Origin: Herbiconiux ginsengi
GTDB taxonomy: Bacteria; Actinomycetota; Actinomycetes; Actinomycetales; Microbacteriaceae
Length of the DNA: 64,000 bases
NCBI RefSeq assembly: GCF_900107435.1
Contig: NZ_FNPZ01000002.1
Coordinates: 310,001-374,000, forward strand
Direction of reading: 5' to 3'
The notes under the pieces: model-generated
What the model was told of the DNA's origin: nothing
Seen by the model: the letters and a program-made list of their open reading frames with translations, nothing else
Database searches by the model: none
Shown here: positions 1 through 64,000 of the stretch, in pieces
Layout of the letters: every line of letters begins with the position of its first letter
Numbering within the stretch: the stretch's first letter is position 1
Program-made: the position numbers and the translations under genes

Positions 1-2
1 TG

Positions 3-2132
3 CCCCGACGCGCCGGCGGGGACCTCGTCGTGCTGCGGGAATCGGTGCTCGCCGCGCGCGCATCGGGTGCGCTCGTCGAGAGCGGCGGGAGTTGGCGGCT
101 GACGACTCCGCTCCGGCCGAGCGACGGTGTGCGCCGACTGGTGCACGCCCGGCTGATGCCCCCGCCCTCGATGACGCCGGAGACCGCCCTGGTGCTGGAC
201 ATCCTCGGACTCGCGCCGGAGTTGCGGTTGGACAACTGTGTCGGCGTGGCCTCGCGCGAAGCGTCGCGCGATGACGTCGTGGCTCAGCTCGAGCGTCTCG
301 AGAGCGACGGAGTGATCGACGTGCTGGGCACACCCGGTGAGTTGCGGCTGCGCATCCGCGATGCCGTCGTCGAACTCGTGCTGCCCCAGACGATGGGAGT
401 GCTGCGCCGGCAGCGGCTGACGACCGCGTTGGTCGACCTGCTTGGCGAATTCGAACCCGCGGCGCTCGGGGGCGGCGAATTGGCCGCTCTGGCCAAGTAC
501 GCCACTCCGCTCGGCCGCCCCGTCGATCCGGCGGTCTTGACCCGGGCGGCGGTGGCCGCCTTGCAGGCATCCCGGTTCGAGCTCTCGTTCCAACTCGCGT
601 CCGCCGCGGCACGGCACGGCGGGGATTTCGACACCCAGCTGGTGCTCGCCGCAGCGGAGTCGAGACTGGGTCAGGCTCGAGCCGCCCTGGCTCGGCTGAG
701 TGCACTCGAGGAGAAGGCGCGGGGCCGGCCCGACCGGATCGAGACGCTCACGAGGCTGACCGGCGACGTGCGCGACCAGCTCGGTGAGCCGGCTTTCGGC
801 TGGGATCTTCCGTCCGGCGCCCAGGTCGATGCTCAGCGGCTCGATCTCTCCTCGGTTCTCCGGGTGGACTCGACCCGCGCCAATCTCGAGCCGGTGCCCG
901 ACGGGGAGCCGCCGGTGCCCGAGCGCCTGCACGAGCTGCTCGGGGGCGAGTGGCATCTTCAGGAGGCCGTGCTCGCGGCGCTGAAGGGGGAGTTGACCGT
1001 CGCCCATGAGCATCTGAACGCGAGCGAGGCGATCTTCGCGGGCGTGAACGGCGGCTCGCGCGGTCTGGAACTCCGTCGACTGTTCACGGAGAGTCTCGAC
1101 GGCCGCCTGGGCGAGAGCATCGACGCCGCTCTCGCGCTGGCCGATCAGGCAGCGGCAGAAGGGCAAGCCGTCGACCAGGCGGTGGCCACCTGGCTCTCGG
1201 GCCATCTCCTGCTCTACTCCGGCCGACTGGCCGACGCGTCTCGCGTGCTGGTGACGGCGGCGACGATGATGGACCGGTTCGGCATGCACCGCACCGGCCA
1301 CCTGTCGCGCGCGGAGGCCGCGATCGCGCTGGCCCAACTCGGTGCGGTGGAGGAGGCGTCGGCGACGTTGGCGCCGGCCTTGGACGCACCGGACGATCAG
1401 TTCGCGTTCGCGGCGACCGCGCATCAGGCCTCCGGCTGGATCCACGCGGCATCCGGGCGCCTCGACGCCGCCGTCGAGAGCTTCCTCCGGGCTGCGGACG
1501 CGTTCGACGTGCTCGGGCACGAACTGATCGCGGTCGTTCCCCTCGTCGAAGCGGCGCGCGCCGGTGCTGCCCGCCGGGTGCTGTCGCGGCTCGACGAACG
1601 GGCGGGCGTCGTTCAGGGTCTGAACGGCACGACCTTGATCCAGCACGCGCGGGTGCTCGCATCGTTCGAGGCGTACGAGGCCGGGGCCGGGAAGGGCGAC
1701 GTGCCGCAGGGGATGGCCGACGAATTCGACGCGGTGGGCGCAGCCTATGTGACCGCGAGCTTCCATCTGAACGCCGCCGAAGCCTTCTCGCGGGCTGCGC
1801 TGCTGCACGGGCGATCAGGGCATGATCGCCACGCCGCAGCCTCGGCGCGGTGCGCCGACCAGCAGCTCGCGATCTGCGGGGTCTCCACCGCACCGCTGCT
1901 GCCCTCCCACAGCAGCACGCTGCTCTCGCAGCGGGAGCAGGAGATCGCGGCGCTGGCCGTCGCCGGCTCGAGCAATCGTGAGATCGCCGAGACGCTGGTG
2001 CTCTCGGTGCGTACCGTCGAGACGCACCTGCAGCGGGTGTACTCGAAGCTGGGTGTACGCGGTCGTTCCGAGCTCGCCGCTGCGCTGCCATCCGGTGTCA
2101 TGCGCGGGCAGCCGTCCAGCGGAACGCAATAG
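3..2132 (+). CDS. LuxR-family transcriptional regulator, large (LAL-type), 5'-truncated by the window
   Basis: The frame is open from the first bases of the window, so the true start lies upstream; 709 codons are visible. The last ~60 residues form a LuxR/GerE helix-turn-helix (LLSQREQEIAALA, then SNREIAETL, then SVRTVETHLQRVYSKLGV). The long middle is Ala/Leu-rich and helical, like the TPR-type repeats of MalT-like regulators. The first visible residues (GALVESGGSWRL, then VHARL) resemble the segment that follows the ATPase domain in LAL regulators, so an AAA/STAND ATPase is expected outside the window. The gene ends 67 bases before sodA on the same strand. I infer an ATP-dependent DNA-binding regulator; nothing here shows its target. 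A GTG at 30 is an in-frame alternative start but would begin inside conserved sequence. Confidence 0.85.
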   Translation, partial: PRRAGGDLVVLRESVLAARASGALVESGGSWRLTTPLRPSDGVRRLVHARLMPPPSMTPETALVLDILGLAPELRLDNCVGVASREASRDDVVAQLERLESDGVIDVLGTPGELRLRIRDAVVELVLPQTMGVLRRQRLTTALVDLLGEFEPAALGGGELAALAKYATPLGRPVDPAVLTRAAVAALQASRFELSFQLASAAARHGGDFDTQLVLAAAESRLGQARAALARLSALEEKARGRPDRIETLTRLTGDVRDQLGEPAFGWDLPSGAQVDAQRLDLSSVLRVDSTRANLEPVPDGEPPVPERLHELLGGEWHLQEAVLAALKGELTVAHEHLNASEAIFAGVNGGSRGLELRRLFTESLDGRLGESIDAALALADQAAAEGQAVDQAVATWLSGHLLLYSGRLADASRVLVTAATMMDRFGMHRTGHLSRAEAAIALAQLGAVEEASATLAPALDAPDDQFAFAATAHQASGWIHAASGRLDAAVESFLRAADAFDVLGHELIAVVPLVEAARAGAARRVLSRLDERAGVVQGLNGTTLIQHARVLASFEAYEAGAGKGDVPQGMADEFDAVGAAYVTASFHLNAAEAFSRAALLHGRSGHDRHAAASARCADQQLAICGVSTAPLLPSHSSTLLSQREQEIAALAVAGSSNREIAETLVLSVRTVETHLQRVYSKLGVRGRSELAAALPSGVMRGQPSSGTQ

Positions 2133-2135
2133 ACT
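2130..2135 (+). promoter_or_regulatory. Candidate -10 box for sodA
   Basis: TAGACT overlaps the stop codon of the LuxR gene. It matches the TAnnnT -10 box seen before many genes of this window. No clear -35 is visible. A transcript from here would carry a leader of about 55-60 bases before the sodA ATG. Confidence 0.4.
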
Positions 2136-2199
2136 GAAGAGGTCACTCACAGCCGCCGCTCAACGGGTCGGCGGCCTCTATCACGAGGAGATCATCACA

Positions 2200-2823
2200 A
2201 TGGCTGAGTACACTCTGCCGGAACTGCCGTACGACTACGCGGCGCTCGAGCCGCACATCAGTGGCAAGATCATGCAGCTGCACCACGACAAGCATCACGC
2301 CACCTACGTCGCGGGTGCGAACACCGCGCTCGGCGCCCTCGCCGCGGCCCGTGAGGCCGGCGACCTCGCCAACGTGAACAAACTCGAGAAAGACCTGGCG
2401 TTCAACCTCGGTGGCCACGTCAACCACTCGATCTTCTGGACCAACCTCACCCCCGACACACAGACCCCCGAGGGCGAACTGGCGGCGGCGATCGACGACG
2501 CGTTCGGCTCCTTCGAGAAGTTCCAGGCCCACTTCACCGCCGTCGCGCTGGGTGTGCAGGGTTCCGGCTGGGCGGTGCTCGGCTACGACGTGATCGGTGG
2601 CAACATCACCGTGTTCCAGCTCTTCGACCAGCAGGGCAACATCCCGTTCGGCGTCGTGCCGCTGTTCATGCTCGACGTCTGGGAGCACGCCTACTACCTC
2701 GACTACCTCAACGTGCGTGCCGACTACATCAAGGCTGTCTGGAACATCGCCAGCTGGGCGAACGTCGCGGAGCGCCTGGCGGCGGCCCGCGAGAAGACCT
2801 CCGGCCTGCTGGTACTGTCGTAG
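2200..2823 (+). CDS. sodA: Superoxide dismutase, Mn/Fe family
   Basis: This 207-residue protein converts superoxide to hydrogen peroxide and oxygen. The metal ligands are all visible: His28 in LHHDKHH, His76 in HVNHSIFW, and Asp159 with His163 in DVWEHAYY. The Gln of GVQGSGWAVL (about residue 120-126) is the usual second-sphere region. The length fits the family. The ATG at 2200 is preceded by GAGGAG (2185-2190) at normal spacing, so the in-frame upstream extension is not real. No signal peptide is seen, so the enzyme should be cytosolic. It lies between the LuxR regulator and the glycolytic operon and is followed by a hairpin, so it is probably monocistronic. Mn and Fe types cannot be told apart with certainty from sequence; Mn or cambialistic is likely. 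Confidence 0.97.
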   Translation: MAEYTLPELPYDYAALEPHISGKIMQLHHDKHHATYVAGANTALGALAAAREAGDLANVNKLEKDLAFNLGGHVNHSIFWTNLTPDTQTPEGELAAAIDDAFGSFEKFQAHFTAVALGVQGSGWAVLGYDVIGGNITVFQLFDQQGNIPFGVVPLFMLDVWEHAYYLDYLNVRADYIKAVWNIASWANVAERLAAAREKTSGLLVLS

Positions 2824-2836
2824 CGACGCAGGTTTC

Positions 2837-3932
<1,096 letters not shown>

Positions 3933-3938
3933 ACACCC

Positions 3939-5153
3939 GTGACGCTCCGCACTCTCGACTCTCTCGGTTCGCTCGCGGGCAAACGCGTCATCGTCCGGTG
4001 TGACCTCAACGTTCCTGTGAAGGACGGGGTCATCACCGACGATGGGCGCGTGCGCGCGAGCCTGCCCACCCTGAACGCCCTCATCAACCAGGGCGCCCGG
4101 GTGGTCGTGATCAGCCACCTCGGCCGCCCCGACGGCGCCCCCGACACCAAGTACACCTTGGAGCCCGTGGCGCAGCGCCTCAGCGAACTGCTCGGCAAGC
4201 CGGTCGTGTTCGCGCACGACACGGTGGGCCAAGCCGCTCAGGATGCGGTCGGCGGCCTGGAAGACGGCGACGTCGCCTTGCTCGAGAACCTCCGTTTCAA
4301 CCCGGGCGAGACGAGCAAGGACGAGGCGGAGCGTCGCGGGTTCGCGGAGCGCCTGGCCGCGTTCGGAGACGCCTTCGTCTCCGACGGCTTCGGCGTGGTG
4401 CACCGCAAGCAGGCGAGCGTCTACGACCTCGCCGAACTGCTGCCGAGTGCGGCGGGTCTGCTCATCCAGACCGAGCTCGAGGTGCTCGACAAGCTCACCG
4501 AGAACCCCGAGCGCCCCTATACGGTGGTGCTCGGCGGTTCGAAGGTCTCCGACAAGCTCGGCGTGATCGGTCACCTGCTCCCGCGGGTGGACACGTTGCT
4601 CATCGGTGGCGGAATGCTCTTCACCTTCCTCAAGGCGCAAGGTCACGCGGTCGGTTCCAGCCTCCTCGAAGAGGACCAGCTCGACACGGTGCGCGGCTAC
4701 CTGAAGAAAGCCGACGAGCTGGGTGTCACCATCGTGCTGCCCACCGACGTCGTGGTGGCCTCGAAGTTCGGGGCGGATGCCGATGTCGTGATCACGGCGG
4801 CCGACGCCATCGAAGAGACTCCGTTCGGCGCATCCGGTCTGGGGCTCGACATCGGCCCCGAGACCGCCAAGGCGTTCGCCGAGATCATCGTGGCCTCGAA
4901 CACCGTGTTCTGGAACGGCCCGATGGGCGTGTTCGAGCTCGCCCCGTTCGCCGAGGGCACCCGGGCCGTCGCAGCGGCCCTCACCGAAGTCGACGGCCTC
5001 GGCGTCGTCGGCGGGGGAGACTCCGCAGCCGCCGTGCGCGCGCTCGGTTTCTCCGACGACCAGTTCGGTCACATCTCAACCGGAGGCGGTGCCAGTCTCG
5101 AGTTCCTCGAGGGCAAGCGTCTCCCCGGCCTGGAGGTCCTCGGATGGTCCTGA
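3939..5153 (+). CDS. pgk: Phosphoglycerate kinase
   Basis: A 404-residue monomeric kinase that makes ATP from 1,3-bisphosphoglycerate. The N-terminal substrate domain shows [12 protein letters not shown] and SHLGRPDG. The C-terminal nucleotide domain shows [21 protein letters not shown] and the Gly-rich [13 protein letters not shown]. The length is normal. The GTG start lies 6 bases after the gap stop. The last 10 bases overlap the start of tpiA, so the two are probably translationally coupled. Confidence 0.98.
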
Positions 5154-5932
5154 AGCGCACGCCCCTGATCGCGGGCAACTGGAAGATGAATCTCGACCAC
5201 CTGCAGGCCATCGCCTTCGTGCAGAAGCTCGCCTGGTCGTTGAACGATGCGAAGCACGACTTCAGCACGGTCGAGGTCGCCATCTTCCCGCCCTTCACCG
5301 ATCTGCGCTCGGTGCAGACGCTCGTGTCGGCCGACAAGCTCGAGATCGCGTACGGCGCGCAGGATGTCTCGGCGCACGACTCGGGCGCCTACACCGGTGA
5401 GATCTCGGGCCAGTTCCTGGCCCAGCTCGACGCCAAGTACGTCATCATCGGCCACTCCGAGCGGCGCACGCTGCACGGCGAGACCGACGACGACGTCGCG
5501 GCGAAGGTCAAAGCAGCGATCAAGCACGGTCTCGTGCCCGTGATCTGCGTCGGCGAGACCGCCGAAGACCTGGAGAAGCACGGGCAGAGCGCCGTGCCGG
5601 TCGCCCAGCTGAAGGTGGCCCTCGACGGCCTCAAGGCCGATGCTGATGTCGTCGTGGCCTACGAGCCCGTCTGGGCCATCGGCTCCGGCCAGGCCGCGAC
5701 CCCCGAGCAGGCGGAGACCGTCGGGGCGGCCCTGCGGGCCGTCGTGGCCGAGAGCCTCAGCGCCGACGCGGCCGCCGCGACGCGCATCCTCTACGGCGGT
5801 TCGGTGAAGTCGGGCAACATCGCCGGCTTCATGCGCGAGCCCAACGTCGACGGTGCTCTCGTCGGCGGCGCGAGTCTCGACATTGCGGAGTTTGCGGCCA
5901 TCGTGCGGTATCAGAAGCACGTCGGCGTGTGA
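5144..5932 (+). CDS. tpiA: Triosephosphate isomerase
   Basis: A 262-residue TIM barrel that interconverts dihydroxyacetone phosphate and glyceraldehyde-3-phosphate. Catalytic residues are present: Lys14 in GNWKMN, His104 in IIGHSERR and Glu174 in [11 protein letters not shown]. The phosphate-binding LYGGSVK follows near the C-terminus. The ATG overlaps the last 10 bases of pgk. Ten bases after its stop comes a strong -10 box for secG, so secG-rbpA can be transcribed separately as well as by read-through. Confidence 0.98.
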
Positions 5933-5941
5933 CCTCCGGGT

Positions 5942-5947
5942 TATACT
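5942..5947 (+). promoter_or_regulatory. Candidate -10 box for secG-rbpA
   Basis: TATACT, 10 bases past the tpiA stop, is close to the sigma-A consensus TATAAT. No good -35 is seen in the tpiA end. It would give a leader of about 50 bases that contains the hairpin at 5961-5984. Confidence 0.5.
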
Positions 5948-5960
5948 AACCTGTGGTCTT

Positions 5961-5984
5961 CGGGGGAGCGACCCGGCTCTCCCG
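5961..5984 (+). promoter_or_regulatory. Leader hairpin upstream of secG
   Basis: A 9-bp stem (CGGGGGAGC / GCTCTCCCG, one G-T pair) with a 6-base loop lies between the TATACT box and the secG start. It could be a tpiA terminator that secG escapes through its own promoter, or a structured leader. There is no T tract. Confidence 0.35.
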
Positions 5985-6005
5985 TATGTGAAAGGCAAGC
6001 AAGCA

Positions 6006-6257
6006 GTGCAAATCCTTCAGGTCATCCTCCAGGTGGTGCTCGGCATCACGAGCCTGCTCTTGACCCTTCTCATCCTCCTGCACAAGGGGCGCGGTGGCGG
6101 ACTGTCCGACATGTTCGGCGGCGGCGTCACCTCGAACCTCGGTGCGTCGGGCGTGGCTGAGCGCAACCTCAACCGCATCACCGTCATCCTCGGGTTGGTC
6201 TGGGTCGGCAGCATCGTCGTGCTCGGCCTGATCACCAAGTTCGACACCAGCCTTTAG
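6006..6257 (+). CDS. secG: Preprotein translocase subunit SecG
   Basis: This 83-residue membrane protein is the small subunit of the SecYEG channel. Two hydrophobic segments (about residues 5-24 and 58-77) flank a cytosolic Gly-rich loop with the family motif HKGRGGGLSDMFGGG. The GTG at 6006 is preferred because it starts just before the first membrane segment and has GAAAGG upstream; the longer in-frame extension runs into tpiA. Position between tpiA and rbpA is conserved in actinobacteria. SecG assists SecA-driven export and is usually not essential. Confidence 0.95.
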   Translation: MQILQVILQVVLGITSLLLTLLILLHKGRGGGLSDMFGGGVTSNLGASGVAERNLNRITVILGLVWVGSIVVLGLITKFDTSL

Positions 6258-6268
6258 GGGGCAACAGC

Positions 6269-6628
6269 ATGGCATCAGGAGGAAGCGCGATCCGTGGATC
6301 CCGCGTCGGCGCGGGGCCCATGGGCGAACAAGACCGTGGTTTCCACGCGGAACGCATCCAGGTCTCGTACTGGGATGCGCTGGGCAACGAGACCGTGCGG
6401 TACTTCGCGGCGAACCTGCCCGACGAGGAGATCCCCGAGACCATCGACTGCCCCACCTCGGGGCTGCCGGCCGGTCGCGACAAGGAGAACCCGCCGTCGG
6501 TGGCGAAGCTCGAACCCTACAAGACCCACCTCGCCTACGTGAAGGAGCGCCGCACCGAGAAAGAGGCGGAGCAACTCCTCGAAGACGCGCTGCAGCAGCT
6601 CCGCGCCCGCCGAGGCACCGCCTCCTGA
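6269..6628 (+). CDS. rbpA: RNA polymerase-binding protein RbpA
   Basis: A 119-residue actinobacterial RNA polymerase partner that binds the principal sigma factor and stabilises the open complex. The N-terminal tail is followed by a core with FHAERIQVSYWDALGNE and DCPTSGLPAGRD, a basic linker, and a sigma-binding C-terminal helix with KERRTEKEAEQLLEDAL. Only one Cys is visible, so no classic zinc site. The ATG lies 11 bases after secG, with GGGGG upstream. A long hairpin after the stop ends the operon. Confidence 0.95.
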   Translation: MASGGSAIRGSRVGAGPMGEQDRGFHAERIQVSYWDALGNETVRYFAANLPDEEIPETIDCPTSGLPAGRDKENPPSVAKLEPYKTHLAYVKERRTEKEAEQLLEDALQQLRARRGTAS

Positions 6629-6656
6629 CCCGAGAACGTCAGTTCGTCTCTGAACC

Positions 6657-6699
6657 CTGAAAGGGAGCCCTCACAACGACGTGGGAGCCTCCCTTTCAG
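6657..6699 (+). terminator. Terminator hairpin after rbpA
   Basis: A perfect 11-bp stem (CTGAAAGGGAG / CTCCCTTTCAG) encloses a 21-base loop that can pair further (CCC/GGG). It starts 28 bases after the rbpA stop and is followed by TGTTTGTG, a poor T tract. Confidence 0.7.
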
Positions 6700-6704
6700 T
6701 GTTT

Positions 6705-6873
6705 GTGGGTTCCGCTCCGCCACATTTCCCGGGCTCGCCCGGCCTCTGGCTGGGCGGGCCCTCACTGCTCGCGCCGCCGCTTCTGCGGCGCGAGGCGACA
6801 TGTTCGCGTGCGGTCGCAAGGCGGCCGCGCGCTCACCCTGGGTCGTCGAGCGCGGCCCGCAGCCTGCGATCAC
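6705..6873 (+). repeat. Dispersed intergenic repeat, copy A (three hairpins)
   Basis: This stretch between the convergent rbpA and pgl genes recurs in inverted orientation at 53581-53770. Core 1 (6767-6816) matches the second copy in 49 of 50 bases. Core 2 (6823-6871) matches in nearly all of 49 bases. It can fold into three hairpins: 6737-6743 with 6749-6755; 6768-6777 with 6785-6794 (CTCGCGCCGC / GCGGCGCGAG); and 6823-6834 with 6848-6857 (with a two-base bulge). No gene is credible here, although the frame is open on both strands because of GC content. The rest of the 306-base gap holds the rbpA terminator and, at 6874-6934, nothing I recognise. Confidence 0.85.
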
Positions 6874-6934
6874 GTACCGACCCATGCGGGCGGTTGGAAC
6901 CAGCGCCCTCTGACCGCGCGCTCACATGTGGCAG

Positions 6935-7705
6935 CTAATAAGACGGCGCGATCAGGGACTCCGGCACCTCGGCGGCCGCCTCACGGTCGACGAAGAAGAC
7001 CGTGCGCTTGCGGCCCTGGGCACCTGCCACGGGCACCTCGTCGGTGCTCGCGCCCGCGAGGGCCAGACCGATGGCCGAAGCCTTGTCGGCGCCGGCCAGC
7101 ACCATCCAGATGCGGTCGGCCGACTGGATGACCGGAAGGGTCAGGCTGAGACGCTCGGGTGGCGGTTTGGGGGAGTTGCGCACCGGCACGACCGTCGCAT
7201 CCGTGATGCGGATCTCGTCGTGGCCGGGAAAGAGCGACGCGATGTGGCCGTCGGGCCCCACGCCGAGGAACATGATGTCGAACCGCGGGTAGGCGGCTCC
7301 CTCGGGCGCAGCGGCGGCGAGCTCGCGCGCATACACGCGGGCCGCTTCGTCGAGATCGGCGACCTCGTCGGAGGCCGGGAAGGCGTGCACCCGCGACTCA
7401 TCGATCGGGATGTGATCGAGCAGCGCCTCCCGCGCCTGGAGGTCGTTGCGGTCGGGGTCGCCCTTCGGCACGAACCGCTCGTCGCCCCACCAGAAGTTGA
7501 TGCGCGACCAGTCGATGGTGTCCGCCGCCGCCGACGAACGGATCGCCGCGAGCACTGCGCTCCCCATGGTGCCGCCGGTGAGCACCACGGTCGCATCGTC
7601 GAACTCGTCGAGGATGTCGATCACCTTCGTGATGAACCGGGCGGCCACGGAGCCGGCGAGCGACTCCTTGTCGGGGTGGACGAGTACACGGCGATCAGTT
7701 GTCAT
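6935..7705 (-). CDS. pgl: 6-phosphogluconolactonase
   Basis: A 256-residue DevB/SOL-type lactonase that hydrolyses 6-phosphogluconolactone to 6-phosphogluconate, the step after Zwf. Family motifs are present: VVLTGGTMG near residue 40, WWGDERFVP near 72-80, and the catalytic loop GVGPDGHIASLFPGH near 147-161. It is the last gene of the tkt-tal-pgi-zwf-opcA-pgl operon, 17 bases after opcA. It ends facing rbpA across the intergenic repeat copy A. Confidence 0.96.
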   Translation of the reverse strand: MTTDRRVLVHPDKESLAGSVAARFITKVIDILDEFDDATVVLTGGTMGSAVLAAIRSSAAADTIDWSRINFWWGDERFVPKGDPDRNDLQAREALLDHIPIDESRVHAFPASDEVADLDEAARVYARELAAAAPEGAAYPRFDIMFLGVGPDGHIASLFPGHDEIRITDATVVPVRNSPKPPPERLSLTLPVIQSADRIWMVLAGADKASAIGLALAGASTDEVPVAGAQGRKRTVFFVDREAAAEVPESLIAPSY

Positions 7706-7722
7706 AGGGCCACACCTTAAGA

Positions 7723-8697
7723 TCAGACCGCGTCGCGCGCGCTGCCGTCGTTCTTCTCGAGCAACTCGACCAGTCCTTGGGAGATGACTTCACCATACAG
7801 GTCATCCGGGTCGAGTCGCCGCAGCTCCTCGGCCAGGCAATCCCGCAGGTTGCGGCGGGGGAGCGAGAGGTCGTGCGTGGGCTGGTTCGGCTGGCTGAGC
7901 CGTGCCACGTTGGGCACTTCCCGCACGAGCTCGATCGGCCCGGCATCCCGCGAGAGGATGACGCCGTGGATGCCGCTGGAGCCGTTCGCCCGCGGTGCGA
8001 GGCCGTACTTCACCGACACCTTCAACTGGTGGCGGAGCCAGGCGGCCAGCAGCATCGTCGACGGGGAATCGGATGCGCCCGAGACCTCGACGGCGGTGAC
8101 CGGCTCGTACGGCGGCTGGTCGAGCACCGCGGCGAGCTGTGCCCGCCACAGGGTCAGCCTGGTCCAGGCGAAGTCGGTGTCGCCGGGTGCATAGGTCTTC
8201 GAACGGCTGAGCAGCGCCTCGTACGGGTTCGCCTGGTTCGACGAGTCGGTGATGCGCCGTGTGGCGATCCGGCCGAGGTCCGAGGTGGAGACGTTCTCGG
8301 GTGCCGCACCCGGCCACCAGACGACCACCGGTGCGTCGGAGAGGAGAAGACCCGTCACGAGCCCCTCCTGGTCGCTCGCCGCGGCTCCGTAGGCGCGCAG
8401 CACGATGACCTCGCTCGCGCCGGCGTCGCCGCCGACCCGGATCTGGGCATCCAGTCGCGCACCGCGACCGGTGTTCATGCCGTCGTTCTCATGGTCGGTG
8501 GAGACCACGATGACGCGCATCGGATGCTCGCGCGAGGCGTCGTTCGCCGCCTCGATGGCGTCCTCTTCCTCGCCGAGCGAGGTCACGATCACGAGGGTGA
8601 GCACGCGGCCCAGTGCGACCGCGCCGCCCTCCTCTCGGATCTTGACGAGCGACTTCGAGATCTTGCTCGTAGTGGTGTCAGGCAGATCGACGATCAC
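7723..8697 (-). CDS. opcA: Glucose-6-phosphate dehydrogenase assembly protein OpcA
   Basis: A 324-residue protein that assembles or activates Zwf in actinobacteria and cyanobacteria. The N-terminal VIVDLPDTTT and the central APVVVWWPG (about residues 120-128) are family marks. I chose the GTG at 8697 because it overlaps the zwf TGA as GTGA and matches the family start; an ATG at 8709 would add four residues. Tight coupling to zwf fits equal production of enzyme and assembly factor. Confidence 0.95.
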   Translation of the reverse strand: MIVDLPDTTTSKISKSLVKIREEGGAVALGRVLTLVIVTSLGEEEDAIEAANDASREHPMRVIVVSTDHENDGMNTGRGARLDAQIRVGGDAGASEVIVLRAYGAAASDQEGLVTGLLLSDAPVVVWWPGAAPENVSTSDLGRIATRRITDSSNQANPYEALLSRSKTYAPGDTDFAWTRLTLWRAQLAAVLDQPPYEPVTAVEVSGASDSPSTMLLAAWLRHQLKVSVKYGLAPRANGSSGIHGVILSRDAGPIELVREVPNVARLSQPNQPTHDLSLPRRNLRDCLAEELRRLDPDDLYGEVISQGLVELLEKNDGSARDAV

Positions 8698-10235
8698 GGA
8701 CGTCTCCAAGTTCTTCCGTCGCGGGCCAGCAGTTCATCGGCCGAAGCCGGACCCCAGGTTCCGGGGCGGTACTGCTCAGGCTGGCCCTGCGTGGTCCAGT
8801 ACTCCTCGATGGGGTCGAGGATCATCCAGGAGAGCTCGACCTCCTTCTGACGTGGGAACAGCGGCGGATCGCCGAGCAGCACGTCGAGGATGAGGCGCTC
8901 GTAGGCCTCGGGGCTGGCTTCGGTGAAGGCGTGGCCGTAACCGAAGTCCATGGTCACGTCGCGCACCTGCACGCCGGCGCCGGGCACCTTCGAGCCGAAG
9001 CGGATCGTGACACCCTCGTCGGGCTGAACGCGGATGACAAGGGCGTTCTGGCCGAGTTCGGAGGTCTGGCTCTCGGCGAAGAGATACTGCGGGGCGCGCT
9101 TGAACACCACCGCGATCTCCGTCACCCGCCGGCCGAGGCGCTTGCCCGCGCGCAGGTAGAACGGAACGCCCGACCAGCGCCGGGTGCCGATGTCGAGCCG
9201 CACGGCGGCGTAGGTCTCCGTGGTCGACTGGGGGTTCATCCCGTCTTCCTCGAGGAAGCCGAGCACCTTCTCGCCGCCCTGCCAACCGCCGGAGTACTGA
9301 CCCCGTGCCGTGACGGTGCTGAGGTCGTCGGGCAGCTTCACCGCAGCGAGCACCTTCTCCTTCTCGGCACGCAGATCCGCGGCGTCGAAGGAGATCGGCT
9401 CCTCCATGGCGGTGAGCGCCATGAGCTGGAGCAGGTGGTTCTGGATGACGTCGCGAGCGGCGCCGATCCCGTCGTAGTAACCGGCGCGACCGCCCACGCC
9501 GATGTCTTCGGCCATCGTGATCTGCACGTGGTCGACGTAGTTGGCGTTCCAGATGGGTTCGTACAGCTGGTTCGCGAAGCGGAGGGCCAGGATGTTCTGA
9601 ACCGTCTCCTTGCCGAGATAGTGGTCGATGCGGAACACCGAGTCGGGCGGGAACACCGATTCCACGACCTCGTTGAGCTCGATGGCTGTCTTCAGGTCGC
9701 TGCCGAACGGCTTCTCGATGACGACCCGGCGCCAACGGTCTTCGCGCTGGTCGGCCAGGCCCGAACGGCGCAGTTGCTCGGTGACGAGCGGGAACGCCTT
9801 CGGCGGGATGGAGAGGTAGAACGCGTAGTTGCCCATCGTTCCGCGGTCGCGGTCGAGTTCGTCGATCGTGGTCTTCAGCTGCTCGAAGGCCTGGTCGTCG
9901 TCGAATTCGCCCGACACGAAGCGGATGCCCTCGGAGAGCTGACGCCAGACGTCTTCATCGAAGGGAGTGCGGGAGTGCTCCTTCACGGAGTCGTGCACGA
10001 CCCGCTCGAAGTCCTGGTCTTCCCAATCGCGCCGGGCGAACCCGATGAGGGAGAATCCGGGCGGCAGCAGCCCCCGGCTGGCGAGGTCGTAGACCGCCGG
10101 CATCAGCTTCTTGCGCGACAGGTCGCCGGTGACACCGAAGATCACGAGGCCTGAGGGCCCGGCGATGCGGTTCAGTCGGCGATCCGTCGGCAACCTGAGC
10201 GGGTTGTACTCCGGCGTTATCTCAACGGGAGGCAT
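8694..10235 (-). CDS. zwf: Glucose-6-phosphate 1-dehydrogenase
   Basis: A 513-residue enzyme that oxidises glucose-6-phosphate with NAD(P) as the first step of the oxidative pentose phosphate pathway. The dinucleotide motif GVTGDLS is at residues 34-40, EKPFG at about 174-178, and the substrate site RIDHYLGKE at 202-210. The ATG at 10235 has AAGGAG just upstream; the longer open frame runs into pgi and is not used. It lies 29 bases after pgi and overlaps opcA by four bases. Confidence 0.98.
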   Translation of the reverse strand: MPPVEITPEYNPLRLPTDRRLNRIAGPSGLVIFGVTGDLSRKKLMPAVYDLASRGLLPPGFSLIGFARRDWEDQDFERVVHDSVKEHSRTPFDEDVWRQLSEGIRFVSGEFDDDQAFEQLKTTIDELDRDRGTMGNYAFYLSIPPKAFPLVTEQLRRSGLADQREDRWRRVVIEKPFGSDLKTAIELNEVVESVFPPDSVFRIDHYLGKETVQNILALRFANQLYEPIWNANYVDHVQITMAEDIGVGGRAGYYDGIGAARDVIQNHLLQLMALTAMEEPISFDAADLRAEKEKVLAAVKLPDDLSTVTARGQYSGGWQGGEKVLGFLEEDGMNPQSTTETYAAVRLDIGTRRWSGVPFYLRAGKRLGRRVTEIAVVFKRAPQYLFAESQTSELGQNALVIRVQPDEGVTIRFGSKVPGAGVQVRDVTMDFGYGHAFTEASPEAYERLILDVLLGDPPLFPRQKEVELSWMILDPIEEYWTTQGQPEQYRPGTWGPASADELLARDGRTWRRP

Positions 10236-10264
10236 TGAACTCCTTGTATCTGGCGTGGTGCGGT

Positions 10265-11869
10265 TCAGCGCAGCGCGGCGACGAGGGCCGGCACGTCGGC
10301 GGACGCGTCGGTCAGGTTCAGGCGGAGCACCGGACGACCGTGTTGCGCCAGCACACCGGCGTCGCCGGCGGCCTGCGCTTGGATGAGCTGTCCGAATGTG
10401 AACGGACGATCGGGGATGTCGAGGTCGTCGGTGGTGTCCGCCGTGATCTGCAGGAACACACCGACGGCCGGGCCGCCCTTGTGGTACTGACCGGTGGAAT
10501 GCAGGAACCGGGGCCCCCATCCGAAGGTCACGGGGCGCCCGGAGCGGGCCGCGAGCAGGTCGCGGAGCTCGGCGAGCTGGGCGAGCGCGACGCGATCGAC
10601 GTAGGCGGTGATCGCCAGGTAGCCGTCGGACGGGAGCTGCGCGAGCAGCGCGTCGACGGCCCCGGCGACCGTGCCCGGGGCGGTGAGGGAATCCAGCGTG
10701 CCGCGCACCTCGACGCCGCCGTCGACGAACGCCGGGGCGGTCGGCTCGGGACGGTCGTCGAGCAGACCGCGGGCGGCCTCCTTGGCGGATTCGACGTCGG
10801 GCTGGTCGAAGGGGTCGATGCCGAGCAACCGCCCGGCCACCGCCGCGGCGTACTCCCAGGTGAGGAACAGGGCGCCGAGCGATCCGCTCAGCAGTACCTC
10901 ACCCGGGTGCTTCTCGCGAAGGTGGAACTCGTGCGCATCGCGGACGAGGCGCACGACCTGCAGGTCGGGCAGATTCTCCGCGAGCTCGGGGGAGTTCACG
11001 TCGAGCACCACCGGGAGCAGGCCCTTGCCGTCTTTTCCGGTCGACTCGGCGATCAGCTGCTCGACCCAGTCGCCGAAACCGACAACGTGGGTGCCGTCGG
11101 CGACGATCCCCAGCTTGGTGCGCAGCGGCTGCGTGCCGGCGATGGCGGCGCCGAGGATGAGGCCGAAGTTCTCGTCGCCGTCCTCGGCGAGGTTCAGCGA
11201 GATCGCGTCGGCCTCGTCGAGCAGTTCCCCGACGTTCGCCCCGGCCAGACCCGAGGGCACGAGACCGAACGCGGTGAGCGCCGAATAGCGGCCGCCGACG
11301 TTCGGATCGGCCAGGAAGGTGCGGTAGCCGGCATCCGTGGCCAGTGCCTGCAACGGCGAACCGGGATCGGTGACGATCACGATGCGCTCGGTCGGGTCGA
11401 TGTCAGCCGCGCGGAACGCTTTCTCGTAGGCGCGGCGCTGGCTGTCGGTCTCGAGAGTGCCGCCCGACTTCGACGACGCGATGAGCACCGTCGTCTCCAG
11501 GCGGTCGGCGAGTGCCGAACGGATCTGGCCCGGGTCGGTCGAGTCGAGGATGGTCAGCTCGACGCCCAGCGTACGGGTGATGACCTCCGGCGCGAGCGAC
11601 GAGCCGCCCATGCCGGCCAGCACGAAATGGTCGATCCCCAGCTCGAGGAACTGGGCCCGGAGGGCCTCGACCTCGGCGACCAGCGGCCGCGAGATCGAGA
11701 CCGCTTCGGTCCAGCCGAGGCGCTTGGCGGCCTCGGCCTCGGCCGCGGGGCCCCAGAGCGCCGGGTCCTGGGCGGTGATGCCTGATGCGACCAGGTCTTT
11801 CACCAGCTGCGGAACGACGGTCTGGATCGCCTTCTTGGCGTCCCCCGAGGAGTGGATCGCGATGGTCAT
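10265..11869 (-). CDS. pgi: Glucose-6-phosphate isomerase
   Basis: A 534-residue isomerase that interconverts glucose-6-phosphate and fructose-6-phosphate. Two SIS domains are apparent: [10 protein letters not shown] near residues 132-141 binds phosphate, and [18 protein letters not shown] with NPFDQP-like DPFDQPDVE lies near 335-365. It belongs to the divergent actinobacterial branch found between tal and zwf. The ATG overlaps the tal stop as ATGA, so the pair is probably translationally coupled. Confidence 0.95.
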
Positions 11870-12972
11870 TTGGCCGAGTTCAGTGCGGCGGTGACCGTGT
11901 CGAGGAGCTCGTTCCAGGAGACGATGAACTTCTCCACGCCCTCCTTCTCGAGAAGCTCCGTGACCTCGGCGTAGGAGATGCCGAGAGCGCCGATGGCGTC
12001 GAGCACCTTGTTCGCCGCGGCGTAGGAGCCGGCGATCGTGTTGCCCTCGATCACGCCGTGGTCGGAGACCGCGTCGAGCGTCTTCTCGGGCATCGTGTTG
12101 ACGACCTCGGGGGCGGCGAGCTCCACAACGTAGGTGGTGTCGGGAACCGACGGGTCCTTCACACCGGTCGAAGCCCAGAGCGGGCGCTGCTTGTTCGCGC
12201 CGGCGTCGAGGAGGAACTTCGCGCGCTCGGTGGTGAAGGCCTGCTCGTAGACCTCGTAGGCGAGCTGGGCGTTCGCGACACCGGCCTTGCTCTTGAGGGC
12301 GAGGGCCTCGTCGGTGCCGATCGCCACCAGGCGCTTGTCGATCTCGGTGTCGACGCGCGACACGAAGAACGAGGCGACGGAGTGGATCTTCGAGAGGTCG
12401 TGGCCGGCCTCCTTCGCCTTCTCGAGGCCTGCGAGGTAGGCGTTGATGACGTCGCGGTAGCGCTCGAGCGAGAAGATCAGCGTGACGTTCACCGAGATGC
12501 CGGCGGCGATGGTCTCGGTGATGGCCTCGAGGCCCTCGACCGTCGCGGGGATCTTGATCAGCACGTTCTCGCGATTCACCTTGGCGTAGAGCGCCTTGGC
12601 CTGCTCGATGGTGGCGGCGGCGTCGTGCGCCAGCCCCGGCTCGACCTCGATCGAGACGCGGCCGTCGAAGCCGTTCGTGGCGTCATAGACCGGCTTGAAG
12701 ATGTCGGATGCCGCGGCCACGTCATCCGTGGTGATCTCGAACACTGCGGTGGTCACATCCGTGCCGGCCTTGGCCAACACCGCGACCTGCTCGGCATACG
12801 ACTCACCCTTGGCGAGAGCGCCCGCGAAGATCGTGGGGTTCGTGGTGACGCCGACGACGTTCTGCTCGTCGATCAGCTTCTGCAGCCCACCGCTCGTGAT
12901 GCGCGAGCGGGACAGGTCGTCGAGCCAGATCGACACGCCGACATCGGAAAGCTTCTGTGTTGCTTCTGTCAT
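11866..12972 (-). CDS. tal: Transaldolase
   Basis: A 368-residue TIM-barrel enzyme of the non-oxidative pentose phosphate branch. The Schiff-base Lys140 sits in NVLIKIPAT, and the N-terminal [13 protein letters not shown] (about 41-53) is typical. The ATG at 12972 has AAGGAG upstream and replaces a longer open frame that runs into tkt. It begins 29 bases after tkt and overlaps pgi by four bases. The Tal/Pgi neighbour order is usual for actinobacteria, where some relatives have the two fused; here they are separate. Confidence 0.97.
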
Positions 12973-13001
12973 TTCATTTCTCCTTGAATGCTGACGCTGG
13001 G

Positions 13002-15104
13002 TCAGTGGGAACTGACGGCGGCCAGCGACGTCTTGGCTGCTTCGACGGCGGCTTCGGTGGTGATGCCGAACTCGCGGAACAGGGTCTTGTAGTCGGCGGA
13101 TGCGCCGAAGTGCTCGATCGACACGCTGCGGCCGGCGTCGCCGACGTAACCGCGCCAGCCGAGGCCGATGCCGGCCTCGATCGAGACCCGAGCCTTCACG
13201 GATGCCGGCAGCACCGACTCCTTGTACTCGTCGCTCTGCTCCTCGAACCACTCGAGGCTCGGTGCCGAGACCACGCGGGCATTGATGCCTTCTTCTTTCA
13301 GGATGGCTCGCGCGTTCACGGCGAGCTGCACCTCGGAGCCGGTGGCGATGAAGATGACATCGGGCGTGCCGTTCGGTGCCTCAGCAAGAACGTACGCACC
13401 CTTGGAAACATTCCGCGCGGAGGCGAAGGTCTCGCCCGTGGCGTCGCCGTCGCCGCGCTCGAACACCGGGATGTTCTGGCGGGTCAGCGCGATGCCGGCC
13501 GGGTTGTGGTGGCGGCCCAGGATGGTGAGCCACGCGTGGCCCACCTCGTTGGCGTCGGCGGGACGCACGACGTCGAGACCCGGGATCGCGCGGAGCGCGG
13601 TCAGCTGCTCGATCGGCTGGTGCGTCGGGCCGTCTTCGCCGAGTGCGACGGAGTCGTGGGTCCAGACGAAGATCGAGGGGACCTTCATCAGCGCGGCCAG
13701 ACGCACCGCGGGGCGCATGTAGTCGCTGAAGATGAGGAAGGTGCCGCCGAACGGGCGGGTCTTGCCATGCAGCACGATGCCGTTCAGGATGGCGCCCATC
13801 GCGTGCTCGCGGATGCCGAAGTGCAGCACGCGGCCGTAGGGGCTGCCGGTCCACTCGTGGGTGGAGTGCACCGCGGGCACGAACGACGCCGCCGACTCGA
13901 TGGTGGTGTTGTTCGACTCGGCGAGGTCGGCGGAGCCGCCCCAGAACTCGGGGAGGACCTCAGCCAGGGCGTTGATGACCTTGCCCGAGGCGGCACGGGT
14001 GGAGACATCCTTGCCGGCTTCGAACACCGGGAGCACCGACTCGAGGTTCTCGGGCAGCTCGCCGGCCTCGAGGCGGTCGAGCAGCGCCTTGCGCTCGGGG
14101 TTCGCCTCGGCCCAGGCATCGAAGCCCTTCTGCCACTCGGCGCGCTCCTCGGAGCCGCGGGCGATCGCGCCGCGGGTGTGCTCGAGCACGTCGGCGTCGA
14201 CCTCGAAGGTCTTCTCGGGGTCGAAACCGAGGACCTCCTTGAGGCCCTTCAGCTCGTCGGCGCCGAGCGCCGATCCGTGGATCTTGCCGGTGTTCTGCTT
14301 CTTCGGGCTCGGCCAGCCGATGATCGTCTTGAGGATGATCAGCGACGGCTTCGAGGTCTCGGCCTTGGCCGCCTCGATGGCATCGTTCAGGGCCTGCACG
14401 TCTTCGACGTACTCGCCCGTCTTCTTCCAGTCGACGACCTGCACGTGCCAGTGGTAGGCCTCGTAGCGGGCCTTCACGTCTTCGGTGAAGGCAATGTTCG
14501 TGTCGTCTTCGATCGAGATCTGGTTGGAGTCGTAGATGCCGATGAGGTTGCCGAGCTGCTGGTGGCCGGCGAGCGAGGACGCCTCGCTGGTGATGCCTTC
14601 TTCGAGGTCGCCGTCGCCGGCGATGAAGTAGACGTGGTGGTCGAAGGGGCTGGTGCCCTGCTCCGCCTCCGGGTCGAACAGCCCGCGCTCGAAGCGCTGG
14701 GCGTAGGCGAAGCCGACCGCCGAGGAGAGGCCCTGGCCGAGCGGGCCGGTGGTGATCTCCACGCCGTCGGTGTGGCCGTACTCCGGGTGACCGGGGGTGA
14801 GCGAGCCCCAGGTGCGGAGCGCCTTCAGGTCGTCGAGCTCGAGGCCGTAGCCGCCCAGGTAGAGCTGGATGTACTGGGTCAACGAGGAGTGACCGACGGA
14901 GAGGATGAAGCGGTCGCGACCCAGCCAGTGCTGGTCGCGGGGGTCTTTGCGCATGACCTTCTGGAAGAGCAGGTACGCGGCCGGAGCGAGGCTGATCGCC
15001 GTGCCCGGGTGGCCGTTCCCCACCTTCTCGACGGCGTCTGCCGCCAGGACTTTGACCGTCTTCACTGCTTTGTCGTCAATGGGTTCCCATTGGAGTGTCG
15101 CCAC
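13002..15104 (-). CDS. tkt: Transketolase
   Basis: A 700-residue thiamine-diphosphate enzyme that moves two-carbon units between sugar phosphates. The N-terminal domain has GNGHPG (29-34) and the TPP/Mg motif GDGDLEEG (163-170) with Asn194 in YDSNQIS. The central domain has FGIREHAMG and [14 protein letters not shown], and the C-terminal domain carries IATGSEV. It is the first gene of the minus-strand pentose phosphate operon. Its own promoter lies in the 137-base divergent gap shared with ctaB. Confidence 0.98.
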
Positions 15105-15158
15105 GAGGTATATGACCCTTCTCGATTGCGATCCCTGTCTAAGGAATCGTCCGCATCA

Positions 15159-15164
15159 ATCATA
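15159..15164 (-). promoter_or_regulatory. Candidate -10 box for the tkt operon
   Basis: Read on the minus strand this is TATGAT, one base from TATAAT, about 55 bases before the tkt start. No clear -35 is seen. It would drive tkt-tal-pgi-zwf-opcA-pgl. Confidence 0.45.
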
Positions 15165-15197
15165 TGGGCGCGGGCGGGGCCGCCGCCCGCCATCGAA

Positions 15198-15203
15198 TAG
15201 ACT
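15198..15203 (+). promoter_or_regulatory. Candidate -10 box for ctaB
   Basis: TAGACT lies 38 bases before the ctaB ATG, the same hexamer found before sodA, the ABC-F gene and the HAD gene. It sits in the divergent tkt/ctaB gap. Confidence 0.4.
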
Positions 15204-15241
15204 TGGCCAGGGGTTCACCAACGGGCACGTAATGAGGAGTA

Positions 15242-16162
15242 ATGGACGTAGCGGTTGACGGCCGGGTAGAGCATCGGCGAATCAGCCCGATGGAGAAGGT
15301 GAAGGCGTACTTCGCCCTCACCAAACCGCGGGTCATCGAGCTCTTGCTGGTCACCACCGTCCCGGTCATGATCCTGGCCCAGAACGGCATCCCGGACCTC
15401 TGGCTGGTGTTCGCCACGCTCATCGGGGGCGCCCTCTCCGCCGGCAGCGCGGGCGCCTTCAACTGCTATTTCGACCGCGACATCGACCGGGTGATGAACC
15501 GCACGTCGAAGCGGCCGCTGGTCACCGGCGTGCTCTCCGACCGCGAGGCGCTCGTGTTCGCCTGGACCATCGGGGTCATCTCGATCGTCTGGCTGGCAGT
15601 GTTCACGAACCTGCTCGCGGCTTCGCTCTCGCTCCTCGCGATCCTCATCTACGTGCTGCTCTACACGCTCGTGCTGAAGCGCCGCACGCCGCAGAACATC
15701 GTCTGGGGCGGCACGGCGGGCTGCATGCCCGTGCTCATCGGCTGTGCCGCTGTCACCAACTCGCTCTCGTGGGAAGCGCTCATCCTCTTCGGCATCATCT
15801 TCCTCTGGACGCCGCCGCACTACTGGCCGCTGTCGATGAAGTACCGCACCGACTACAAGACGGCCGGCGTGCCGATGCTCGCGGTGGTGCGCGGCCGCGT
15901 GGTGGTGGGCCTCCAGATCGTGCTCTACGCGTGGGCCATGGTGGCCTGCTCGCTGCTGCTCATCCCGGTGGGGCACATGGGACTGGTGTACTCGGTCACC
16001 GCCGTCGCCGCCGGCGCCTGGTTCCTCTTCGAGTCGCACCGGCTCTACAGCCGTTCGATCCGCGATCTGTCGATCAAGCCGATGCGCGTCTTCCATGGCT
16101 CGATCACGTATCTGACGCTGATCTTCCTCGCGGTCGCCATCGACCCGCTGCTGCCGTTCTGA
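15242..16162 (+). CDS. ctaB: Protoheme IX farnesyltransferase (heme O synthase)
   Basis: A 306-residue membrane prenyltransferase that adds farnesyl to heme B, making heme O. The UbiA-type Asp motif [15 protein letters not shown] is at about residues 77-91, and the second conserved loop is [13 protein letters not shown] near 201-213. About eight or nine hydrophobic segments are visible. The ATG has GAGGAG a few bases upstream. Position next to ctaA and upstream of suf is conserved in related actinobacteria. Heme O goes to CtaA and then to the terminal oxidase. Confidence 0.97.
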
Positions 16163-16170
16163 GCGCTGCG

Positions 16171-17136
16171 ATGAAGACGCCACTCGGCTGGGCCGCCGAC
16201 CGCTGGACCCTCACGCCCCGCGCCCTGCGCTGGGGCACCACCGCCGCGCTCGTGGTGAGCATCCTCATCATCGTCACCGGCGGAGTGGTCCGCGTCACCG
16301 GTTCGGGGCTGGGCTGCCCGACCTGGCCCGCCTGCGACAGCGGATCGCTCTCCACGACGCCCGAGCTCGGCATCCACGGGGTGATCGAGTTCACCAACCG
16401 CGCGCTCACCGGAGTCCTGATCGCGGCCGTCGGATGGGCCATCGTCGCCGCACGGCTGCAGTCGCCGCGCGATCGCACGATGACGCGACTGGCCTGGTCG
16501 CAGTTCTGGCTCGTCGTCATCAACGCGCTGGCCGGCGGCGTGACCGTGCTGAGCGAGCTCAACCCCTACATCGTGGCCATGCACTTCGTGCTCGCCGTTG
16601 CGCTGCTCACCACCACCACGCTCACCTGGCACCGGGCGCACCGCAGCCAGTCGGCCGACGTCGTCTTCTCGCGCTGGATCGGGGTGCTCGCGTGGACGTT
16701 GGTGGCCGTGACCGCCGTGCTCATCCTGGTGGGCACCATCGTGACCGGTTCCGGGCCACACGCGGGCGACTCGGCCGACGTGCCCCGCATGGCGTTCGTC
16801 TGGGCCGATGTCGCCGTGGTGCACGGAGTGCTCGGGTTCGCGACCCTCGGTCTCGGCGTCGTGCTCCTGGTGGCGCTGTCGCGCATCCGGGGCGCCGAGA
16901 TCGCCCGCCGTCGGGCGCTGACCTTCGTGGTGGTGGTGGTGCTGCAGGCGGCGCTCGGTGTGACGCAGGCATTGATCGGGTTGCCCGAGTGGCTCGTGGT
17001 GCTGCACCTGCTCGGCTCGGCCCTGGTCTGGGTCGGCGCGCTCCGGGTGCTGCTCGATGTGCATCCGCAACTCTTCGCCCGGCGTCAGACGGGCACGTAT
17101 ACAATGGAATCTCAGGCACACGCTCTTAACGCGTAG
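16171..17136 (+). CDS. ctaA: Heme A synthase (COX15/CtaA family)
   Basis: A 321-residue membrane protein that oxidises heme O to heme A. Eight hydrophobic segments are visible. The paired cysteines GLGCPTWPAC (about residues 48-57) mark the Cys-containing bacterial type. Heme-ligand histidines fit HGVIEFTNR, AMHFVLA, VHGVLG and LHLLGSA. The ATG at 16171, 8 bases after ctaB, starts just before the first membrane segment; an in-frame extension back into ctaB is not real. It is probably co-transcribed with ctaB. Confidence 0.95.
   Translation: MKTPLGWAADRWTLTPRALRWGTTAALVVSILIIVTGGVVRVTGSGLGCPTWPACDSGSLSTTPELGIHGVIEFTNRALTGVLIAAVGWAIVAARLQSPRDRTMTRLAWSQFWLVVINALAGGVTVLSELNPYIVAMHFVLAVALLTTTTLTWHRAHRSQSADVVFSRWIGVLAWTLVAVTAVLILVGTIVTGSGPHAGDSADVPRMAFVWADVAVVHGVLGFATLGLGVVLLVALSRIRGAEIARRRALTFVVVVVLQAALGVTQALIGLPEWLVVLHLLGSALVWVGALRVLLDVHPQLFARRQTGTYTMESQAHALNA
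17100..17105 (+). promoter_or_regulatory. Possible -10 box for the suf operon
   Basis: TACAAT in the last codons of ctaA is the best -10-like hexamer ahead of sufB and would give a leader of about 145 bases. The 119-base ctaA-sufB gap has no other strong box and no small regulator gene. Support is weak. Confidence 0.25.
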
Positions 17137-17255
17137 TTCTGCCCGACACACAATCCGCCCTGAATCGCCACGCGACAGATAGATCGCAGCGACGATGGAA
17201 TGTCGGAGACCTTTGACTCGTTAGAGGTTGTCAGCAGCAAGGAAGGGAGTCAGTC

Positions 17256-18674
17256 ATGTCAGACGTACTCATCGACCGACCCGAACTCGAGAACCTCGGT
17301 GTCTATGAATTCGGATGGTCGGACTCGGACACGGCGGGCGCCACGGCCAAACGCGGCATCAACGAGGCCGTCGTCACGAACATCTCCGAGCTCAAGAACG
17401 AGCCGGAATGGATGCTGAAGAACCGCCTGAAGGCGCTTCAGATCTTCGGCCGCAAGCCGATGCCGACGTGGGGTGCCGATCTCTCGGGCATCGACTTCGA
17501 CAACATCAAGTACTTCGTGCGATCGACCGAGAAGCAGGCCCAGACCTGGGACGACCTGCCCGACGACATCAAGAACACCTACGAGAAGCTCGGCATCCCC
17601 GAGGCGGAGCGTCAGCGCCTCGTCTCCGGCGTGGCCGCGCAGTACGAGTCGGAGGTGGTCTACCACCAGATCCGTGAAGACCTCGAGGCGCAGGGCGTCA
17701 TCTTCATGGACACCGACACCGCGCTCCGCGAGCACCCCGAGTTCTTCACCGAGTACTTCGGCACGGTCATCCCGTCGGGCGATAACAAGTTCGCCGCGCT
17801 GAACACGGCCGTCTGGTCGGGCGGTTCCTTCGTCTACGTTCCCAAGGGCGTGCACGTCGAGATCCCGCTGCAGGCCTACTTCCGCATCAACACGGAGAAC
17901 ATGGGTCAGTTCGAGCGCACGCTGATCATCGCCGACGAGGGCTCGTACGTGCACTACATCGAGGGCTGCACCGCGCCGATCTACAAGAGCGACTCGCTGC
18001 ACTCGGCCGTGGTGGAGATCATCGTGAAGAAGAACGCCCGCGTTCGCTACACGACGATCCAGAACTGGTCGAACAACGTCTACAACCTCGTCACCAAGCG
18101 CGCGATCGCGCACGAGGGCGCGACGATGGAGTGGATCGACGGCAACATCGGTTCCAAGGTCACCATGAAGTACCCGTCGATCTACCTGGTCGGCGAGCAT
18201 GCCAAGGGCGAGACGCTCTCGGTCGCCTTCGCGGGCCCCGGTCAGCACCAGGACGCGGGCGCGAAGATGATCCACATGGCTCCCTACACGCAGTCGTCGA
18301 TCGTCTCGAAGTCGATCGCCCGCGGCGGAGGCCGAGCCGGCTACCGCGGCGAGGTGCGGATGTCGGAGAACGCGCATCACTCGGCCAACACGGTGCGCTG
18401 CGATGCGCTGCTGGTCGACACGATCTCGCGATCGGACACCTACCCGGCCATCGACATCCGGGTCGACGATGTGCAGCTCGGTCATGAGGCCACGGTCTCG
18501 AAGGTCTCCGAGGAGCAGTTGTTCTACCTCATGTCGCGGGGTCTTCCCGAAGACGAGGCGATGGCGATGATCGTGCGCGGCTTCATCGAGCCCATCGCGC
18601 GTGAGCTGCCGATGGAATACGCCCTCGAACTCAACAAGCTCATCGAGATGGGCATGGAAGGCAGCGTCGGCTAA
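17256..18674 (+). CDS. sufB: Fe-S cluster assembly protein SufB
   Basis: A 472-residue scaffold subunit of the SufBC2D complex that builds [4Fe-4S] clusters. The SufB/SufD beta-helix fold is shown by [13 protein letters not shown] (about 230-242) and [15 protein letters not shown]. The C-terminal region has [17 protein letters not shown] and [20 protein letters not shown]. The length fits actinobacterial SufB. GGAAGGGAG lies upstream of the ATG. sufD starts on the next base after its stop. No intein is present, unlike mycobacterial SufB. Confidence 0.97.
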
Positions 18675-19880
18675 ATGGCGGCACCCGAAACAACCGCACC
18701 CGCAGCCCGGGTCGAGCCCGTTCAGCACGGATTCCAGGCGCACTCCGACGGCGGATCGGCCTTCGTGCCGGTGCAGACCCGCTCGGAGCGCTTCACCTCC
18801 ACTTCGGCCGACGACTTCGCCGCCGTGACGGGGCTGGAGTTCGAGTGGAAGTTCGCGCCGATGGCGAAGATCGCGCACCTCACGGCGGAGCCGCTCGACG
18901 GCTCGGTGGTCGAGGTGGCGGCCGACGCCGTCGACGGATTCTCGGTCGACTGGATCGCCCACGACGACGCCTTGATCGGATCGGCCGGCGCACCCGAAGA
19001 CCGCGCCTCGGCCAACGCCTGGTCGACGGCCGAGAAGGCCCTTCACGTGCGCGTCTCGGGTGAGGAGGGCGGCGAACTCATCGTCCGCCGCACCGGCTTC
19101 GGCAGCGCGCCCCGCGCCGCCCACGTCGTGATCGAAGCGGCACCGAACAGCCGCGGTGTCGTCATCCTGGAGCACAGCGGTGCGGCGAACCTCGCCGAGA
19201 ACGTCGAGATCATCGTGCGCGAGGGCGCCCAGCTCACGGTCGTGACCGTGCAGGAGTGGGACGACGAGGCGCTGCACCTGTCGAGCCACTTCGCCACGGT
19301 CGGCCGCGACGCCAACCTGCGTCACGTGATCGTCTCGCTCGGCGGCTCGGTGGTGCGGGTCAACCCCGCCATCCACCTCGTCGAGCAGGGAGCCTCGACG
19401 GATGCCTTCGGGCTCTACTTCGCCGACGCCGGCCAGTTCCTCGAGCAGCGCCCGTACATCGACCACGTCGCCGCGAACACCCGCAGCCGGGTCAACTACA
19501 AGGGCGCGCTGCAGGGCAAGGGCGCGCACACCGTGTGGGTGGGCGACGTGCTGATCGGCCCGCACGCCGACGGCACCGACAGCTACGAGCAGAACCGCAA
19601 CCTCGTGCTCTCCGAGGGGACGCGGGCCGACAGCATCCCGAACCTCGAGATCGAGACCGGCAACATCGTCGGCGCGGGCCACGCCTCCTCGACGGGCCGC
19701 TTCGACGACGAGCAGCTGTTCTACCTGCAGTCCCGCGGCATCTCGGAGGAAGAGGCGCGGCGACTCGTGGTGCGCGGCTTCCTCGCCGAGATCATCCAGC
19801 AGATCGGGTCGCCCGCGCTCGAGGAGCGACTGGCCGTGGCCGTCGAGGCGGAGCTGATCCGCTCCCAGGCTGCGGAGTAG
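18675..19880 (+). CDS. sufD: Fe-S cluster assembly protein SufD
   Basis: A 401-residue paralogue of SufB that completes the SufBC2D scaffold. The C-terminal half carries the conserved RVNYKGALQGKGAHTVWVG (about 275-293) and HASSTGRFDDEQLFYLQSRG segments. The N-terminal ~120 residues are variable. The ATG directly follows the sufB TAA with no gap, indicating coupled translation. Clusters assembled on SufB/D go to carriers and then to Fe-S enzymes. Confidence 0.96.
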   Translation: MAAPETTAPAARVEPVQHGFQAHSDGGSAFVPVQTRSERFTSTSADDFAAVTGLEFEWKFAPMAKIAHLTAEPLDGSVVEVAADAVDGFSVDWIAHDDALIGSAGAPEDRASANAWSTAEKALHVRVSGEEGGELIVRRTGFGSAPRAAHVVIEAAPNSRGVVILEHSGAANLAENVEIIVREGAQLTVVTVQEWDDEALHLSSHFATVGRDANLRHVIVSLGGSVVRVNPAIHLVEQGASTDAFGLYFADAGQFLEQRPYIDHVAANTRSRVNYKGALQGKGAHTVWVGDVLIGPHADGTDSYEQNRNLVLSEGTRADSIPNLEIETGNIVGAGHASSTGRFDDEQLFYLQSRGISEEEARRLVVRGFLAEIIQQIGSPALEERLAVAVEAELIRSQAAE

Positions 19881-19882
19881 AG

Positions 19883-20209
19883 ATGGCAGAGAAAGTCTGT
19901 GCATTCGACGACGTTCCCGTGAACCAGGCGATGCGCGTGGTGGTCGGGGGAGTGGCGATCGCGCTCGTGAAGGACTCGGCCGGCGAGTGCCACGCCATCG
20001 GCGACACCTGCACCCACGGCGACATCTCGCTCTCGGAGGGCTTCGTCGAAGACGACACGCTCGAGTGCTGGGCCCACGGCTCCAAGTTCTCGCTCGAGAC
20101 CGGGAAGCCGCTGTCGCTCCCGGCCTACGAGCCCGTTCCCGTCTTCGAGATCCAGGTGATCGACGGGGACATCTACATCGACCCAACCGTGACGAAAGTG
20201 ATTGATTAG
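19883..20209 (+). CDS. Rieske-type [2Fe-2S] ferredoxin
   Basis: A 108-residue small Rieske protein. The cluster ligands are visible: Cys43 and His45 in CTHG, Cys62 and His65 in CWAHG. It resembles the ferredoxin components of non-heme dioxygenases (NirD/BphF type), but no oxygenase is nearby. It lies between sufD and sufC, 2 bases after sufD and 1 base before sufC, so it belongs to the suf operon. A role as electron donor for cluster assembly is an inference. Confidence 0.95.
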   Translation: MAEKVCAFDDVPVNQAMRVVVGGVAIALVKDSAGECHAIGDTCTHGDISLSEGFVEDDTLECWAHGSKFSLETGKPLSLPAYEPVPVFEIQVIDGDIYIDPTVTKVID

Positions 20210-20210
20210 C

Positions 20211-20975
<765 letters not shown>

Positions 20976-20979
20976 CGAT

Positions 20980-21309
20980 ATGGTCACGACACTCGAACCG
21001 AAACTCTTCGACCAGGTCGAAGAGGCGCTGAAAGACGTGATGGACCCCGAGCTCGGTGTGAACATCGTCGACCTCGGCCTCATCTACGATCTCGGCTGGG
21101 ATGCGGAGCAGGACGCTCTGGTCATCAGCATGACCCTGACCTCGGCGGGGTGCCCGCTCACCGATGTGCTCGAAGAGCAGACGGCAGAGGCGCTCGACGG
21201 CGTGGTCGAGCAGTTCCGCATCAACTGGGTGTGGATGCCGCCGTGGGGCCCCGACAAGATCACCGACGACGGCCGCGACATGATGCGCGCCCTCGGCTTC
21301 TCCATCTGA
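20980..21309 (+). CDS. SufT-like DUF59/MIP18 Fe-S maturation factor
   Basis: A 109-residue DUF59 (MIP18/PaaD-like) protein. The N-terminal MDPELGVNIVDLGLIY (about 21-36) and Cys58 in TSAGCPLTD are the family marks; the Cys is thought to help hand over Fe-S clusters. It is the last gene of the suf operon, 4 bases after sufC. In other actinobacteria sufS and sufU usually stand before this gene; here both are missing. SufT is the usual name when in the suf operon. Confidence 0.92.
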   Translation: MVTTLEPKLFDQVEEALKDVMDPELGVNIVDLGLIYDLGWDAEQDALVISMTLTSAGCPLTDVLEEQTAEALDGVVEQFRINWVWMPPWGPDKITDDGRDMMRALGFSI

Positions 21310-21326
21310 ACCACCGCGCCCGACCG

Positions 21327-21397
21327 AAATCGCAAACGTCGCGGCATCCGGCCCCACAGGGGGCTCGGATGCCGCGACGTTTGCGTTTCTGAACCGG
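21327..21397 (+). repeat. Palindromic element E1 (probable suf terminator), left flank of the DUF559 gene
   Basis: A perfect 20-bp inverted repeat (arms 21331-21350 and 21366-21385) starts 21 bases after the suf operon and has an inner GCCCC/GGGGC pairing. It ends with a 21-base stretch (21377-21397) that recurs with one mismatch at 22432-22452, at the end of element E2. The middle of the two elements also aligns. It probably terminates the suf transcript, and it may also be a copy of a dispersed palindrome family. Confidence 0.75.
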
Positions 21398-21404
21398 ATC
21401 TGAC

Positions 21405-21431
21405 TTCTCCACAGGCCGGCTGTTCTCCACA
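21405..21431 (+). promoter_or_regulatory. Two direct TTCTCCACA motifs before the DUF559 gene
   Basis: TTCTCCACAG occurs at 21405 and again at 21423, 18 bases apart in the same orientation, 50-77 bases before the ATG. Each is one base from the DnaA-box consensus TTATCCACA. Possible operator or DnaA-like sites; function unknown. Confidence 0.4.
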
Positions 21432-21481
21432 GATGCCCGTGCTCGGCCCCCGTTCGGCGGACCGGCCTGCACGATGATGCG

Positions 21482-22366
21482 ATGTCATCCGTCGCTTCTC
21501 TCGTCTCCGCGCTCGGTGGCGTCGCGTCCTGTCGCGAGCTCGCCGAATACGGCCACCCCGCCGCCGATGTCACGCGCGCTGTTCGCACCGGATCCGTGCT
21601 CAGGGTGCGGAACGGATGGGTGGCGGTGCCGACCGGCGCGCCTGAGAATGTCGTGGCCGCGGTGAGAGCAGGCGGCACGCTCTCGTGCTTGTCCGCGCTT
21701 GCCCCGCTCACCGTGTGGACCGCCGACGACGCTCGACGACACATCCGCATCCGTCGGCACGGTGTGGCTCCTCCTGCTGCTGCGGGGGTCGTGGTTCATC
21801 GTGCCCTTCCGCTCGTCGGACTGCAGTCTGCGCGCGGGGGAGTCGACAGCCCTGAGTGGGCGATCGCACACGCCGTACTGTGCCAGGGTCGCCGCGACGC
21901 GGTGGCCACGCTCGACTCGGCGATCTACCGCGGCGTGATCACGCGCCGCCGCCTCGAATCCGTGCTGGCCCAGCTGCCCCGACGGTATTCAGATCTGCTC
22001 CTGTTGTGCAATCCGGAAGCGGAGTCCGGGCTCGAAACCCATCTGCGGCTCCTGTTGCGTTCGGTCGGGATCGACCTGCGTGTGCAGGTGAAGATCAGCG
22101 GTGTCGGCCGTGTCGACCTCCTGATCGGCGAACGACTGGTGATCGAGACAGATGGGCGAGAATGGCACTCGGACAAGGATTCCTTCGCGAAAGACAAGTG
22201 GCGTGATCTTGCGCTGGCCGAGCGAGGCTACCTCGTGCTGCGCCTCAGCTACCAACAGGTACTGTTCGAGTCCGAGCGCGTTCTCGAGGTCGTGCGCGGA
22301 ATCGTAGGGCGTGGCGAGCACCGCTGGAACGGGCGGCATCGGCGTGCCGGACTCGTGGGGTTGTGA
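21482..22366 (+). CDS. DUF559 (Vsr-like endonuclease fold) protein with AbiEi-like N-terminus
   Basis: A 294-residue protein. The N-terminal ~55 residues resemble the winged helix of AbiEi-type antitoxins (ASCRELAEYGHPAADVTRAV). The C-terminal part (about 175-275) matches DUF559, related to very-short-patch-repair endonucleases. Candidate acidic site residues are visible: Glu181/Glu185, Asp212 in GRVDLLIG, and Glu222/Asp224 in VIETDGREWH. No AbiEii toxin partner is adjacent, so it is not a complete AbiE system. It stands alone, flanked on both sides by homologous palindromic elements. DNA binding or cleavage is inferred from fold only. Its codon use is somewhat less GC-biased than its neighbours, which hints at transfer. 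Confidence 0.8.
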   Translation: MSSVASLVSALGGVASCRELAEYGHPAADVTRAVRTGSVLRVRNGWVAVPTGAPENVVAAVRAGGTLSCLSALAPLTVWTADDARRHIRIRRHGVAPPAAAGVVVHRALPLVGLQSARGGVDSPEWAIAHAVLCQGRRDAVATLDSAIYRGVITRRRLESVLAQLPRRYSDLLLLCNPEAESGLETHLRLLLRSVGIDLRVQVKISGVGRVDLLIGERLVIETDGREWHSDKDSFAKDKWRDLALAERGYLVLRLSYQQVLFESERVLEVVRGIVGRGEHRWNGRHRRAGLVGL

Positions 22367-22376
22367 CGCCGATGCC

Positions 22377-22452
22377 GTTCAGAATCGCACGCTTCGCGCA
22401 ATCCGAGCCCCATACGAGGCCGGGTAATCCCACGTTTGCGATTCTGAACCGG
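22377..22452 (+). repeat. Palindromic element E2, right flank of the DUF559 gene
   Basis: Inverted arms of 13 bp (22377-22389 and 22437-22449, GTTCAGAATCGCA / TGCGATTCTGAAC) enclose 47 bases. The last 21 bases (22432-22452) match the end of E1 with one mismatch, and the interior aligns with E1 with small gaps. The orientation is the same as E1. It may act as a terminator 10 bases past the DUF559 gene. Confidence 0.7.
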
Positions 22453-22501
22453 GTGGCCGCGCGGATGGGCGGATGGGCGGTGGGTGGCCGGAGGATTGCG
22501 C

Positions 22502-22537
22502 TGGGGGCGAGCGGGGTCGGGCGGGGGCGCGGGGCGG
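22502..22537 (+). other. G-run cluster, possible G-quadruplex
   Basis: Five runs of three or more G lie within 32 bases (22503-22534) on the plus strand, just before the TAGACT box of the ABC-F gene. A looser G-run cluster precedes it from about 22464. Quadruplex formation is predicted from spacing only. Confidence 0.4.
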
Positions 22538-22539
22538 AA

Positions 22540-22545
22540 TAGACT
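22540..22545 (+). promoter_or_regulatory. Candidate -10 box for the ABC-F gene
   Basis: TAGACT, 38 bases before the GTG start at 22584, directly after the G-run cluster that would cover the -35 region. Confidence 0.4.
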
Positions 22546-22583
22546 GGAGCGTTCCCCCGTCGCAACAAGAATTGGATATCTCT

Positions 22584-24182
<1,599 letters not shown>

Positions 24183-24213
24183 TCCGGCTGACCTGATCGG
24201 CTCGGCCTGATTG

Positions 24214-25056
24214 TCACCGCCCCGTGCGGTCGATGATCTCGTCTTCGATCTCGGCGTCGGTCTTGCGGGCGAGGCGCTTGCGCTCCCGCTCAGCGGCGCG
24301 CTCCTGTTCCTCGGGGTCGTCTTCGTTCACGCGGCGGAACTCCTGCCGCACGATGTAGCCGAGGGCCACGAACCCGAGCAGCCCGAACGCGAACCACTGG
24401 AAGGTGTAGGAGAGGTGGGCGCCTTCGTCGGGCGTCGGCTTCACGGCGGCGGTGGGGCGCTCGGCGGGCGCAGGGTTCTCCGAGGCGAGCAGACCGTAGG
24501 CGGCGGTGTAGGTCGGCAGCCCGACCTGGTCGGCGAGCACGGGGAGTTCGATCGTGGCGATCTGCCCGGCGACCGCGCTGCGATTGTCGAGGTGCGGCTC
24601 TCCGGCTTTCAGGCGTGCGACGACCGAGACCGTTCCCGTGGGAGCCGCGGGCACGGCATCCGGAACGTCCTGCTTCTGACCGGTGGGCACCCAGCCGCGG
24701 TCGACGATGAAGACCTCGCCGCTCGTCAACTGGAACGGCACCAACACGTCGAAACCCACGTCGCCGCCGAGCGGTCGGTTGCGCACGAGCACCTGGTCAT
24801 CGACGAGGTAGTGTCCCTGCATCGAGACGGTCAGCCACTCCTGCGAGGGATCGTAGGAATCGAGCTGGGGGAGCGCCGTGGCGAGCGGGGTGGGGTCGGC
24901 GTCGAAATTCGTGGCGACGCGGTTGATCTCGGCCACCGCTTCGTCTCGGCGGGCGAGTTGCCACATCGCCAAGAGCACGCACACGATCGCGAACACGATC
25001 ACGAGCGCGAGATAGCCGGCCCAGCGACGGCTGAGCAGGAACCGCCAGCCCGTCAT
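24214..25056 (-). CDS. SURF1 family protein (cytochrome oxidase assembly)
   Basis: A 280-residue membrane protein. One membrane segment near the N-terminus (about 12-32, before WQLARRDEA) and one near 225-243 (FAFGLLGFVALGYIV) flank an extracytoplasmic domain with the SURF1 marks GHYLVDDQVLVRNRP and VFIVDRGWVP. SURF1 helps insert heme A into aa3-type oxidase, which fits ctaA/ctaB in this window. A charged, Arg/Glu-rich tail follows. Its ATG overlaps the stop of the upstream small gene as ATGA. Confidence 0.93.
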   Translation of the reverse strand: MTGWRFLLSRRWAGYLALVIVFAIVCVLLAMWQLARRDEAVAEINRVATNFDADPTPLATALPQLDSYDPSQEWLTVSMQGHYLVDDQVLVRNRPLGGDVGFDVLVPFQLTSGEVFIVDRGWVPTGQKQDVPDAVPAAPTGTVSVVARLKAGEPHLDNRSAVAGQIATIELPVLADQVGLPTYTAAYGLLASENPAPAERPTAAVKPTPDEGAHLSYTFQWFAFGLLGFVALGYIVRQEFRRVNEDDPEEQERAAERERKRLARKTDAEIEDEIIDRTGR

Positions 25057-25283
25057 GCGTCGACCGCTCCCGCCGAGGCCAACGGGGAGACAGTGAGCGG
25101 GAAGTCACGCGCATCCAGGAAGTCGCGCAGGTAGTCGACATGGTCGTCGCAGGCGAGCCAGGTCTTGCGCCGATCCTCGGCGTGGATGCGGGGGTTGCGC
25201 CAATCGATGCGCCAGGTGGCCGCCGCACGGCAGTGCGCGCGGGAGCATTCCTCGGTAGCCGGATCGAGGCCGAGCGAGATCAC
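25053..25283 (-). CDS. Small Cys/His-rich protein, zinc-ribbon-like
   Basis: A 76-residue protein with CX4C (Cys13, Cys18) and CX2H (Cys45, His48) pairs, which could bind zinc. The central HAEDRRKTWLACDDHVDYL is the best conserved-looking part. The GTG overlaps the DUF3099 stop as GTGA, and its own stop overlaps SURF1 as ATGA, so all three genes are probably coupled. Its function is unknown; a link to oxidase assembly is inferred from the neighbours only. Confidence 0.8.
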   Translation of the reverse strand: MISLGLDPATEECSRAHCRAAATWRIDWRNPRIHAEDRRKTWLACDDHVDYLRDFLDARDFPLTVSPLASAGAVDA

Positions 25284-25618
25284 GGACGGGGCTCCTCGGT
25301 GTTCGGGGCCGCGGCAGCAGCCGTGGATCCGTCGCCCGGCGCGACGGGCGGCACCGGACGCCGGTACACCTCGATCGCGGTGGGCCGCTCGGCGTGGCTG
25401 ACCCAGGAGGTTCCGACGTTGCCGAGCACCACGGCGAAGTAGGGCAACAGGATGGCGCCGGCCGCGCACACGGCGAGCCACCAGCCCTGCACGAAGAGCA
25501 TGAGAACGAGGCAGACGATGCGAATGCCCATGGTCACGAGGTACTTGGTCATGCGCGAGCGCCGCTCGTCCTCGGGGGACCGCGGGATGCTCGTGACGGA
25601 CTGGGGCGCATGTCTCAT
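25280..25618 (-). CDS. DUF3099 membrane protein
   Basis: A 112-residue protein with the DUF3099 layout: a short hydrophilic N-terminus (SVTSIPRSPEDERRSRM), two adjacent membrane helices (about 26-44 and 47-66), and a Pro/Ala-rich tail. Function unknown. It heads the DUF3099/Cys-His/SURF1 overlapping trio and diverges from fabG across 83 bases. Confidence 0.85.
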   Translation of the reverse strand: MRHAPQSVTSIPRSPEDERRSRMTKYLVTMGIRIVCLVLMLFVQGWWLAVCAAGAILLPYFAVVLGNVGTSWVSHAERPTAIEVYRRPVPPVAPGDGSTAAAAAPNTEEPRP

Positions 25619-25701
25619 GGTGTGCCCCTAGCCTACGCTTCGGAAACTGCTCCTAAGCTGGTACGGCACCACTGTCTCCCCGAAGTTAGGACCACCCCGC
25701 A

Positions 25702-26421
25702 GTGACTACTCCGACCACTCCTCGCACCGTGCTCGTCACCGGCGGAAACCGCGGCATCGGCTACGCCATCGCCGCAGAATTCGTGGCCCAGGGCCACCGC
25801 GTCGCGGTGACCGCCCGCTCCGGGAAGGGGCCGGAGGGAACCCTCACCGTCATCGCCGACGTGACCGACAGCGCCTCGATCGATGCCGCCTTCTCCGAGG
25901 TGGAGAACGAACTCGGCCCGGTCGAGGTGGTGGTGGCGAACGCCGGCATCACGAAGGACACTCTGCTGCTCCGGATGTCGGAAGACGACTTCACGAGTGT
26001 CGTCGACACGAACCTCACCGGCTCGTTCCGCGTGGTGAAGCGCGCGTCGAAGGGGATGCTCAAGGCTCGATTCGGCCGCATCGTGCTGATCTCGAGCGTG
26101 GTCGGTCTCTACGGTTCACCCGGGCAGGTGAACTACAGCGCCTCGAAGAGCGCGTTGGTGGGCTTCGCGCGTTCGATCACGCGCGAGCTCGGCGCGCGAG
26201 GCATCACCGCGAACATCGTGGCGCCCGGGTTCATCGAGACCGACATGACGGCCGAGCTGCCCGAGGAGCAGCAGGCCGAGTACAAGAAGAGCATCCCGGC
26301 CGGTCGCTACGGATCGGCCGCCGAGGTCGCCAAGGCGGTCGCGTGGCTCGCGTCGGATGACGCGGCGTACATCTCGGGTGCAGTCATCCCGGTCGATGGT
26401 GGTCTGGGGATGGGCCACTAG
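25702..26421 (+). CDS. fabG: 3-oxoacyl-ACP reductase, SDR family
   Basis: A 239-residue short-chain dehydrogenase. The NADPH motif is TGGNRGIG (about 13-20), NAGITKD follows, and the catalytic Ser and YSASK are at about 134 and 147-151. PGFIETDM and the C-terminal GAVIPVDGGLGMGH are typical of FabG. It reduces 3-oxoacyl-ACP in fatty acid elongation. It closely resembles actinobacterial FabG1/MabA, but no inhA-like gene follows. GTG start; the gene is monocistronic, facing serB. Confidence 0.9.
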   Translation: MTTPTTPRTVLVTGGNRGIGYAIAAEFVAQGHRVAVTARSGKGPEGTLTVIADVTDSASIDAAFSEVENELGPVEVVVANAGITKDTLLLRMSEDDFTSVVDTNLTGSFRVVKRASKGMLKARFGRIVLISSVVGLYGSPGQVNYSASKSALVGFARSITRELGARGITANIVAPGFIETDMTAELPEEQQAEYKKSIPAGRYGSAAEVAKAVAWLASDDAAYISGAVIPVDGGLGMGH

Positions 26422-26449
26422 GGGGTTGGCTCGGTGGGGCCGAGCGGGT

Positions 26450-27145
26450 CTAGCCGCGGAGGCCCAGGAGGGGCAGGAGCTGGCTGAGGTCGCGGCGGTC
26501 CATGATGACGTCGGCGTGCTCGCGCACCAGCGGGCGGGCGTCGAAGGCGACCGAGAGGCCGGCGACCTCCATCATGCGCAAGTCGTTCGCGCCGTCGCCG
26601 ACGGCGAGGGTGTGGGCGAGCGGAATGCCGCGCGAACCAGCCCATTCGGTGAGCGCATCCGCTTTGCTCTGCGGGTCGATGATGGGGCCCGAGACTTCGC
26701 CCGTGAGGCGGCCGTCGCGGACACCCAGACGGTTGGCGCGCCAGTGGTCGAGGCCGAGCGACTGGGCCAGCGGGTCGAGCACCTCGTGGAAGCCGCCCGA
26801 CACCACGCCCACGGCGCCGCCGTCGGCCTGCACCGCCGCGATCATCTCGGGAACCCCTGGAGTGACGCGGATGGCTGCGCCGACCTCGGCGAAGCAGGTA
26901 TCGGCCAGGCCCTCGAGCAGCGCCACCCGGGCCGCGAGGCTCTGCGCGAAATCGAGCTCACCGCGCATCGCGCGCTCGGTGATCTCGGCGACCTCGGCAT
27001 GGCATCCGGCCAGATCGCCGAGCATCTCGATGACCTCGTTCTCGATCAGTGTCGAATCGACGTCGAGGACGACGAGGAATCGCGGTCGATCAGCGGGGTG
27101 CTGGCTCGCGGGCAGGGGGTCGGGTGCCAGCATCTGCTGCGTCAT
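26450..27145 (-). CDS. serB: Phosphoserine phosphatase
   Basis: A 231-residue HAD phosphatase that makes L-serine from phosphoserine. The nucleophile motif [11 protein letters not shown] has Asp28 and Asp30; GVVSGGF is motif 2; and [10 protein letters not shown] is motif 4. It lacks the N-terminal ACT domains of some actinobacterial SerB proteins. The ATG at 27145 overlaps the glgC stop as ATGA, so glgC and serB are coupled although their pathways differ. The longer open frame upstream is inside glgC. Confidence 0.95.
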
Positions 27146-28386
27146 GGAACTACGCGGACTCCTTTGCCGACGACCGTGATCCCCGTGTCGGTCACGGTGA
27201 ACCCGCGTTCCCGATCGCGTTCGGGATCGACGCCCACCTGGGCGCCCGCGAGGACGACGACGTTCTTGTCCAGGATAGCCCGGCGCACGACCGCATCCGG
27301 TTCGATGTGGACACGGTCGAAGAGCACCGACTGCTGCACGAGAGCTCCCGAATCGACTGTCGTCCACGGCCCGACGACGCTTCCCTCGACGCGGGCGCCG
27401 GAGATGAGGCAGCCGAGCGACACGATCGACTCCACGGTGACGCCCGGGTTGCCCTTGCTGTCGCGAACGAACTTCGCCGGCGGCGAGTTGAGCTGCTGGG
27501 TGTAGATCGGCCACTTCTCGTTGTAGAGGTTGAACACCGGGAGTGCCGAGATGAGGTCTTGGTGGGCGTCGTAGAACGACTCGATGGTTCCCACGTCGCG
27601 CCAGTAGTAACGGTCGCGGTCGGTGGAACCGGGCACTTCGTTGCGGTTGAGGTCGTAGACCGCGGCGTTGCCGGCGGCCACGAAGTCGGGGATGATGTCG
27701 CCGCCCATGTCATGGCTCGACTCGGGCCGCTCGCCGTCGCGGATGACGGCGTCGATCAGTTGATCGGCGTCGAAGATGTAGTTGCCCATCGACGCGAGCA
27801 CCTCGTGCGGCGCGTCGGCGAGCCCGGTGGCGTTCTTCGGCTTCTCGAGGAACTCGTCGATCAGCGTCGGGTCGTCGGGGGAGACCTGGATGACGCCGAA
27901 CTGATCGCTCAGCTCGATCGGCTGGCGGATCGCGGCGACGGTGGCGCCCTTGCCCGACGCGATATGGGCCTGGATCATCTGCTCGAAGTCCATGCGGTAG
28001 ACGTGGTCGGCGCCGACCACGACCACGATGTCGGGCTTCTCGTCGCGGATCAGGTTGAGCGACTGCAGGATGGCGTCGGCCGAGCCGCTGAACCAGCGCT
28101 TGCCGAGGCGCTGCTGCGCGGGCACGGAGGCGATGTAGGAGTTCAGCAGGCCATCGAGGTGCCAGGTCTGCGAGACGTGCCGGTCGAGCGAATGCGACTT
28201 GTACTGCGTGAGCACGACGATCTGACGCAGACCGGAATTCACGAGGTTGGAGAGCGCGAAATCGATGAGGCGGTAACCGCCCCCGAAAGGCACGCCGGGC
28301 TTGGCCCGGTCCGCCGTGAGGGGCATGAGTCGCTTGCCCTCACCTCCGGCCAACACGATGCCGAAGATCTTCTTTGATGCAGCCAT
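27142..28386 (-). CDS. glgC: Glucose-1-phosphate adenylyltransferase (ADP-glucose synthase)
   Basis: A 414-residue nucleotidyltransferase that makes ADP-glucose from glucose-1-phosphate and ATP. The N-terminal [13 protein letters not shown] (about 12-24) is the nucleotide motif, [11 protein letters not shown] follows, and DHVYRMDF is near the metal site. The C-terminal left-handed beta-helix carries regulatory sites in the family. It diverges from the GlgM gene across 48 bases. A TAGGGT box 7 bases before the ATG suggests a leaderless mRNA. Confidence 0.97.
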
Positions 28387-28393
28387 GACCCCA

Positions 28394-28399
28394 ACCCTA
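28394..28399 (-). promoter_or_regulatory. Candidate -10 box for glgC (leaderless)
   Basis: Minus-strand TAGGGT ends 7 bases before the glgC ATG, so transcription would begin at or next to the start codon. It lies in the 48-base gap shared with the GlgM gene. Confidence 0.4.
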
Positions 28400-28422
28400 A
28401 TGAGGTTTCCCCCGGACCGTAC

Positions 28423-28428
28423 TACCGT
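28423..28428 (+). promoter_or_regulatory. Candidate -10 box for glgM (leaderless)
   Basis: TACCGT ends 6 bases before the ATG at 28435. With the glgC box it leaves 23 bases between the two -10 elements, so their -35 regions would overlap the opposite promoter. Confidence 0.4.
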
Positions 28429-28434
28429 TCAACT

Positions 28435-29616
28435 ATGCGAGTAGATGTGATTTCCCGTGAGTATCCGCCCGAGGTCTACGGAGGGGCGGGAGTGCACGTC
28501 GCCGAACTCGTCAAAGGCCTCCGCGCCCACCTCGACGTCGCCGTGCGGTGCTTCGGCGCTCCGCGCGACGAAGCGGGCGTCTTCGCCTACCGGGTGCCCG
28601 CCGAACTCGACGGCGCGAACCCCGCGCTGACCACCCTCGGGGTCGACCTGCAGATCGCGGAGGCGACCGCCGGCACCGATCTGGTGCACTCGCACACCTG
28701 GTACGCCAACGCCGCCGGTCGACTCTCGGCGCTGCTGCACGGCGTTCCCCACGTGGTCACCGCGCACTCGCTGGAGCCGCTCCGGCCGTGGAAGGCCGAG
28801 CAGCTCGGCGGCGGCTACCGCGTCTCCTCCTGGATCGAGAAGGATGCGTTCGAGTCGGCCGACGCGGTGATCGCGGTGAGCGACGGGATGCGCCGCGACA
28901 TCCTGCGCTCTTACCCCGCGCTCGACGAGTCGAAGGTGACCGTGGTCTACAACGGCATCGACCTGGACACCTGGAAGCCGCACTACGACGAAGAGGTGCT
29001 CGCCCGGCACGGGATCGACAGCACACGGCCGACCGTGGTGTTCGTGGGCCGGATCACCCGCCAGAAGGGTCTGCCGTACCTGCTGCGCGCCATCGCGCTG
29101 TTGCCGACGGAGGTGCAGGTCGTGCTGTGCGCCGGAGCGCCCGACACGCCCGCGATCCTCGAGGAGGTCAGTTCGGCGGTGAAACAGCTGCAGGAGACGC
29201 GAGGGGGAGTCGTCTGGATCGACGAGATCCTGCCGCAACCGGCCCTCGCCGCGGTTCTGACGGCCGCCACCGTCTTCGTCTGCCCCTCGATCTACGAGCC
29301 GCTCGGCATCGTGAACCTCGAGGCGATGGCCTGCGGACTGCCGGTGGTGGGCACGGCGACCGGCGGGATCCCGGAGGTCGTCGACGACGGCGTCACGGGT
29401 CTGCTCGTGCCCATCGACCAGCTGCAGGACGGCACCGGCACGCCGACCGACCCCGACCGCTTCGTCGTGGACCTCGCGCGGGCCCTCACCGAGGTCGTCA
29501 CGGACCCGGTGCGGGCGGCCCGGATGGGCGACGCCGGCCGGGCACGTGCGGAGGCCGAGTTCAGCTGGTCGTCGATCGCGGCGCAGACGGTGGCCATCTA
29601 CCGCTCTCTGGTCTGA
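28435..29616 (+). CDS. glgM: Actinobacterial glycogen synthase / maltose-1-phosphate synthase
   Basis: A 393-residue GT4 glycosyltransferase using ADP-glucose. The N-terminal YPPEVYGGAGVHV binds the acceptor/nucleotide region, FVGRITRQKGLPYLL is the domain linker, and YEPLGIVNLEAMACGLPVV is the E-x7-E donor motif. In mycobacteria the homologue, also divergent from glgC, makes maltose-1-phosphate for the GlgE pathway and was formerly called GlgA. I use glgM by that homology; glgA is the common database name. GlgE and GlgB are not in the window. Confidence 0.9.
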   Translation: MRVDVISREYPPEVYGGAGVHVAELVKGLRAHLDVAVRCFGAPRDEAGVFAYRVPAELDGANPALTTLGVDLQIAEATAGTDLVHSHTWYANAAGRLSALLHGVPHVVTAHSLEPLRPWKAEQLGGGYRVSSWIEKDAFESADAVIAVSDGMRRDILRSYPALDESKVTVVYNGIDLDTWKPHYDEEVLARHGIDSTRPTVVFVGRITRQKGLPYLLRAIALLPTEVQVVLCAGAPDTPAILEEVSSAVKQLQETRGGVVWIDEILPQPALAAVLTAATVFVCPSIYEPLGIVNLEAMACGLPVVGTATGGIPEVVDDGVTGLLVPIDQLQDGTGTPTDPDRFVVDLARALTEVVTDPVRAARMGDAGRARAEAEFSWSSIAAQTVAIYRSLV

Positions 29617-29653
29617 GCCCGCCCGACGGGCGAATCCACACCCCGGGGCCCGA

Positions 29654-29659
29654 TAAACT
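29654..29659 (+). promoter_or_regulatory. Candidate -10 box for the ABC ATPase gene (leaderless)
   Basis: TAAACT ends 6 bases before the ATG at 29666, the spacing expected for a leaderless transcript. Confidence 0.45.
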
Positions 29660-29665
29660 TCTTGC

Positions 29666-30448
29666 ATGCCCAACGTGCTCGACCTCCAGAACGTCTCTGT
29701 CACCCGGGACGGGAACGAAATCCTCAGCGACGTGAACTGGAGGGTCGACGGCGACCAGCGATGGGTGGTGCTCGGGCCGAACGGCGCCGGCAAGACCACG
29801 TTGCTGCAGATCGCGGCCGCGATGAACCACCCTTCGGGCGGCACGGTGCAGGTGCTCGACGGCAAGCTCGGCGAGGTCGACCTGTTCGAGCTGCGGCCGC
29901 GCGTCGGTTTCGCGTCGAGCGCCATGGCCCGCCGGTTCCCCGGCAACGAGACGGTGCTGAACGTGGTGCTCACGGCGGCCTACTCGGTCACCGGCCGCTG
30001 GAACGAGTCCTACGAAGACATCGACCTCCGTCGCGCCCAGCGCGTGCTCACCGAGTGGAAGCTCGACCACCTCTCCGAGCGGCTCTTCGGCTCGCTCAGC
30101 GACGGCGAGCAGAAGCGCGTGCAGATCGCACGTTCGGTGATGACCGATCCAGAACTGCTTCTGCTCGACGAGCCGGCCGCTTCGCTTGACCTGGGTGCCC
30201 GCGAGGAGCTGCTCCAGCTGCTCGGAGGCTACGCCTCGGCACCCGAAGCGCCCGCGATCGTGATGGTCACGCACCATGTGGAGGAGATCCCGCGCGGTTT
30301 CACGCACGCGCTGTTGCTGAACGACGGCGGGATCGTGGCGAGCGGACCGATCGGCGAGGTTCTGACCTCCGAGAACCTCGAGACCACGTTCGGCCTGCCG
30401 ATCACGCTGAGCGAAGACGACGGGCGCTACACGGCGCGTGCATCCTGA
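29666..30448 (+). CDS. ABC transporter ATP-binding protein, stand-alone
   Basis: A 260-residue single ABC domain. Walker A LGPNGAGKTTLL is at about 36-47, the signature LSDGEQKRVQIARS (with Asp for the second Gly position) near 145-158, Walker B ELLLLDEPAASLD near 164-176, and the switch His in MVTHHVEEIPRG. It resembles the YlmA/ModF-like group. No permease lies beside it, so its partner and substrate are unknown. The start fits a leaderless mRNA. Confidence 0.88.
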   Translation: MPNVLDLQNVSVTRDGNEILSDVNWRVDGDQRWVVLGPNGAGKTTLLQIAAAMNHPSGGTVQVLDGKLGEVDLFELRPRVGFASSAMARRFPGNETVLNVVLTAAYSVTGRWNESYEDIDLRRAQRVLTEWKLDHLSERLFGSLSDGEQKRVQIARSVMTDPELLLLDEPAASLDLGAREELLQLLGGYASAPEAPAIVMVTHHVEEIPRGFTHALLLNDGGIVASGPIGEVLTSENLETTFGLPITLSEDDGRYTARAS

Positions 30449-30471
30449 CGCCTGATCGGAATCGGATCTGC

Positions 30472-30477
30472 TAAACT
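30472..30477 (+). promoter_or_regulatory. Candidate -10 box for rpmE2
   Basis: TAAACT lies 75 bases before the ATG, leaving a leader of about 65-70 bases, typical for ribosomal protein genes. No zinc (Zur) operator can be read with confidence. Confidence 0.45.
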
Positions 30478-30552
30478 GTCTAGCTGGCCCGTCTGGCCGT
30501 AGATTTCATCCCGTGCAGTACACACCAACAGCCGTGAAACAAGGACACCACT

Positions 30553-30813
30553 ATGAAGACTGACATCCACCCGACGTACGAAGCCGTGGTCTTCCGAGAC
30601 CTCGCGTCCGGCGCCACCTTCCTCACCCGTTCGACCGTGTCGTCGTCGAAGACGATCGAGTGGGAAGACGGAAACACCTACCCGGTGATCGATGTCGAGA
30701 TCTCGTCGGAGTCGCACCCGTTCTACACGGGCAAGCAGCGCATCCTCGACTCGGCCGGTCGTGTCGAGAAGTTCAACAGCCGCTACAAGGGCTTCGGCGG
30801 CGCGAGCAAGTAA
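30553..30813 (+). CDS. rpmE2: 50S ribosomal protein L31, type B
   Basis: An 86-residue L31 starting [16 protein letters not shown]. It lacks the CxxC zinc-ribbon cysteines of type A L31, and the C-terminal FNSRYKGFG is typical of type B (YkgM-like). In many bacteria type B replaces the zinc form when zinc is scarce; here it may be the main or the only copy. AAGGA lies upstream of the ATG. A strong terminator follows, so it is monocistronic. Confidence 0.97.
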
Positions 30814-30830
30814 CCTCCGCCTCCACGCAC

Positions 30831-30866
30831 GAAGAACCCCGTCGACTCCGGTCGGCGGGGTTCTTC
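30831..30866 (+). terminator. Terminator after rpmE2
   Basis: An 11-bp perfect stem (GAAGAACCCCG / CGGGGTTCTTC) with a 14-base loop that can pair further (GAC/GTC) starts 17 bases after the stop. The TTCTTC arm gives part of a T-rich end. Confidence 0.8.
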
Positions 30867-30905
30867 GCGTCGGAGCATCGCTCGCCGGGCAGCGGACCCG
30901 CCGGG

Positions 30906-30911
30906 CATACT
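30906..30911 (+). promoter_or_regulatory. Candidate -10 box for the HEAT-like gene (leaderless)
   Basis: CATACT ends 6 bases before the ATG at 30918. GGAGG abuts the ATG and is too close for a ribosome site, so a leaderless start is likelier. Confidence 0.35.
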
Positions 30912-30917
30912 GGAGGC

Positions 30918-31682
30918 ATGAGCACGCGGCAGGAGTTCCGCTCGGCGCTGACGGCGCTCGCGCCGCAGGAGTGGCCGCAGTACCTCGCAGAGCACTCCGG
31001 GCTGCCGGGTCCACGGGGGAACCTCGAGCTGGCGGCAGCGGTCGGCGACGTCGCGATCGCGTCGCAGATCGCCGAGTTGATCGCGTCGGACGACGAGTTC
31101 TCGATGATGTGCGGGGCGATCGGTCTGGGCCGGCTGCTGGCGGCCGATTCCGACGAGCGTGTCGAGAGCGAATTGCGGACGCTCGCCACCGACCCGCGCT
31201 GGCGCGTGCGGGAGGGCGTCGCGATGGCGCTCCAGCGCCTCGGCGACGCGGATCTCGATGGGCTGTTGGTGCTCGCCGAGCGCTGGACCGCATCGGCGAG
31301 CGCACCGACGGACGCGCCTGATCTGCTCCTGCTGCGTGCGGTGGCGGCGGGGGTTGCCGAGTCGCGTCTGGTGACGGCGGAGCCGGCCGCGCTCCGCGCG
31401 CTGCGCATCCTCGACAGGATCACCGCGACGCTGGTAGGCATTCCGATCGGCGCGAGGCGGGGGAGGGAGGACGTGCGGGTGCTCCGTCAGGCGCTGGGCT
31501 ACGCCTGGAGCGTGGTGTGCGGAGGAGCTCCCGACGAAGGCTTCGCCTCGCTCGAGCGATGGGCGGAGTCAGGAGATCCGGATGCCCGATGGATCGTGCG
31601 GAGCAACACGACGAAAGCGCGACTGCGTCGCCTCGATCCGGTGCGCACCGAGGCACTGGGCCGCCTGGCCGGTGCCAGCTGA
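30918..31682 (+). CDS. HEAT-repeat-like protein, function unknown
   Basis: A 254-residue, helix-rich protein. Repeats of about 35 residues such as FSMMCGAIGLGRLLAADSDER and WRVREGVAMALQRLGDADLDG resemble HEAT/DNA-alkylation-repair helices. No catalytic motif, signal peptide or membrane segment is seen. The ATG at 30918 replaces a longer frame that runs through rpmE2. It converges with the exonuclease gene across 18 bases. It could be a scaffold or DNA/protein-binding protein; I do not assign a role. Confidence 0.75.
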   Translation: MSTRQEFRSALTALAPQEWPQYLAEHSGLPGPRGNLELAAAVGDVAIASQIAELIASDDEFSMMCGAIGLGRLLAADSDERVESELRTLATDPRWRVREGVAMALQRLGDADLDGLLVLAERWTASASAPTDAPDLLLLRAVAAGVAESRLVTAEPAALRALRILDRITATLVGIPIGARRGREDVRVLRQALGYAWSVVCGGAPDEGFASLERWAESGDPDARWIVRSNTTKARLRRLDPVRTEALGRLAGAS

Positions 31683-31700
31683 CCGCACCGGCACGAGGGG

Positions 31701-32774
31701 TCAGGCGGGGCGGGCGGACTCGGGCCAACCCCGACGGGAGGTGAACGTGGGGTCGCGGGTGCGACGCATGTAGTCCTCGAAGGAGTCGGACTGGGCGTCG
31801 TGCCAGGCCACCTGAGCGGCGTGCAGCTGGTCGAGCGACAGGTCGAGGTCGACCGCGTACTTGGCGGCCAGGGCCTGGGCCACGCGCCCCGCCGCGATGG
31901 CGTCGGCGCCGGCGTCGTGCGCGTCGGTGAGTGCGACGCCGTAGAACGCCGCAGAGACCTCCAGGGTGCGCTTGCCCTTGCGGTAGCGGTCGATCTGCTT
32001 GTCGATGACGAGCGGATCGATCACCGCGGGCGGGGTGACGAGCGGGTCGCCGCCGTGGCGGAGCGCCTCACGGTTGAGCAGCGTGAGGTCGTAAGGCGCG
32101 TTGTAGACGACGAGGGCGTAACCCTCGTCGAACACCCGGCGCAGCTCCGCCACGATCTCGGCCACCACCTCGGCTGCCGGCCGCCCGGCCGCTCGCGCGT
32201 GCTCGGTGCTGACACCGTGCACGGCTGTCGCCTGCTCGGGGATGGGCACTCCCGGATCGGCCAGCCAGTCGCGACGGCTCACCACCTGACCCGCCGCATC
32301 CAGCAGGCTGATGTTCGCAGTGACCACCCGACTGGTCTCGACGTCGATGCCCGTGGTCTCGAGGTCGAACACGGCGAGCCGGTCGGCCCAGGCAGGGCGG
32401 GGGACGAGCGGCAGCGTGATCTCGGTGTCGACCACGAGCTCGGCCTCGGGGGCGGCCCGCACCGCCTCTTCGAGGTCTTCGAGCACCGCCGCCCGGCCCG
32501 TCTCGAGCACGGCCGCGGCATCCACGTCGAGCACGATCGTGTCGTCGGAGGTGAGCGCCGCGTCGCGTTCGAGCACGACCACGGAGCCGACCCGCACCTC
32601 GCTGTTCACGGTCGAGTGCGGCGCCACGACGGTGGCGGCGGCCGGCGCACCAGGTGCGGGTGCGGCCGGAGCGGGTGCGTCGGGGGCGGGAGTCGCCGCA
32701 TCCAACAGCTCGTCGTCGAAGTCGAACAGCGGCACCTCGACCACGACCGGTCGGGATGATTCGGGCATCGGCAC
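31701..32774 (-). CDS. DnaQ-like 3'-5' exonuclease (DEDDh) with unusual N-terminal extension
   Basis: A 357-residue protein. The exonuclease domain occupies about 125-340: FDLETTGID gives the first Asp/Glu, VVYNAPYDL the second Asp, and DAHDAGADA the His/Asp pair. AVHGVS precedes motif II. This matches DNA polymerase III epsilon-like exonucleases. Residues 1-124 form an Ala/Pro-rich linker (PAPDAPAPAAPAPGAPAA) and an acidic, beta-rich stretch not expected in the usual 230-residue relatives. No ATG or clear internal start with a ribosome site is visible before the domain. It lies 3 bases after treS, in the same direction. Confidence 0.88.
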   Translation of the reverse strand: MPMPESSRPVVVEVPLFDFDDELLDAATPAPDAPAPAAPAPGAPAAATVVAPHSTVNSEVRVGSVVVLERDAALTSDDTIVLDVDAAAVLETGRAAVLEDLEEAVRAAPEAELVVDTEITLPLVPRPAWADRLAVFDLETTGIDVETSRVVTANISLLDAAGQVVSRRDWLADPGVPIPEQATAVHGVSTEHARAAGRPAAEVVAEIVAELRRVFDEGYALVVYNAPYDLTLLNREALRHGGDPLVTPPAVIDPLVIDKQIDRYRKGKRTLEVSAAFYGVALTDAHDAGADAIAAGRVAQALAAKYAVDLDLSLDQLHAAQVAWHDAQSDSFEDYMRRTRDPTFTSRRGWPESARPA

Positions 32775-32777
32775 CGC

Positions 32778-34502
<1,725 letters not shown>

Positions 34503-34618
34503 GGGCGTCCTTTCGGAACATGAGTCCTGCCGGCGGAGGTACGTTTTCACGATAGCCCAGGACACCGACACGCAAAGGGGCACCCAGCAGACCTCAGGAA
34601 CCAGAACGGCCCGCCGTC

Positions 34619-34624
34619 TATGCT
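34619..34624 (+). promoter_or_regulatory. Candidate -10 box for the hydrolase gene (leaderless)
   Basis: TATGCT ends 7 bases before the GTG at 34632. This argues against the overlapping ATG at 34620 as the start. Confidence 0.45.
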
Positions 34625-34631
34625 GGACCGG

Positions 34632-35603
34632 GTGACCGTCGCCTCTCCCTATGCCGTGGAACTCTCCCGGATGCCCGTCACCACGCGCGTGCTCCCGGTG
34701 GCCGGCAGCGAGACCCACGTGTGGGAGTACGGCGAGTGCGGATCGGATGCCGAGACGCGGGCGAGTGCCGGCACGCTCGTGGTCGTCGTGCACGGCTATC
34801 GGGGCGACCATCACGGGCTGGAACCCGTGATCGCCCAGTTGAACCATCCCGGCTACCGCGTCGTGGCACCCGACCTGCCGGGTTTCGGGGTCTCGACCCC
34901 GATGCGGGCGGTGCACGACCTCGACGGGTATGTCGAGTGGCTGCACGAGTTCGTCGAACGGGTGCGCGCCGAGTCGCCGTCGGCCCGGCTCGTGATCGTG
35001 GGGCACTCGTTCGGCTCCATCGTGGTGGCCGCCGCACTCGCGGGCAGCCCGGCCGGCTCCGGCACTCCGGCCCGCCCCGGCCTCGCGGTCGACGACGCGG
35101 TGCTCATCAACCCCATCGCGGCGCCGGCGCTGAAAGGCCCACGCGGCGTCATGACCCGGGTGGCCATCGGCTACTACCGCCTGGGCGCCGCGGCTCCCGA
35201 GAAGCTCGGCCACGTCATCCTGTCGAGCCCCGTGATGGTGCGCGTCATCAGCATCACCATGGCCACGACGAAGAACAAGGCCCTGCGCCGCTGGATCCAT
35301 GACCAGCACCACCGCTACTTCAGCGCGTTCGCGAACCGCACCGTGGTGCTCGACGCCTTCCGCGCCTCGGTCAGCAACGACGTGAGCGAGTACGCCGGGC
35401 GGATCACCGCCCGCACCCTGCTGATCGCCGCCGACAAAGACGACATCACGCCGATCGCCGCCCAGCACCGGCTGCGCGACTCGATGTCCGATGCGCGCCT
35501 CGTGGTGCTCGACGACGTCGGCCATCTCATCCACTACGAGCGCCCGATCGAGGCCGCGCGGGCGATCGACGCCTTCCTCGAACCGTCGGCGTCGGCGTCG
35601 TGA
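34632..35603 (+). CDS. Alpha/beta hydrolase
   Basis: A 323-residue alpha/beta hydrolase fold protein. VVVVHGYRGDHHG (about 52-64) forms the oxyanion region, GHSFGS carries the nucleophile Ser, DKDDITP the acid, and VGHLIHYERP the His. No signal peptide is seen. The substrate is unknown. The start is chosen at GTG 34632 for the leaderless promoter; ATG 34620 would add four residues. The stop overlaps the glycosyltransferase start as GTGA, so the two are coupled. Confidence 0.88.
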   Translation: MTVASPYAVELSRMPVTTRVLPVAGSETHVWEYGECGSDAETRASAGTLVVVVHGYRGDHHGLEPVIAQLNHPGYRVVAPDLPGFGVSTPMRAVHDLDGYVEWLHEFVERVRAESPSARLVIVGHSFGSIVVAAALAGSPAGSGTPARPGLAVDDAVLINPIAAPALKGPRGVMTRVAIGYYRLGAAAPEKLGHVILSSPVMVRVISITMATTKNKALRRWIHDQHHRYFSAFANRTVVLDAFRASVSNDVSEYAGRITARTLLIAADKDDITPIAAQHRLRDSMSDARLVVLDDVGHLIHYERPIEAARAIDAFLEPSASAS

Positions 35604-36703
35604 AGCTCGCCTTCGACTGCCGCTACACCCGCATCGGCCGGCACGACGGCATCAGTCGCTACACCGCGGGGGTGGTGGGCGAGCTGGCGAAGATCGACGG
35701 ACTCGACCTCACCATGATCATCAGCGACGAGCGCCAGCTCACGATGCTGCCCGATCTGCCCTGGATCAAGGTCTCCGGTCCCACGAGCGTGCGGGAGCCG
35801 CTGGTGGCTCGCCAGGTCAACCGCGCGCATCCGGATGTCGTGATCAGCCCCATGCAGACGATGGGCACCGCCGGGCGCAGATATCGCTTGGCGCTCACCG
35901 TGCACGACCTGATCTACTATTCGAATCCCGAACCGCCGCACGACCTGCCCGCCTTCGTGCGTGTGCTCTGGCGGCTCTATCACAAGGCCTGGTGGCCGCA
36001 GCGGATGCTCCTCAACCGCGCCGATGCGGTCGTGACGGTCTCCGAGACCACCCGCGGCCTGATCGCCGAGCACCATCTCACCAAGCGGCCGGTCGTGGTG
36101 GCGCGGAACGCAGCCGACCTGCCCGGCCCGGCCGAGGCATCCGCCGCCGCCGACGCTGCGGACACCCGTGCCGGCGCGAAGTCGCTGCTCTACATGGGCT
36201 CGTTCATGCCCTACAAGAACGTCGAGACACTGGTGCGCGCCGTCGGCGACCTGCCCGGATACACGCTGCACCTGCTCAGCCGGGCGACGGATGCCGACAA
36301 GCGGCGACTGCAGGCGATCGACCCGGCGGCTCGGCTCGTGTTCCACGACGGGGTCAGCGACGAGGAGTACCACGCCCTGCTGCAGCAGGCGACGGCGCTC
36401 GTGACCGCCTCGCTCGACGAGGGTTTCGGCATCCCGCTGGTCGAGTCGATGGGCTACGGCACGCCCGTCGTGGTGAGCGACATCCCCGTGTTCCGGGAGA
36501 TCGGGGGAGAGGCCGCGCTCTACGCGCCCGCCCGCGACGCCGCGCGATTCGCGTCGACCGTCGCGCGGTTGGAGGAGCCGGCCGAATGGCGACGACGCTC
36601 GATCGCCTCGCGCACCCAGGCCGAGGAATTCAGTTGGGCAGCGTCAGCTCGAGCGATAGCGGAGCTCGCGATCGGATTGACGGGTCGATCGGCACCCCGT
36701 TGA
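35600..36703 (+). CDS. Glycosyltransferase, GT4 family
   Basis: A 367-residue GT-B glycosyltransferase. The N-terminal KLAFDCRYTRIGRHDGISRY binds the acceptor side, LYMGSFMPYKNVETLV is the linker strand, and LDEGFGIPLVESMGYGTPVV is the E-x7-E donor motif. It resembles enzymes of cell-wall or exopolysaccharide sugar transfer; donor and acceptor are unknown. The GTG overlaps the hydrolase stop. Its last 74 bases overlap the 3' end of the convergent phosphatase gene. Confidence 0.9.
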   Translation: MKLAFDCRYTRIGRHDGISRYTAGVVGELAKIDGLDLTMIISDERQLTMLPDLPWIKVSGPTSVREPLVARQVNRAHPDVVISPMQTMGTAGRRYRLALTVHDLIYYSNPEPPHDLPAFVRVLWRLYHKAWWPQRMLLNRADAVVTVSETTRGLIAEHHLTKRPVVVARNAADLPGPAEASAAADAADTRAGAKSLLYMGSFMPYKNVETLVRAVGDLPGYTLHLLSRATDADKRRLQAIDPAARLVFHDGVSDEEYHALLQQATALVTASLDEGFGIPLVESMGYGTPVVVSDIPVFREIGGEAALYAPARDAARFASTVARLEEPAEWRRRSIASRTQAEEFSWAASARAIAELAIGLTGRSAPR

Positions 36704-37256
36704 ACTCGGTGATCGAGAGCTCGCCGCTGTCGACCACGAAGTCGTGCGCCGATCCGTTCGGAATGGCGTGGCCCTGCTGCGGCAGCATCTTCTCGGTGAT
36801 GTAGCGGATCAGGGATCCGATCACGCCACCGTGCGACACCACGATGAGCGACTCGCCCGGATGCTCCGCCGCCAGCCGCTCGAGCGCGGGGAGCACGCGG
36901 CGCACGACGTGGGACCGCTTCTCGCGGCCGGGCACGTCGGCCATCGGATCGGGGAAGCGCACGGCGAGTTCGGCGGCGTTCAGGCCTTCGACCTCGCCGT
37001 AGCTGCGCTCGACCAGGGCCGGCACGAGTTCGGGCTCGGGGAGGCCGACGATGCCGGCGATGATCTCGGCGGTCTCGCGCGCGCGGCTGAGTGGGCTCGC
37101 GACGATGCCGTCCCACGACCTTTCAGCCAGAGCGGCTCCGGTCTCCCGGGCCTGCTCCCGTCCGGTCTCGTTGAGCGGGATGTCGGTCGAGCCCTGGATG
37201 CGCTTCTGGAAGTTCCAGTCGGTCTGGCCGTGCCGCACGAAGGTGAAGGTAGTCAT
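36630..37256 (-). CDS. Histidine phosphatase family protein (phosphoglycerate mutase-like)
   Basis: A 208-residue member of the histidine phosphatase superfamily. The phospho-His motif is TFVRHGQTDWN (about 4-14), SPLSRARET follows, ERSYGEVEG gives the acid, and IVVSHGGVIG the second His. It could be a cofactor-dependent phosphoglycerate mutase-like or a broad phosphatase such as CobC/GpmB relatives; the sequence alone does not decide. ATG 37256 is preferred (GGGGG upstream); ATG 37265 would add three residues. Its C-terminal coding bases overlap the glycosyltransferase by 74 bases. Confidence 0.9.
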   Translation of the reverse strand: MTTFTFVRHGQTDWNFQKRIQGSTDIPLNETGREQARETGAALAERSWDGIVASPLSRARETAEIIAGIVGLPEPELVPALVERSYGEVEGLNAAELAVRFPDPMADVPGREKRSHVVRRVLPALERLAAEHPGESLIVVSHGGVIGSLIRYITEKMLPQQGHAIPNGSAHDFVVDSGELSITEFNGVPIDPSIRSRAPLSLELTLPN

Positions 37257-37305
37257 CGCCCCCATCCTACGGGGCCGCTCCCGGGCCCCGAAGCGGCCGC
37301 CGGAC

Positions 37306-38157
37306 TCAGGGGAGGAGGCGGGCCGCGAGGGTGCGGAGGGTCTCGGTGGTGCCGGCGTCGATCTTCACGGTGGCGCGGCCGTCGCCCTTGGTGACACCCC
37401 GGTTCACGATGACGACCGGTAGCTTGCGGCGGCGGGCCTGCTCCAGAAGACGGATGCCCGAGTTCACCACGAGCGACGATCCCGCGATCACCATCGCGTC
37501 CGACGACGCCACCATCGAGGAGGCCTCGGCGAACTTCTCGGTGGGGATGAACTCGCCGAAGAACACCACGTCGGGCTTGAGGGTGCCGCCGCACACGGTG
37601 CAGGCGGGAACCACGAAGGCCTCGTACTCGGCCACCTCGGCGTCGCCGTCGGGCGCCATCCGCACGAGCTCGGGCTCGGTGAGCCAGGGGTTGGCCTCGC
37701 TGATGCGCTGGGCGATGCCCGCGCGGGCGTAGCTCTGGCCGCAGCGCAGACAGGACACCCGATCCATGGAGCCGTGCAGGTCGACCAGATGTTTGGTGCC
37801 GGCGCGCGCGTGCAGGCCGTCGACGTTCTGGGTTACGACGCCGGTGACGAGGCCGGCGTCTTCGAGGTCGGCGAGGATGCGGTGGCCGTCGTTGGGCTGC
37901 GCCGCGTCGAACATGGTCCAGCCGAGGTGGCTGCCCGCCCAGTAGCGCTTGCGGTACGACTCGCTGCCGAGGAACTGGTCGAAGGTCATCGGGTTGCGCG
38001 GCGGCGCGCCTTCGCCCCGGTAGTCGGGGATGCCCGAATCGGTGCTGACTCCGGCGCCCGTGAGCACCACGATCCGCCTGCCGCTGAGCACCTCCACGGC
38101 CTCGTCGACGGCGATCCCCGTCGACGCTCCGGATGCCGACGACACGAGCGAAACCAT
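37306..38157 (-). CDS. Sir2-family NAD-dependent protein deacylase
   Basis: A 283-residue sirtuin. GAGVSTDSGIPDYRG (34-48) binds NAD, TQNVDGLH (109-116) is the second NAD loop, and His128 in DLHGS is catalytic. A zinc ribbon has Cys136, Cys139, Cys186 and Cys189. The spacing resembles class II (SIRT4-like) sirtuins. It removes acyl groups from lysines in cytosolic proteins; targets are unknown. GGAGG precedes the ATG at 38157. It diverges from the RNA methyltransferase across 115 bases. Confidence 0.95.
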   Translation of the reverse strand: MVSLVSSASGASTGIAVDEAVEVLSGRRIVVLTGAGVSTDSGIPDYRGEGAPPRNPMTFDQFLGSESYRKRYWAGSHLGWTMFDAAQPNDGHRILADLEDAGLVTGVVTQNVDGLHARAGTKHLVDLHGSMDRVSCLRCGQSYARAGIAQRISEANPWLTEPELVRMAPDGDAEVAEYEAFVVPACTVCGGTLKPDVVFFGEFIPTEKFAEASSMVASSDAMVIAGSSLVVNSGIRLLEQARRRKLPVVIVNRGVTKGDGRATVKIDAGTTETLRTLAARLLP

Positions 38158-38272
38158 GACACCTCCTCGCCGGTACAGCGCACCGGCCACTTGAGAGTCT
38201 AAACAGCGAAGTTTTCCGGAATGTTTCCGGCCTGGCAGAGTTGACCGTGAACCGCAGCACAGAAAGGGTCTC

Positions 38273-39082
38273 GTGCCCGTCATCCGCATCACCGACCTCG
38301 ACCATCCGGGGCTCGCCGACTACGCCGACCTCACCGACGTGGCCCTCCGCCGCATCCTGGAGCCGGCCGGTGGTCTCTACCTCGCCGAGTCGAGCAAGGT
38401 GATCGAGCGCGCGGTGGCGGCCGGGCACCGACCGCGCTCGGTACTGCTGCAGGAGAAGTGGCTGCCCGACCTCCACTGGGTGGCCGAGCGCTATCCCGAG
38501 GTGCCCGTCTTCGTGGCGAGCGACGAGCTGCTCGAGCAGCTGACGGGCTTCTCGATGCACCGCGGAGCGCTGGCCTCGATGCACCGCCCGGTGCTGCCCG
38601 ACCCGCGCGACCTGCTCGCCGGGGCACGCACGGTGGTGGTGCTCGAGGACATCGTCGACCACACGAATGTGGGCGCCGCCTTCCGCTCCGCCGCCGGGCT
38701 CGGGGCCGACGCGGTCTTGATCAGCCCGCGCTGTGCCGATCCGCTCTACCGGCGGAGCGTGCGCGTGAGCATGGGCACGGTGCTGCAGGTGCCGTGGACC
38801 CGCATCGGAGAGTGGAAGGATGCCGCGCCGCTCCTGCACGAGGCCGGGTTCACCATCGCCGCGCTCGCGCTGGGCGAGGACTCGGTGCCCCTGCCGGAGT
38901 TCGCCGCCGCGCTGCCGGAGCGGGTGGCGATCGTGCTCGGCACCGAAGGCGACGGGTTGAGTCGACGCGCCCTGGCGGCCGCCGATGTGCGTGTCGAGAT
39001 CCCGATGCTGCACGGCGTCGACTCGCTCAACGTGGCCTCGGCGAGCGCGGTGGCCCTCTATGCCATCCGGTTCATGTCCTGA
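38273..39082 (+). CDS. TrmH/SpoU-family RNA 2'-O-methyltransferase
   Basis: A 269-residue protein with an N-terminal substrate-binding part and a C-terminal SPOUT knot. VVLEDIVDHTNVGAAFRSA carries the conserved Asn/Arg motif 1, VLGTEGDGLS is motif 2, and PMLHGVDSLNVASASAVALY is motif 3. It transfers a methyl group from S-adenosylmethionine to rRNA or tRNA ribose; the exact target is unknown. GTG start with AAAGGG upstream. Confidence 0.93.
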   Translation: MPVIRITDLDHPGLADYADLTDVALRRILEPAGGLYLAESSKVIERAVAAGHRPRSVLLQEKWLPDLHWVAERYPEVPVFVASDELLEQLTGFSMHRGALASMHRPVLPDPRDLLAGARTVVVLEDIVDHTNVGAAFRSAAGLGADAVLISPRCADPLYRRSVRVSMGTVLQVPWTRIGEWKDAAPLLHEAGFTIAALALGEDSVPLPEFAAALPERVAIVLGTEGDGLSRRALAAADVRVEIPMLHGVDSLNVASASAVALYAIRFMS

Positions 39083-39131
39083 GGCTCCCTCACCCACTAT
39101 GCTCTCCCTACCGAACCAAGGGAGGTCCGCC

Positions 39132-40691
39132 ATGAGTGAGAAGACCACCGCCGCGCCCGCGCGCTCGTCCGGCTCCTCCGGGAAGGGCCTGGCCACCGGC
39201 ACGCTCGGCCTGTTCGGCTCGACCGTGATCGGTCTGGCCTCCACGGCTCCGGTCTACTCGCTGGCCGCGACCATCGGATTCGTCGTGCTGGCGGTGGGCG
39301 CACAGGCGCCGATCGCGATGATCCTCGCCTTCATCCCGATGTTCCTCACGGCATACGCCTACCGCGAGCTCAACCGGGCCGTGCCCGACTGCGGCACCTC
39401 CTTCACCTGGGCCACGAAGGCCTTCGGCCCGTGGGTCGGCTGGATGGGCGGCTGGGGCGTGGCCGTGGCCGGCATCATCGTGCTCGCGAACCTCGCGCAG
39501 ATCGGCAGCAAGTACCTCTGGCTGCTCACGAACAACCCCGATCTCTACGACAACGTGCCGCTGGTCACCGCCACGGGCGTGGTGTTCATCGCCGTGATGA
39601 CCTTCGTGAGCGTGCGCGGCCTCGAACTCGGGGAGCGGTTGCAGAACGTGCTGCTCGGCATCCAGTACCTCACCCTCGCCCTCTTCGTGGGCATCGCCCT
39701 CTGGAACGTGTTCGCGGGCACCGCTCCCGAGGGGTCGACGGTGCCGCAGGCCGATTGGTTCAACCCCTTCGCGTTCACGTCGCTCTCCGGCTTCACCGAG
39801 GCCATCCTGCTCTGCCTCTTCATCTACTGGGGGTGGGACACCTGTCTCGCGCTGAACGAGGAGACGAAGGATCCCGAACGCACCCCCGGTCGCGCAGCGG
39901 TGCTCTCGACCGTCATCCTTCTCGTCACCTATGTCTCGGTGACGGTTGCGGCCATGGCGTACGCGGGCCTCGGCACCTCGGGCATGGGGCTCGGCAACGA
40001 AGACAACGCCGAAGACGTGTTCTTCGCCCTGAAAGACGCGTTGTTCGGGCCGTTCGCCTGGCTGCTCGTGATCGCGGTGTGCGTGTCGGCGGTCTCGTCG
40101 ACCCAGACCACGATCTTGCCGACCGCCCGCGGCACGCTCGCCATGGCCACCTACAAGGCCCTGCCGGCGGCGTTCGGGCGCATCCATCCGAAGTTCCGCA
40201 CCCCGCGCTTCGCCACGATCTTCATGAGCGTCGTGGCCATCGCCTTCTACATCGGCATGACCCTGGTGAGCGAGAACATCCTCTCCGACACGATCCTCTC
40301 GCTGGGCCTTGCCATCGCGTTCTATTACGCCATCACGAGCTACGCCTGCGTCTGGTACTTCCGGCGCGAGATCTTCACCACGATGCGCAACTTCCTGTTC
40401 AAGGGGCTGTTCCCGCTGCTCGGCGGCCTGATGCTCACGGCTGCGTTCATCCAGTCGGCCATCGACATGTACGACCCCGACTACGGCTACACCGTCATCT
40501 GGGGCATCGGTGGGGTGTTCGTGATCGGCATCGGCTCGCTCGCCGTCGGCGTGGTGCTCATGGTGGTGTGGTTCTTCTTCCCGGGTTCGAAACCGTTCTA
40601 CCGGGGCGAGAGCCTCAATCGAGACACCGCGGTGCTGGTGCCCGAGGAGGAATCCGTGGTGCTGCGCTCCGTCGACGGCGGCCTGATGTAG
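39132..40691 (+). CDS. APC-family amino acid permease
   Basis: A 519-residue membrane transporter with about twelve hydrophobic segments. The first, after GLATGTLGLFGSTVIGLAST, has the Gly-rich APC opening. FIPMFLTAYAYRELNRAVPD lies between segments 2 and 3. It should carry amino acids or related amines by proton or sodium symport; substrate unknown. GGGAGG lies upstream of the ATG at 39132; the longer in-frame extension runs into the methyltransferase. A TATGCT box at about 39098 may be its promoter. Confidence 0.92.
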   Translation: MSEKTTAAPARSSGSSGKGLATGTLGLFGSTVIGLASTAPVYSLAATIGFVVLAVGAQAPIAMILAFIPMFLTAYAYRELNRAVPDCGTSFTWATKAFGPWVGWMGGWGVAVAGIIVLANLAQIGSKYLWLLTNNPDLYDNVPLVTATGVVFIAVMTFVSVRGLELGERLQNVLLGIQYLTLALFVGIALWNVFAGTAPEGSTVPQADWFNPFAFTSLSGFTEAILLCLFIYWGWDTCLALNEETKDPERTPGRAAVLSTVILLVTYVSVTVAAMAYAGLGTSGMGLGNEDNAEDVFFALKDALFGPFAWLLVIAVCVSAVSSTQTTILPTARGTLAMATYKALPAAFGRIHPKFRTPRFATIFMSVVAIAFYIGMTLVSENILSDTILSLGLAIAFYYAITSYACVWYFRREIFTTMRNFLFKGLFPLLGGLMLTAAFIQSAIDMYDPDYGYTVIWGIGGVFVIGIGSLAVGVVLMVVWFFFPGSKPFYRGESLNRDTAVLVPEEESVVLRSVDGGLM

Positions 40692-40713
40692 CTTCGCTCC
40701 CCGACCCGGCTAA

Positions 40714-40719
40714 TAGGAT
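40714..40719 (+). promoter_or_regulatory. Candidate -10 box for the DD-carboxypeptidase gene (leaderless)
   Basis: TAGGAT ends 6 bases before the GTG at 40726. Confidence 0.45.
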
Positions 40720-40725
40720 GGCGGG

Positions 40726-41967
40726 GTGAGTCCGACCCGTGCGCACTACCGGCGGCGGCGGATCGTGGTGGGCTCGCTCGTGGTGATCGTCGCCCTGCTG
40801 GGCACCTACCTCCCCGTCGCCTTGCTGGCGCCCGTTCCGGCGGCGACCGCGGTGATCCCGGATGCGCCGGCCGTCTCCTCGACGCCGGTCACGTTGACCA
40901 CTCCCGGCACCGGCGCCAGCGCCATCGCCATCGCGGCGGGTGGCGGCGAGGTCACCGCGCTCGGCACGAGCGGGCCGGCCGATCCGCTGCCCATCGCCAG
41001 CATCGCCAAGTCGGTCACCGCGCTCGTGGTGCTCGACGCGAAGCCGATCCCCGAGGGTGGCGACGGCCCCGAGATCACGATCACGGATGCCGACGCGGCC
41101 ATCCTGCAGGCCACCATCGCGGTGGGCGGATCGTGGGCATCCGTCTACCCCGGCCAGGTGCTCTCGGAACGTCAGGTGATCGAGATCATGATGCTCGAAT
41201 CGGCCAACAACTACAGCGTCACGCTGACCGACTGGGCCTTCGGATCGACCGCGGCCTACCTGGCGGCCGCCACGAGCTGGCTGGCCGACCACGGGTTGAC
41301 GGACACGAGCGTGGTCGACACCTCCGGGCTCGATCCAGGGAGTCGGAGCAGCACCCGCGACCTTCTGGCGATCGCGTCGATGGTGGTCGCCGACCCGGTG
41401 CTCGGCACCATCGTCGGCACCGCGAGCGACCAGGTGCCGCAGCTCGGCGAGATCGAGAACACGAACACGCTGATCGGCACGTCCGGCATCGACGGCGTGA
41501 AGACCGGAACCACCGATGAAGCGGGTTTCTGCCTGCTGTTCTCGGCCGAGGTCGCGGTGGGGGAGCAGACGGTGCAGCTCGTCGGTGTGGTGCTGGGTGC
41601 CACGGGAGAAGACGAGTTGCACGCGGCCGTGCTCGCGCTGCTGCAGAGCGCGCAGAGCGGCTTCCAGACCCTTCCGCTCGTGAGCGCCGGCGATGTGCTC
41701 GGCAGCTACACGACTCCCTGGGGTGCCACGGCCGACATCGTCGCCGGCGGCTCGCTCAGCGAAACGGTGTGGTCGCAGGCCGACGTCGCACGGGAGGCGG
41801 AGGCGCAGACGCTCTCGAGCGGCGCCTCCGGCACCGAGGTCGGCACCGCCCGCTACACCGTGACGGGCACGACACTCGGCGGCTCGGAACTGACGGTGCC
41901 GTTGACCCTCTCGGGTGAGCTCGACGGGCCCGACGCCTGGTGGCGGCTCACGCATCCGTTCCGCTGA
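40726..41967 (+). CDS. D-alanyl-D-alanine carboxypeptidase, serine type (S11-like)
   Basis: A 413-residue penicillin-binding-protein-like enzyme. The three active-site motifs are visible: Ser92-Ile-Ala-Lys95, Ser159-Ala-Asn161 and Lys259-Thr-Gly261. An uncleaved N-terminal anchor is likely at residues 12-34, after the basic YRRRR stretch. It should trim the terminal D-Ala of peptidoglycan stem peptides outside the cell. The last ~100 residues are variable. No lipobox is seen. Confidence 0.88.
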   Translation: MSPTRAHYRRRRIVVGSLVVIVALLGTYLPVALLAPVPAATAVIPDAPAVSSTPVTLTTPGTGASAIAIAAGGGEVTALGTSGPADPLPIASIAKSVTALVVLDAKPIPEGGDGPEITITDADAAILQATIAVGGSWASVYPGQVLSERQVIEIMMLESANNYSVTLTDWAFGSTAAYLAAATSWLADHGLTDTSVVDTSGLDPGSRSSTRDLLAIASMVVADPVLGTIVGTASDQVPQLGEIENTNTLIGTSGIDGVKTGTTDEAGFCLLFSAEVAVGEQTVQLVGVVLGATGEDELHAAVLALLQSAQSGFQTLPLVSAGDVLGSYTTPWGATADIVAGGSLSETVWSQADVAREAEAQTLSSGASGTEVGTARYTVTGTTLGGSELTVPLTLSGELDGPDAWWRLTHPFR

Positions 41968-42080
41968 CCCTCCGACGCGCTGCCGAGCGCTCCCACCCCT
42001 CGCCGACCCGTCAGTTCATGTCGCTTTCGGCACTCCACAACGGCATCAGGTGACGGCTCGGCGAAGATGGAAGCACTCGC

Positions 42081-42881
42081 TCAGGGGCGAGCGTCGTCTT
42101 TCTGCACGTACACGGGCTCGGGGACGGGGCGTTTCGGCGTGACGCCGTCGCCGCTCGAACGGTGGGTGATGCGCCGGATGACCCACGGCACCAGATGCAC
42201 GCGCGCCCACACCAGGTCTTCGGCGCGGGCCTGGCGCCAGCTCGTGCGGGGGAGCGGCTCCGGTTCGCCGGGCTGCAGGTCGTTGTCGACGTTCAACGCC
42301 TCGAGCACCCGGCGGGCCACCTCGTGGTGGCCGAGCGGATTGAGGTGCAGGCGGTCGTCGGCCCACATCCGGGGATCCTGGATGGCTTTGAGACCCCACT
42401 GGTCGACCACGATGCAGTCGTAGCGATCGGCGATCACCCGCAGGTTCTCGTTGTAGATCGCGACCTTCCCCCGGATGCCGCGGAACACGGGCGTGAAGTT
42501 CGTGTCGACCCCGGTGAAGATGGCCACGGTCGCGTCGTCGTGCCGCAAGCGGCGGATCCCGACCTCGAAGCGAGCCGCGATGTCGTCGGGATCGGTACCC
42601 GGGCGGATGACGTCGTTGCCGCCCGCAGAGATCGTGACGAGGTCGGGTCGCAGCGCGAGCGCGGGTTCGATCTGCTCGTCGACGATCTGCTGCAGCAGCC
42701 GGCCCCGGATGGCCAGGTTCGCGTAGGAGAACTCGCCATCGGCCGATGCGGCCAGCGTCTCCGCCACCCGGTCGGCCCATCCGCGGTAGCCGCCGGGGCT
42801 CCCGGGCTCTGGGTCCCCGATGCCTTCCGTGAACGAATCGCCGAGGGCGACGTAGCGCCGCCAGGGATGGGGCTGGGTCAT
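42081..42881 (-). CDS. SGNH/GDSL-type esterase-lipase
   Basis: A 266-residue cytosolic-looking hydrolase. Block I VALGDSFTEGIGD holds the Ser (about residue 16), block III SAGGNDVIRPG the Asn, and block V DDRLHLNPLGHHEVA the Asp and His. There is no signal peptide. The C-terminal basic tail is variable. Substrate unknown; related actinobacterial proteins are usually called lipase or lysophospholipase-like. It is transcribed away from the SF2 helicase across 110 bases. Confidence 0.9.
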   Translation of the reverse strand: MTQPHPWRRYVALGDSFTEGIGDPEPGSPGGYRGWADRVAETLAASADGEFSYANLAIRGRLLQQIVDEQIEPALALRPDLVTISAGGNDVIRPGTDPDDIAARFEVGIRRLRHDDATVAIFTGVDTNFTPVFRGIRGKVAIYNENLRVIADRYDCIVVDQWGLKAIQDPRMWADDRLHLNPLGHHEVARRVLEALNVDNDLQPGEPEPLPRTSWRQARAEDLVWARVHLVPWVIRRITHRSSGDGVTPKRPVPEPVYVQKDDARP

Positions 42882-42975
42882 GGTGTGATGCTCCTTTCGC
42901 GGTGCACCCTCCAGGGTAACTCCGGCACACCCGAGCAGACCGGACCGGGGGCCGTACCCGACGCAGCAAGCAGGT

Positions 42976-42981
42976 TATCCT
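42976..42981 (+). promoter_or_regulatory. Candidate -10 box for the SF2 helicase gene
   Basis: TATCCT lies 10 bases before the GTG at 42992, so the mRNA would be leaderless or have a leader of a few bases. Confidence 0.4.
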
Positions 42982-42991
42982 TGAGAACATC

Positions 42992-44815
42992 GTGACCAAC
43001 CTGCCGCTGTTCGAACCCGCTCCGGGTACGAGCGCAGCAGGCCACCTCCCGCCGTCGTTCCCGGGCCGCGCCCCCTGGGGCACCGCGGGCCGCCTCCGGG
43101 CCTGGCAGGAGGAGGCGCTCACCGCCTACTTCGAGCACGAGCCGCGCGACTTCCTGGCCGCCGCGACGCCGGGCGCCGGTAAGACCACGTTCGCCCTCCG
43201 GCTGGCCTCCGAGCTGCTGCATCGCCGCACCGTCGACCGCGTGATCGTGGTCGCGCCCACCGAGCACTTGAAGCGGCAGTGGGCCGACGCGGCCGACCGC
43301 GCCGGGGTGCGGCTGAACCCGGGATTCAAGAACAGCGAGTCGCGTTTCGGGCGCCACTTCCACGGCGTCGCGCTTACCTATGCGCAGGTGGCGGCGCGAC
43401 CCGTGCTGCACCGCGAGCTGACCCAGGGCGCGAACACGCTGGTCATCCTCGACGAGGTGCACCATGGCGGCGACGCACTGAGCTGGGGCGAAGCGGTGCG
43501 TGAGGCCTTCGAGCCCGCCACCCGGCGACTCTCGCTCACCGGAACGCCGTTCCGTTCAGACACCTCGCCCATCCCGTTCGTGGAATACGCGCCCGACGAG
43601 CACGGCATCCGGGTCTCGCGCAGCGACTACAGCTACGGCTACGGGCGTGCGCTGAAAGACGGCGTGGTGCGGTCCGTGCTGTTCATGGTCTACGCCGGGC
43701 ACATGCGCTGGCGCACCAAGGCGGGCGACGAGATGGAGGCCCGGCTCGGCGAGGGCAACACCAAGGACATCACCTCCCAGGCCTGGCGCACGGCTCTCGA
43801 CCCGAGCGGCGAGTGGATTCCGCAGGTGCTCGGCGCGGCCGACAAGAGGTTGAGTGAAGTGCGGCAGGCGATTCCGGATGCCGGTGGGCTCGTGATCGCC
43901 ACCGACCAGACGGTCGCGCGTGCCTATGCGGCAATCCTCGAGGGGATCTCGGGCGAATCCGTCACGGTGGTGCTCTCCGACGAGAAGGAGGCGTCCGACC
44001 GCATCCAGCAGTTCTCGGAGTCGTCGAAGCGCTGGATGGTGGCGGTGCGGATGGTGTCGGAAGGCGTCGACGTGCCGCGGCTCGCGGTGGGCGTCTACGC
44101 CACGAGCGCGTCGACCCCGCTCTTCTTCGCGCAGGCGGTGGGCCGCTTCGTGCGGGCACGGCGCCGGGGCGAGACAGCCTCGATCTTCTTGCCCAACGTG
44201 CCCTCGCTGATGGCGCTGGCGGCCCAGCTCGAGCTCGAGCGCGACCACGCCCTCGACCGCCGCGATGACGGATCGAACCCCGAGGGCGACTTCTACAACC
44301 CCGAAGACGCCATGATGGCCGAGGCGAACCGCGACGAGAAGGCGTCGGAGCGGCTCATGGACGAGTTCTCGTTCCAGGCCATCAGCTCGGGTGCGACCTT
44401 CGATCGCGTCGTCTACGACGGCGGCGAGTTCGGGTTCGAGGCCGTGGTGGGCAGCGAAGAGGAGCTCGACTTCCTGGGGCTGCCGGGCATCCTGGAGCCC
44501 GAGCAGGTGAAAGACCTGCTGCAGCACCGTCAGGCCCGTCAGCAGAAGCACGCCAAGTCGAACAAGGCGTCCCCAGGCCCCGACACCGAGGGCGACGGGG
44601 GAGTGCCGGCGCCGCTCTACCGCACGCTGAAGGAGCAGCGATCGCTGCTCAACAGCCTCGTGGGCCTGTGGTCGAAGACGTCGAACGAGCCGCACGGCCT
44701 CATCCACGCCGAGCTCCGTCGCATCTGCGGCGGTCCCGCGGTCGCGCAGGCGAGCGTCACCCAGCTGCAGGCCCGTATTGTGACGGTGCGCAAGTGGATG
44801 TCGGCGGGGCACTGA
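42992..44815 (+). CDS. DEAD/DEAH-box superfamily 2 helicase
   Basis: A 607-residue SF2 helicase. Walker A ATPGAGKTTFALRLA is near 58-72, DEVHHGGD near 154-161 is motif II, SLTGTPFRSD is motif III, and the second RecA domain has VRMVSEGVDVPRLAVGVYAT and AVGRFVRARRRGE (motifs V and VI). It is close to XPB/type III restriction-like helicases, but no methylase or nuclease partner is adjacent. Likely acts on DNA in repair or recombination; role not established here. Two bases separate it from the acetyltransferase. Confidence 0.9.
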   Translation: MTNLPLFEPAPGTSAAGHLPPSFPGRAPWGTAGRLRAWQEEALTAYFEHEPRDFLAAATPGAGKTTFALRLASELLHRRTVDRVIVVAPTEHLKRQWADAADRAGVRLNPGFKNSESRFGRHFHGVALTYAQVAARPVLHRELTQGANTLVILDEVHHGGDALSWGEAVREAFEPATRRLSLTGTPFRSDTSPIPFVEYAPDEHGIRVSRSDYSYGYGRALKDGVVRSVLFMVYAGHMRWRTKAGDEMEARLGEGNTKDITSQAWRTALDPSGEWIPQVLGAADKRLSEVRQAIPDAGGLVIATDQTVARAYAAILEGISGESVTVVLSDEKEASDRIQQFSESSKRWMVAVRMVSEGVDVPRLAVGVYATSASTPLFFAQAVGRFVRARRRGETASIFLPNVPSLMALAAQLELERDHALDRRDDGSNPEGDFYNPEDAMMAEANRDEKASERLMDEFSFQAISSGATFDRVVYDGGEFGFEAVVGSEEELDFLGLPGILEPEQVKDLLQHRQARQQKHAKSNKASPGPDTEGDGGVPAPLYRTLKEQRSLLNSLVGLWSKTSNEPHGLIHAELRRICGGPAVAQASVTQLQARIVTVRKWMSAGH

Positions 44816-44817
44816 TC

Positions 44818-45306
44818 ATGGTGCTGATCAGGGAGGCGGATCTGGTGGGCGCCGATGCCAATGCCGTGGGCGCGGCGGCGCGGGACTACCTCCGCCAGAC
44901 CGAGCAGGAGAAGGCCGAGCAGGGCCTCACCGCCCCACGAGCCGACGACGCACCCCTGCCACGGCGATATCAGGACGAGGTGGACGATCCGCGGAGCGCC
45001 TACGAAGGCTGCCACGTGCTGGTGGCCGAGGTCGACGACGAAGTCGTCGGCCTCGTCGTCCTGAAGCCGCAGGGCGTGGTGACCGAGATCAAACGACTCT
45101 GGGCCGCGCCGCGCCTGCGTGGCCGCGGGATCGGCTCGGCGCTGCTGGATGCGGCCATCGCCACCGGCGCGGGCGGCGGCGCGCTCCGGCTGTCGGTGTG
45201 GGACTGGCGTACCGGTGCGATTCGGCTCTATGAGTCGCGGGGGTTCGGGCGGGTGGCGTCGTGGGATGCCCGCGACCGGTTGCTCTGTCTCCAGCGGCCG
45301 GCCTAG
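44818..45306 (+). CDS. GNAT-family N-acetyltransferase
   Basis: A 162-residue acetyltransferase. The acetyl-CoA motif A is KRLWAAPRLRGRGIGSALLD (about 91-110), and IRLYESRGFGRV is motif B. The substrate is unknown. ATG 44818 follows the helicase stop by 2 bases; the longer frame overlaps the helicase. Probably co-transcribed with it. Confidence 0.9.
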   Translation: MVLIREADLVGADANAVGAAARDYLRQTEQEKAEQGLTAPRADDAPLPRRYQDEVDDPRSAYEGCHVLVAEVDDEVVGLVVLKPQGVVTEIKRLWAAPRLRGRGIGSALLDAAIATGAGGGALRLSVWDWRTGAIRLYESRGFGRVASWDARDRLLCLQRPA

Positions 45307-45400
45307 GCCGGTCGGCGGGCCTGAGGTCGCGCTTCCTGGCCCGTGAATGCGGGGTGAGGCGAACCGGGCCTCGGCGCATTCCGCATGCCACTATGTGTGC

Positions 45401-46876
45401 ATGACGACTGAGACAGCGCTGCCTCCGGGAGTTCCGACGAAGAAGGAGCGCACCTTCTTCGGGCAGCCCTTCGCCCTCGTCCACATCTTCGGGGTGGAGA
45501 TGTGGGAGCGCTTCTCGTTCTACGGCATGCAGGGCATCCTGCTGCTCTACATGTTCTACACGGTGGCCGAGGGCGGTCTGGGCATCCCGAAGCCCGTCGC
45601 GGTGGGGATCGTGGGGGCGTACGGCGGATCGGTGTACCTCGCCACCATCCTCGGGGCGTGGCTCGCCGACCGGCTGCTCGGCTCGGAGCGCACGCTGTTC
45701 TACGCGGCCATCGTCGTCATGGCCGGGCACATCGCGCTCTCGTTGATCCCGGGGGTGCCGGGACTCGCCGCGGGACTCATCCTGATCGCCCTCGGCTCCG
45801 GGGGTGTGAAAGCCAATGCCACCTCGGTGGTCGGCACCCTCTACGGCGAGAAGGACATCCGGCGCGACGCCGGTTTCTCGATCTTCTACCTGGGCATCAA
45901 CCTCGGCGCCTTCCTCGGCCCGCTGCTCACCGGTCTGCTGCAGACCTCCTTCGGGTTCCACGTCGGCTTCGGGGTCGCCGCGGTCGGCATGGCGATCGGG
46001 CTCATCCAGTACTCCTTCGGGCGTCGCTCGCTGCCGCCCGAAGCGAAGACCGTGCCGAACCCGTTGCCGCGCAAGCACCGCCTGATCATGGTCGGCGTCG
46101 CGGTGGGGGTGATGGTGCTGATCGTGGCCGCCGTGCTGATCGGCGTGCTGAACGCCGACAATCTCGCCGACGCGGTGGCCATCGTCACGCTCGCGGCCTC
46201 GATCGCGTACTTCGTGATCATCCTCTCGTCGAAACGCATCACGAGCGTCGAGCGCAAGCGGGTGTTCTCGTTCATCCCGATGTTCATCACCAGCGTGGCG
46301 TTCTGGTCGCTCTACCAGCAGCAGTTCACCGTCGTGACGCTCTACGCCAACGATCGTCTGAACCTGAACCTGTTCGGCTGGCAGATGCCGGTGGCGTGGG
46401 TGCAGTCGATCAACCCGATCTTCATCATCATCCTCTCCGGCGTGTTCGCAGCGATCTGGACGAAGTGGGGCGCGAAGCAGCCGGCCACCCCCTACAAGTT
46501 CGCGGCCGCGGCCGTCGTGATGGGCCTGGCGTTCCTGCTGTTCATCCCCTTCTCGGGCACGGGTGCGCACGGCACGCCGCTGCTTGCCCTGGTGGGTATC
46601 CTCTTCGTCTTCACGATCGCCGAGCTGCTGCTCTCTCCTGTGGGGCTCTCGCTCTCGACGAAGCTGGCACCGAAGGTGTTCCACACGCAGATGGTGGCCC
46701 TGTTCTTCCTCTCGATCGCCCTCGGAACGGCCCTGTCGGGCATCCTGGCGGGTTTCTACAACGAGAACGACGAGGTGCCCTACTTCGGCATCTCGGGCCT
46801 CGTGGCCATCGGAGTGGGCGCTGCCCTCGTCGCGGTCACACCCTGGGTGCGCAGAATGATGAGCGGGGTCAGGTAA
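45401..46876 (+). CDS. Proton-dependent oligopeptide (POT/PTR2) transporter
   Basis: A 491-residue membrane protein with about fourteen hydrophobic segments. The POT signature ExxERF is present as EMWERFSFYG near residues 30-39, and GAYGGSVYLATILGAWLADRLLG follows in the next helices. It imports di- and tripeptides with protons. ATG 45401 is chosen over an in-frame upstream start because the family begins close to the signature. The adjoining VOC gene starts 4 bases after its stop. Confidence 0.93.
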   Translation: MTTETALPPGVPTKKERTFFGQPFALVHIFGVEMWERFSFYGMQGILLLYMFYTVAEGGLGIPKPVAVGIVGAYGGSVYLATILGAWLADRLLGSERTLFYAAIVVMAGHIALSLIPGVPGLAAGLILIALGSGGVKANATSVVGTLYGEKDIRRDAGFSIFYLGINLGAFLGPLLTGLLQTSFGFHVGFGVAAVGMAIGLIQYSFGRRSLPPEAKTVPNPLPRKHRLIMVGVAVGVMVLIVAAVLIGVLNADNLADAVAIVTLAASIAYFVIILSSKRITSVERKRVFSFIPMFITSVAFWSLYQQQFTVVTLYANDRLNLNLFGWQMPVAWVQSINPIFIIILSGVFAAIWTKWGAKQPATPYKFAAAAVVMGLAFLLFIPFSGTGAHGTPLLALVGILFVFTIAELLLSPVGLSLSTKLAPKVFHTQMVALFFLSIALGTALSGILAGFYNENDEVPYFGISGLVAIGVGAALVAVTPWVRRMMSGVR

Positions 46877-46880
46877 GCGG

Positions 46881-47231
46881 ATGCTCGGCTCACTCGACGA
46901 GGTCGTCTTCGACTGTGCAGAGCCCACCGCCCTGGTGCGGTTCTGGCATCAGGTGCTGGGAGGCAGTGCACCCACCGACCGCAGCCCCGACTGGTCGTTC
47001 TTCGATGCGCCATCCGGGCTCCGGATCGCGTTCCAGCGCGTCCCCGAGGGCAAGAGCGCGAAGAACCGGGTGCATCTCGACGTCGCGGTCGACGACGTTC
47101 CGGATGCGACGGACGCCGCAGAACGCCTGGGAGCCGTCAGGCAGGGCCCACTGCACAGCGACGCCGTGGGAACCTTCCAGGTGCTCCTCGACCCCGAGGG
47201 CAACGAGTGGTGCGTGGTACGCGCGAACTAG
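46881..47231 (+). CDS. VOC-family (glyoxalase-like) protein
   Basis: A 116-residue single-domain protein with the vicinal-oxygen-chelate layout: DEVVFDCAEPTALVRFWHQVLG at the start, VHLDVAVDDV in the middle, and VLLDPEGNEWCVV at the end. His/Glu metal ligands are plausible in VHLDV and GNEW. It resembles DUF/Glyoxalase_6 proteins of unknown substrate. Probably co-transcribed with the peptide transporter. Its stop codon shares CTAG with a possible stop of the broken minus-strand gene. Confidence 0.85.
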   Translation: MLGSLDEVVFDCAEPTALVRFWHQVLGGSAPTDRSPDWSFFDAPSGLRIAFQRVPEGKSAKNRVHLDVAVDDVPDATDAAERLGAVRQGPLHSDAVGTFQVLLDPEGNEWCVVRAN

Positions 47232-47696
47232 GTGGTGTCTGACAGGTGCCGTCGGATCGCGCGGGGCGAGTGTGCCTTGTCGCCGCGAGCCGCATCCGGT
47301 CTCCTGCTCGGGGTCGGCGTCCCGGCCAAGGGCGACGTAATGGTCCATGACGGCGGGCCGGTAGCGCACGGGGAACGTCTGTCCTGCGGCGAGTCGGGTG
47401 AGCTCGGTGATCGTGAGGTCTTCGTCCGCGATACCGCGGAACGAGATGCCGTCGGCCGTCTCCGTGTCGAACATCAGGACCACGCGTGGACTGCCGTCGC
47501 TGCTGACCTCCCGCCAGTCGACGAGAACGCCGAGCGCAAGCGCCCCCGTCCGCAGCTCCGCGTTGCGCTTGCGTGCGTCACCGCTGAGGAGCGGATTGGG
47601 GGCGATGCCCGGGAAGCCGGGCCCGACGCCGAGTGATGACCGACTCAGATCGGGCCTGAGCTGCGCCATCAGATCGTTGAGCTTCGAACCGAACAT
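47228..47696 (-). pseudogene. Broken or 3'-truncated gene for a DUF3592-like protein
   Basis: From the ATG at 47696 a coding-like frame runs about 130 residues (MFGSKLNDLMAQLRPDLSRS, then RVVLMFDTETADGISF, then FPVRYRPAVMDHYVALG), with the layout of secondary-active or DUF3592-like beta-rich modules. After ~residue 130 the frame loses its character and stays open across the antisense of the VOC gene down to 46890, which is unlikely to be real. A one-base shift gives a stop at 47228-47230, sharing CTAG with the VOC stop. I read this as a frameshifted or truncated gene. Sequencing error is possible. Confidence 0.5.
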
Positions 47697-47794
47697 CTCG
47701 ACCCCTCCGCACACCGGTGCGGAATCTCGGCCTGGCTCTTCGCCCTCACCACGTTCGCATGGCACGGCCATGCGCTTTCCCGGGGTGGGGTGGA

Positions 47795-48523
47795 TCAGGC
47801 GCCGCCGAAGCGCTCCGTCTTCACCGACATGGGGTCGGCGCCCGACGCGACGAGGGTGTCGGCCGCCAGCTCGACGAAGCGGGTGGGGCCGCAGATGTAG
47901 GTGGAGACAGCGCCGCCGTCGGCGGGGGACGTGCTCGCCGCCCACGACGTCACACGAGCGCCGTCGAGGCGGCCCACCGTGCCGGTCCAGCCCTGCGGTG
48001 CGTGGCGGGTGTACTGGATCGTGAGCTCCGCGTTCGCGGCCGCCGCCAACGCGTCGAGCTCGTCGTGGAAGTAGACGTAGTCGGGGGAGCGCACGGAGTA
48101 GAGCAGGTGCGCGGGCGCCGCGCTCTTCGCCTCGGCGTGCGTGCGCAGGATCGAGACGAGCGGCGCGATGCCCGATCCACCGCCGATCAGGCGGATCGGT
48201 TCGGGCTGCGAGGGCTTCCAGACGAACCAGCCGCCGAGCGGCCCCAGCACCTCGAGCTGATCGCCGACGTTCACCCCGCGCACGAGGTAGGGCGAGACCT
48301 CCCCGTCGGGCATCAGCTCCACGCTCACGGCCGCGAACTCGGCGCCGGCAGCGGAGGAGAGGGAATACGACCTCGCAGCCTGATAGCCGTCGGGCGCGGT
48401 CAGCCGGATGTCGATGTGCTGGCCGGCGAGAGCGCCCGTCCAGCCCGGGATGCGCAGCATGAGCGTGCGCGCCGTCGGTGTCTCCTCACGAACGCCGACC
48501 ACGTCGGCGACGGCCCACTTCAT
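47795..48523 (-). CDS. FAD/NAD(P)-binding oxidoreductase, ferredoxin reductase type
   Basis: A 242-residue FNR-like flavoprotein. RSYSLSSA (about 51-58) binds FAD, GGGSGIAPLVSIL (about 114-126) binds NAD(P)H, and YICGPTRFVELAADTL near the end is the C-terminal nucleotide motif. No 2Fe-2S domain is attached. It starts 6 bases after the sulfite-oxidase-like gene, in the same direction, and probably supplies or accepts electrons for that enzyme (inference). Confidence 0.9.
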   Translation of the reverse strand: MKWAVADVVGVREETPTARTLMLRIPGWTGALAGQHIDIRLTAPDGYQAARSYSLSSAAGAEFAAVSVELMPDGEVSPYLVRGVNVGDQLEVLGPLGGWFVWKPSQPEPIRLIGGGSGIAPLVSILRTHAEAKSAAPAHLLYSVRSPDYVYFHDELDALAAAANAELTIQYTRHAPQGWTGTVGRLDGARVTSWAASTSPADGGAVSTYICGPTRFVELAADTLVASGADPMSVKTERFGGA

Positions 48524-48529
48524 CGGGCA

Positions 48530-49132
48530 TCAGGAGTCGTAGTAATAGCGCTGTTCCTTCCACGGGTCGCCGTAGGCGTGGTATCCGTTGACCTCCCAGA
48601 AACCGAGTTCGTCGGTTTCGTGCATGGTGAGGCCGGTGACCCACTTCGCGCTCTTCCAGAAGTAGAGGTGCGGAACGAGCAGTCGAGCCGGCCCGCCGTG
48701 CTCCGGATCGAGGGGCTCTCCGTCGAACTCGAACGCCACCCAGGCCTTGCCCTCGAGCAGGTCTTCGAGCGGCACGTTGGTGGTGTACCCGCCGTAGGAG
48801 TGCGCCATCGTGAACGGCGCATCCGTCTCGACCTCGGCGAAGAGCGTGTCGAGCGAGACGCCTCGCCATTTCGTGTCGAACTTCGACCATCGGGTGACGC
48901 AGTGGATGTCGGTGTCGATGTTCTCGATGGGCAGGTCCATGAACTCGTCCCACGACCAGCGCTTCACGTCGCCGGACTCGTTGGTGATCGAGAACTCCCA
49001 CTCACCCTCGTGGATGTTGGGGGTCGGACCGGCGGAGAGCACCGGGAAATCCTTGGTCTCGTACTGGCCGGGCGGCAGGTGAGGGTCGGCCTCACGCCTC
49101 TTCCCGAAGAATCCGGGGGTCACGATTCCCAT
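48530..49132 (-). CDS. Sulfite oxidase-like molybdopterin oxidoreductase
   Basis: A 200-residue protein of the sulfite oxidase/MsrP (YedY) molybdopterin fold. The Mo-ligand Cys is in IHCVTRWSKFD (about residue 78), and GYTTNVPLEDLL and GGPARLLVPHLYFWKS are family stretches. There is no twin-arginine signal, so it looks cytosolic, unlike MsrP. The substrate is unknown. It forms a two-gene unit with the downstream FNR-type reductase. Confidence 0.9.
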   Translation of the reverse strand: MGIVTPGFFGKRREADPHLPPGQYETKDFPVLSAGPTPNIHEGEWEFSITNESGDVKRWSWDEFMDLPIENIDTDIHCVTRWSKFDTKWRGVSLDTLFAEVETDAPFTMAHSYGGYTTNVPLEDLLEGKAWVAFEFDGEPLDPEHGGPARLLVPHLYFWKSAKWVTGLTMHETDELGFWEVNGYHAYGDPWKEQRYYYDS

Positions 49133-49162
49133 GGTGCTCTCCTCCCGTCGGTGCGACTAAGA

Positions 49163-49663
49163 CTACGCCTGGGGCTGCTCGGCGAGGTCGTGGATGAGGG
49201 CCTTCTCGTCCTCCTCGCTCAGCGAGGTCTTGATGACCTTGCCGTTGAAGGGCGCGAGGGCGGCGGCGAACTTGTCTTCGGTGAGCTTCACCGCGTAGAT
49301 GACCACGGCGGACTTGCCGGCCGAGACCGACTCCTTCACCTGGGACCGGAACTCGCTGTTGAGGCCCGTCTTGTCGATGCCGGCGAACAGCGCGCCGATC
49401 AGGCCGCCGAACACCAGGCCGAAGAACGGCACGAAGAACAGGATGCCGATGAGCGTGCCGAAGAGGGCGCCACCGGCGGCTCCGAGGCCGATGTTGCCGG
49501 CCGCACCGGGGTGCTCCACGTGGGTCTTGCCCTGCTCGTCGACCTTGACGAGGGCGAGTCCGGAGAGCTCGACGATCAGGTCGCCCTGGAGCTCCTGAAC
49601 CTTCTCATAGGCGCCCTCGGCGTCTTTTTCGTTGTCGAAGGCGATGACGATCAAATCGGCCAT
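49163..49663 (-). CDS. DUF1269 membrane protein
   Basis: A 166-residue protein starting MADLIVIAFDNEKDAEGAYE, typical of DUF1269. A Gly-rich central segment (about 70-100, GGALFGTLIGILFFVPFFG) forms one or two membrane helices. The C-terminal part (VVIYAVKLTEDKFAAAL) pairs with the N-terminal beta-alpha unit. Function unknown. Not obviously in an operon with the sulfite-oxidase-like gene, 30 bases downstream, but co-transcription is possible. Confidence 0.88.
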   Translation of the reverse strand: MADLIVIAFDNEKDAEGAYEKVQELQGDLIVELSGLALVKVDEQGKTHVEHPGAAGNIGLGAAGGALFGTLIGILFFVPFFGLVFGGLIGALFAGIDKTGLNSEFRSQVKESVSAGKSAVVIYAVKLTEDKFAAALAPFNGKVIKTSLSEEDEKALIHDLAEQPQA

Positions 49664-49720
49664 GAGTGTGTGAAACCTTTCTGGTGTTTTTTACGAGCGT
49701 AGAGGATGCGGGTTAACGAA

Positions 49721-49751
49721 AAGAAGACCCGGCGTCATGCCAGGTCTTCTT
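49721..49751 (-). terminator. Terminator after tRNA-Leu
   Basis: Minus-strand stem AAGAAGACC / GGTCTTCTT, 9 bp, extended with inner GG/CC pairing, followed by TTTTCGTT. This is the clearest Rho-independent terminator of the window and ends the tRNA transcript. Confidence 0.8.
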
Positions 49752-49774
49752 TCGTTTCACTGTCTCAACCAGTG

Positions 49775-49859
49775 TGTCCGAGGGGGGACTTGAACCCCCA
49801 CGCCCTATACGGGCACTAGCACCTCAAGCTAGCGCGTCTGCCATTTCCGCCACCCGGAC
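49775..49859 (-). tRNA. tRNA-Leu (anticodon GAG)
   Basis: An 85-base cloverleaf on the minus strand. The acceptor stem GTCCGGG pairs with CTCGGAC (one G-T), followed by discriminator A. The D-loop region is GGTGGCGGAAATGGCAGACG; the anticodon loop CTTGAGG gives GAG, reading CTC/CTT Leu codons. A long variable arm (class II) and the T-arm GGGGGTTCAAGTCCCCC follow. CCA is not encoded. Confidence 0.96.
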
Positions 49860-49952
49860 CGGTGCCGGTGATTGATTGCTCAACCAGCCAAGGAAAGACA
49901 ATAGCACGGATGCGCACCCGGCAAATCCACCGGTCCCGCCGCCTGGTACGGG

Positions 49953-49958
49953 TAGCGT
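49953..49958 (+). promoter_or_regulatory. Candidate -10 box for the M20 peptidase gene (leaderless)
   Basis: TAGCGT ends 7 bases before the ATG at 49966. Confidence 0.4.
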
Positions 49959-49965
49959 GAGGGGT

Positions 49966-51279
49966 ATGACGTCCACTCCTCCGAGCGCCGAACCCGACCT
50001 GACGACGCGCATCGCGCGGGACCTCATCCGGTTCGACACCTCGAACTTCGGGGAGGGGCGATCCAACGGCGAGACCGAGGCAGCCGAGTACCTCGCCGCG
50101 CATCTGGAGCGACTCGGCCTGACGGTGCAGTCCTTCGACGCGGCGCCGCGCCGCACGAGCATCGTGACCCGGGTGGAGGGCCGCAACCGCTCCAAGCCCG
50201 CACTCGTCGTGCACGGCCACACGGATGTCGTGCCCGCCATCGCCGAGGACTGGTCGGTCGACCCTTTCGGTGGCGCGATCGCCGACGGCATGCTCTGGGG
50301 GCGCGGGGCGGTCGACATGAAGAACATGGATGCGATGATCGTCACCGCACTCGACCGCATCGTCAGCGCCGGGCAGCAGCCCGAACGCGACCTCGTGGTG
50401 GCCTTCTTCGCCGATGAGGAGAACGGGGGAGTGTTCGGCTCCCACCATCTGGTGACGGAGCATCCTGAGCTCTTCTCCGGCGCCACCGAAGCCATCAGCG
50501 AGGTGGGCGGATACTCGATCGACCTCGACGGAAAGCGTGCCTACCTCGTGCAGACCGGGGAGAAGGCGCTCATCTGGCTGAAGCTCGTGGCGCGGGGCAC
50601 CGCGGGCCACGGCTCGCAGATCAACCGCGACAACGCCGTCACCCGCCTGGCGACGGCGGTCGCCGCGATCGGTGCTCGCGAGTGGCCGATGCATCTCACC
50701 GCGACCACCCGTCAGCTTCTCGACCGCGTCGCCGACCTGCTCGGGAAGGACGCGCAGGTGCTCAGCCCCGACGAGATCGCCCTGGCCACCGGGACCGCCT
50801 CCCGGTTCATCACGGCGACCCTCCGCACCACGACCAACCCGACGGGCCTGACCGCCGGGTACAAGCACAACGTCATCCCGGATCGTGCCGAGGCCATGAT
50901 CGACGTCCGCGTGCTGCCGGGTGAAGAAGACGCCGTGCTCGAGGAGATCCGTGCGATCGTGGGCGAGGACATCGAGATCGTGATCTCGCACCGCGACATC
51001 GGGCTCGAGACCACGTTCGACGGCGAGCTCGTCGACGCCATGGTCGGCTCGCTGCAGCGGCACGATCCGGGAGCCGAGGTGCTGCCATACCTGCTCTCCG
51101 GCGGCACCGACAACAAGGCGCTGAGCCTCCTCGGAATCCGGGGTTTCGGGTTCGCGCCGCTCCAGCTGCCGCCCACCCTCGACTTTCCCGCGATGTTCCA
51201 TGGCGTTGACGAGCGCGTGCCGCTCGACGCGCTAGGGTTTGGCTCAGACGTTCTGACCGACCTGCTGCTGCGGTACTGA
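49966..51279 (+). CDS. M20/M25/M40-family metallopeptidase
   Basis: A 437-residue di-zinc peptidase or deacylase. [11 protein letters not shown] (about 80-90) holds the first His/Asp, [10 protein letters not shown] the bridging Asp, FADEENGG the Glu pair, and [10 protein letters not shown] the last His. The dimerisation (lid) domain is in the middle. Usually annotated as dipeptidase/succinyl-diaminopimelate desuccinylase-like; substrate unknown. The ATG at 49966 fits a leaderless mRNA. uppP follows after 94 bases. Confidence 0.93.
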
Positions 51280-51373
51280 TCCCGCGCCGCCGGAAGGCCC
51301 CACTGCGACCACGTGGTCGCGACCGGCGCGACCGATGCCCCGCATCGGCGCACGATCACTCCAAAAGGGAGAC

Positions 51374-52210
51374 ATGGACTTTCTCAACGCCGTCATCCTC
51401 GGATTCGTCCAGGGCCTGACCGAGTTCCTGCCGATCTCGTCGAGCGCGCACCTGCGCATCGTGGGCGAACTGCTGCCCGGCGCGAAAGACCCCGGCGCGG
51501 CCTTCACCGCCATCACCCAGCTCGGAACCGAGACCGCGGTGGTGGTGTTCTTCTGGCGCGACATCGTGCGCATCGTGAGCCGGTGGGCCAAGTCGCTGGC
51601 CGGTCGCGTTCCGCGCAACGATCCGGATGCGCGCATGGGCTGGCTGATCATCGTCGGCTCCATCCCCATCGTCATCCTCGGCGTGCTCTTCCAAGACGAC
51701 ATCGAGACGACGTTCCGCTCGCTCTGGATCGTGGCGACCACGCTGATCGTGTTCGGCATCCTGCTCGGTATCGCCGACTACGTGGGTGCGAAGCGCCGGC
51801 GGCTGAAAGACCTCACCATCCCGCACGGCATCATCTTCGGCTTCGCGCAGGCGCTGGCTCTCATCCCGGGCGTCTCGCGCTCGGGCGGCACCATCACGGC
51901 CGGGCTCTTCATGGGGTACGAGCGCCGCGCGGCAGCGCGCTACTCCTTTCTTCTCGCCATCCCCGCGGTGTTCGGCAGCGGGCTGTTCCAGGTGGCGAAG
52001 AGCATCGGAGGCAGTGAGACCGCGGCGGGGGGATTCGGCCCGCTCGAGACATTGGTCGCGACCGTTATCGCCTTCATCGTGGGCCTCGTGGTCATCGCGT
52101 TCTTCATGAGCTACATCTCCAAGCGCAGCTTCCTGCCCTTCGTGATCTACCGCATCGCGCTCGGCGTCGTCCTGATCGTGCTGCTGTCGGCCGGGGTCAT
52201 CGCGGCGTAA
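51374..52210 (+). CDS. uppP: Undecaprenyl-diphosphatase
   Basis: A 278-residue membrane enzyme (BacA type) that recycles the cell-wall carrier lipid by removing one phosphate from undecaprenyl diphosphate; it can give bacitracin resistance. The motif [16 protein letters not shown] (about 11-26) and [13 protein letters not shown] (about 170-182) are the two catalytic signatures. Seven or eight hydrophobic segments. AAGGGAG lies upstream of the ATG at 51374. Confidence 0.97.
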
Positions 52211-52246
52211 CGCCCCTCCCCGACGTTTTCGTTCAGCGAACACAAC

Positions 52247-52252
52247 TAGGCT
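52247..52252 (+). promoter_or_regulatory. Candidate -10 box for mshC (leaderless)
   Basis: TAGGCT ends 6 bases before the GTG at 52259. Confidence 0.45.
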
Positions 52253-52258
52253 TGACCG

Positions 52259-53557
52259 GTGCGTTCCTGGTCCCGACCCGACATCCCCGAGCTCCCCGGG
52301 CGCGGTGCGGCGCCGCGCATCCACGACGACTCGAGTGGCCGCTTCCTCGACTCCACCGTCGCCGGTGCCGGCGGTGAGGCCACCCTCTACGTCTGCGGCA
52401 TCACCCCCTATGACGCGACGCACATCGGACACGCGGCCACCTATCTGGCCTTCGACACGCTGATCCGGTCGTGGATCGACGCGGGGCTCGACGTCTCGTA
52501 CACCCAGAACATCACCGACGTCGACGACCCGCTGCTCGAGCGGGCGGCCGCGACCGGCGTCGACTGGCAGCAACTCGCGGCAGGCCAGATCGAACTGTTC
52601 CGCACCGACATGGCAGCCCTCGGCGTGCGGCCCCCGGATGCCTACGTCGGCGTCACGGAGACCATCGACGACATCGCACGCGCCGTCGACGAGTTGCGGG
52701 CCGCGGGTTTCGCCTACACCGTGCCGACTCTGGATGCGCTCGACGACGGATCCGAGGACTGGTACTTCGACATCGCGGCAGCCGAGCGGTCGACGCCCTG
52801 GGTGCTCGGCTCCGAGAGCGGTCTGGACCGGGCGACGATGAGCCGCTTGTTCGCCGAACGCGGGGGAGACCCCGATCGGGCCGGCAAGCGCGATCCGCTC
52901 GATCCGCTGCTCTGGCGGGTGGAACGCGCGGGCGAGCCGGCCTGGGACACGTCCTTCCCCGAGATCCGGCGTGGGCGGCCGGGCTGGCACATCGAGTGCT
53001 CGGTGATCGCGCGTGAGACGCTCGGCGACACGATCTGCGTGCAGGGCGGAGGAGGAGACCTGGTCTTTCCGCACCACGAGTTCAGCGCCGCCCACGCCAC
53101 CGCCCTGACCGGACAGCGCTTCGCGCGCGTCAACGCGCACGGCGGGCTGGTGGCGTTCGACGGCGAGAAGATGAGCAAGTCGCTCGGCAACCTGGTGCTG
53201 GTCTCCGAACTGCGGGAGGCGGGCGTGGAGCCCGCCGCGATCCGCCTGGCCATCCTCTCGCACTGCTACCGAGACGACTGGGAGTGGCACCGCGGCGACG
53301 AGCTCCGCGCCGCGGAACGCGTGGCAGCCTGGCGCGCTTCCGCCGCCCACCCGATCGTGGGCGATGCGCTCGACGAGGGTGTGGACGCGGATGACGCCCT
53401 GCTCCTGCTCGAGCGCGTCCGCGTCCGCCTCCACGACGATCTCGACACCCCCGGCGCCCTCGACGAGTTCGACGCCTGGTTCACGCAGCCGCACTCGGCG
53501 GGGTCGAACGCGCTGGCCGCCCAGGTGCTGGACGCCCTTCTGGGGATCCGGCTGTAG
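52259..53557 (+). CDS. mshC: Cysteine:GlcN-Ins ligase MshC (mycothiol biosynthesis)
   Basis: A 432-residue cysteinyl-tRNA synthetase-like ligase that joins cysteine to GlcN-inositol with ATP, giving the mycothiol precursor. LYVCGITPYDATHIGHAATY holds the zinc Cys46 and HIGH (55-58); the KMSKS loop is EKMSKSLGN near 303-311; FPHHEFSAAHATALTG is the Cys-site region. It is distinguished from CysS by the shorter anticodon-binding end and the N-terminal SWSRPDIPELPG. Mycothiol is the actinobacterial thiol buffer. It precedes repeat copy B. Confidence 0.96.
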   Translation: MRSWSRPDIPELPGRGAAPRIHDDSSGRFLDSTVAGAGGEATLYVCGITPYDATHIGHAATYLAFDTLIRSWIDAGLDVSYTQNITDVDDPLLERAAATGVDWQQLAAGQIELFRTDMAALGVRPPDAYVGVTETIDDIARAVDELRAAGFAYTVPTLDALDDGSEDWYFDIAAAERSTPWVLGSESGLDRATMSRLFAERGGDPDRAGKRDPLDPLLWRVERAGEPAWDTSFPEIRRGRPGWHIECSVIARETLGDTICVQGGGGDLVFPHHEFSAAHATALTGQRFARVNAHGGLVAFDGEKMSKSLGNLVLVSELREAGVEPAAIRLAILSHCYRDDWEWHRGDELRAAERVAAWRASAAHPIVGDALDEGVDADDALLLLERVRVRLHDDLDTPGALDEFDAWFTQPHSAGSNALAAQVLDALLGIRL

Positions 53558-53580
53558 TCAGTCCGCCAAAAACCTCACCC

Positions 53581-53770
53581 CGAGATCGCAGGCCGCGGGC
53601 CGCGCTCGACGACGTAGGGTGAGCGCGCGGCCGGAGGGCCCGACCGCAGGCCGGGCTCTCCGACCGCACGCGAACATGTCGCCTCGCGCCGCAGCAGCGG
53701 CGGCGCGAGCAATGAGCGCCTGACCGGCCGAAGGACGGCCGGGCGTGGGAAGTGGCGAGGCGGTACCCAC
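53581..53770 (-). repeat. Dispersed intergenic repeat, copy B (inverted relative to copy A)
   Basis: This copy lies between the convergent mshC and PAC2 genes. Core 1 (53661-53710) and core 2 (53584-53632) match copy A at 6767-6816 and 6823-6871 on the opposite strand. The spacer between the cores is 28 bases here against 6 in copy A, and the extra part repeats a CGACCGCA motif of core 1. The three hairpins are kept: 53724-53730 with 53736-53742, the CTCGCGCCGC pair, and 53598-53607 with 53621-53632. The rest of the 319-base gap (53771-53876) has no gene or structure I can name. Confidence 0.85.
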
Positions 53771-53876
53771 TCCAGCCCGTAAGTCGACTCGGTACCCGTA
53801 TCCCGGGCTAGTCGCGGCGCCGGGCAGGGACCGGCGACGCCCGAGGACGCCGCGCGAAGCACGGCGCCCGAGGCAG

Positions 53877-54806
53877 CTAATGCCGCCAGGGCTCGTCGGG
53901 GCGGGAGTCGCCGCCGGCGCGACCGTCGCCGCGCTTGCGGAGGTAGCGCTCGAACTCCTGCGCGATGGCCTCGCCGCTGGCCTCGGGGGAGTCGACGGTG
54001 TCGCGAGCCTGCTCGAGCTGCTGGATGTAGGCCGCCATGTCCTCGTCTTCGCCGGCCAGGGCGTCGATGCCCGACTCCCAGGCGGTCGACTCGTCGACGA
54101 GTTCGCCGCGGTCGATCTGCACGTCGATGAGCTCCTCGATCTTGTCGATCAGGGCGAGCGTGGCCTTGGGCGAGGGCGCGTTGTGCACGTAGTGCGGCAC
54201 CGACGCCCAGATCGAGATGGCGGGGATGCCGGCGCTCTCCGCGGCGTCGGCGATGACGCTGAGGATGCCGACCGGCCCTTCGTAGGAGCTGCGCTCGATG
54301 TCGAGCTCGCTGCGCACGAGCGGGTTCTCGCTGGTGGCGAAGACGGAGATGGGGCGCGTGTGCGGCACGTCGGCGAGCATCGCGCCGAGCAGCACCACGC
54401 CGCCGATGTCTTCGGCCAGGGCGGTCGACACGACCTCCGCGGTGAACTTCCTCCAGTTGCGCGAGGGCTCGGACCCGATCAGCAGATAGACGTGCGAATC
54501 GTCCCCTGCGTCGACGGATGCGCCGGGCGTGACTGCCGCTTCGGCGTCGAGCGCGTCATCCGGACCGTACACGATGGCGCCGGGCCAGGTCAGCACACGC
54601 CGGCCCTCGTCGTCGGCGGACACCGTGGGGCGGTTGAACTGGAAGTCGAAGTACTCCTCGGTGTCGACCTCGGTGATCGGAACCACGTCGAGCTGCTCCT
54701 TGAGCACCCGGAGGGCTCCGGTGGCCGCTTCGCCGGCGTCGTTCCAGCCTTCGAACGCGACGAGGAGCAGTCGTCCGCGGAGGAATCCGTTGTCTGTCGC
54801 CGTGAT
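53877..54806 (-). CDS. PAC2-family protein (proteasome-assembly-chaperone-like), unusual start
   Basis: A protein of the PAC2 family, function unknown in bacteria. From 54707 (GTG) onward it has 276 residues, with QLDVVPITEVD, YFDFQFNRPTV and ISIWASVPHYV. The same frame continues upstream with family-like sequence (RGRLLLVAFEGWNDAGEAA), but no ATG, GTG or TTG occurs before a TGA at 54855-54857. An ATC at 54806 has GAGG five bases upstream and would give 309 residues, a normal length. I annotate from ATC as the likely start; GTG 54707 is the conventional alternative and would delete the first beta strand. A -10-like TATCCT (54858-54863) lies upstream on the same strand. No proteasome genes are nearby. 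Confidence 0.75.
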   Translation of the reverse strand: MTATDNGFLRGRLLLVAFEGWNDAGEAATGALRVLKEQLDVVPITEVDTEEYFDFQFNRPTVSADDEGRRVLTWPGAIVYGPDDALDAEAAVTPGASVDAGDDSHVYLLIGSEPSRNWRKFTAEVVSTALAEDIGGVVLLGAMLADVPHTRPISVFATSENPLVRSELDIERSSYEGPVGILSVIADAAESAGIPAISIWASVPHYVHNAPSPKATLALIDKIEELIDVQIDRGELVDESTAWESGIDALAGEDEDMAAYIQQLEQARDTVDSPEASGEAIAQEFERYLRKRGDGRAGGDSRPDEPWRH

Positions 54807-54911
54807 GGGTACCTCACTGCCTTCCGAGACATCCGCACGGTGCGGTGCCGTCAGTCAAGGATAGGCGTTCCACCGGGAGCGGAGGAAAAGTGAGGCCGGA
54901 TCGCGACGCCG

Positions 54912-54917
54912 TAGACT
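54912..54917 (+). promoter_or_regulatory. Candidate -10 box for the HAD gene (leaderless)
   Basis: TAGACT ends 8 bases before the GTG at 54926, supporting that start over the longer in-frame ATG upstream. Confidence 0.45.
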
Positions 54918-54925
54918 TGTCGCCC

Positions 54926-55612
54926 GTGACCGAATCCTCACCCGCCCTTCCCGCCGCTGTCCTGTGGGACATGGACGGCACCATCGTCGACACCGAGCCG
55001 TACTGGATGCGCGCCCAGGAGAAGCTGGTGGAGTCCTACGGCGGCACCTGGACGCATGAGGCCGCGATGACCCTGGTGGGCTCCGGTCTCGACCGCAGTG
55101 CCCGCATCCTGCAGGAGTTCGGGGTGGACATGCCGGCCGACGAGATCATCCAGCTCCTCTCCACGCGGGTGATGGAACAGATCAGCGAGCACGTGCCCTG
55201 GCGCCCCGGTGCGCTCGAACTGCTCATCGCGCTGCACGAGCGCGGGGTGCCGCAGGCGCTCGTCACCATGTCGATCGGCCGGATGGCGCACCACGTCGCC
55301 TCCTTCCTGCCCGCCGACGTCTTCTCCACGGTGGTCTCGGCCGACGTCGTGACCGAGAGCAAGCCGCATCCGGAGGCCTACCTCACCGCGGCGGCGACCC
55401 TCGGGGTGGACATCGCGCAGACGGTCGCGATCGAGGACTCGGTGACCGGAGTCACCTCCGCCGTCGCCGCCGGCGCCGCCGTGATCGGCGTGCAGCACCT
55501 GCTGAACCTCGACGATTCCGGCGCCGACCGCATCTGGAGCACCCTCGCGGGCGTGACGCCCGACGACGTGGCGAGCGTGCTCGCCGAGGTGCGAACGGAG
55601 CAGAGCGCATGA
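54926..55612 (+). CDS. HAD-superfamily hydrolase
   Basis: A 228-residue HAD phosphatase. The nucleophile motif LWDMDGTIVDTEPYW has Asp15 and Asp17; VTMSIGRM is motif 2; ESKPHPEAYL holds the Lys; and VAIEDSVTGVTSA is motif 4. The alpha-helical cap is of the beta-phosphoglucomutase/YniC type. Substrate unknown. The stop overlaps the trmI ATG as ATGA. Confidence 0.92.
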   Translation: MTESSPALPAAVLWDMDGTIVDTEPYWMRAQEKLVESYGGTWTHEAAMTLVGSGLDRSARILQEFGVDMPADEIIQLLSTRVMEQISEHVPWRPGALELLIALHERGVPQALVTMSIGRMAHHVASFLPADVFSTVVSADVVTESKPHPEAYLTAAATLGVDIAQTVAIEDSVTGVTSAVAAGAAVIGVQHLLNLDDSGADRIWSTLAGVTPDDVASVLAEVRTEQSA

Positions 55613-56631
55613 CCGCCCAGTACAGCGGCCCCTTCCGCGAGGGCGACCGGGTGCAGCTCACCGGTCCCAAAGGCAAGCTCAACAGCATCACCCTCGAATC
55701 GGGCAAGGTGTTCCACACGCATCGCGGCTTCATCGACCACGACGCGCTGATCGGCTTGCCCGACGGCTCGGTGGTGAAGAACTCGGTGGGCGTGGAGCAC
55801 CTCGCGTTGCGCCCGCTGCTGACCGATTTCGTGATGTCGATGCCCCGCGGCGCCGCCATCATCTACCCGAAGGATGCCGCGCAGATCCTCGCGCAGGCCG
55901 ACGTGTTCCCGGGGGCCACCGTGGTCGAGGCCGGGGTCGGTTCGGGAGCGCTCTCGCTCTGGCTGCTCCGCGCCATCGGACCGGAGGGCCACCTGTCGAG
56001 CTTCGAACGGCGCGACGAGTTCGCCGATGTGGCGCGTGCGAACGTGGCCGCCTACTTCGGCCGCGATCCCGAATCCTGGACCGTCACGGTCGGCGACCTG
56101 GTCGAAGCGCTGCCGGCGACGCATCCCGATCACACCGTCGACCGCGTCGTGCTCGACATGCTCGCACCCTGGGAGTGCATCGACGTCGTCGCCGCGGCGC
56201 TGAAGCCCGGCGGGGTGGTGCTCTGCTACGTCGCGACCGTCACCCAGCTCTCCCGGGTGGTCGAGGCGATGCGTGAGTCGGATGTCTTCACCAACCCGGT
56301 CCCGAGCGAGACCATGGTGCGCGGCTGGCACGTCGAGGGGCTCGCGGTGCGCCCCGATCACCGGATGATCGGACACACCGGCTTTCTGGTGACCGCCCGG
56401 CGGCTCGCGCCCGGCTCGATCCTGCCCGAACTCAAGCGCCGCGCGTCGAAGAGCGACTTCTCGGAGGAGGACGTCGAGGCGTGGACTCCGGGTGCCCTGG
56501 GGGAGCGCGGCATCAGCGCGAAGAGCCTCCGCAAGCGGGTGCGGGCGGCCACGGCGACCGCGGATGCCGCCAAGGCCCGTGAGGCGCGGGAGTCAGGCGG
56601 AATTCAGCTTCACGACGATGAAATAGGATAG
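55609..56631 (+). CDS. trmI: tRNA (adenine-58-N1)-methyltransferase TrmI
   Basis: A 340-residue Rossmann methyltransferase that makes m1A58 in the T-loop of tRNA. The N-terminal beta domain starts with YSGPFREGDRVQLTGPKG; the S-adenosylmethionine motif is VVEAGVGSGALSLWLLRAIG (about 101-120); DMLAPWE is the NPPY-like position. The C-terminal ~60 residues are a basic extension. The ATG overlaps the HAD gene by four bases. In many actinobacteria the Pup-proteasome genes follow this gene; here the FKBP lipoprotein follows after 48 bases. Confidence 0.94.
   Translation: MTAQYSGPFREGDRVQLTGPKGKLNSITLESGKVFHTHRGFIDHDALIGLPDGSVVKNSVGVEHLALRPLLTDFVMSMPRGAAIIYPKDAAQILAQADVFPGATVVEAGVGSGALSLWLLRAIGPEGHLSSFERRDEFADVARANVAAYFGRDPESWTVTVGDLVEALPATHPDHTVDRVVLDMLAPWECIDVVAAALKPGGVVLCYVATVTQLSRVVEAMRESDVFTNPVPSETMVRGWHVEGLAVRPDHRMIGHTGFLVTARRLAPGSILPELKRRASKSDFSEEDVEAWTPGALGERGISAKSLRKRVRAATATADAAKAREARESGGIQLHDDEIG
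56624..56629 (+). promoter_or_regulatory. Candidate -10 box for the FKBP lipoprotein gene
   Basis: TAGGAT overlaps the trmI stop and lies 51 bases before the GTG at 56680. Confidence 0.35.
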
Positions 56632-56679
56632 TTTCGCTCACCGGGCCGACGGCTCGTCGAATGCAGGAAATGAGGATCC

Positions 56680-57597
56680 GTGCGCAAGTCTCTCGCGCTC
56701 ATTCTGTCGGCAGGGCTTCTGCTCTCGCTCGCCGCATGCAGCGGCTCGCCCGCCGCTCCCGACTGCTCGACGGCCACGCCGTCCGGTGACTCGAGCGAGG
56801 CCATCACCGCCACCGGCGACCTGGGCGCCGACCCGGCGGCCACCTTCCCGTTCCCGCTCGTGGCGGAGCAGGCCGAGCGCTCGGTGCTCATCCCCGGTTC
56901 CGGCGACCTGGTGGGGCCCGGCAGCACCGTGGTGGCGAACTACACGGTCTACGACGGAGAGACCGGTGCCGCTGCCGGAGCCCCGCAGTCCACCGCTCTC
57001 GTCGTCGCCGACTCCCTGCCGGATGGCCTCCGCAACGGCCTGCTCTGCACCAGCGCCGGAGAGCGCGTCGCAATCGTGCTGCCGAACGACCAGGCAACCG
57101 CGATCTTCAGCGGCGCCACCGGCTCCGTCGTGATGGTGTTCGACATCACCTCGACCTTCCCGCGCGCCGCGACCGGCGCCGACCAGCCCGCGCAGGCCGG
57201 TTTCCCGAGCGTCGTGCACGACTCGAACGGGCGCCCGGGCATCACGATCGTCTCCGGCGACACGCCGACCGATGCCAAGTCGGCCCTGCTCAAGAAGGGT
57301 GAGGGCACGGTCGTGGCGAAGGGCGACTCGATCATCGTGCAGTCGCTCGCGGTGTCGTACGCGACGCCCGACAAAGTGGTGTCCTCGACCTGGGAAGACG
57401 GCACACCGAAGCTCTGGGCGATGAGCGACACCCCGTCCACCGGCTCTTCGTCCACCACGCCGCCCGGTATCACGCCGTTCCTGGTGGGCCAGACCGTCGG
57501 CTCCGAGGTGCTCGTGGTGCTGCCGGATGCGTCGGGCGGATCGGCCACGGCGTACGTCGTCGACATCCTGGGCATCCTGCCGACCGCGTCGAACTGA
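56680..57597 (+). CDS. FKBP-type peptidyl-prolyl isomerase lipoprotein, two tandem FKBP-like domains
   Basis: A 305-residue lipoprotein. The signal peptide ends in LAAC with Cys20 as the lipidation site. Two FKBP-like units follow, about 60-160 and 185-302. The second keeps the usual FKBP features (SSTWEDGTPKLWAM, then FLVGQTVGSEVLVVLP); the first (YTVYDGETGAAAG, RVAIVLPND) is degenerate. It should act outside the membrane as a folding catalyst or chaperone. GTG start with GAGG upstream. It sits beside pafB, as in other actinobacteria. Confidence 0.88.
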   Translation: MRKSLALILSAGLLLSLAACSGSPAAPDCSTATPSGDSSEAITATGDLGADPAATFPFPLVAEQAERSVLIPGSGDLVGPGSTVVANYTVYDGETGAAAGAPQSTALVVADSLPDGLRNGLLCTSAGERVAIVLPNDQATAIFSGATGSVVMVFDITSTFPRAATGADQPAQAGFPSVVHDSNGRPGITIVSGDTPTDAKSALLKKGEGTVVAKGDSIIVQSLAVSYATPDKVVSSTWEDGTPKLWAMSDTPSTGSSSTTPPGITPFLVGQTVGSEVLVVLPDASGGSATAYVVDILGILPTASN

Positions 57598-57653
57598 TTC
57601 TGCCGGTCGCGATGCGGTCGTCGCGGTGCGCCCGCGGACCGCATCCCACGAAC

Positions 57654-57659
57654 TAGAAT
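57654..57659 (+). promoter_or_regulatory. Candidate -10 box for pafB (leaderless)
   Basis: TAGAAT ends 6 bases before the GTG at 57666. It would drive pafB-pafC. Confidence 0.45.
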
Positions 57660-57665
57660 TCTTGC

Positions 57666-58685
57666 GTGTCGCCGCAGAAGCAATCGCCCGCGCCTGTCCC
57701 GGTCGAGGAGAGGCTGTTCAGCCTGGTGCTGGCCCTTCTGGCGACCGAGGCGGGGCTGACGAAGAACGAGATCCTCTCGACCGTGCAGGGTTACCGTCAG
57801 CGCTACGACCCCTACGGCGACAACGCCACACTGGAGCGGCAGTTCGAGCGCGACAAAGACGACATCCGGGAACTCGGCGTTCCACTCGAGACCATCGAGA
57901 CGCCGGGGGATCCGGGCAACAACCAGTCGTCGCGCTATCGCATTCCCCGAACGGCATATGAACTGCCCGCCGACATCGCGTTCTCCTCCGCCGAGACCAC
58001 CCTGCTGAACCTCGCCGCGATGGCCTGGCGGGAAGGCTCGCTCTCTCGGGAGTCGCAGCGGGCACTGTTGAAGCTGCGGTCGATCGGCGTCGACACCAGC
58101 GACCCCGTGCTCGGCTACGCTCCACGGATCCGAACCCGCGACGCCGCGTTCGACCCCCTCTCGGATGCGCTCTCCCGCCGCGTGACGGCATCCTTCTCGT
58201 ATCTCAAGCCCGGGGACCCGGCCGCCCGGCTGCGTACGGTGACCCCGTTGGCGCTGGTGCAGCACCAGGGCCGCTGGCACCTCAAGGCAATCGACCACGG
58301 GGTGGGGGAGCCGCGCACCTTCCTGCTCTCGCGCATCACCGGTGCGGTGAAACTCGGCCGGCAGACGGTCGACGTGCCGCCCGGCAACTACGCCGCCTCG
58401 GCGCTCGAGGAGCTCGACGACATCTGGGAGCTCAACGTGGCGGAACTCGATGTCGAACCCGGCACGGACGCCGAGGTGCGACTCTCCCGCCGACGCGGTG
58501 CCGAACTCGGCGACCGAGGGCGGGTGCTGTTGCACTTCACCGACGTGAACCTCCTGGCCGACGAGCTGGCGGGCTTCGGCCCCGAGGTGCGCGTGCGCGG
58601 CCCCGAGCGGCTGGTCGAAGCCGTGATCTCCCGGCTCGAAGCGGCGGTGCGCTCCCACGCGACGCCGGCAGGGGTGGCCGAGTGA
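57666..58685 (+). CDS. pafB: WYL-domain regulator PafB
   Basis: A 339-residue protein with an N-terminal winged helix (ERLFSLVLALLATEAGLTK, then LSTVQGYRQRY) and a WYL domain in about 150-240, here degenerate at the name motif (WHLKAIDHG), then a C-terminal WCX-like part. With PafC it forms the transcription activator of the mycobacterial RecA-independent DNA-damage response. The GTG start follows a TAGAAT box. The stop overlaps the pafC start by one base. Confidence 0.93.
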   Translation: MSPQKQSPAPVPVEERLFSLVLALLATEAGLTKNEILSTVQGYRQRYDPYGDNATLERQFERDKDDIRELGVPLETIETPGDPGNNQSSRYRIPRTAYELPADIAFSSAETTLLNLAAMAWREGSLSRESQRALLKLRSIGVDTSDPVLGYAPRIRTRDAAFDPLSDALSRRVTASFSYLKPGDPAARLRTVTPLALVQHQGRWHLKAIDHGVGEPRTFLLSRITGAVKLGRQTVDVPPGNYAASALEELDDIWELNVAELDVEPGTDAEVRLSRRRGAELGDRGRVLLHFTDVNLLADELAGFGPEVRVRGPERLVEAVISRLEAAVRSHATPAGVAE

Positions 58686-59704
58686 TGGCATCCGCTCGCG
58701 AAGGGCAGCCCTTGGCCTACGCGCAGGACAAACTCACCTTCCTGCTCGCACTCGTTCCGTACCTGATCGATCACGGCCGTGTCTCGGTGGCGGATGCCGC
58801 AGCCCATTTCCAGGTCTCCGAGAAGCAGATCCGCGACGCCGTCTCGCTCATCGCCGTCTCCGGTGTGCCGGGCGACACCACGCAGTACCAGCACGGCGAC
58901 CTCTTCGACATCTCCTGGGACGACTTCGACGAGCGCGACGAGATCGTCATCACCCACATGGTCGCCCTCGACGACTCTCCGCGGTTCTCCGCGCGCGAGG
59001 CCGCCGCCCTGATCGCCGGGCTGCAGTATCTGCAGTCGCTGCCCGAGAACGTCGACAGCGGCGTCTACTCCTCGCTGATGGACAAGCTGGCGCGCGGGGC
59101 CTCCGAGAGCCCGAGCCAGGTCGCGATCGCGTCATCCGACTCGGCCGGATCGCTCGCCGAGCTGCGGGATGCGCTCGGCCGCCGGGTGCAGATCGAGTTC
59201 GACTACCTCACCTCGCGCGGTTCGCGGGAACGACGACGGGTCGATCCGTTGCGCATCGACTCCGACAACGAGGACTGGTACCTCCGCGCCTGGGACCATC
59301 TGCGCGAGGCGGTGCGCACCTTCCGTCTCGACCGGATGACCGACATCCGGGTCACCGACGACCCGGTCAGTTCGACGCACGACGACGTCCGGCTCGGCGA
59401 CAGTCTCTTCCAGGGCGCGGCCGACGACCTCGTGGTGACGATCGAACTCGACCCCTCCGCCCTGTCGCTCCTCGGCGAGTTCGTCTCGAGCGTCGACACG
59501 CGGGCCCCGGATGCGCCGGCCGCCGAATCCGGGCGCGTGCGGGCCCGCATCCGCGTCGCCCACATCCACAGCCTGAAGCGCCTGGTGGCCGCGATGTCGT
59601 CGGCGGTGACCATCGTCGACCCTCCGGAGGCCCGCGCCGCCGTGGTGGACTGGGCCGAGGCCGCACTCGCCCGTTACCGCGACGCCGGGCAGGGCGCCGG
59701 ATAG
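58685..59704 (+). CDS. pafC: WYL-domain regulator PafC
   Basis: A 339-residue partner of PafB with the same layout: N-terminal helix-turn-helix (HGRVSVADAAAHFQVSEKQI), WYL domain with the full motif (DNEDWYLRAWDHLREAVRTF), and C-terminal WCX-like domain. WYL domains sense ligands, proposed to be single-stranded DNA for PafBC. ATG 58685 overlaps the pafB TGA; a GTG three bases earlier is an alternative. Co-transcribed with pafB. Confidence 0.93.
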   Translation: MASAREGQPLAYAQDKLTFLLALVPYLIDHGRVSVADAAAHFQVSEKQIRDAVSLIAVSGVPGDTTQYQHGDLFDISWDDFDERDEIVITHMVALDDSPRFSAREAAALIAGLQYLQSLPENVDSGVYSSLMDKLARGASESPSQVAIASSDSAGSLAELRDALGRRVQIEFDYLTSRGSRERRRVDPLRIDSDNEDWYLRAWDHLREAVRTFRLDRMTDIRVTDDPVSSTHDDVRLGDSLFQGAADDLVVTIELDPSALSLLGEFVSSVDTRAPDAPAAESGRVRARIRVAHIHSLKRLVAAMSSAVTIVDPPEARAAVVDWAEAALARYRDAGQGAG

Positions 59705-59707
59705 GCT
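59702..59707 (+). promoter_or_regulatory. Candidate -10 box for the small membrane protein/tat genes (leaderless)
   Basis: TAGGCT overlaps the pafC stop and ends 6 bases before ATG 59714. A GTG at 59708 directly abuts the box and is a poor start. Confidence 0.4.
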
Positions 59708-59713
59708 GTGGCG

Positions 59714-60070
59714 ATGGCGTGGTGGGCGTGGCTGATCATCTGGGTCGTTCTCGGGCTCGGCTTCTTCGGCATGCTCGCCTGGCTCGGCTACCGGCTGTTC
59801 CGCAAAGGCGTGGCGGTGATGCACGCGCTCGAGGAGCTCACCGACAAGGTCGCGCAGCTCAACGAGAACATCGAAGAGCTGGCGCCGGAAGAACCCGCCG
59901 AGCGTGCCATCCTGATCGGCTACGCCGAAACCGCCCGGCGCCGCGAACTTCATCTGGAAAGGAAAGCCGAATTGAAGCAGGCACGCAGAGAAGCACGCAT
60001 CAAACGCGGTAAACTGCTGGTGAATCCCGAAACGATTCCGACGATAAGGAAGTGGACCAATGCTCGGTAA
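59714..60070 (+). CDS. Small membrane protein upstream of tatA, unknown function
   Basis: A 118-residue protein: one hydrophobic segment at about 2-27 (WLIIWVVLGLGFFGMLAWLG), then a cytosolic helix-rich, charged part with likely coiled coil (LEELTDKVAQLNENIEEL, then RRELHLERKAELKQARRE). The family is unknown to me. Its 3' end overlaps tatA by 11 bases, so the two are probably translated together. It may be a membrane accessory of the Tat system or unrelated; only position supports the link. Confidence 0.85.
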   Translation: MAWWAWLIIWVVLGLGFFGMLAWLGYRLFRKGVAVMHALEELTDKVAQLNENIEELAPEEPAERAILIGYAETARRRELHLERKAELKQARREARIKRGKLLVNPETIPTIRKWTNAR

Positions 60071-60338
60071 CCTCAACGGGTGGCACCTGGTCATCATCCT
60101 CGTCGTCATCCTGCTGTTGTTCGGGGCGACCCGTCTGCCTGCCTTGTCGAAGAGCCTCGGCCAGTCGATGCGCATCTTCCGCAGCGAGACCAAGGCCATG
60201 AAGGAGGAGAACGCCGACCCGGTGACTCCGCCGGCCGAGCCGACCGCATCGGCCGCTCCCGCTGCACCCCCGGCCTCCGGCACGGCGCCTTCTGAGGCGA
60301 CGACCGCACCGGAGACGAAGTCCGAACCGAAGTCGTAG
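60060..60338 (+). CDS. tatA: Sec-independent translocase protein TatA
   Basis: A 92-residue protein with the TatA pattern: short N-terminus, membrane helix GWHLVIILVVILLLFGATRLP (about 7-27), amphipathic helix ALSKSLGQSMRIFRSETKAM, and an acidic, Ala/Pro-rich tail. TatA oligomers form the pore for folded proteins with twin-arginine signals. The ATG lies inside the end of the preceding gene. tatC begins 5 bases after its stop. No tatB is seen. Confidence 0.95.
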   Translation: MLGNLNGWHLVIILVVILLLFGATRLPALSKSLGQSMRIFRSETKAMKEENADPVTPPAEPTASAAPAAPPASGTAPSEATTAPETKSEPKS

Positions 60339-60343
60339 GGTCG

Positions 60344-61138
60344 GTGGCCGTCAAGTCTTCCCGGCGGCGCTCCCGTGACGGCCGGATGTCGCTCGGCGCC
60401 CACCTCGTCGAGCTGCGCAACCGGCTCTTCATCTCGGCGCTGGCCATCGTGCTCGGCATGGTGGTCGGGTTCATCCTCTCCGACTTCATCCTCTCGGCAC
60501 TGACCCAGCCGATCGCCGATCTCGCCGCCCAGCAGGGCCGCGAAGCGAGCCTCAACTTCACCGACGTCTCCTCGGCGTTCGATCTGCGCATCCAGATCGC
60601 CTTCACCGTGGGGGTCGTGCTCTCGTCGCCGGTGTGGCTCTACCAGGTGTTCGCATTCGTGATGCCCGGGTTGAAGAAGAAAGAGAAGCGGTATGCGCTC
60701 GGCTTCGTGTGCGCCGCCGTTCCGCTGTTCCTCGCAGGCTGCGTGGCCGGCTGGTTCGTGCTGCCGCACATGGTGACCCTGCTCACCGGGTTCGCCCCCG
60801 AGGGCACGACGGCGCTGCTCACCGCGCGCTCCTACTACGACTTCGTGCTGAAACTCGTGCTCGCGATCGGTATCGCCTTCGTGCTGCCGGTGTTCCTCGT
60901 CATCCTCAACTTCGCGGGGGTGCTGAGCGCGGTGGCCATCCTGAAGTCGTGGCGCATCGCGATCCTCGCCATCACCTTGTTCACCGCCATCGCCACGCCC
61001 GCCGCCGACGTGATGTCGATGTTCCTGCTCGCCATCCCGATGCTGTTGCTCTACTTCGCGGCGGCCGGCATCGCCTGGCTGCACGACCGCCGGAAGCGGC
61101 GGGCGATGGAGAGCCTCGACATCGAATTGGCCGTCTGA
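60344..61138 (+). CDS. tatC: Sec-independent translocase protein TatC
   Basis: A 264-residue membrane protein with six hydrophobic segments. MSLGAHLVELRNRLF at the start is the conserved TatC opening that binds the RR signal peptide, and FAFVMPGLKKKEKRY is the loop between segments 2 and 3. A GTG start at 60344 is five bases after tatA. Together they form the minimal TatAC system; TatA may double as TatB. The stop overlaps helY by one base. Confidence 0.96.
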   Translation: MAVKSSRRRSRDGRMSLGAHLVELRNRLFISALAIVLGMVVGFILSDFILSALTQPIADLAAQQGREASLNFTDVSSAFDLRIQIAFTVGVVLSSPVWLYQVFAFVMPGLKKKEKRYALGFVCAAVPLFLAGCVAGWFVLPHMVTLLTGFAPEGTTALLTARSYYDFVLKLVLAIGIAFVLPVFLVILNFAGVLSAVAILKSWRIAILAITLFTAIATPAADVMSMFLLAIPMLLLYFAAAGIAWLHDRRKRRAMESLDIELAV

Positions 61139-63633
61139 TGGCTCTCGCAGACGAGACCAGCGCCGTGCTGAGCCCTGCGGAGCGGTTCGCGGCGAGTCGC
61201 AAGCGGGCCGGGCATCCGCAGGTCGAACAGTTCCGGAGCGGGCTGGGCTTCGACCTCGACCCCTTCCAGATCGAGGCGGCCGGAGCACTCGAAGACGGCC
61301 GCAGCGTGCTGGTGGCCGCACCGACCGGCGCGGGCAAGACGGTCGTGGCGGAGTTCGCGGTGCACCTCGCCATGCAGTCGGTGCGCGACAAGGTGTTCTA
61401 CACGGCGCCGATGAAGGCCCTCTCGAACCAGAAGTTCCAGGAGTTCGTGACGGAGTACGGTCCCGACGAGGTGGGGCTGCTCACCGGGGACACCAACATC
61501 AACGCCGACGCCCGCATCGTGGTGATGACCACCGAGGTGCTCCGCAACATGCTCTACGCCGACTCGGGGCTGCTCAAGAACCTCCGGTTCGTGGTGATGG
61601 ACGAGGTGCACTACCTGGCCGATCGCTTCCGCGGTGCCGTGTGGGAAGAGGTGATCATCCACCTCCCACAGACGGTCAAACTGGTGTCACTCTCGGCCAC
61701 GGTCTCGAACGCCGAGGAGTTCGGCGACTGGCTGCAGGCCGTGCGCGGAGACACCGAGGTGATCGTCTCCGAGGAGCGGCCGGTGCCGCTCGACCAGCAC
61801 GCGCTGGTGAAGACGAAGCTGATCGACCTCTTCGACTCGACCGGGCGGGCGGCGACCAATCGTGTCAATCCCGAGCTCGCGCAGCTGGTGCGGGGCGGGG
61901 CGTCGCTCGCGTCCGTCGACCGCCTCGGCGGTCGGGGTGGTGGCGGGGGAGGGCGACGCGGGGGTGGGGGAGGCCGTGGTCGCGGTGGGTACCGCCCGCA
62001 CGCCCAGAGCCTCGAGCGGATGGATCGACCCGACGTGGTGGCCCTGCTCGACGAGCACCGGCTGCTGCCCGCCATCTTCTTCGTGTTCAGCCGGATCGGA
62101 TGCGACCAGGCCGTCAAACAAGTGCTGCGCGGGGGAGTGCGTCTCACCACCGCCGAGGAGCGTGAGGAGATCCGCCGCATCGTCGACGAGCGCTGCCGCA
62201 CCCTGCTCGACGAGGATCTCGCCGTGCTCGGCTACTGGGAGTGGACCGAGGGCTTGATGCGCGGGGTGGCGGCGCACCACGCCGGCATGTTGCCGGCCTT
62301 CAAAGAGGTCGTGGAGGAGCTCTACCAGAAGAAGCTCGTGAAGGTCGTGTTCGCCACCGAGACCCTCGCGCTCGGCATCAACATGCCGGCGCGCACCGTG
62401 GTGCTCGAGAAGCTCGAGAAGTTCAACGGCGAGGCCCGTGTCTCGATCACGGCCGGGGAGTACACCCAGCTCACCGGTCGCGCGGGGCGACGCGGCATCG
62501 ACGTGGAGGGGCACTCGGTCATCCAGTGGCGCGAGGGCCTCGACCCGCAGGAGGTCGCCTCCTTGGCCTCGCGGCGCACCTATCCGCTGAATTCCAGCTT
62601 CCGGCCCACCTACAACATGGCCGTGAACCTGATCGACCAGTTCGGGCGGCCGCGCACCCGCGAGATCCTGGAGTCGTCGTTCGCGCAGTTCCAGGCCGAC
62701 CGGGCCGTGGTCGACCTGGCCCGCAAGGTGCGGCAGCAGGAGGAGTCGCTGGCCGGCTACGAGAAATCGATGACCTGCCACCTCGGCGACTTCAAGGAGT
62801 ACGCGCGCATCCGCCGCGAACTCACCGATCTCGAGCGGGCCGGCGCCGGGCGCTCAGCCACGCAGTCTCGCGGCGAACGGGAGAAGCGGCAGCGGCGCAT
62901 CGAGTCGTTGCGCAAGCAGCTGCGCTCGCATCCGGTGCACGGGTGCAAAGACCGGGAGGCGCACGCTCGCTGGGCCGAGCGGTGGTTCACGCTGAAGAAG
63001 GAGACGGACCGGCTCACCCAGCAGATCCAGACGCGCACCAACGTGATCGCCAAGGTGTTCGACCGCGTCACCGACGTGCTGCTCGGCCTCGGCTACCTCG
63101 CCACCGACGACGACGGGGTGACCACGCTCACGCAGCACGGTCACACGCTCAAGCGGATCTATGGCGAACGCGACCTCCTGGTGGCCGAGTGCATCCGTCG
63201 GCAGGTGTGGCACGACCTCGACCCGGCATCCCTCGCAGCCATCGCCTGCGCCCTGGTCTACGAGCCGCGACGCGACGAGAGCGAGGCGGCGGAACGCTTC
63301 CTGCCGCGCGGCGCCTTCCGCGTCGCGCTCGACAAGACGCAGACGCTCTGGGCCCAGATCGACGACATCGAGCGTGAGCACAAGCTGCCGGGCAGCGATC
63401 CCGTGGCCACGGGGCTGTCCACCGCCATGCACAAGTGGGCCCGCGGGGGCGCGCTCGACGACGTGCTGAACGAGGCCGACATGGCGGCGGGAGACTTCGT
63501 GCGCTGGTCGAAGCAGACCATCGACCTGCTGGACCAGCTGCAGGGGACCTCGGATGCCCGCCTCTCGTCGACGGCGCGGTCGGCCATCGACGCGGTGCGC
63601 CGTGGCATCGTCGCGTACTCGTCGGTGGCATGA
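61138..63633 (+). CDS. helY: DEAD/DEAH-box helicase HelY (Ski2/Mtr4-like)
   Basis: An 831-residue Ski2-like RNA helicase. Walker A APTGAGKT is at 61-68, DEVHYLADRFRG near 155 is motif II, SATVSNAEEFG is motif III, LALGINMPARTVVLEKL is motif V and LTGRAGRRGID motif VI. The C-terminal part carries the helical bundle of the family. Residues about 262-286 are a Gly/Arg insertion (GGRGGGGGGRRGGGGG, then RGRGGY), an RGG-like RNA-binding stretch. ATG 61138 overlaps the tatC stop; the longer frame is in tatC. Likely RNA processing or decay; not tested here. Confidence 0.94.
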   Translation: MALADETSAVLSPAERFAASRKRAGHPQVEQFRSGLGFDLDPFQIEAAGALEDGRSVLVAAPTGAGKTVVAEFAVHLAMQSVRDKVFYTAPMKALSNQKFQEFVTEYGPDEVGLLTGDTNINADARIVVMTTEVLRNMLYADSGLLKNLRFVVMDEVHYLADRFRGAVWEEVIIHLPQTVKLVSLSATVSNAEEFGDWLQAVRGDTEVIVSEERPVPLDQHALVKTKLIDLFDSTGRAATNRVNPELAQLVRGGASLASVDRLGGRGGGGGGRRGGGGGRGRGGYRPHAQSLERMDRPDVVALLDEHRLLPAIFFVFSRIGCDQAVKQVLRGGVRLTTAEEREEIRRIVDERCRTLLDEDLAVLGYWEWTEGLMRGVAAHHAGMLPAFKEVVEELYQKKLVKVVFATETLALGINMPARTVVLEKLEKFNGEARVSITAGEYTQLTGRAGRRGIDVEGHSVIQWREGLDPQEVASLASRRTYPLNSSFRPTYNMAVNLIDQFGRPRTREILESSFAQFQADRAVVDLARKVRQQEESLAGYEKSMTCHLGDFKEYARIRRELTDLERAGAGRSATQSRGEREKRQRRIESLRKQLRSHPVHGCKDREAHARWAERWFTLKKETDRLTQQIQTRTNVIAKVFDRVTDVLLGLGYLATDDDGVTTLTQHGHTLKRIYGERDLLVAECIRRQVWHDLDPASLAAIACALVYEPRRDESEAAERFLPRGAFRVALDKTQTLWAQIDDIEREHKLPGSDPVATGLSTAMHKWARGGALDDVLNEADMAAGDFVRWSKQTIDLLDQLQGTSDARLSSTARSAIDAVRRGIVAYSSVA

Positions 63634-63646
63634 GCGGACACGGATG

Positions 63647-64000
63647 ATGAGCGCGACACTGACTCCGGCGACCCGCGCGGCCGCCGCCTCGGCCCCCACA
63701 CCACAGCTGATCGACCTGCGGCGCCCGCTCGCCGAGCCACAGCGCTTCACGCGACCCCTGATGCCCCTCTGGCTCGCCCTCGTGGGTGCGGTCGGGGCCG
63801 GAATCGCCCTCGACGCCGGATTCCCCGACAAGGGCTGGTGGCCGCTCACCCTGGTGGGAGTGGGCATCGTGCTCGTCGGTCTCGTGGGGCGTGGATGGGG
63901 GAGTGCGTTCCTCATCGGCGTCGTCGCCGGCGCCACGTTCTGGGGCGTGCACATCTTCTGGCTCACCCTCTACCTCGGGCCCATACCGTGGCTCGGGCTC
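63647..64000 (+). CDS. lnt: Apolipoprotein N-acyltransferase, 3'-truncated by the window
   Basis: The first 118 residues of Lnt are visible: a basic/Ala-rich N-terminus (LTPATRAAAASAPTPQ, then RRPLAEPQRF), then membrane helices with LDAGFPDKGWWPLTLVGVG and GATFWGVHIFWLTLYLGPIPW. Lnt adds the third acyl chain to lipoproteins such as the FKBP lipoprotein upstream. The start is ATG 63647 (an ATG at 63644 precedes it); it lies 13 bases after helY. The rest, including the nitrilase domain, is beyond the window. Confidence 0.9.
   Translation, partial: MSATLTPATRAAAASAPTPQLIDLRRPLAEPQRFTRPLMPLWLALVGAVGAGIALDAGFPDKGWWPLTLVGVGIVLVGLVGRGWGSAFLIGVVAGATFWGVHIFWLTLYLGPIPWLGL

Follow-up and report, generated by a model that had tools for sequence, protein, structure and literature searches.

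A DUF559 nuclease gene bracketed by two copies of a dispersed palindrome in Herbiconiux: a candidate gene-plus-repeat unit with REP/RAYT-like features

Between the suf genes and a gene for an ABC-F-type ATPase, the Herbiconiux genome analyzed here carries a nuclease-like gene enclosed by two palindromic elements, E1 and E2, and the locus raises the question of what, if anything, ties this gene to the palindromes at its sides. The original prediction, made from a 64-kb stretch of DNA (the window), saw in the arrangement a unit of gene and palindromes, possibly self-spreading, which would recall RAYT transposases and their REP palindromes with an unrelated enzyme in their place. The features of the locus are collected in Table 1.

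The limits of the two elements were set in register with the other genomic copies. As originally noticed, they share a 21-base end (21377-21397 and 22432-22452 are identical at 20 of 21 bases), and 19 bases of this common end, with up to 3 mismatches allowed, occur at these two places only in the window, against 0.02 expected from shuffling. Both are indeed inverted repeats: E1 has 28-nt arms, 89% complementary, in which exact 20-bp arms are readable in the letters, and E2 has exact 13-nt arms. Their supposed common orientation did not hold up, since each element is its own inverted repeat: over the 73 bases, 47 agree directly and 53 when inverted, and their relative orientation is ambiguous. 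A fixed orientation rule for palindrome pairs was also discarded, the 22 loci with both palindromes being divided into 9 direct, 6 inverted and 7 ambiguous ones. Rfam returned for E1 sub-threshold matches only, to two microRNA precursor families and malK-III, far under the gathering scores, which we take as chance similarity to a hairpin.

Table 1. Features of the nuclease locus (positions in the window)
Feature	Position	Strand	Remarks
E1, upstream 73-bp palindromic element	21322..21394	.	28/36 positions paired
DnaA-box-like motif TTCTCCACAG, copy 1	21405..21414	+	between E1 and start codon
DnaA-box-like motif TTCTCCACAG, copy 2	21423..21432	+	
Nuclease gene, 294 aa (P0001)	21482..22366	+	AbiEi-like N-terminal part and DUF559/MTES_1575 (EDxHD/Vsr-like) C-terminal part
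AbiEi-like part, residues 5-107, presumably DNA-binding	21494..21802	+	PADLOC AbiEi E=9.6e-5; structure match 6y8q
Nuclease domain, residues 181-271	22022..22294	+	Pfam, conserved residues, matches to 3r3p and 1cw0
E2, downstream 73-bp palindromic element, degenerate	22377..22449	.	22/36 positions paired

A single gene lies between E1 and E2, and its proposed composition, an AbiEi-like N-terminus joined to a Vsr-like nuclease fold, agrees with both profile and structure-model matches. Its product matches the Pfam family DUF559 (PF04480) over the curated cut-off (E=3.9e-7) and MTES_1575 (PF18741) slightly under it (E=1.1e-8, 35.4 bits, cut-off 38.2); the matches to AbiEi_4 (E=0.013) and to Vsr (E=0.029, 14.7 bits, cut-off 27) lie below theirs, the latter leaving P0001 outside the Vsr mismatch endonucleases. 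A PADLOC homing-endonuclease profile also matches (E=6e-5), and no NCBIfam profile does. The structure model, built from 21 aligned sequences with a mean pLDDT of 92.2, was found by Foldseek to resemble the AbiEi antitoxin 6y8q (E=4.8e-6), the homing endonuclease I-Bth0305I (3r3p, E=3.7e-4) and Vsr (1cw0, E=0.012). From the PADLOC AbiEi match, and from the match of the nuclease-family profile to 3r3p (E=5.5e-6 over positions 211-270), we infer that the first of these concerns the N-terminal part and the other two the nuclease part. Residues E185, D212, E222, D224, H229 and D238 are invariant in the 21 sequences, with the conserved acidic and histidine residues of the EDxHD type present, and the enzyme is therefore probably active.

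The genes around the nuclease are of the SufB/D, SufC, FeS_assembly_P, ABC-F ATPase and SURF1 types. A toxin partner of the AbiEii nucleotidyltransferase family was not found in the six neighboring ORFs (17256-25056). The ABC-F-type gene was considered for this role and rejected: its AAA_21 match, the description of which mentions a putative AbiEii toxin, denotes an ATPase domain, and ABC_tran matches far more strongly. One scan for viral relatives of the nuclease confirmed none. DUF559/MTES_1575 genes are present in all 16 analyzed genomes of the genus and in many other actinobacterial genera, where we know of no role for them.

When palindromes like E1 and E2 were sought across the whole genome (G000, 4.85 Mb in 12 contigs), as the original prediction had proposed, they turned out to be dispersed. 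The element is a 73-bp near-palindrome with conserved 18-nt outer arms (consensus GTTCGAAATCGCAAACGT) that start at a distance of 55 bases from one another, an inner stem more variable than the arms and a short loop; as read by eye, the copies end in GTTC/GAAC and contain CGTC within the stem only. With up to 2 mismatches, G000 holds 61 arm matches, 46 of which make up 23 complete in-register elements, the other 15, including E2, being unpaired. Over the inner 16 positions, 494 of 736 positions are paired in 46 distinct copies, as compared to 443 +/- 10 when the halves are re-dealt (the largest of 5000 shuffles reached 477), with two inner positions paired in just 8 and 6 of the copies. This excess indicates that hairpin folding seems to be maintained by compensating changes; arm-to-arm copying could give the same pattern. 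No covariation beyond conservation was detected in the outer arms of the same copies (694 of 828 against 689 +/- 7).

Genomic localization was determined for 43 copies, those flanking the suf-locus nuclease included, by means of a crude codon-usage gene caller which misses the nuclease gene itself; for three of the 43, the overlap with a predicted ORF exceeds 30 nt. Twenty have convergent neighboring genes, 23 have co-directional and none has divergent ones, the corresponding background being 141, 602 and 139 of 882 adjacent pairs, and the median distance to the nearest gene 3' end is 12 bp, a hairpin at a 3' end being the placement of an intrinsic terminator. These figures speak against a first alternative, which we deem unlikely, namely that the palindromes are operators, the AbiEi-like part repressing its own gene via the upstream element and the dispersed copies forming a regulon or acting as decoys. 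AbiEi antitoxins do bind inverted repeats at their own promoters, the P0001 model matches AbiEi, and one palindrome lies upstream of the start codon, but the dispersed copies avoid promoters (none of 43 divergent, against 139 of 882) and keep close to 3' ends.

The same figures would suit a second alternative, in which the palindromes are bidirectional terminators of transcription that happen to have been duplicated around genes, with the nuclease gene as a passenger. Besides the 3'-end location and the frequent convergent placement, it could draw on the T-rich outer arm following a GC-rich stem, on the compensating inner pairs and on the terminator-like palindromes found at three suf sites devoid of the gene (see below). 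It is nevertheless improbable in our judgment: the arm spacing is one and the same in 17 of 17 copies from three long stretches, although 53-57 bases were permitted and shuffled stretches yielded none, the dispersed copies match the resident nuclease across 16 genomes, and related genes are bracketed in other genera. The copies may have terminator activity and yet owe their origin to something else.

Within the genus, 12 of 16 genomes have the nuclease gene at this place, with the suf genes on one side and the ABC-F-type gene on the other, and some of them have about 0.5-0.7 kb of extra sequence between the nuclease and ABC-F-type genes. All 12 orthologs have a palindrome both upstream and downstream, those of G006 scoring weakly (9.4 and 10.2) and the downstream copies of G000, G014 and G005 being recognized by their arms only; a second palindrome 3' of the gene is not what an operator would call for. 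A first palindrome type is shared by G000, G014, G005, G008 and G003, a second one, with GGACTTCTCCAAACGA arms, by G002 and G007, and further types occur in G011/G012, in G006 and in G013/G009. Each suf-locus nuclease type in the genus is thereby shown, on sequence comparison, to have its own palindrome type on both sides. The suf loci of G001, G004, G010 and G015 lack the gene. The original prediction had pointed to such empty sites, with a single palindrome, as a check, and one palindrome indeed lies at the junction in all four, a favorable outcome, though those of G001, G010 and G015 resemble ordinary bidirectional terminators. The G004 palindrome, alone among the four, was assigned to a type, that of G002/G007, and G001 has a second, weak one (score 9.0) farther on.

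Gene and palindromes do not follow the history of their surroundings. In the core tree, built from neighboring genes, G000 pairs with G002 (92.7% nucleotide identity, support 1.0) and G007 falls with G014/G005 (0.963); in the nuclease tree G000 groups with G014 and G005 (80-81% amino acid identity, support 0.997) and G002 with G007 (74.6%, support 1.0), several other nodes of the two trees being weak. The palindrome type at the suf locus tracks the nuclease tree, not the core-gene tree. A gene about 470 kb away, an FMN-dependent dehydrogenase according to Pfam, for which long BLASTN matches were obtained in only 9 of the 16 genomes, G000 itself counted, does not group G000 with G014/G005 either, its identity to the G000 gene being 87% in G002 and G012, 86% in G010 and G015, 84% in G005 and 83% in G014.

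The spacers delimit the exchanged piece. Between G000 and G002, 11 of 12 bases agree in the 15-bp spacer ahead of the upstream palindrome, as do 109 of 121 in the 137-bp spacer beyond the downstream one. In G014 the latter is 57 bp only, identical at 53 of 57 positions, and corresponds to the ABC-F-adjacent part common to all. The spacer from the upstream palindrome to the start codon is not discriminating (74% vs 72%). The exchanged piece is therefore bounded by the outer edges of the two palindromes, and the comparison shows the nuclease gene and its palindromes to have been swapped jointly at the suf locus.

The dispersed populations change along with the nuclease. Arm matches of the G000 type number 61, 51, 41, 29 and 21 in the five carriers of the corresponding locus (G000, G005, G014, G003 and G008), and 9, 10, 1, 1, 3, 1, 2, 1, 5, 1 and 3 in the 11 non-carriers; arms of the G002 type have 58 matches in G002 and 25 in G007, and 0-9 in the other 14 genomes, the 9 being in G000. 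Full separation of 5 carriers from 11 would have a probability of 1/4368 under independence, the genomes being related and so not 16 independent cases; relatedness does not account for the difference between G000 and G002. The stricter core pattern GCAAACGT-N35-39-ACGTTTGC, present in 5 of 60 genomes including G000, all from the one genus Herbiconiux, gives a looser matching of types: 19 complete elements were counted in G000, 12 in G005 and 7 in G014, but 1 and 0 in the carriers G008 and G003, and 3 in the non-carrier G002. For the two types tested, the arm counts show the palindrome to be dispersed in the genomes carrying the matching nuclease.

Other DUF559 loci, the inspection of which had also been proposed, carry palindromes of their own types. 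A palindrome (score 11 or more, length at least 28 nt) was found within about 500 bp at 50 of 57 genus loci, as compared to 74 of 300 pieces drawn at random from these genomes under the same criterion. Palindrome thresholds and search patterns were our own choice, the former being 13 in general, 11 for genus loci and 9 for suf sites lacking the gene. G000 has 14 PF18741 matches, the two weakest of which (E above 0.2) were left out of this count; from the 53 genus protein matches G008:C148 and G002:C1:192259 were omitted, and one match is a fragment inside L074. At some loci the matched stretch is shorter than the gene, so that distances were measured to the match.

Two other G000 nucleases are also flanked by palindromes on both sides, with dispersed arms. 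At up to 3 mismatches, GATCCGTCACTTNNGGTCG arms have 70 matches in G000 vs 13 for the reversed control and are typically 36 apart; CGACYCGCCAAAATNCGCCC arms have 59 vs 2, typically 37 apart, some of them belonging to related variants. The GGTATGAGAATC family is dispersed in G005 and G014 and flanks a nuclease in each (L075, L072). We also tried an exclusive pairing of all long palindromes with nucleases of their own genome, which proved only partial: 6 of 14, 6 of 21 and 8 of 22 share an 11-mer with nuclease-flank families, and these matches are not exclusive to the own genome. At 42000-42064 the window holds a degenerate palindrome of the GATCCGTCACTT family, that of the DUF559 gene G000:C4:619371. 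Palindromes of GCGCAAAGTGCCCCCTCCC or similar sequence occur at G014:C1:2011489 and 2073964 and at G005:C1:1694652 and 1694741, with no matching nuclease flank in their own genome.

Beyond the genus, a scan of an 84,980-species collection gave 201 relatives of the nuclease; the best 80 of the 201 were analyzed, 25 from genus genomes and 55 from outside, among them Subtercola, Agreia, Agromyces, Cryobacterium, Leifsonia, Propionibacteriaceae, Williamsia and others. Palindromes with a score of at least 13 were detected within 250 bp at 49 of these 80 loci, on both sides at 22 of them (29 of 55 and 13, respectively, outside the genus); 80 shuffled whole loci contained 6 in total. A length of 60-79 nt is found for 63 of the 72 near palindromes, vs 8 of 18 farther ones. 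An exact word of 12 or more is common to both flanks at 42 of the 78 loci with sufficient flanking sequence, vs 5.5% of 1541 mismatched-locus pairs (outside the genus, 32 of 54 vs 3.8% of 1056), and 13 of the 80 loci have neither a palindrome nor a common flank word of 11 or more. The arm found at locus L163, in Salinibacterium soli, has 27 matches in that genome and 0-2 in five others. The bracketed nuclease genes thus look like a family of gene-plus-repeat units. It had originally been counted as an objection if copies occurred at many unrelated genes with no enrichment near DUF559 and relatives always had the gene; half of this was seen, since copies do adjoin many unrelated genes, in the manner of REPs, but palindromes are enriched at DUF559 loci and relatives sometimes lack the gene. 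GCAGGATG or ACAGGATG arms, perhaps one widespread specificity, recur at the DUF559 loci L143, L156, L157, L159, L173, L182 and L183, in Leifsonia, Agromyces, Cryobacterium, Glaciibacter and Frigoribacterium.

The leader of the gene offers a further shared feature. In the window, the two DnaA-box-like motifs of Table 1 are the only matches on the plus strand, one more being present on the minus strand (46913-46922). A wider form, [TC][TC][ACG]T[CG]CACAG, defined after inspection of the motif data, lies upstream of the start codon on the coding strand at 44 of the 79 loci with sufficient flank (34 of 55 outside the genus), on the other strand at 5, and downstream at none, as compared to a shuffled mean of 0.5 and a background of 26 in 13494 strand-specific 160-bp tiles. 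Among its 51 occurrences, 11 fall within -60 to -56 and another 11 within -88 to -83. The narrower T.TCCACAG, tried first, was found at 32 of 79 loci, both strands considered, and at none downstream. We take the motif to fit the actinobacterial DnaA box, in which case it would be a hint of replication-linked expression.

Movement was evaluated for 17 copies, compared between species in 280 kb of G000, 400 kb of G014 and 400 kb of G005. The copy at G000:C3:205222 is absent from the matching site in both G014 and G005 and that at G005:1486987 from the site in G014; for the copy at G000:435547, no flanks were found in the other two stretches. An empty counterpart thus exists for just 2 of 17 copies, and such differences between matching sites do not separate gain from loss; apart from two G005 copies that bracket a gene (see below), all others lie at sites where one or more of the other genomes likewise has a copy. 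Since most compared copies lie at shared sites, turnover or movement is slow. No target-site duplication could be read at the two aligned gain/loss sites, where the flanks are too diverged.

Genes other than the nuclease can come between copies, as seen at G005:C1:1735100-1736710 (L241), where a CWB2 gene (PF04122) lies between two near-identical palindromes (copies at 1735100 and 1736638) and G000 and G014 have a single one. Two further stretches of 1 to 1.4 kb are enclosed by palindrome copies: G000:C2:781060-782507 (L298), with a 406-aa ORF which by eye resembles a cation/proton antiporter, and G005:C1:2259586-2260672 (L296). The CWB2 gene is what one would expect under a third alternative, in which the palindromes are independent repeats spread by some other factor, the nuclease being carried between them by homologous recombination and the matching of types reflecting shared history. 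We hold this, too, to be doubtful, given that the nuclease family is repeatedly bracketed in many genera, that the core-tree sisters G000 and G002 harbor palindrome populations that are largely distinct and in each case match the resident nuclease, and that, among mobilizers, the Y1 transposases searched for were not found in G000.

We consider it rather probable that E1, the gene and E2 form a mobile or once-mobile unit, in which an EDxHD-type nuclease would have the palindrome bracketing its gene as cognate site. The AbiEi-like part, probably dimeric, would recognize the two conserved arms, and the nuclease domain would nick or cut the palindrome, perhaps as a hairpin exposed in replication. 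Repair from another copy would then either seed further intergenic positions with the palindrome or insert the gene, together with its flanking palindromes, into an existing one, so that the unit would act both in the manner of REP/RAYT and in that of a homing gene. Movement of the gene by recombination between repeats, which the original prediction had listed as an alternative, may be part of the mechanism, a different gene lying between two copies in G005. The target on which I-Bth0305I is reported to dimerize is nearly 60 bp long (PMC3943268), in agreement with a symmetric element whose arms have a fixed spacing. TnpA_REP is described as acting on folded single-stranded REP (PMC8266576), and the compensating inner pairs would fit a similar action. 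Against the reading of the locus as a unit, it counts that the enzyme would find targets in undamaged palindromes adjoining its own gene. The downstream palindrome, however, is degraded in the three genomes measured, with 22, 18 and 20 of 36 positions paired, as compared to a mean of 26.6 in 40 other copies, three of which are at 22 or less.

The closest parallel is the REP/RAYT system (REPtron), in which, according to two reports, the gene is flanked by palindromes which are also dispersed in intergenic positions 3' of genes, often between convergent ones, and which co-vary with the enzyme (PMC8266576, PMC3733652). The same sources mention a REP group of imperfect palindromes with a bulge, and the second a large REP class apparently without a dedicated transposase. 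Here too, palindromes flank the gene, are dispersed and co-vary with the enzyme. The differences are that the enzyme is AbiEi-like and EDxHD/Vsr-like instead of HUH/Y1, that the element measures 73 bp, and mostly 60-79 nt at other loci, as against 20-40 bp for the REP palindrome, and that no unpaired GTAG or CGTC tag is seen by eye outside the stem. Descent from a RAYT was considered and dismissed: the HUH/Y1 transposase profile (PF01797) has no match in G000, with control matches in 5 of 14 named genomes, and the P0001 model matches AbiEi and EDxHD structures. The original idea of a RAYT/REP-like unit with an unrelated enzyme is thus supported by the dispersal, by the palindromes at DUF559 loci and by the lack of a Y1 transposase in G000; that the unit spreads itself is what we infer from them.

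Likenesses to other systems are confined to parts of the locus. The catalytic domain resembles EDxHD homing endonucleases in fold and sequence (I-Bth0305I, 3r3p), but the gene has a house-keeping gene on either side instead of residing in an intron or intein, and has in addition the AbiEi-like DNA-binding part, two flanking palindromes and a dispersed palindrome population. To our knowledge, no member of the homing-endonuclease family has been described whose gene is enclosed by two copies of a dispersed palindrome. The similarity to AbiEi antitoxins of type IV toxin-antitoxin systems consists of the 6y8q and PADLOC AbiEi matches given above; the fused nuclease domain and the suf, ABC-F and SURF1-type neighbors set the locus apart. 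P0001 shares domain membership with the Vsr-fold family MTES_1575/DUF559. MTES_1575 has been presented as a novel Vsr-type REase forming part of a large fused protein (PMC3710099), in passages of a work on HEPN fusions that do not mention palindromes. The open full-text literature, to which our search was confined, subscription papers and preprints lying outside its scope, yielded no description of DUF559 genes with palindromes, and none of the papers there that name DUF559 has palindromes as the subject of its title. The combination of palindrome and nuclease thus appears to be new, its mode of working being presumably analogous to a known kind, that of REP/RAYT.

A broader generalization, to which we give an even chance, is that AbiEi-EDxHD (DUF559) nucleases constitute a class of selfish or domesticated units widespread among actinobacteria, with several per genome, each maintaining and spreading a private population of hairpin palindromes and tied to replication via DnaA boxes; they would be a second, independently evolved REP/RAYT-like system. 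We know of no such palindrome-maintaining role for this type of enzyme. DUF559/MTES_1575 genes would gain a likely substrate in their own palindrome families, and the REP-like intergenic palindromes of actinobacteria a likely source in DUF559 nucleases. If the enzyme does spread its palindromes, the task ascribed to RAYTs would have been solved a second time, by an unrelated nuclease, and the way in which a gene and its repeat remain matched would become testable; these loci would also be a natural source of nucleases whose target sites are long and readable.
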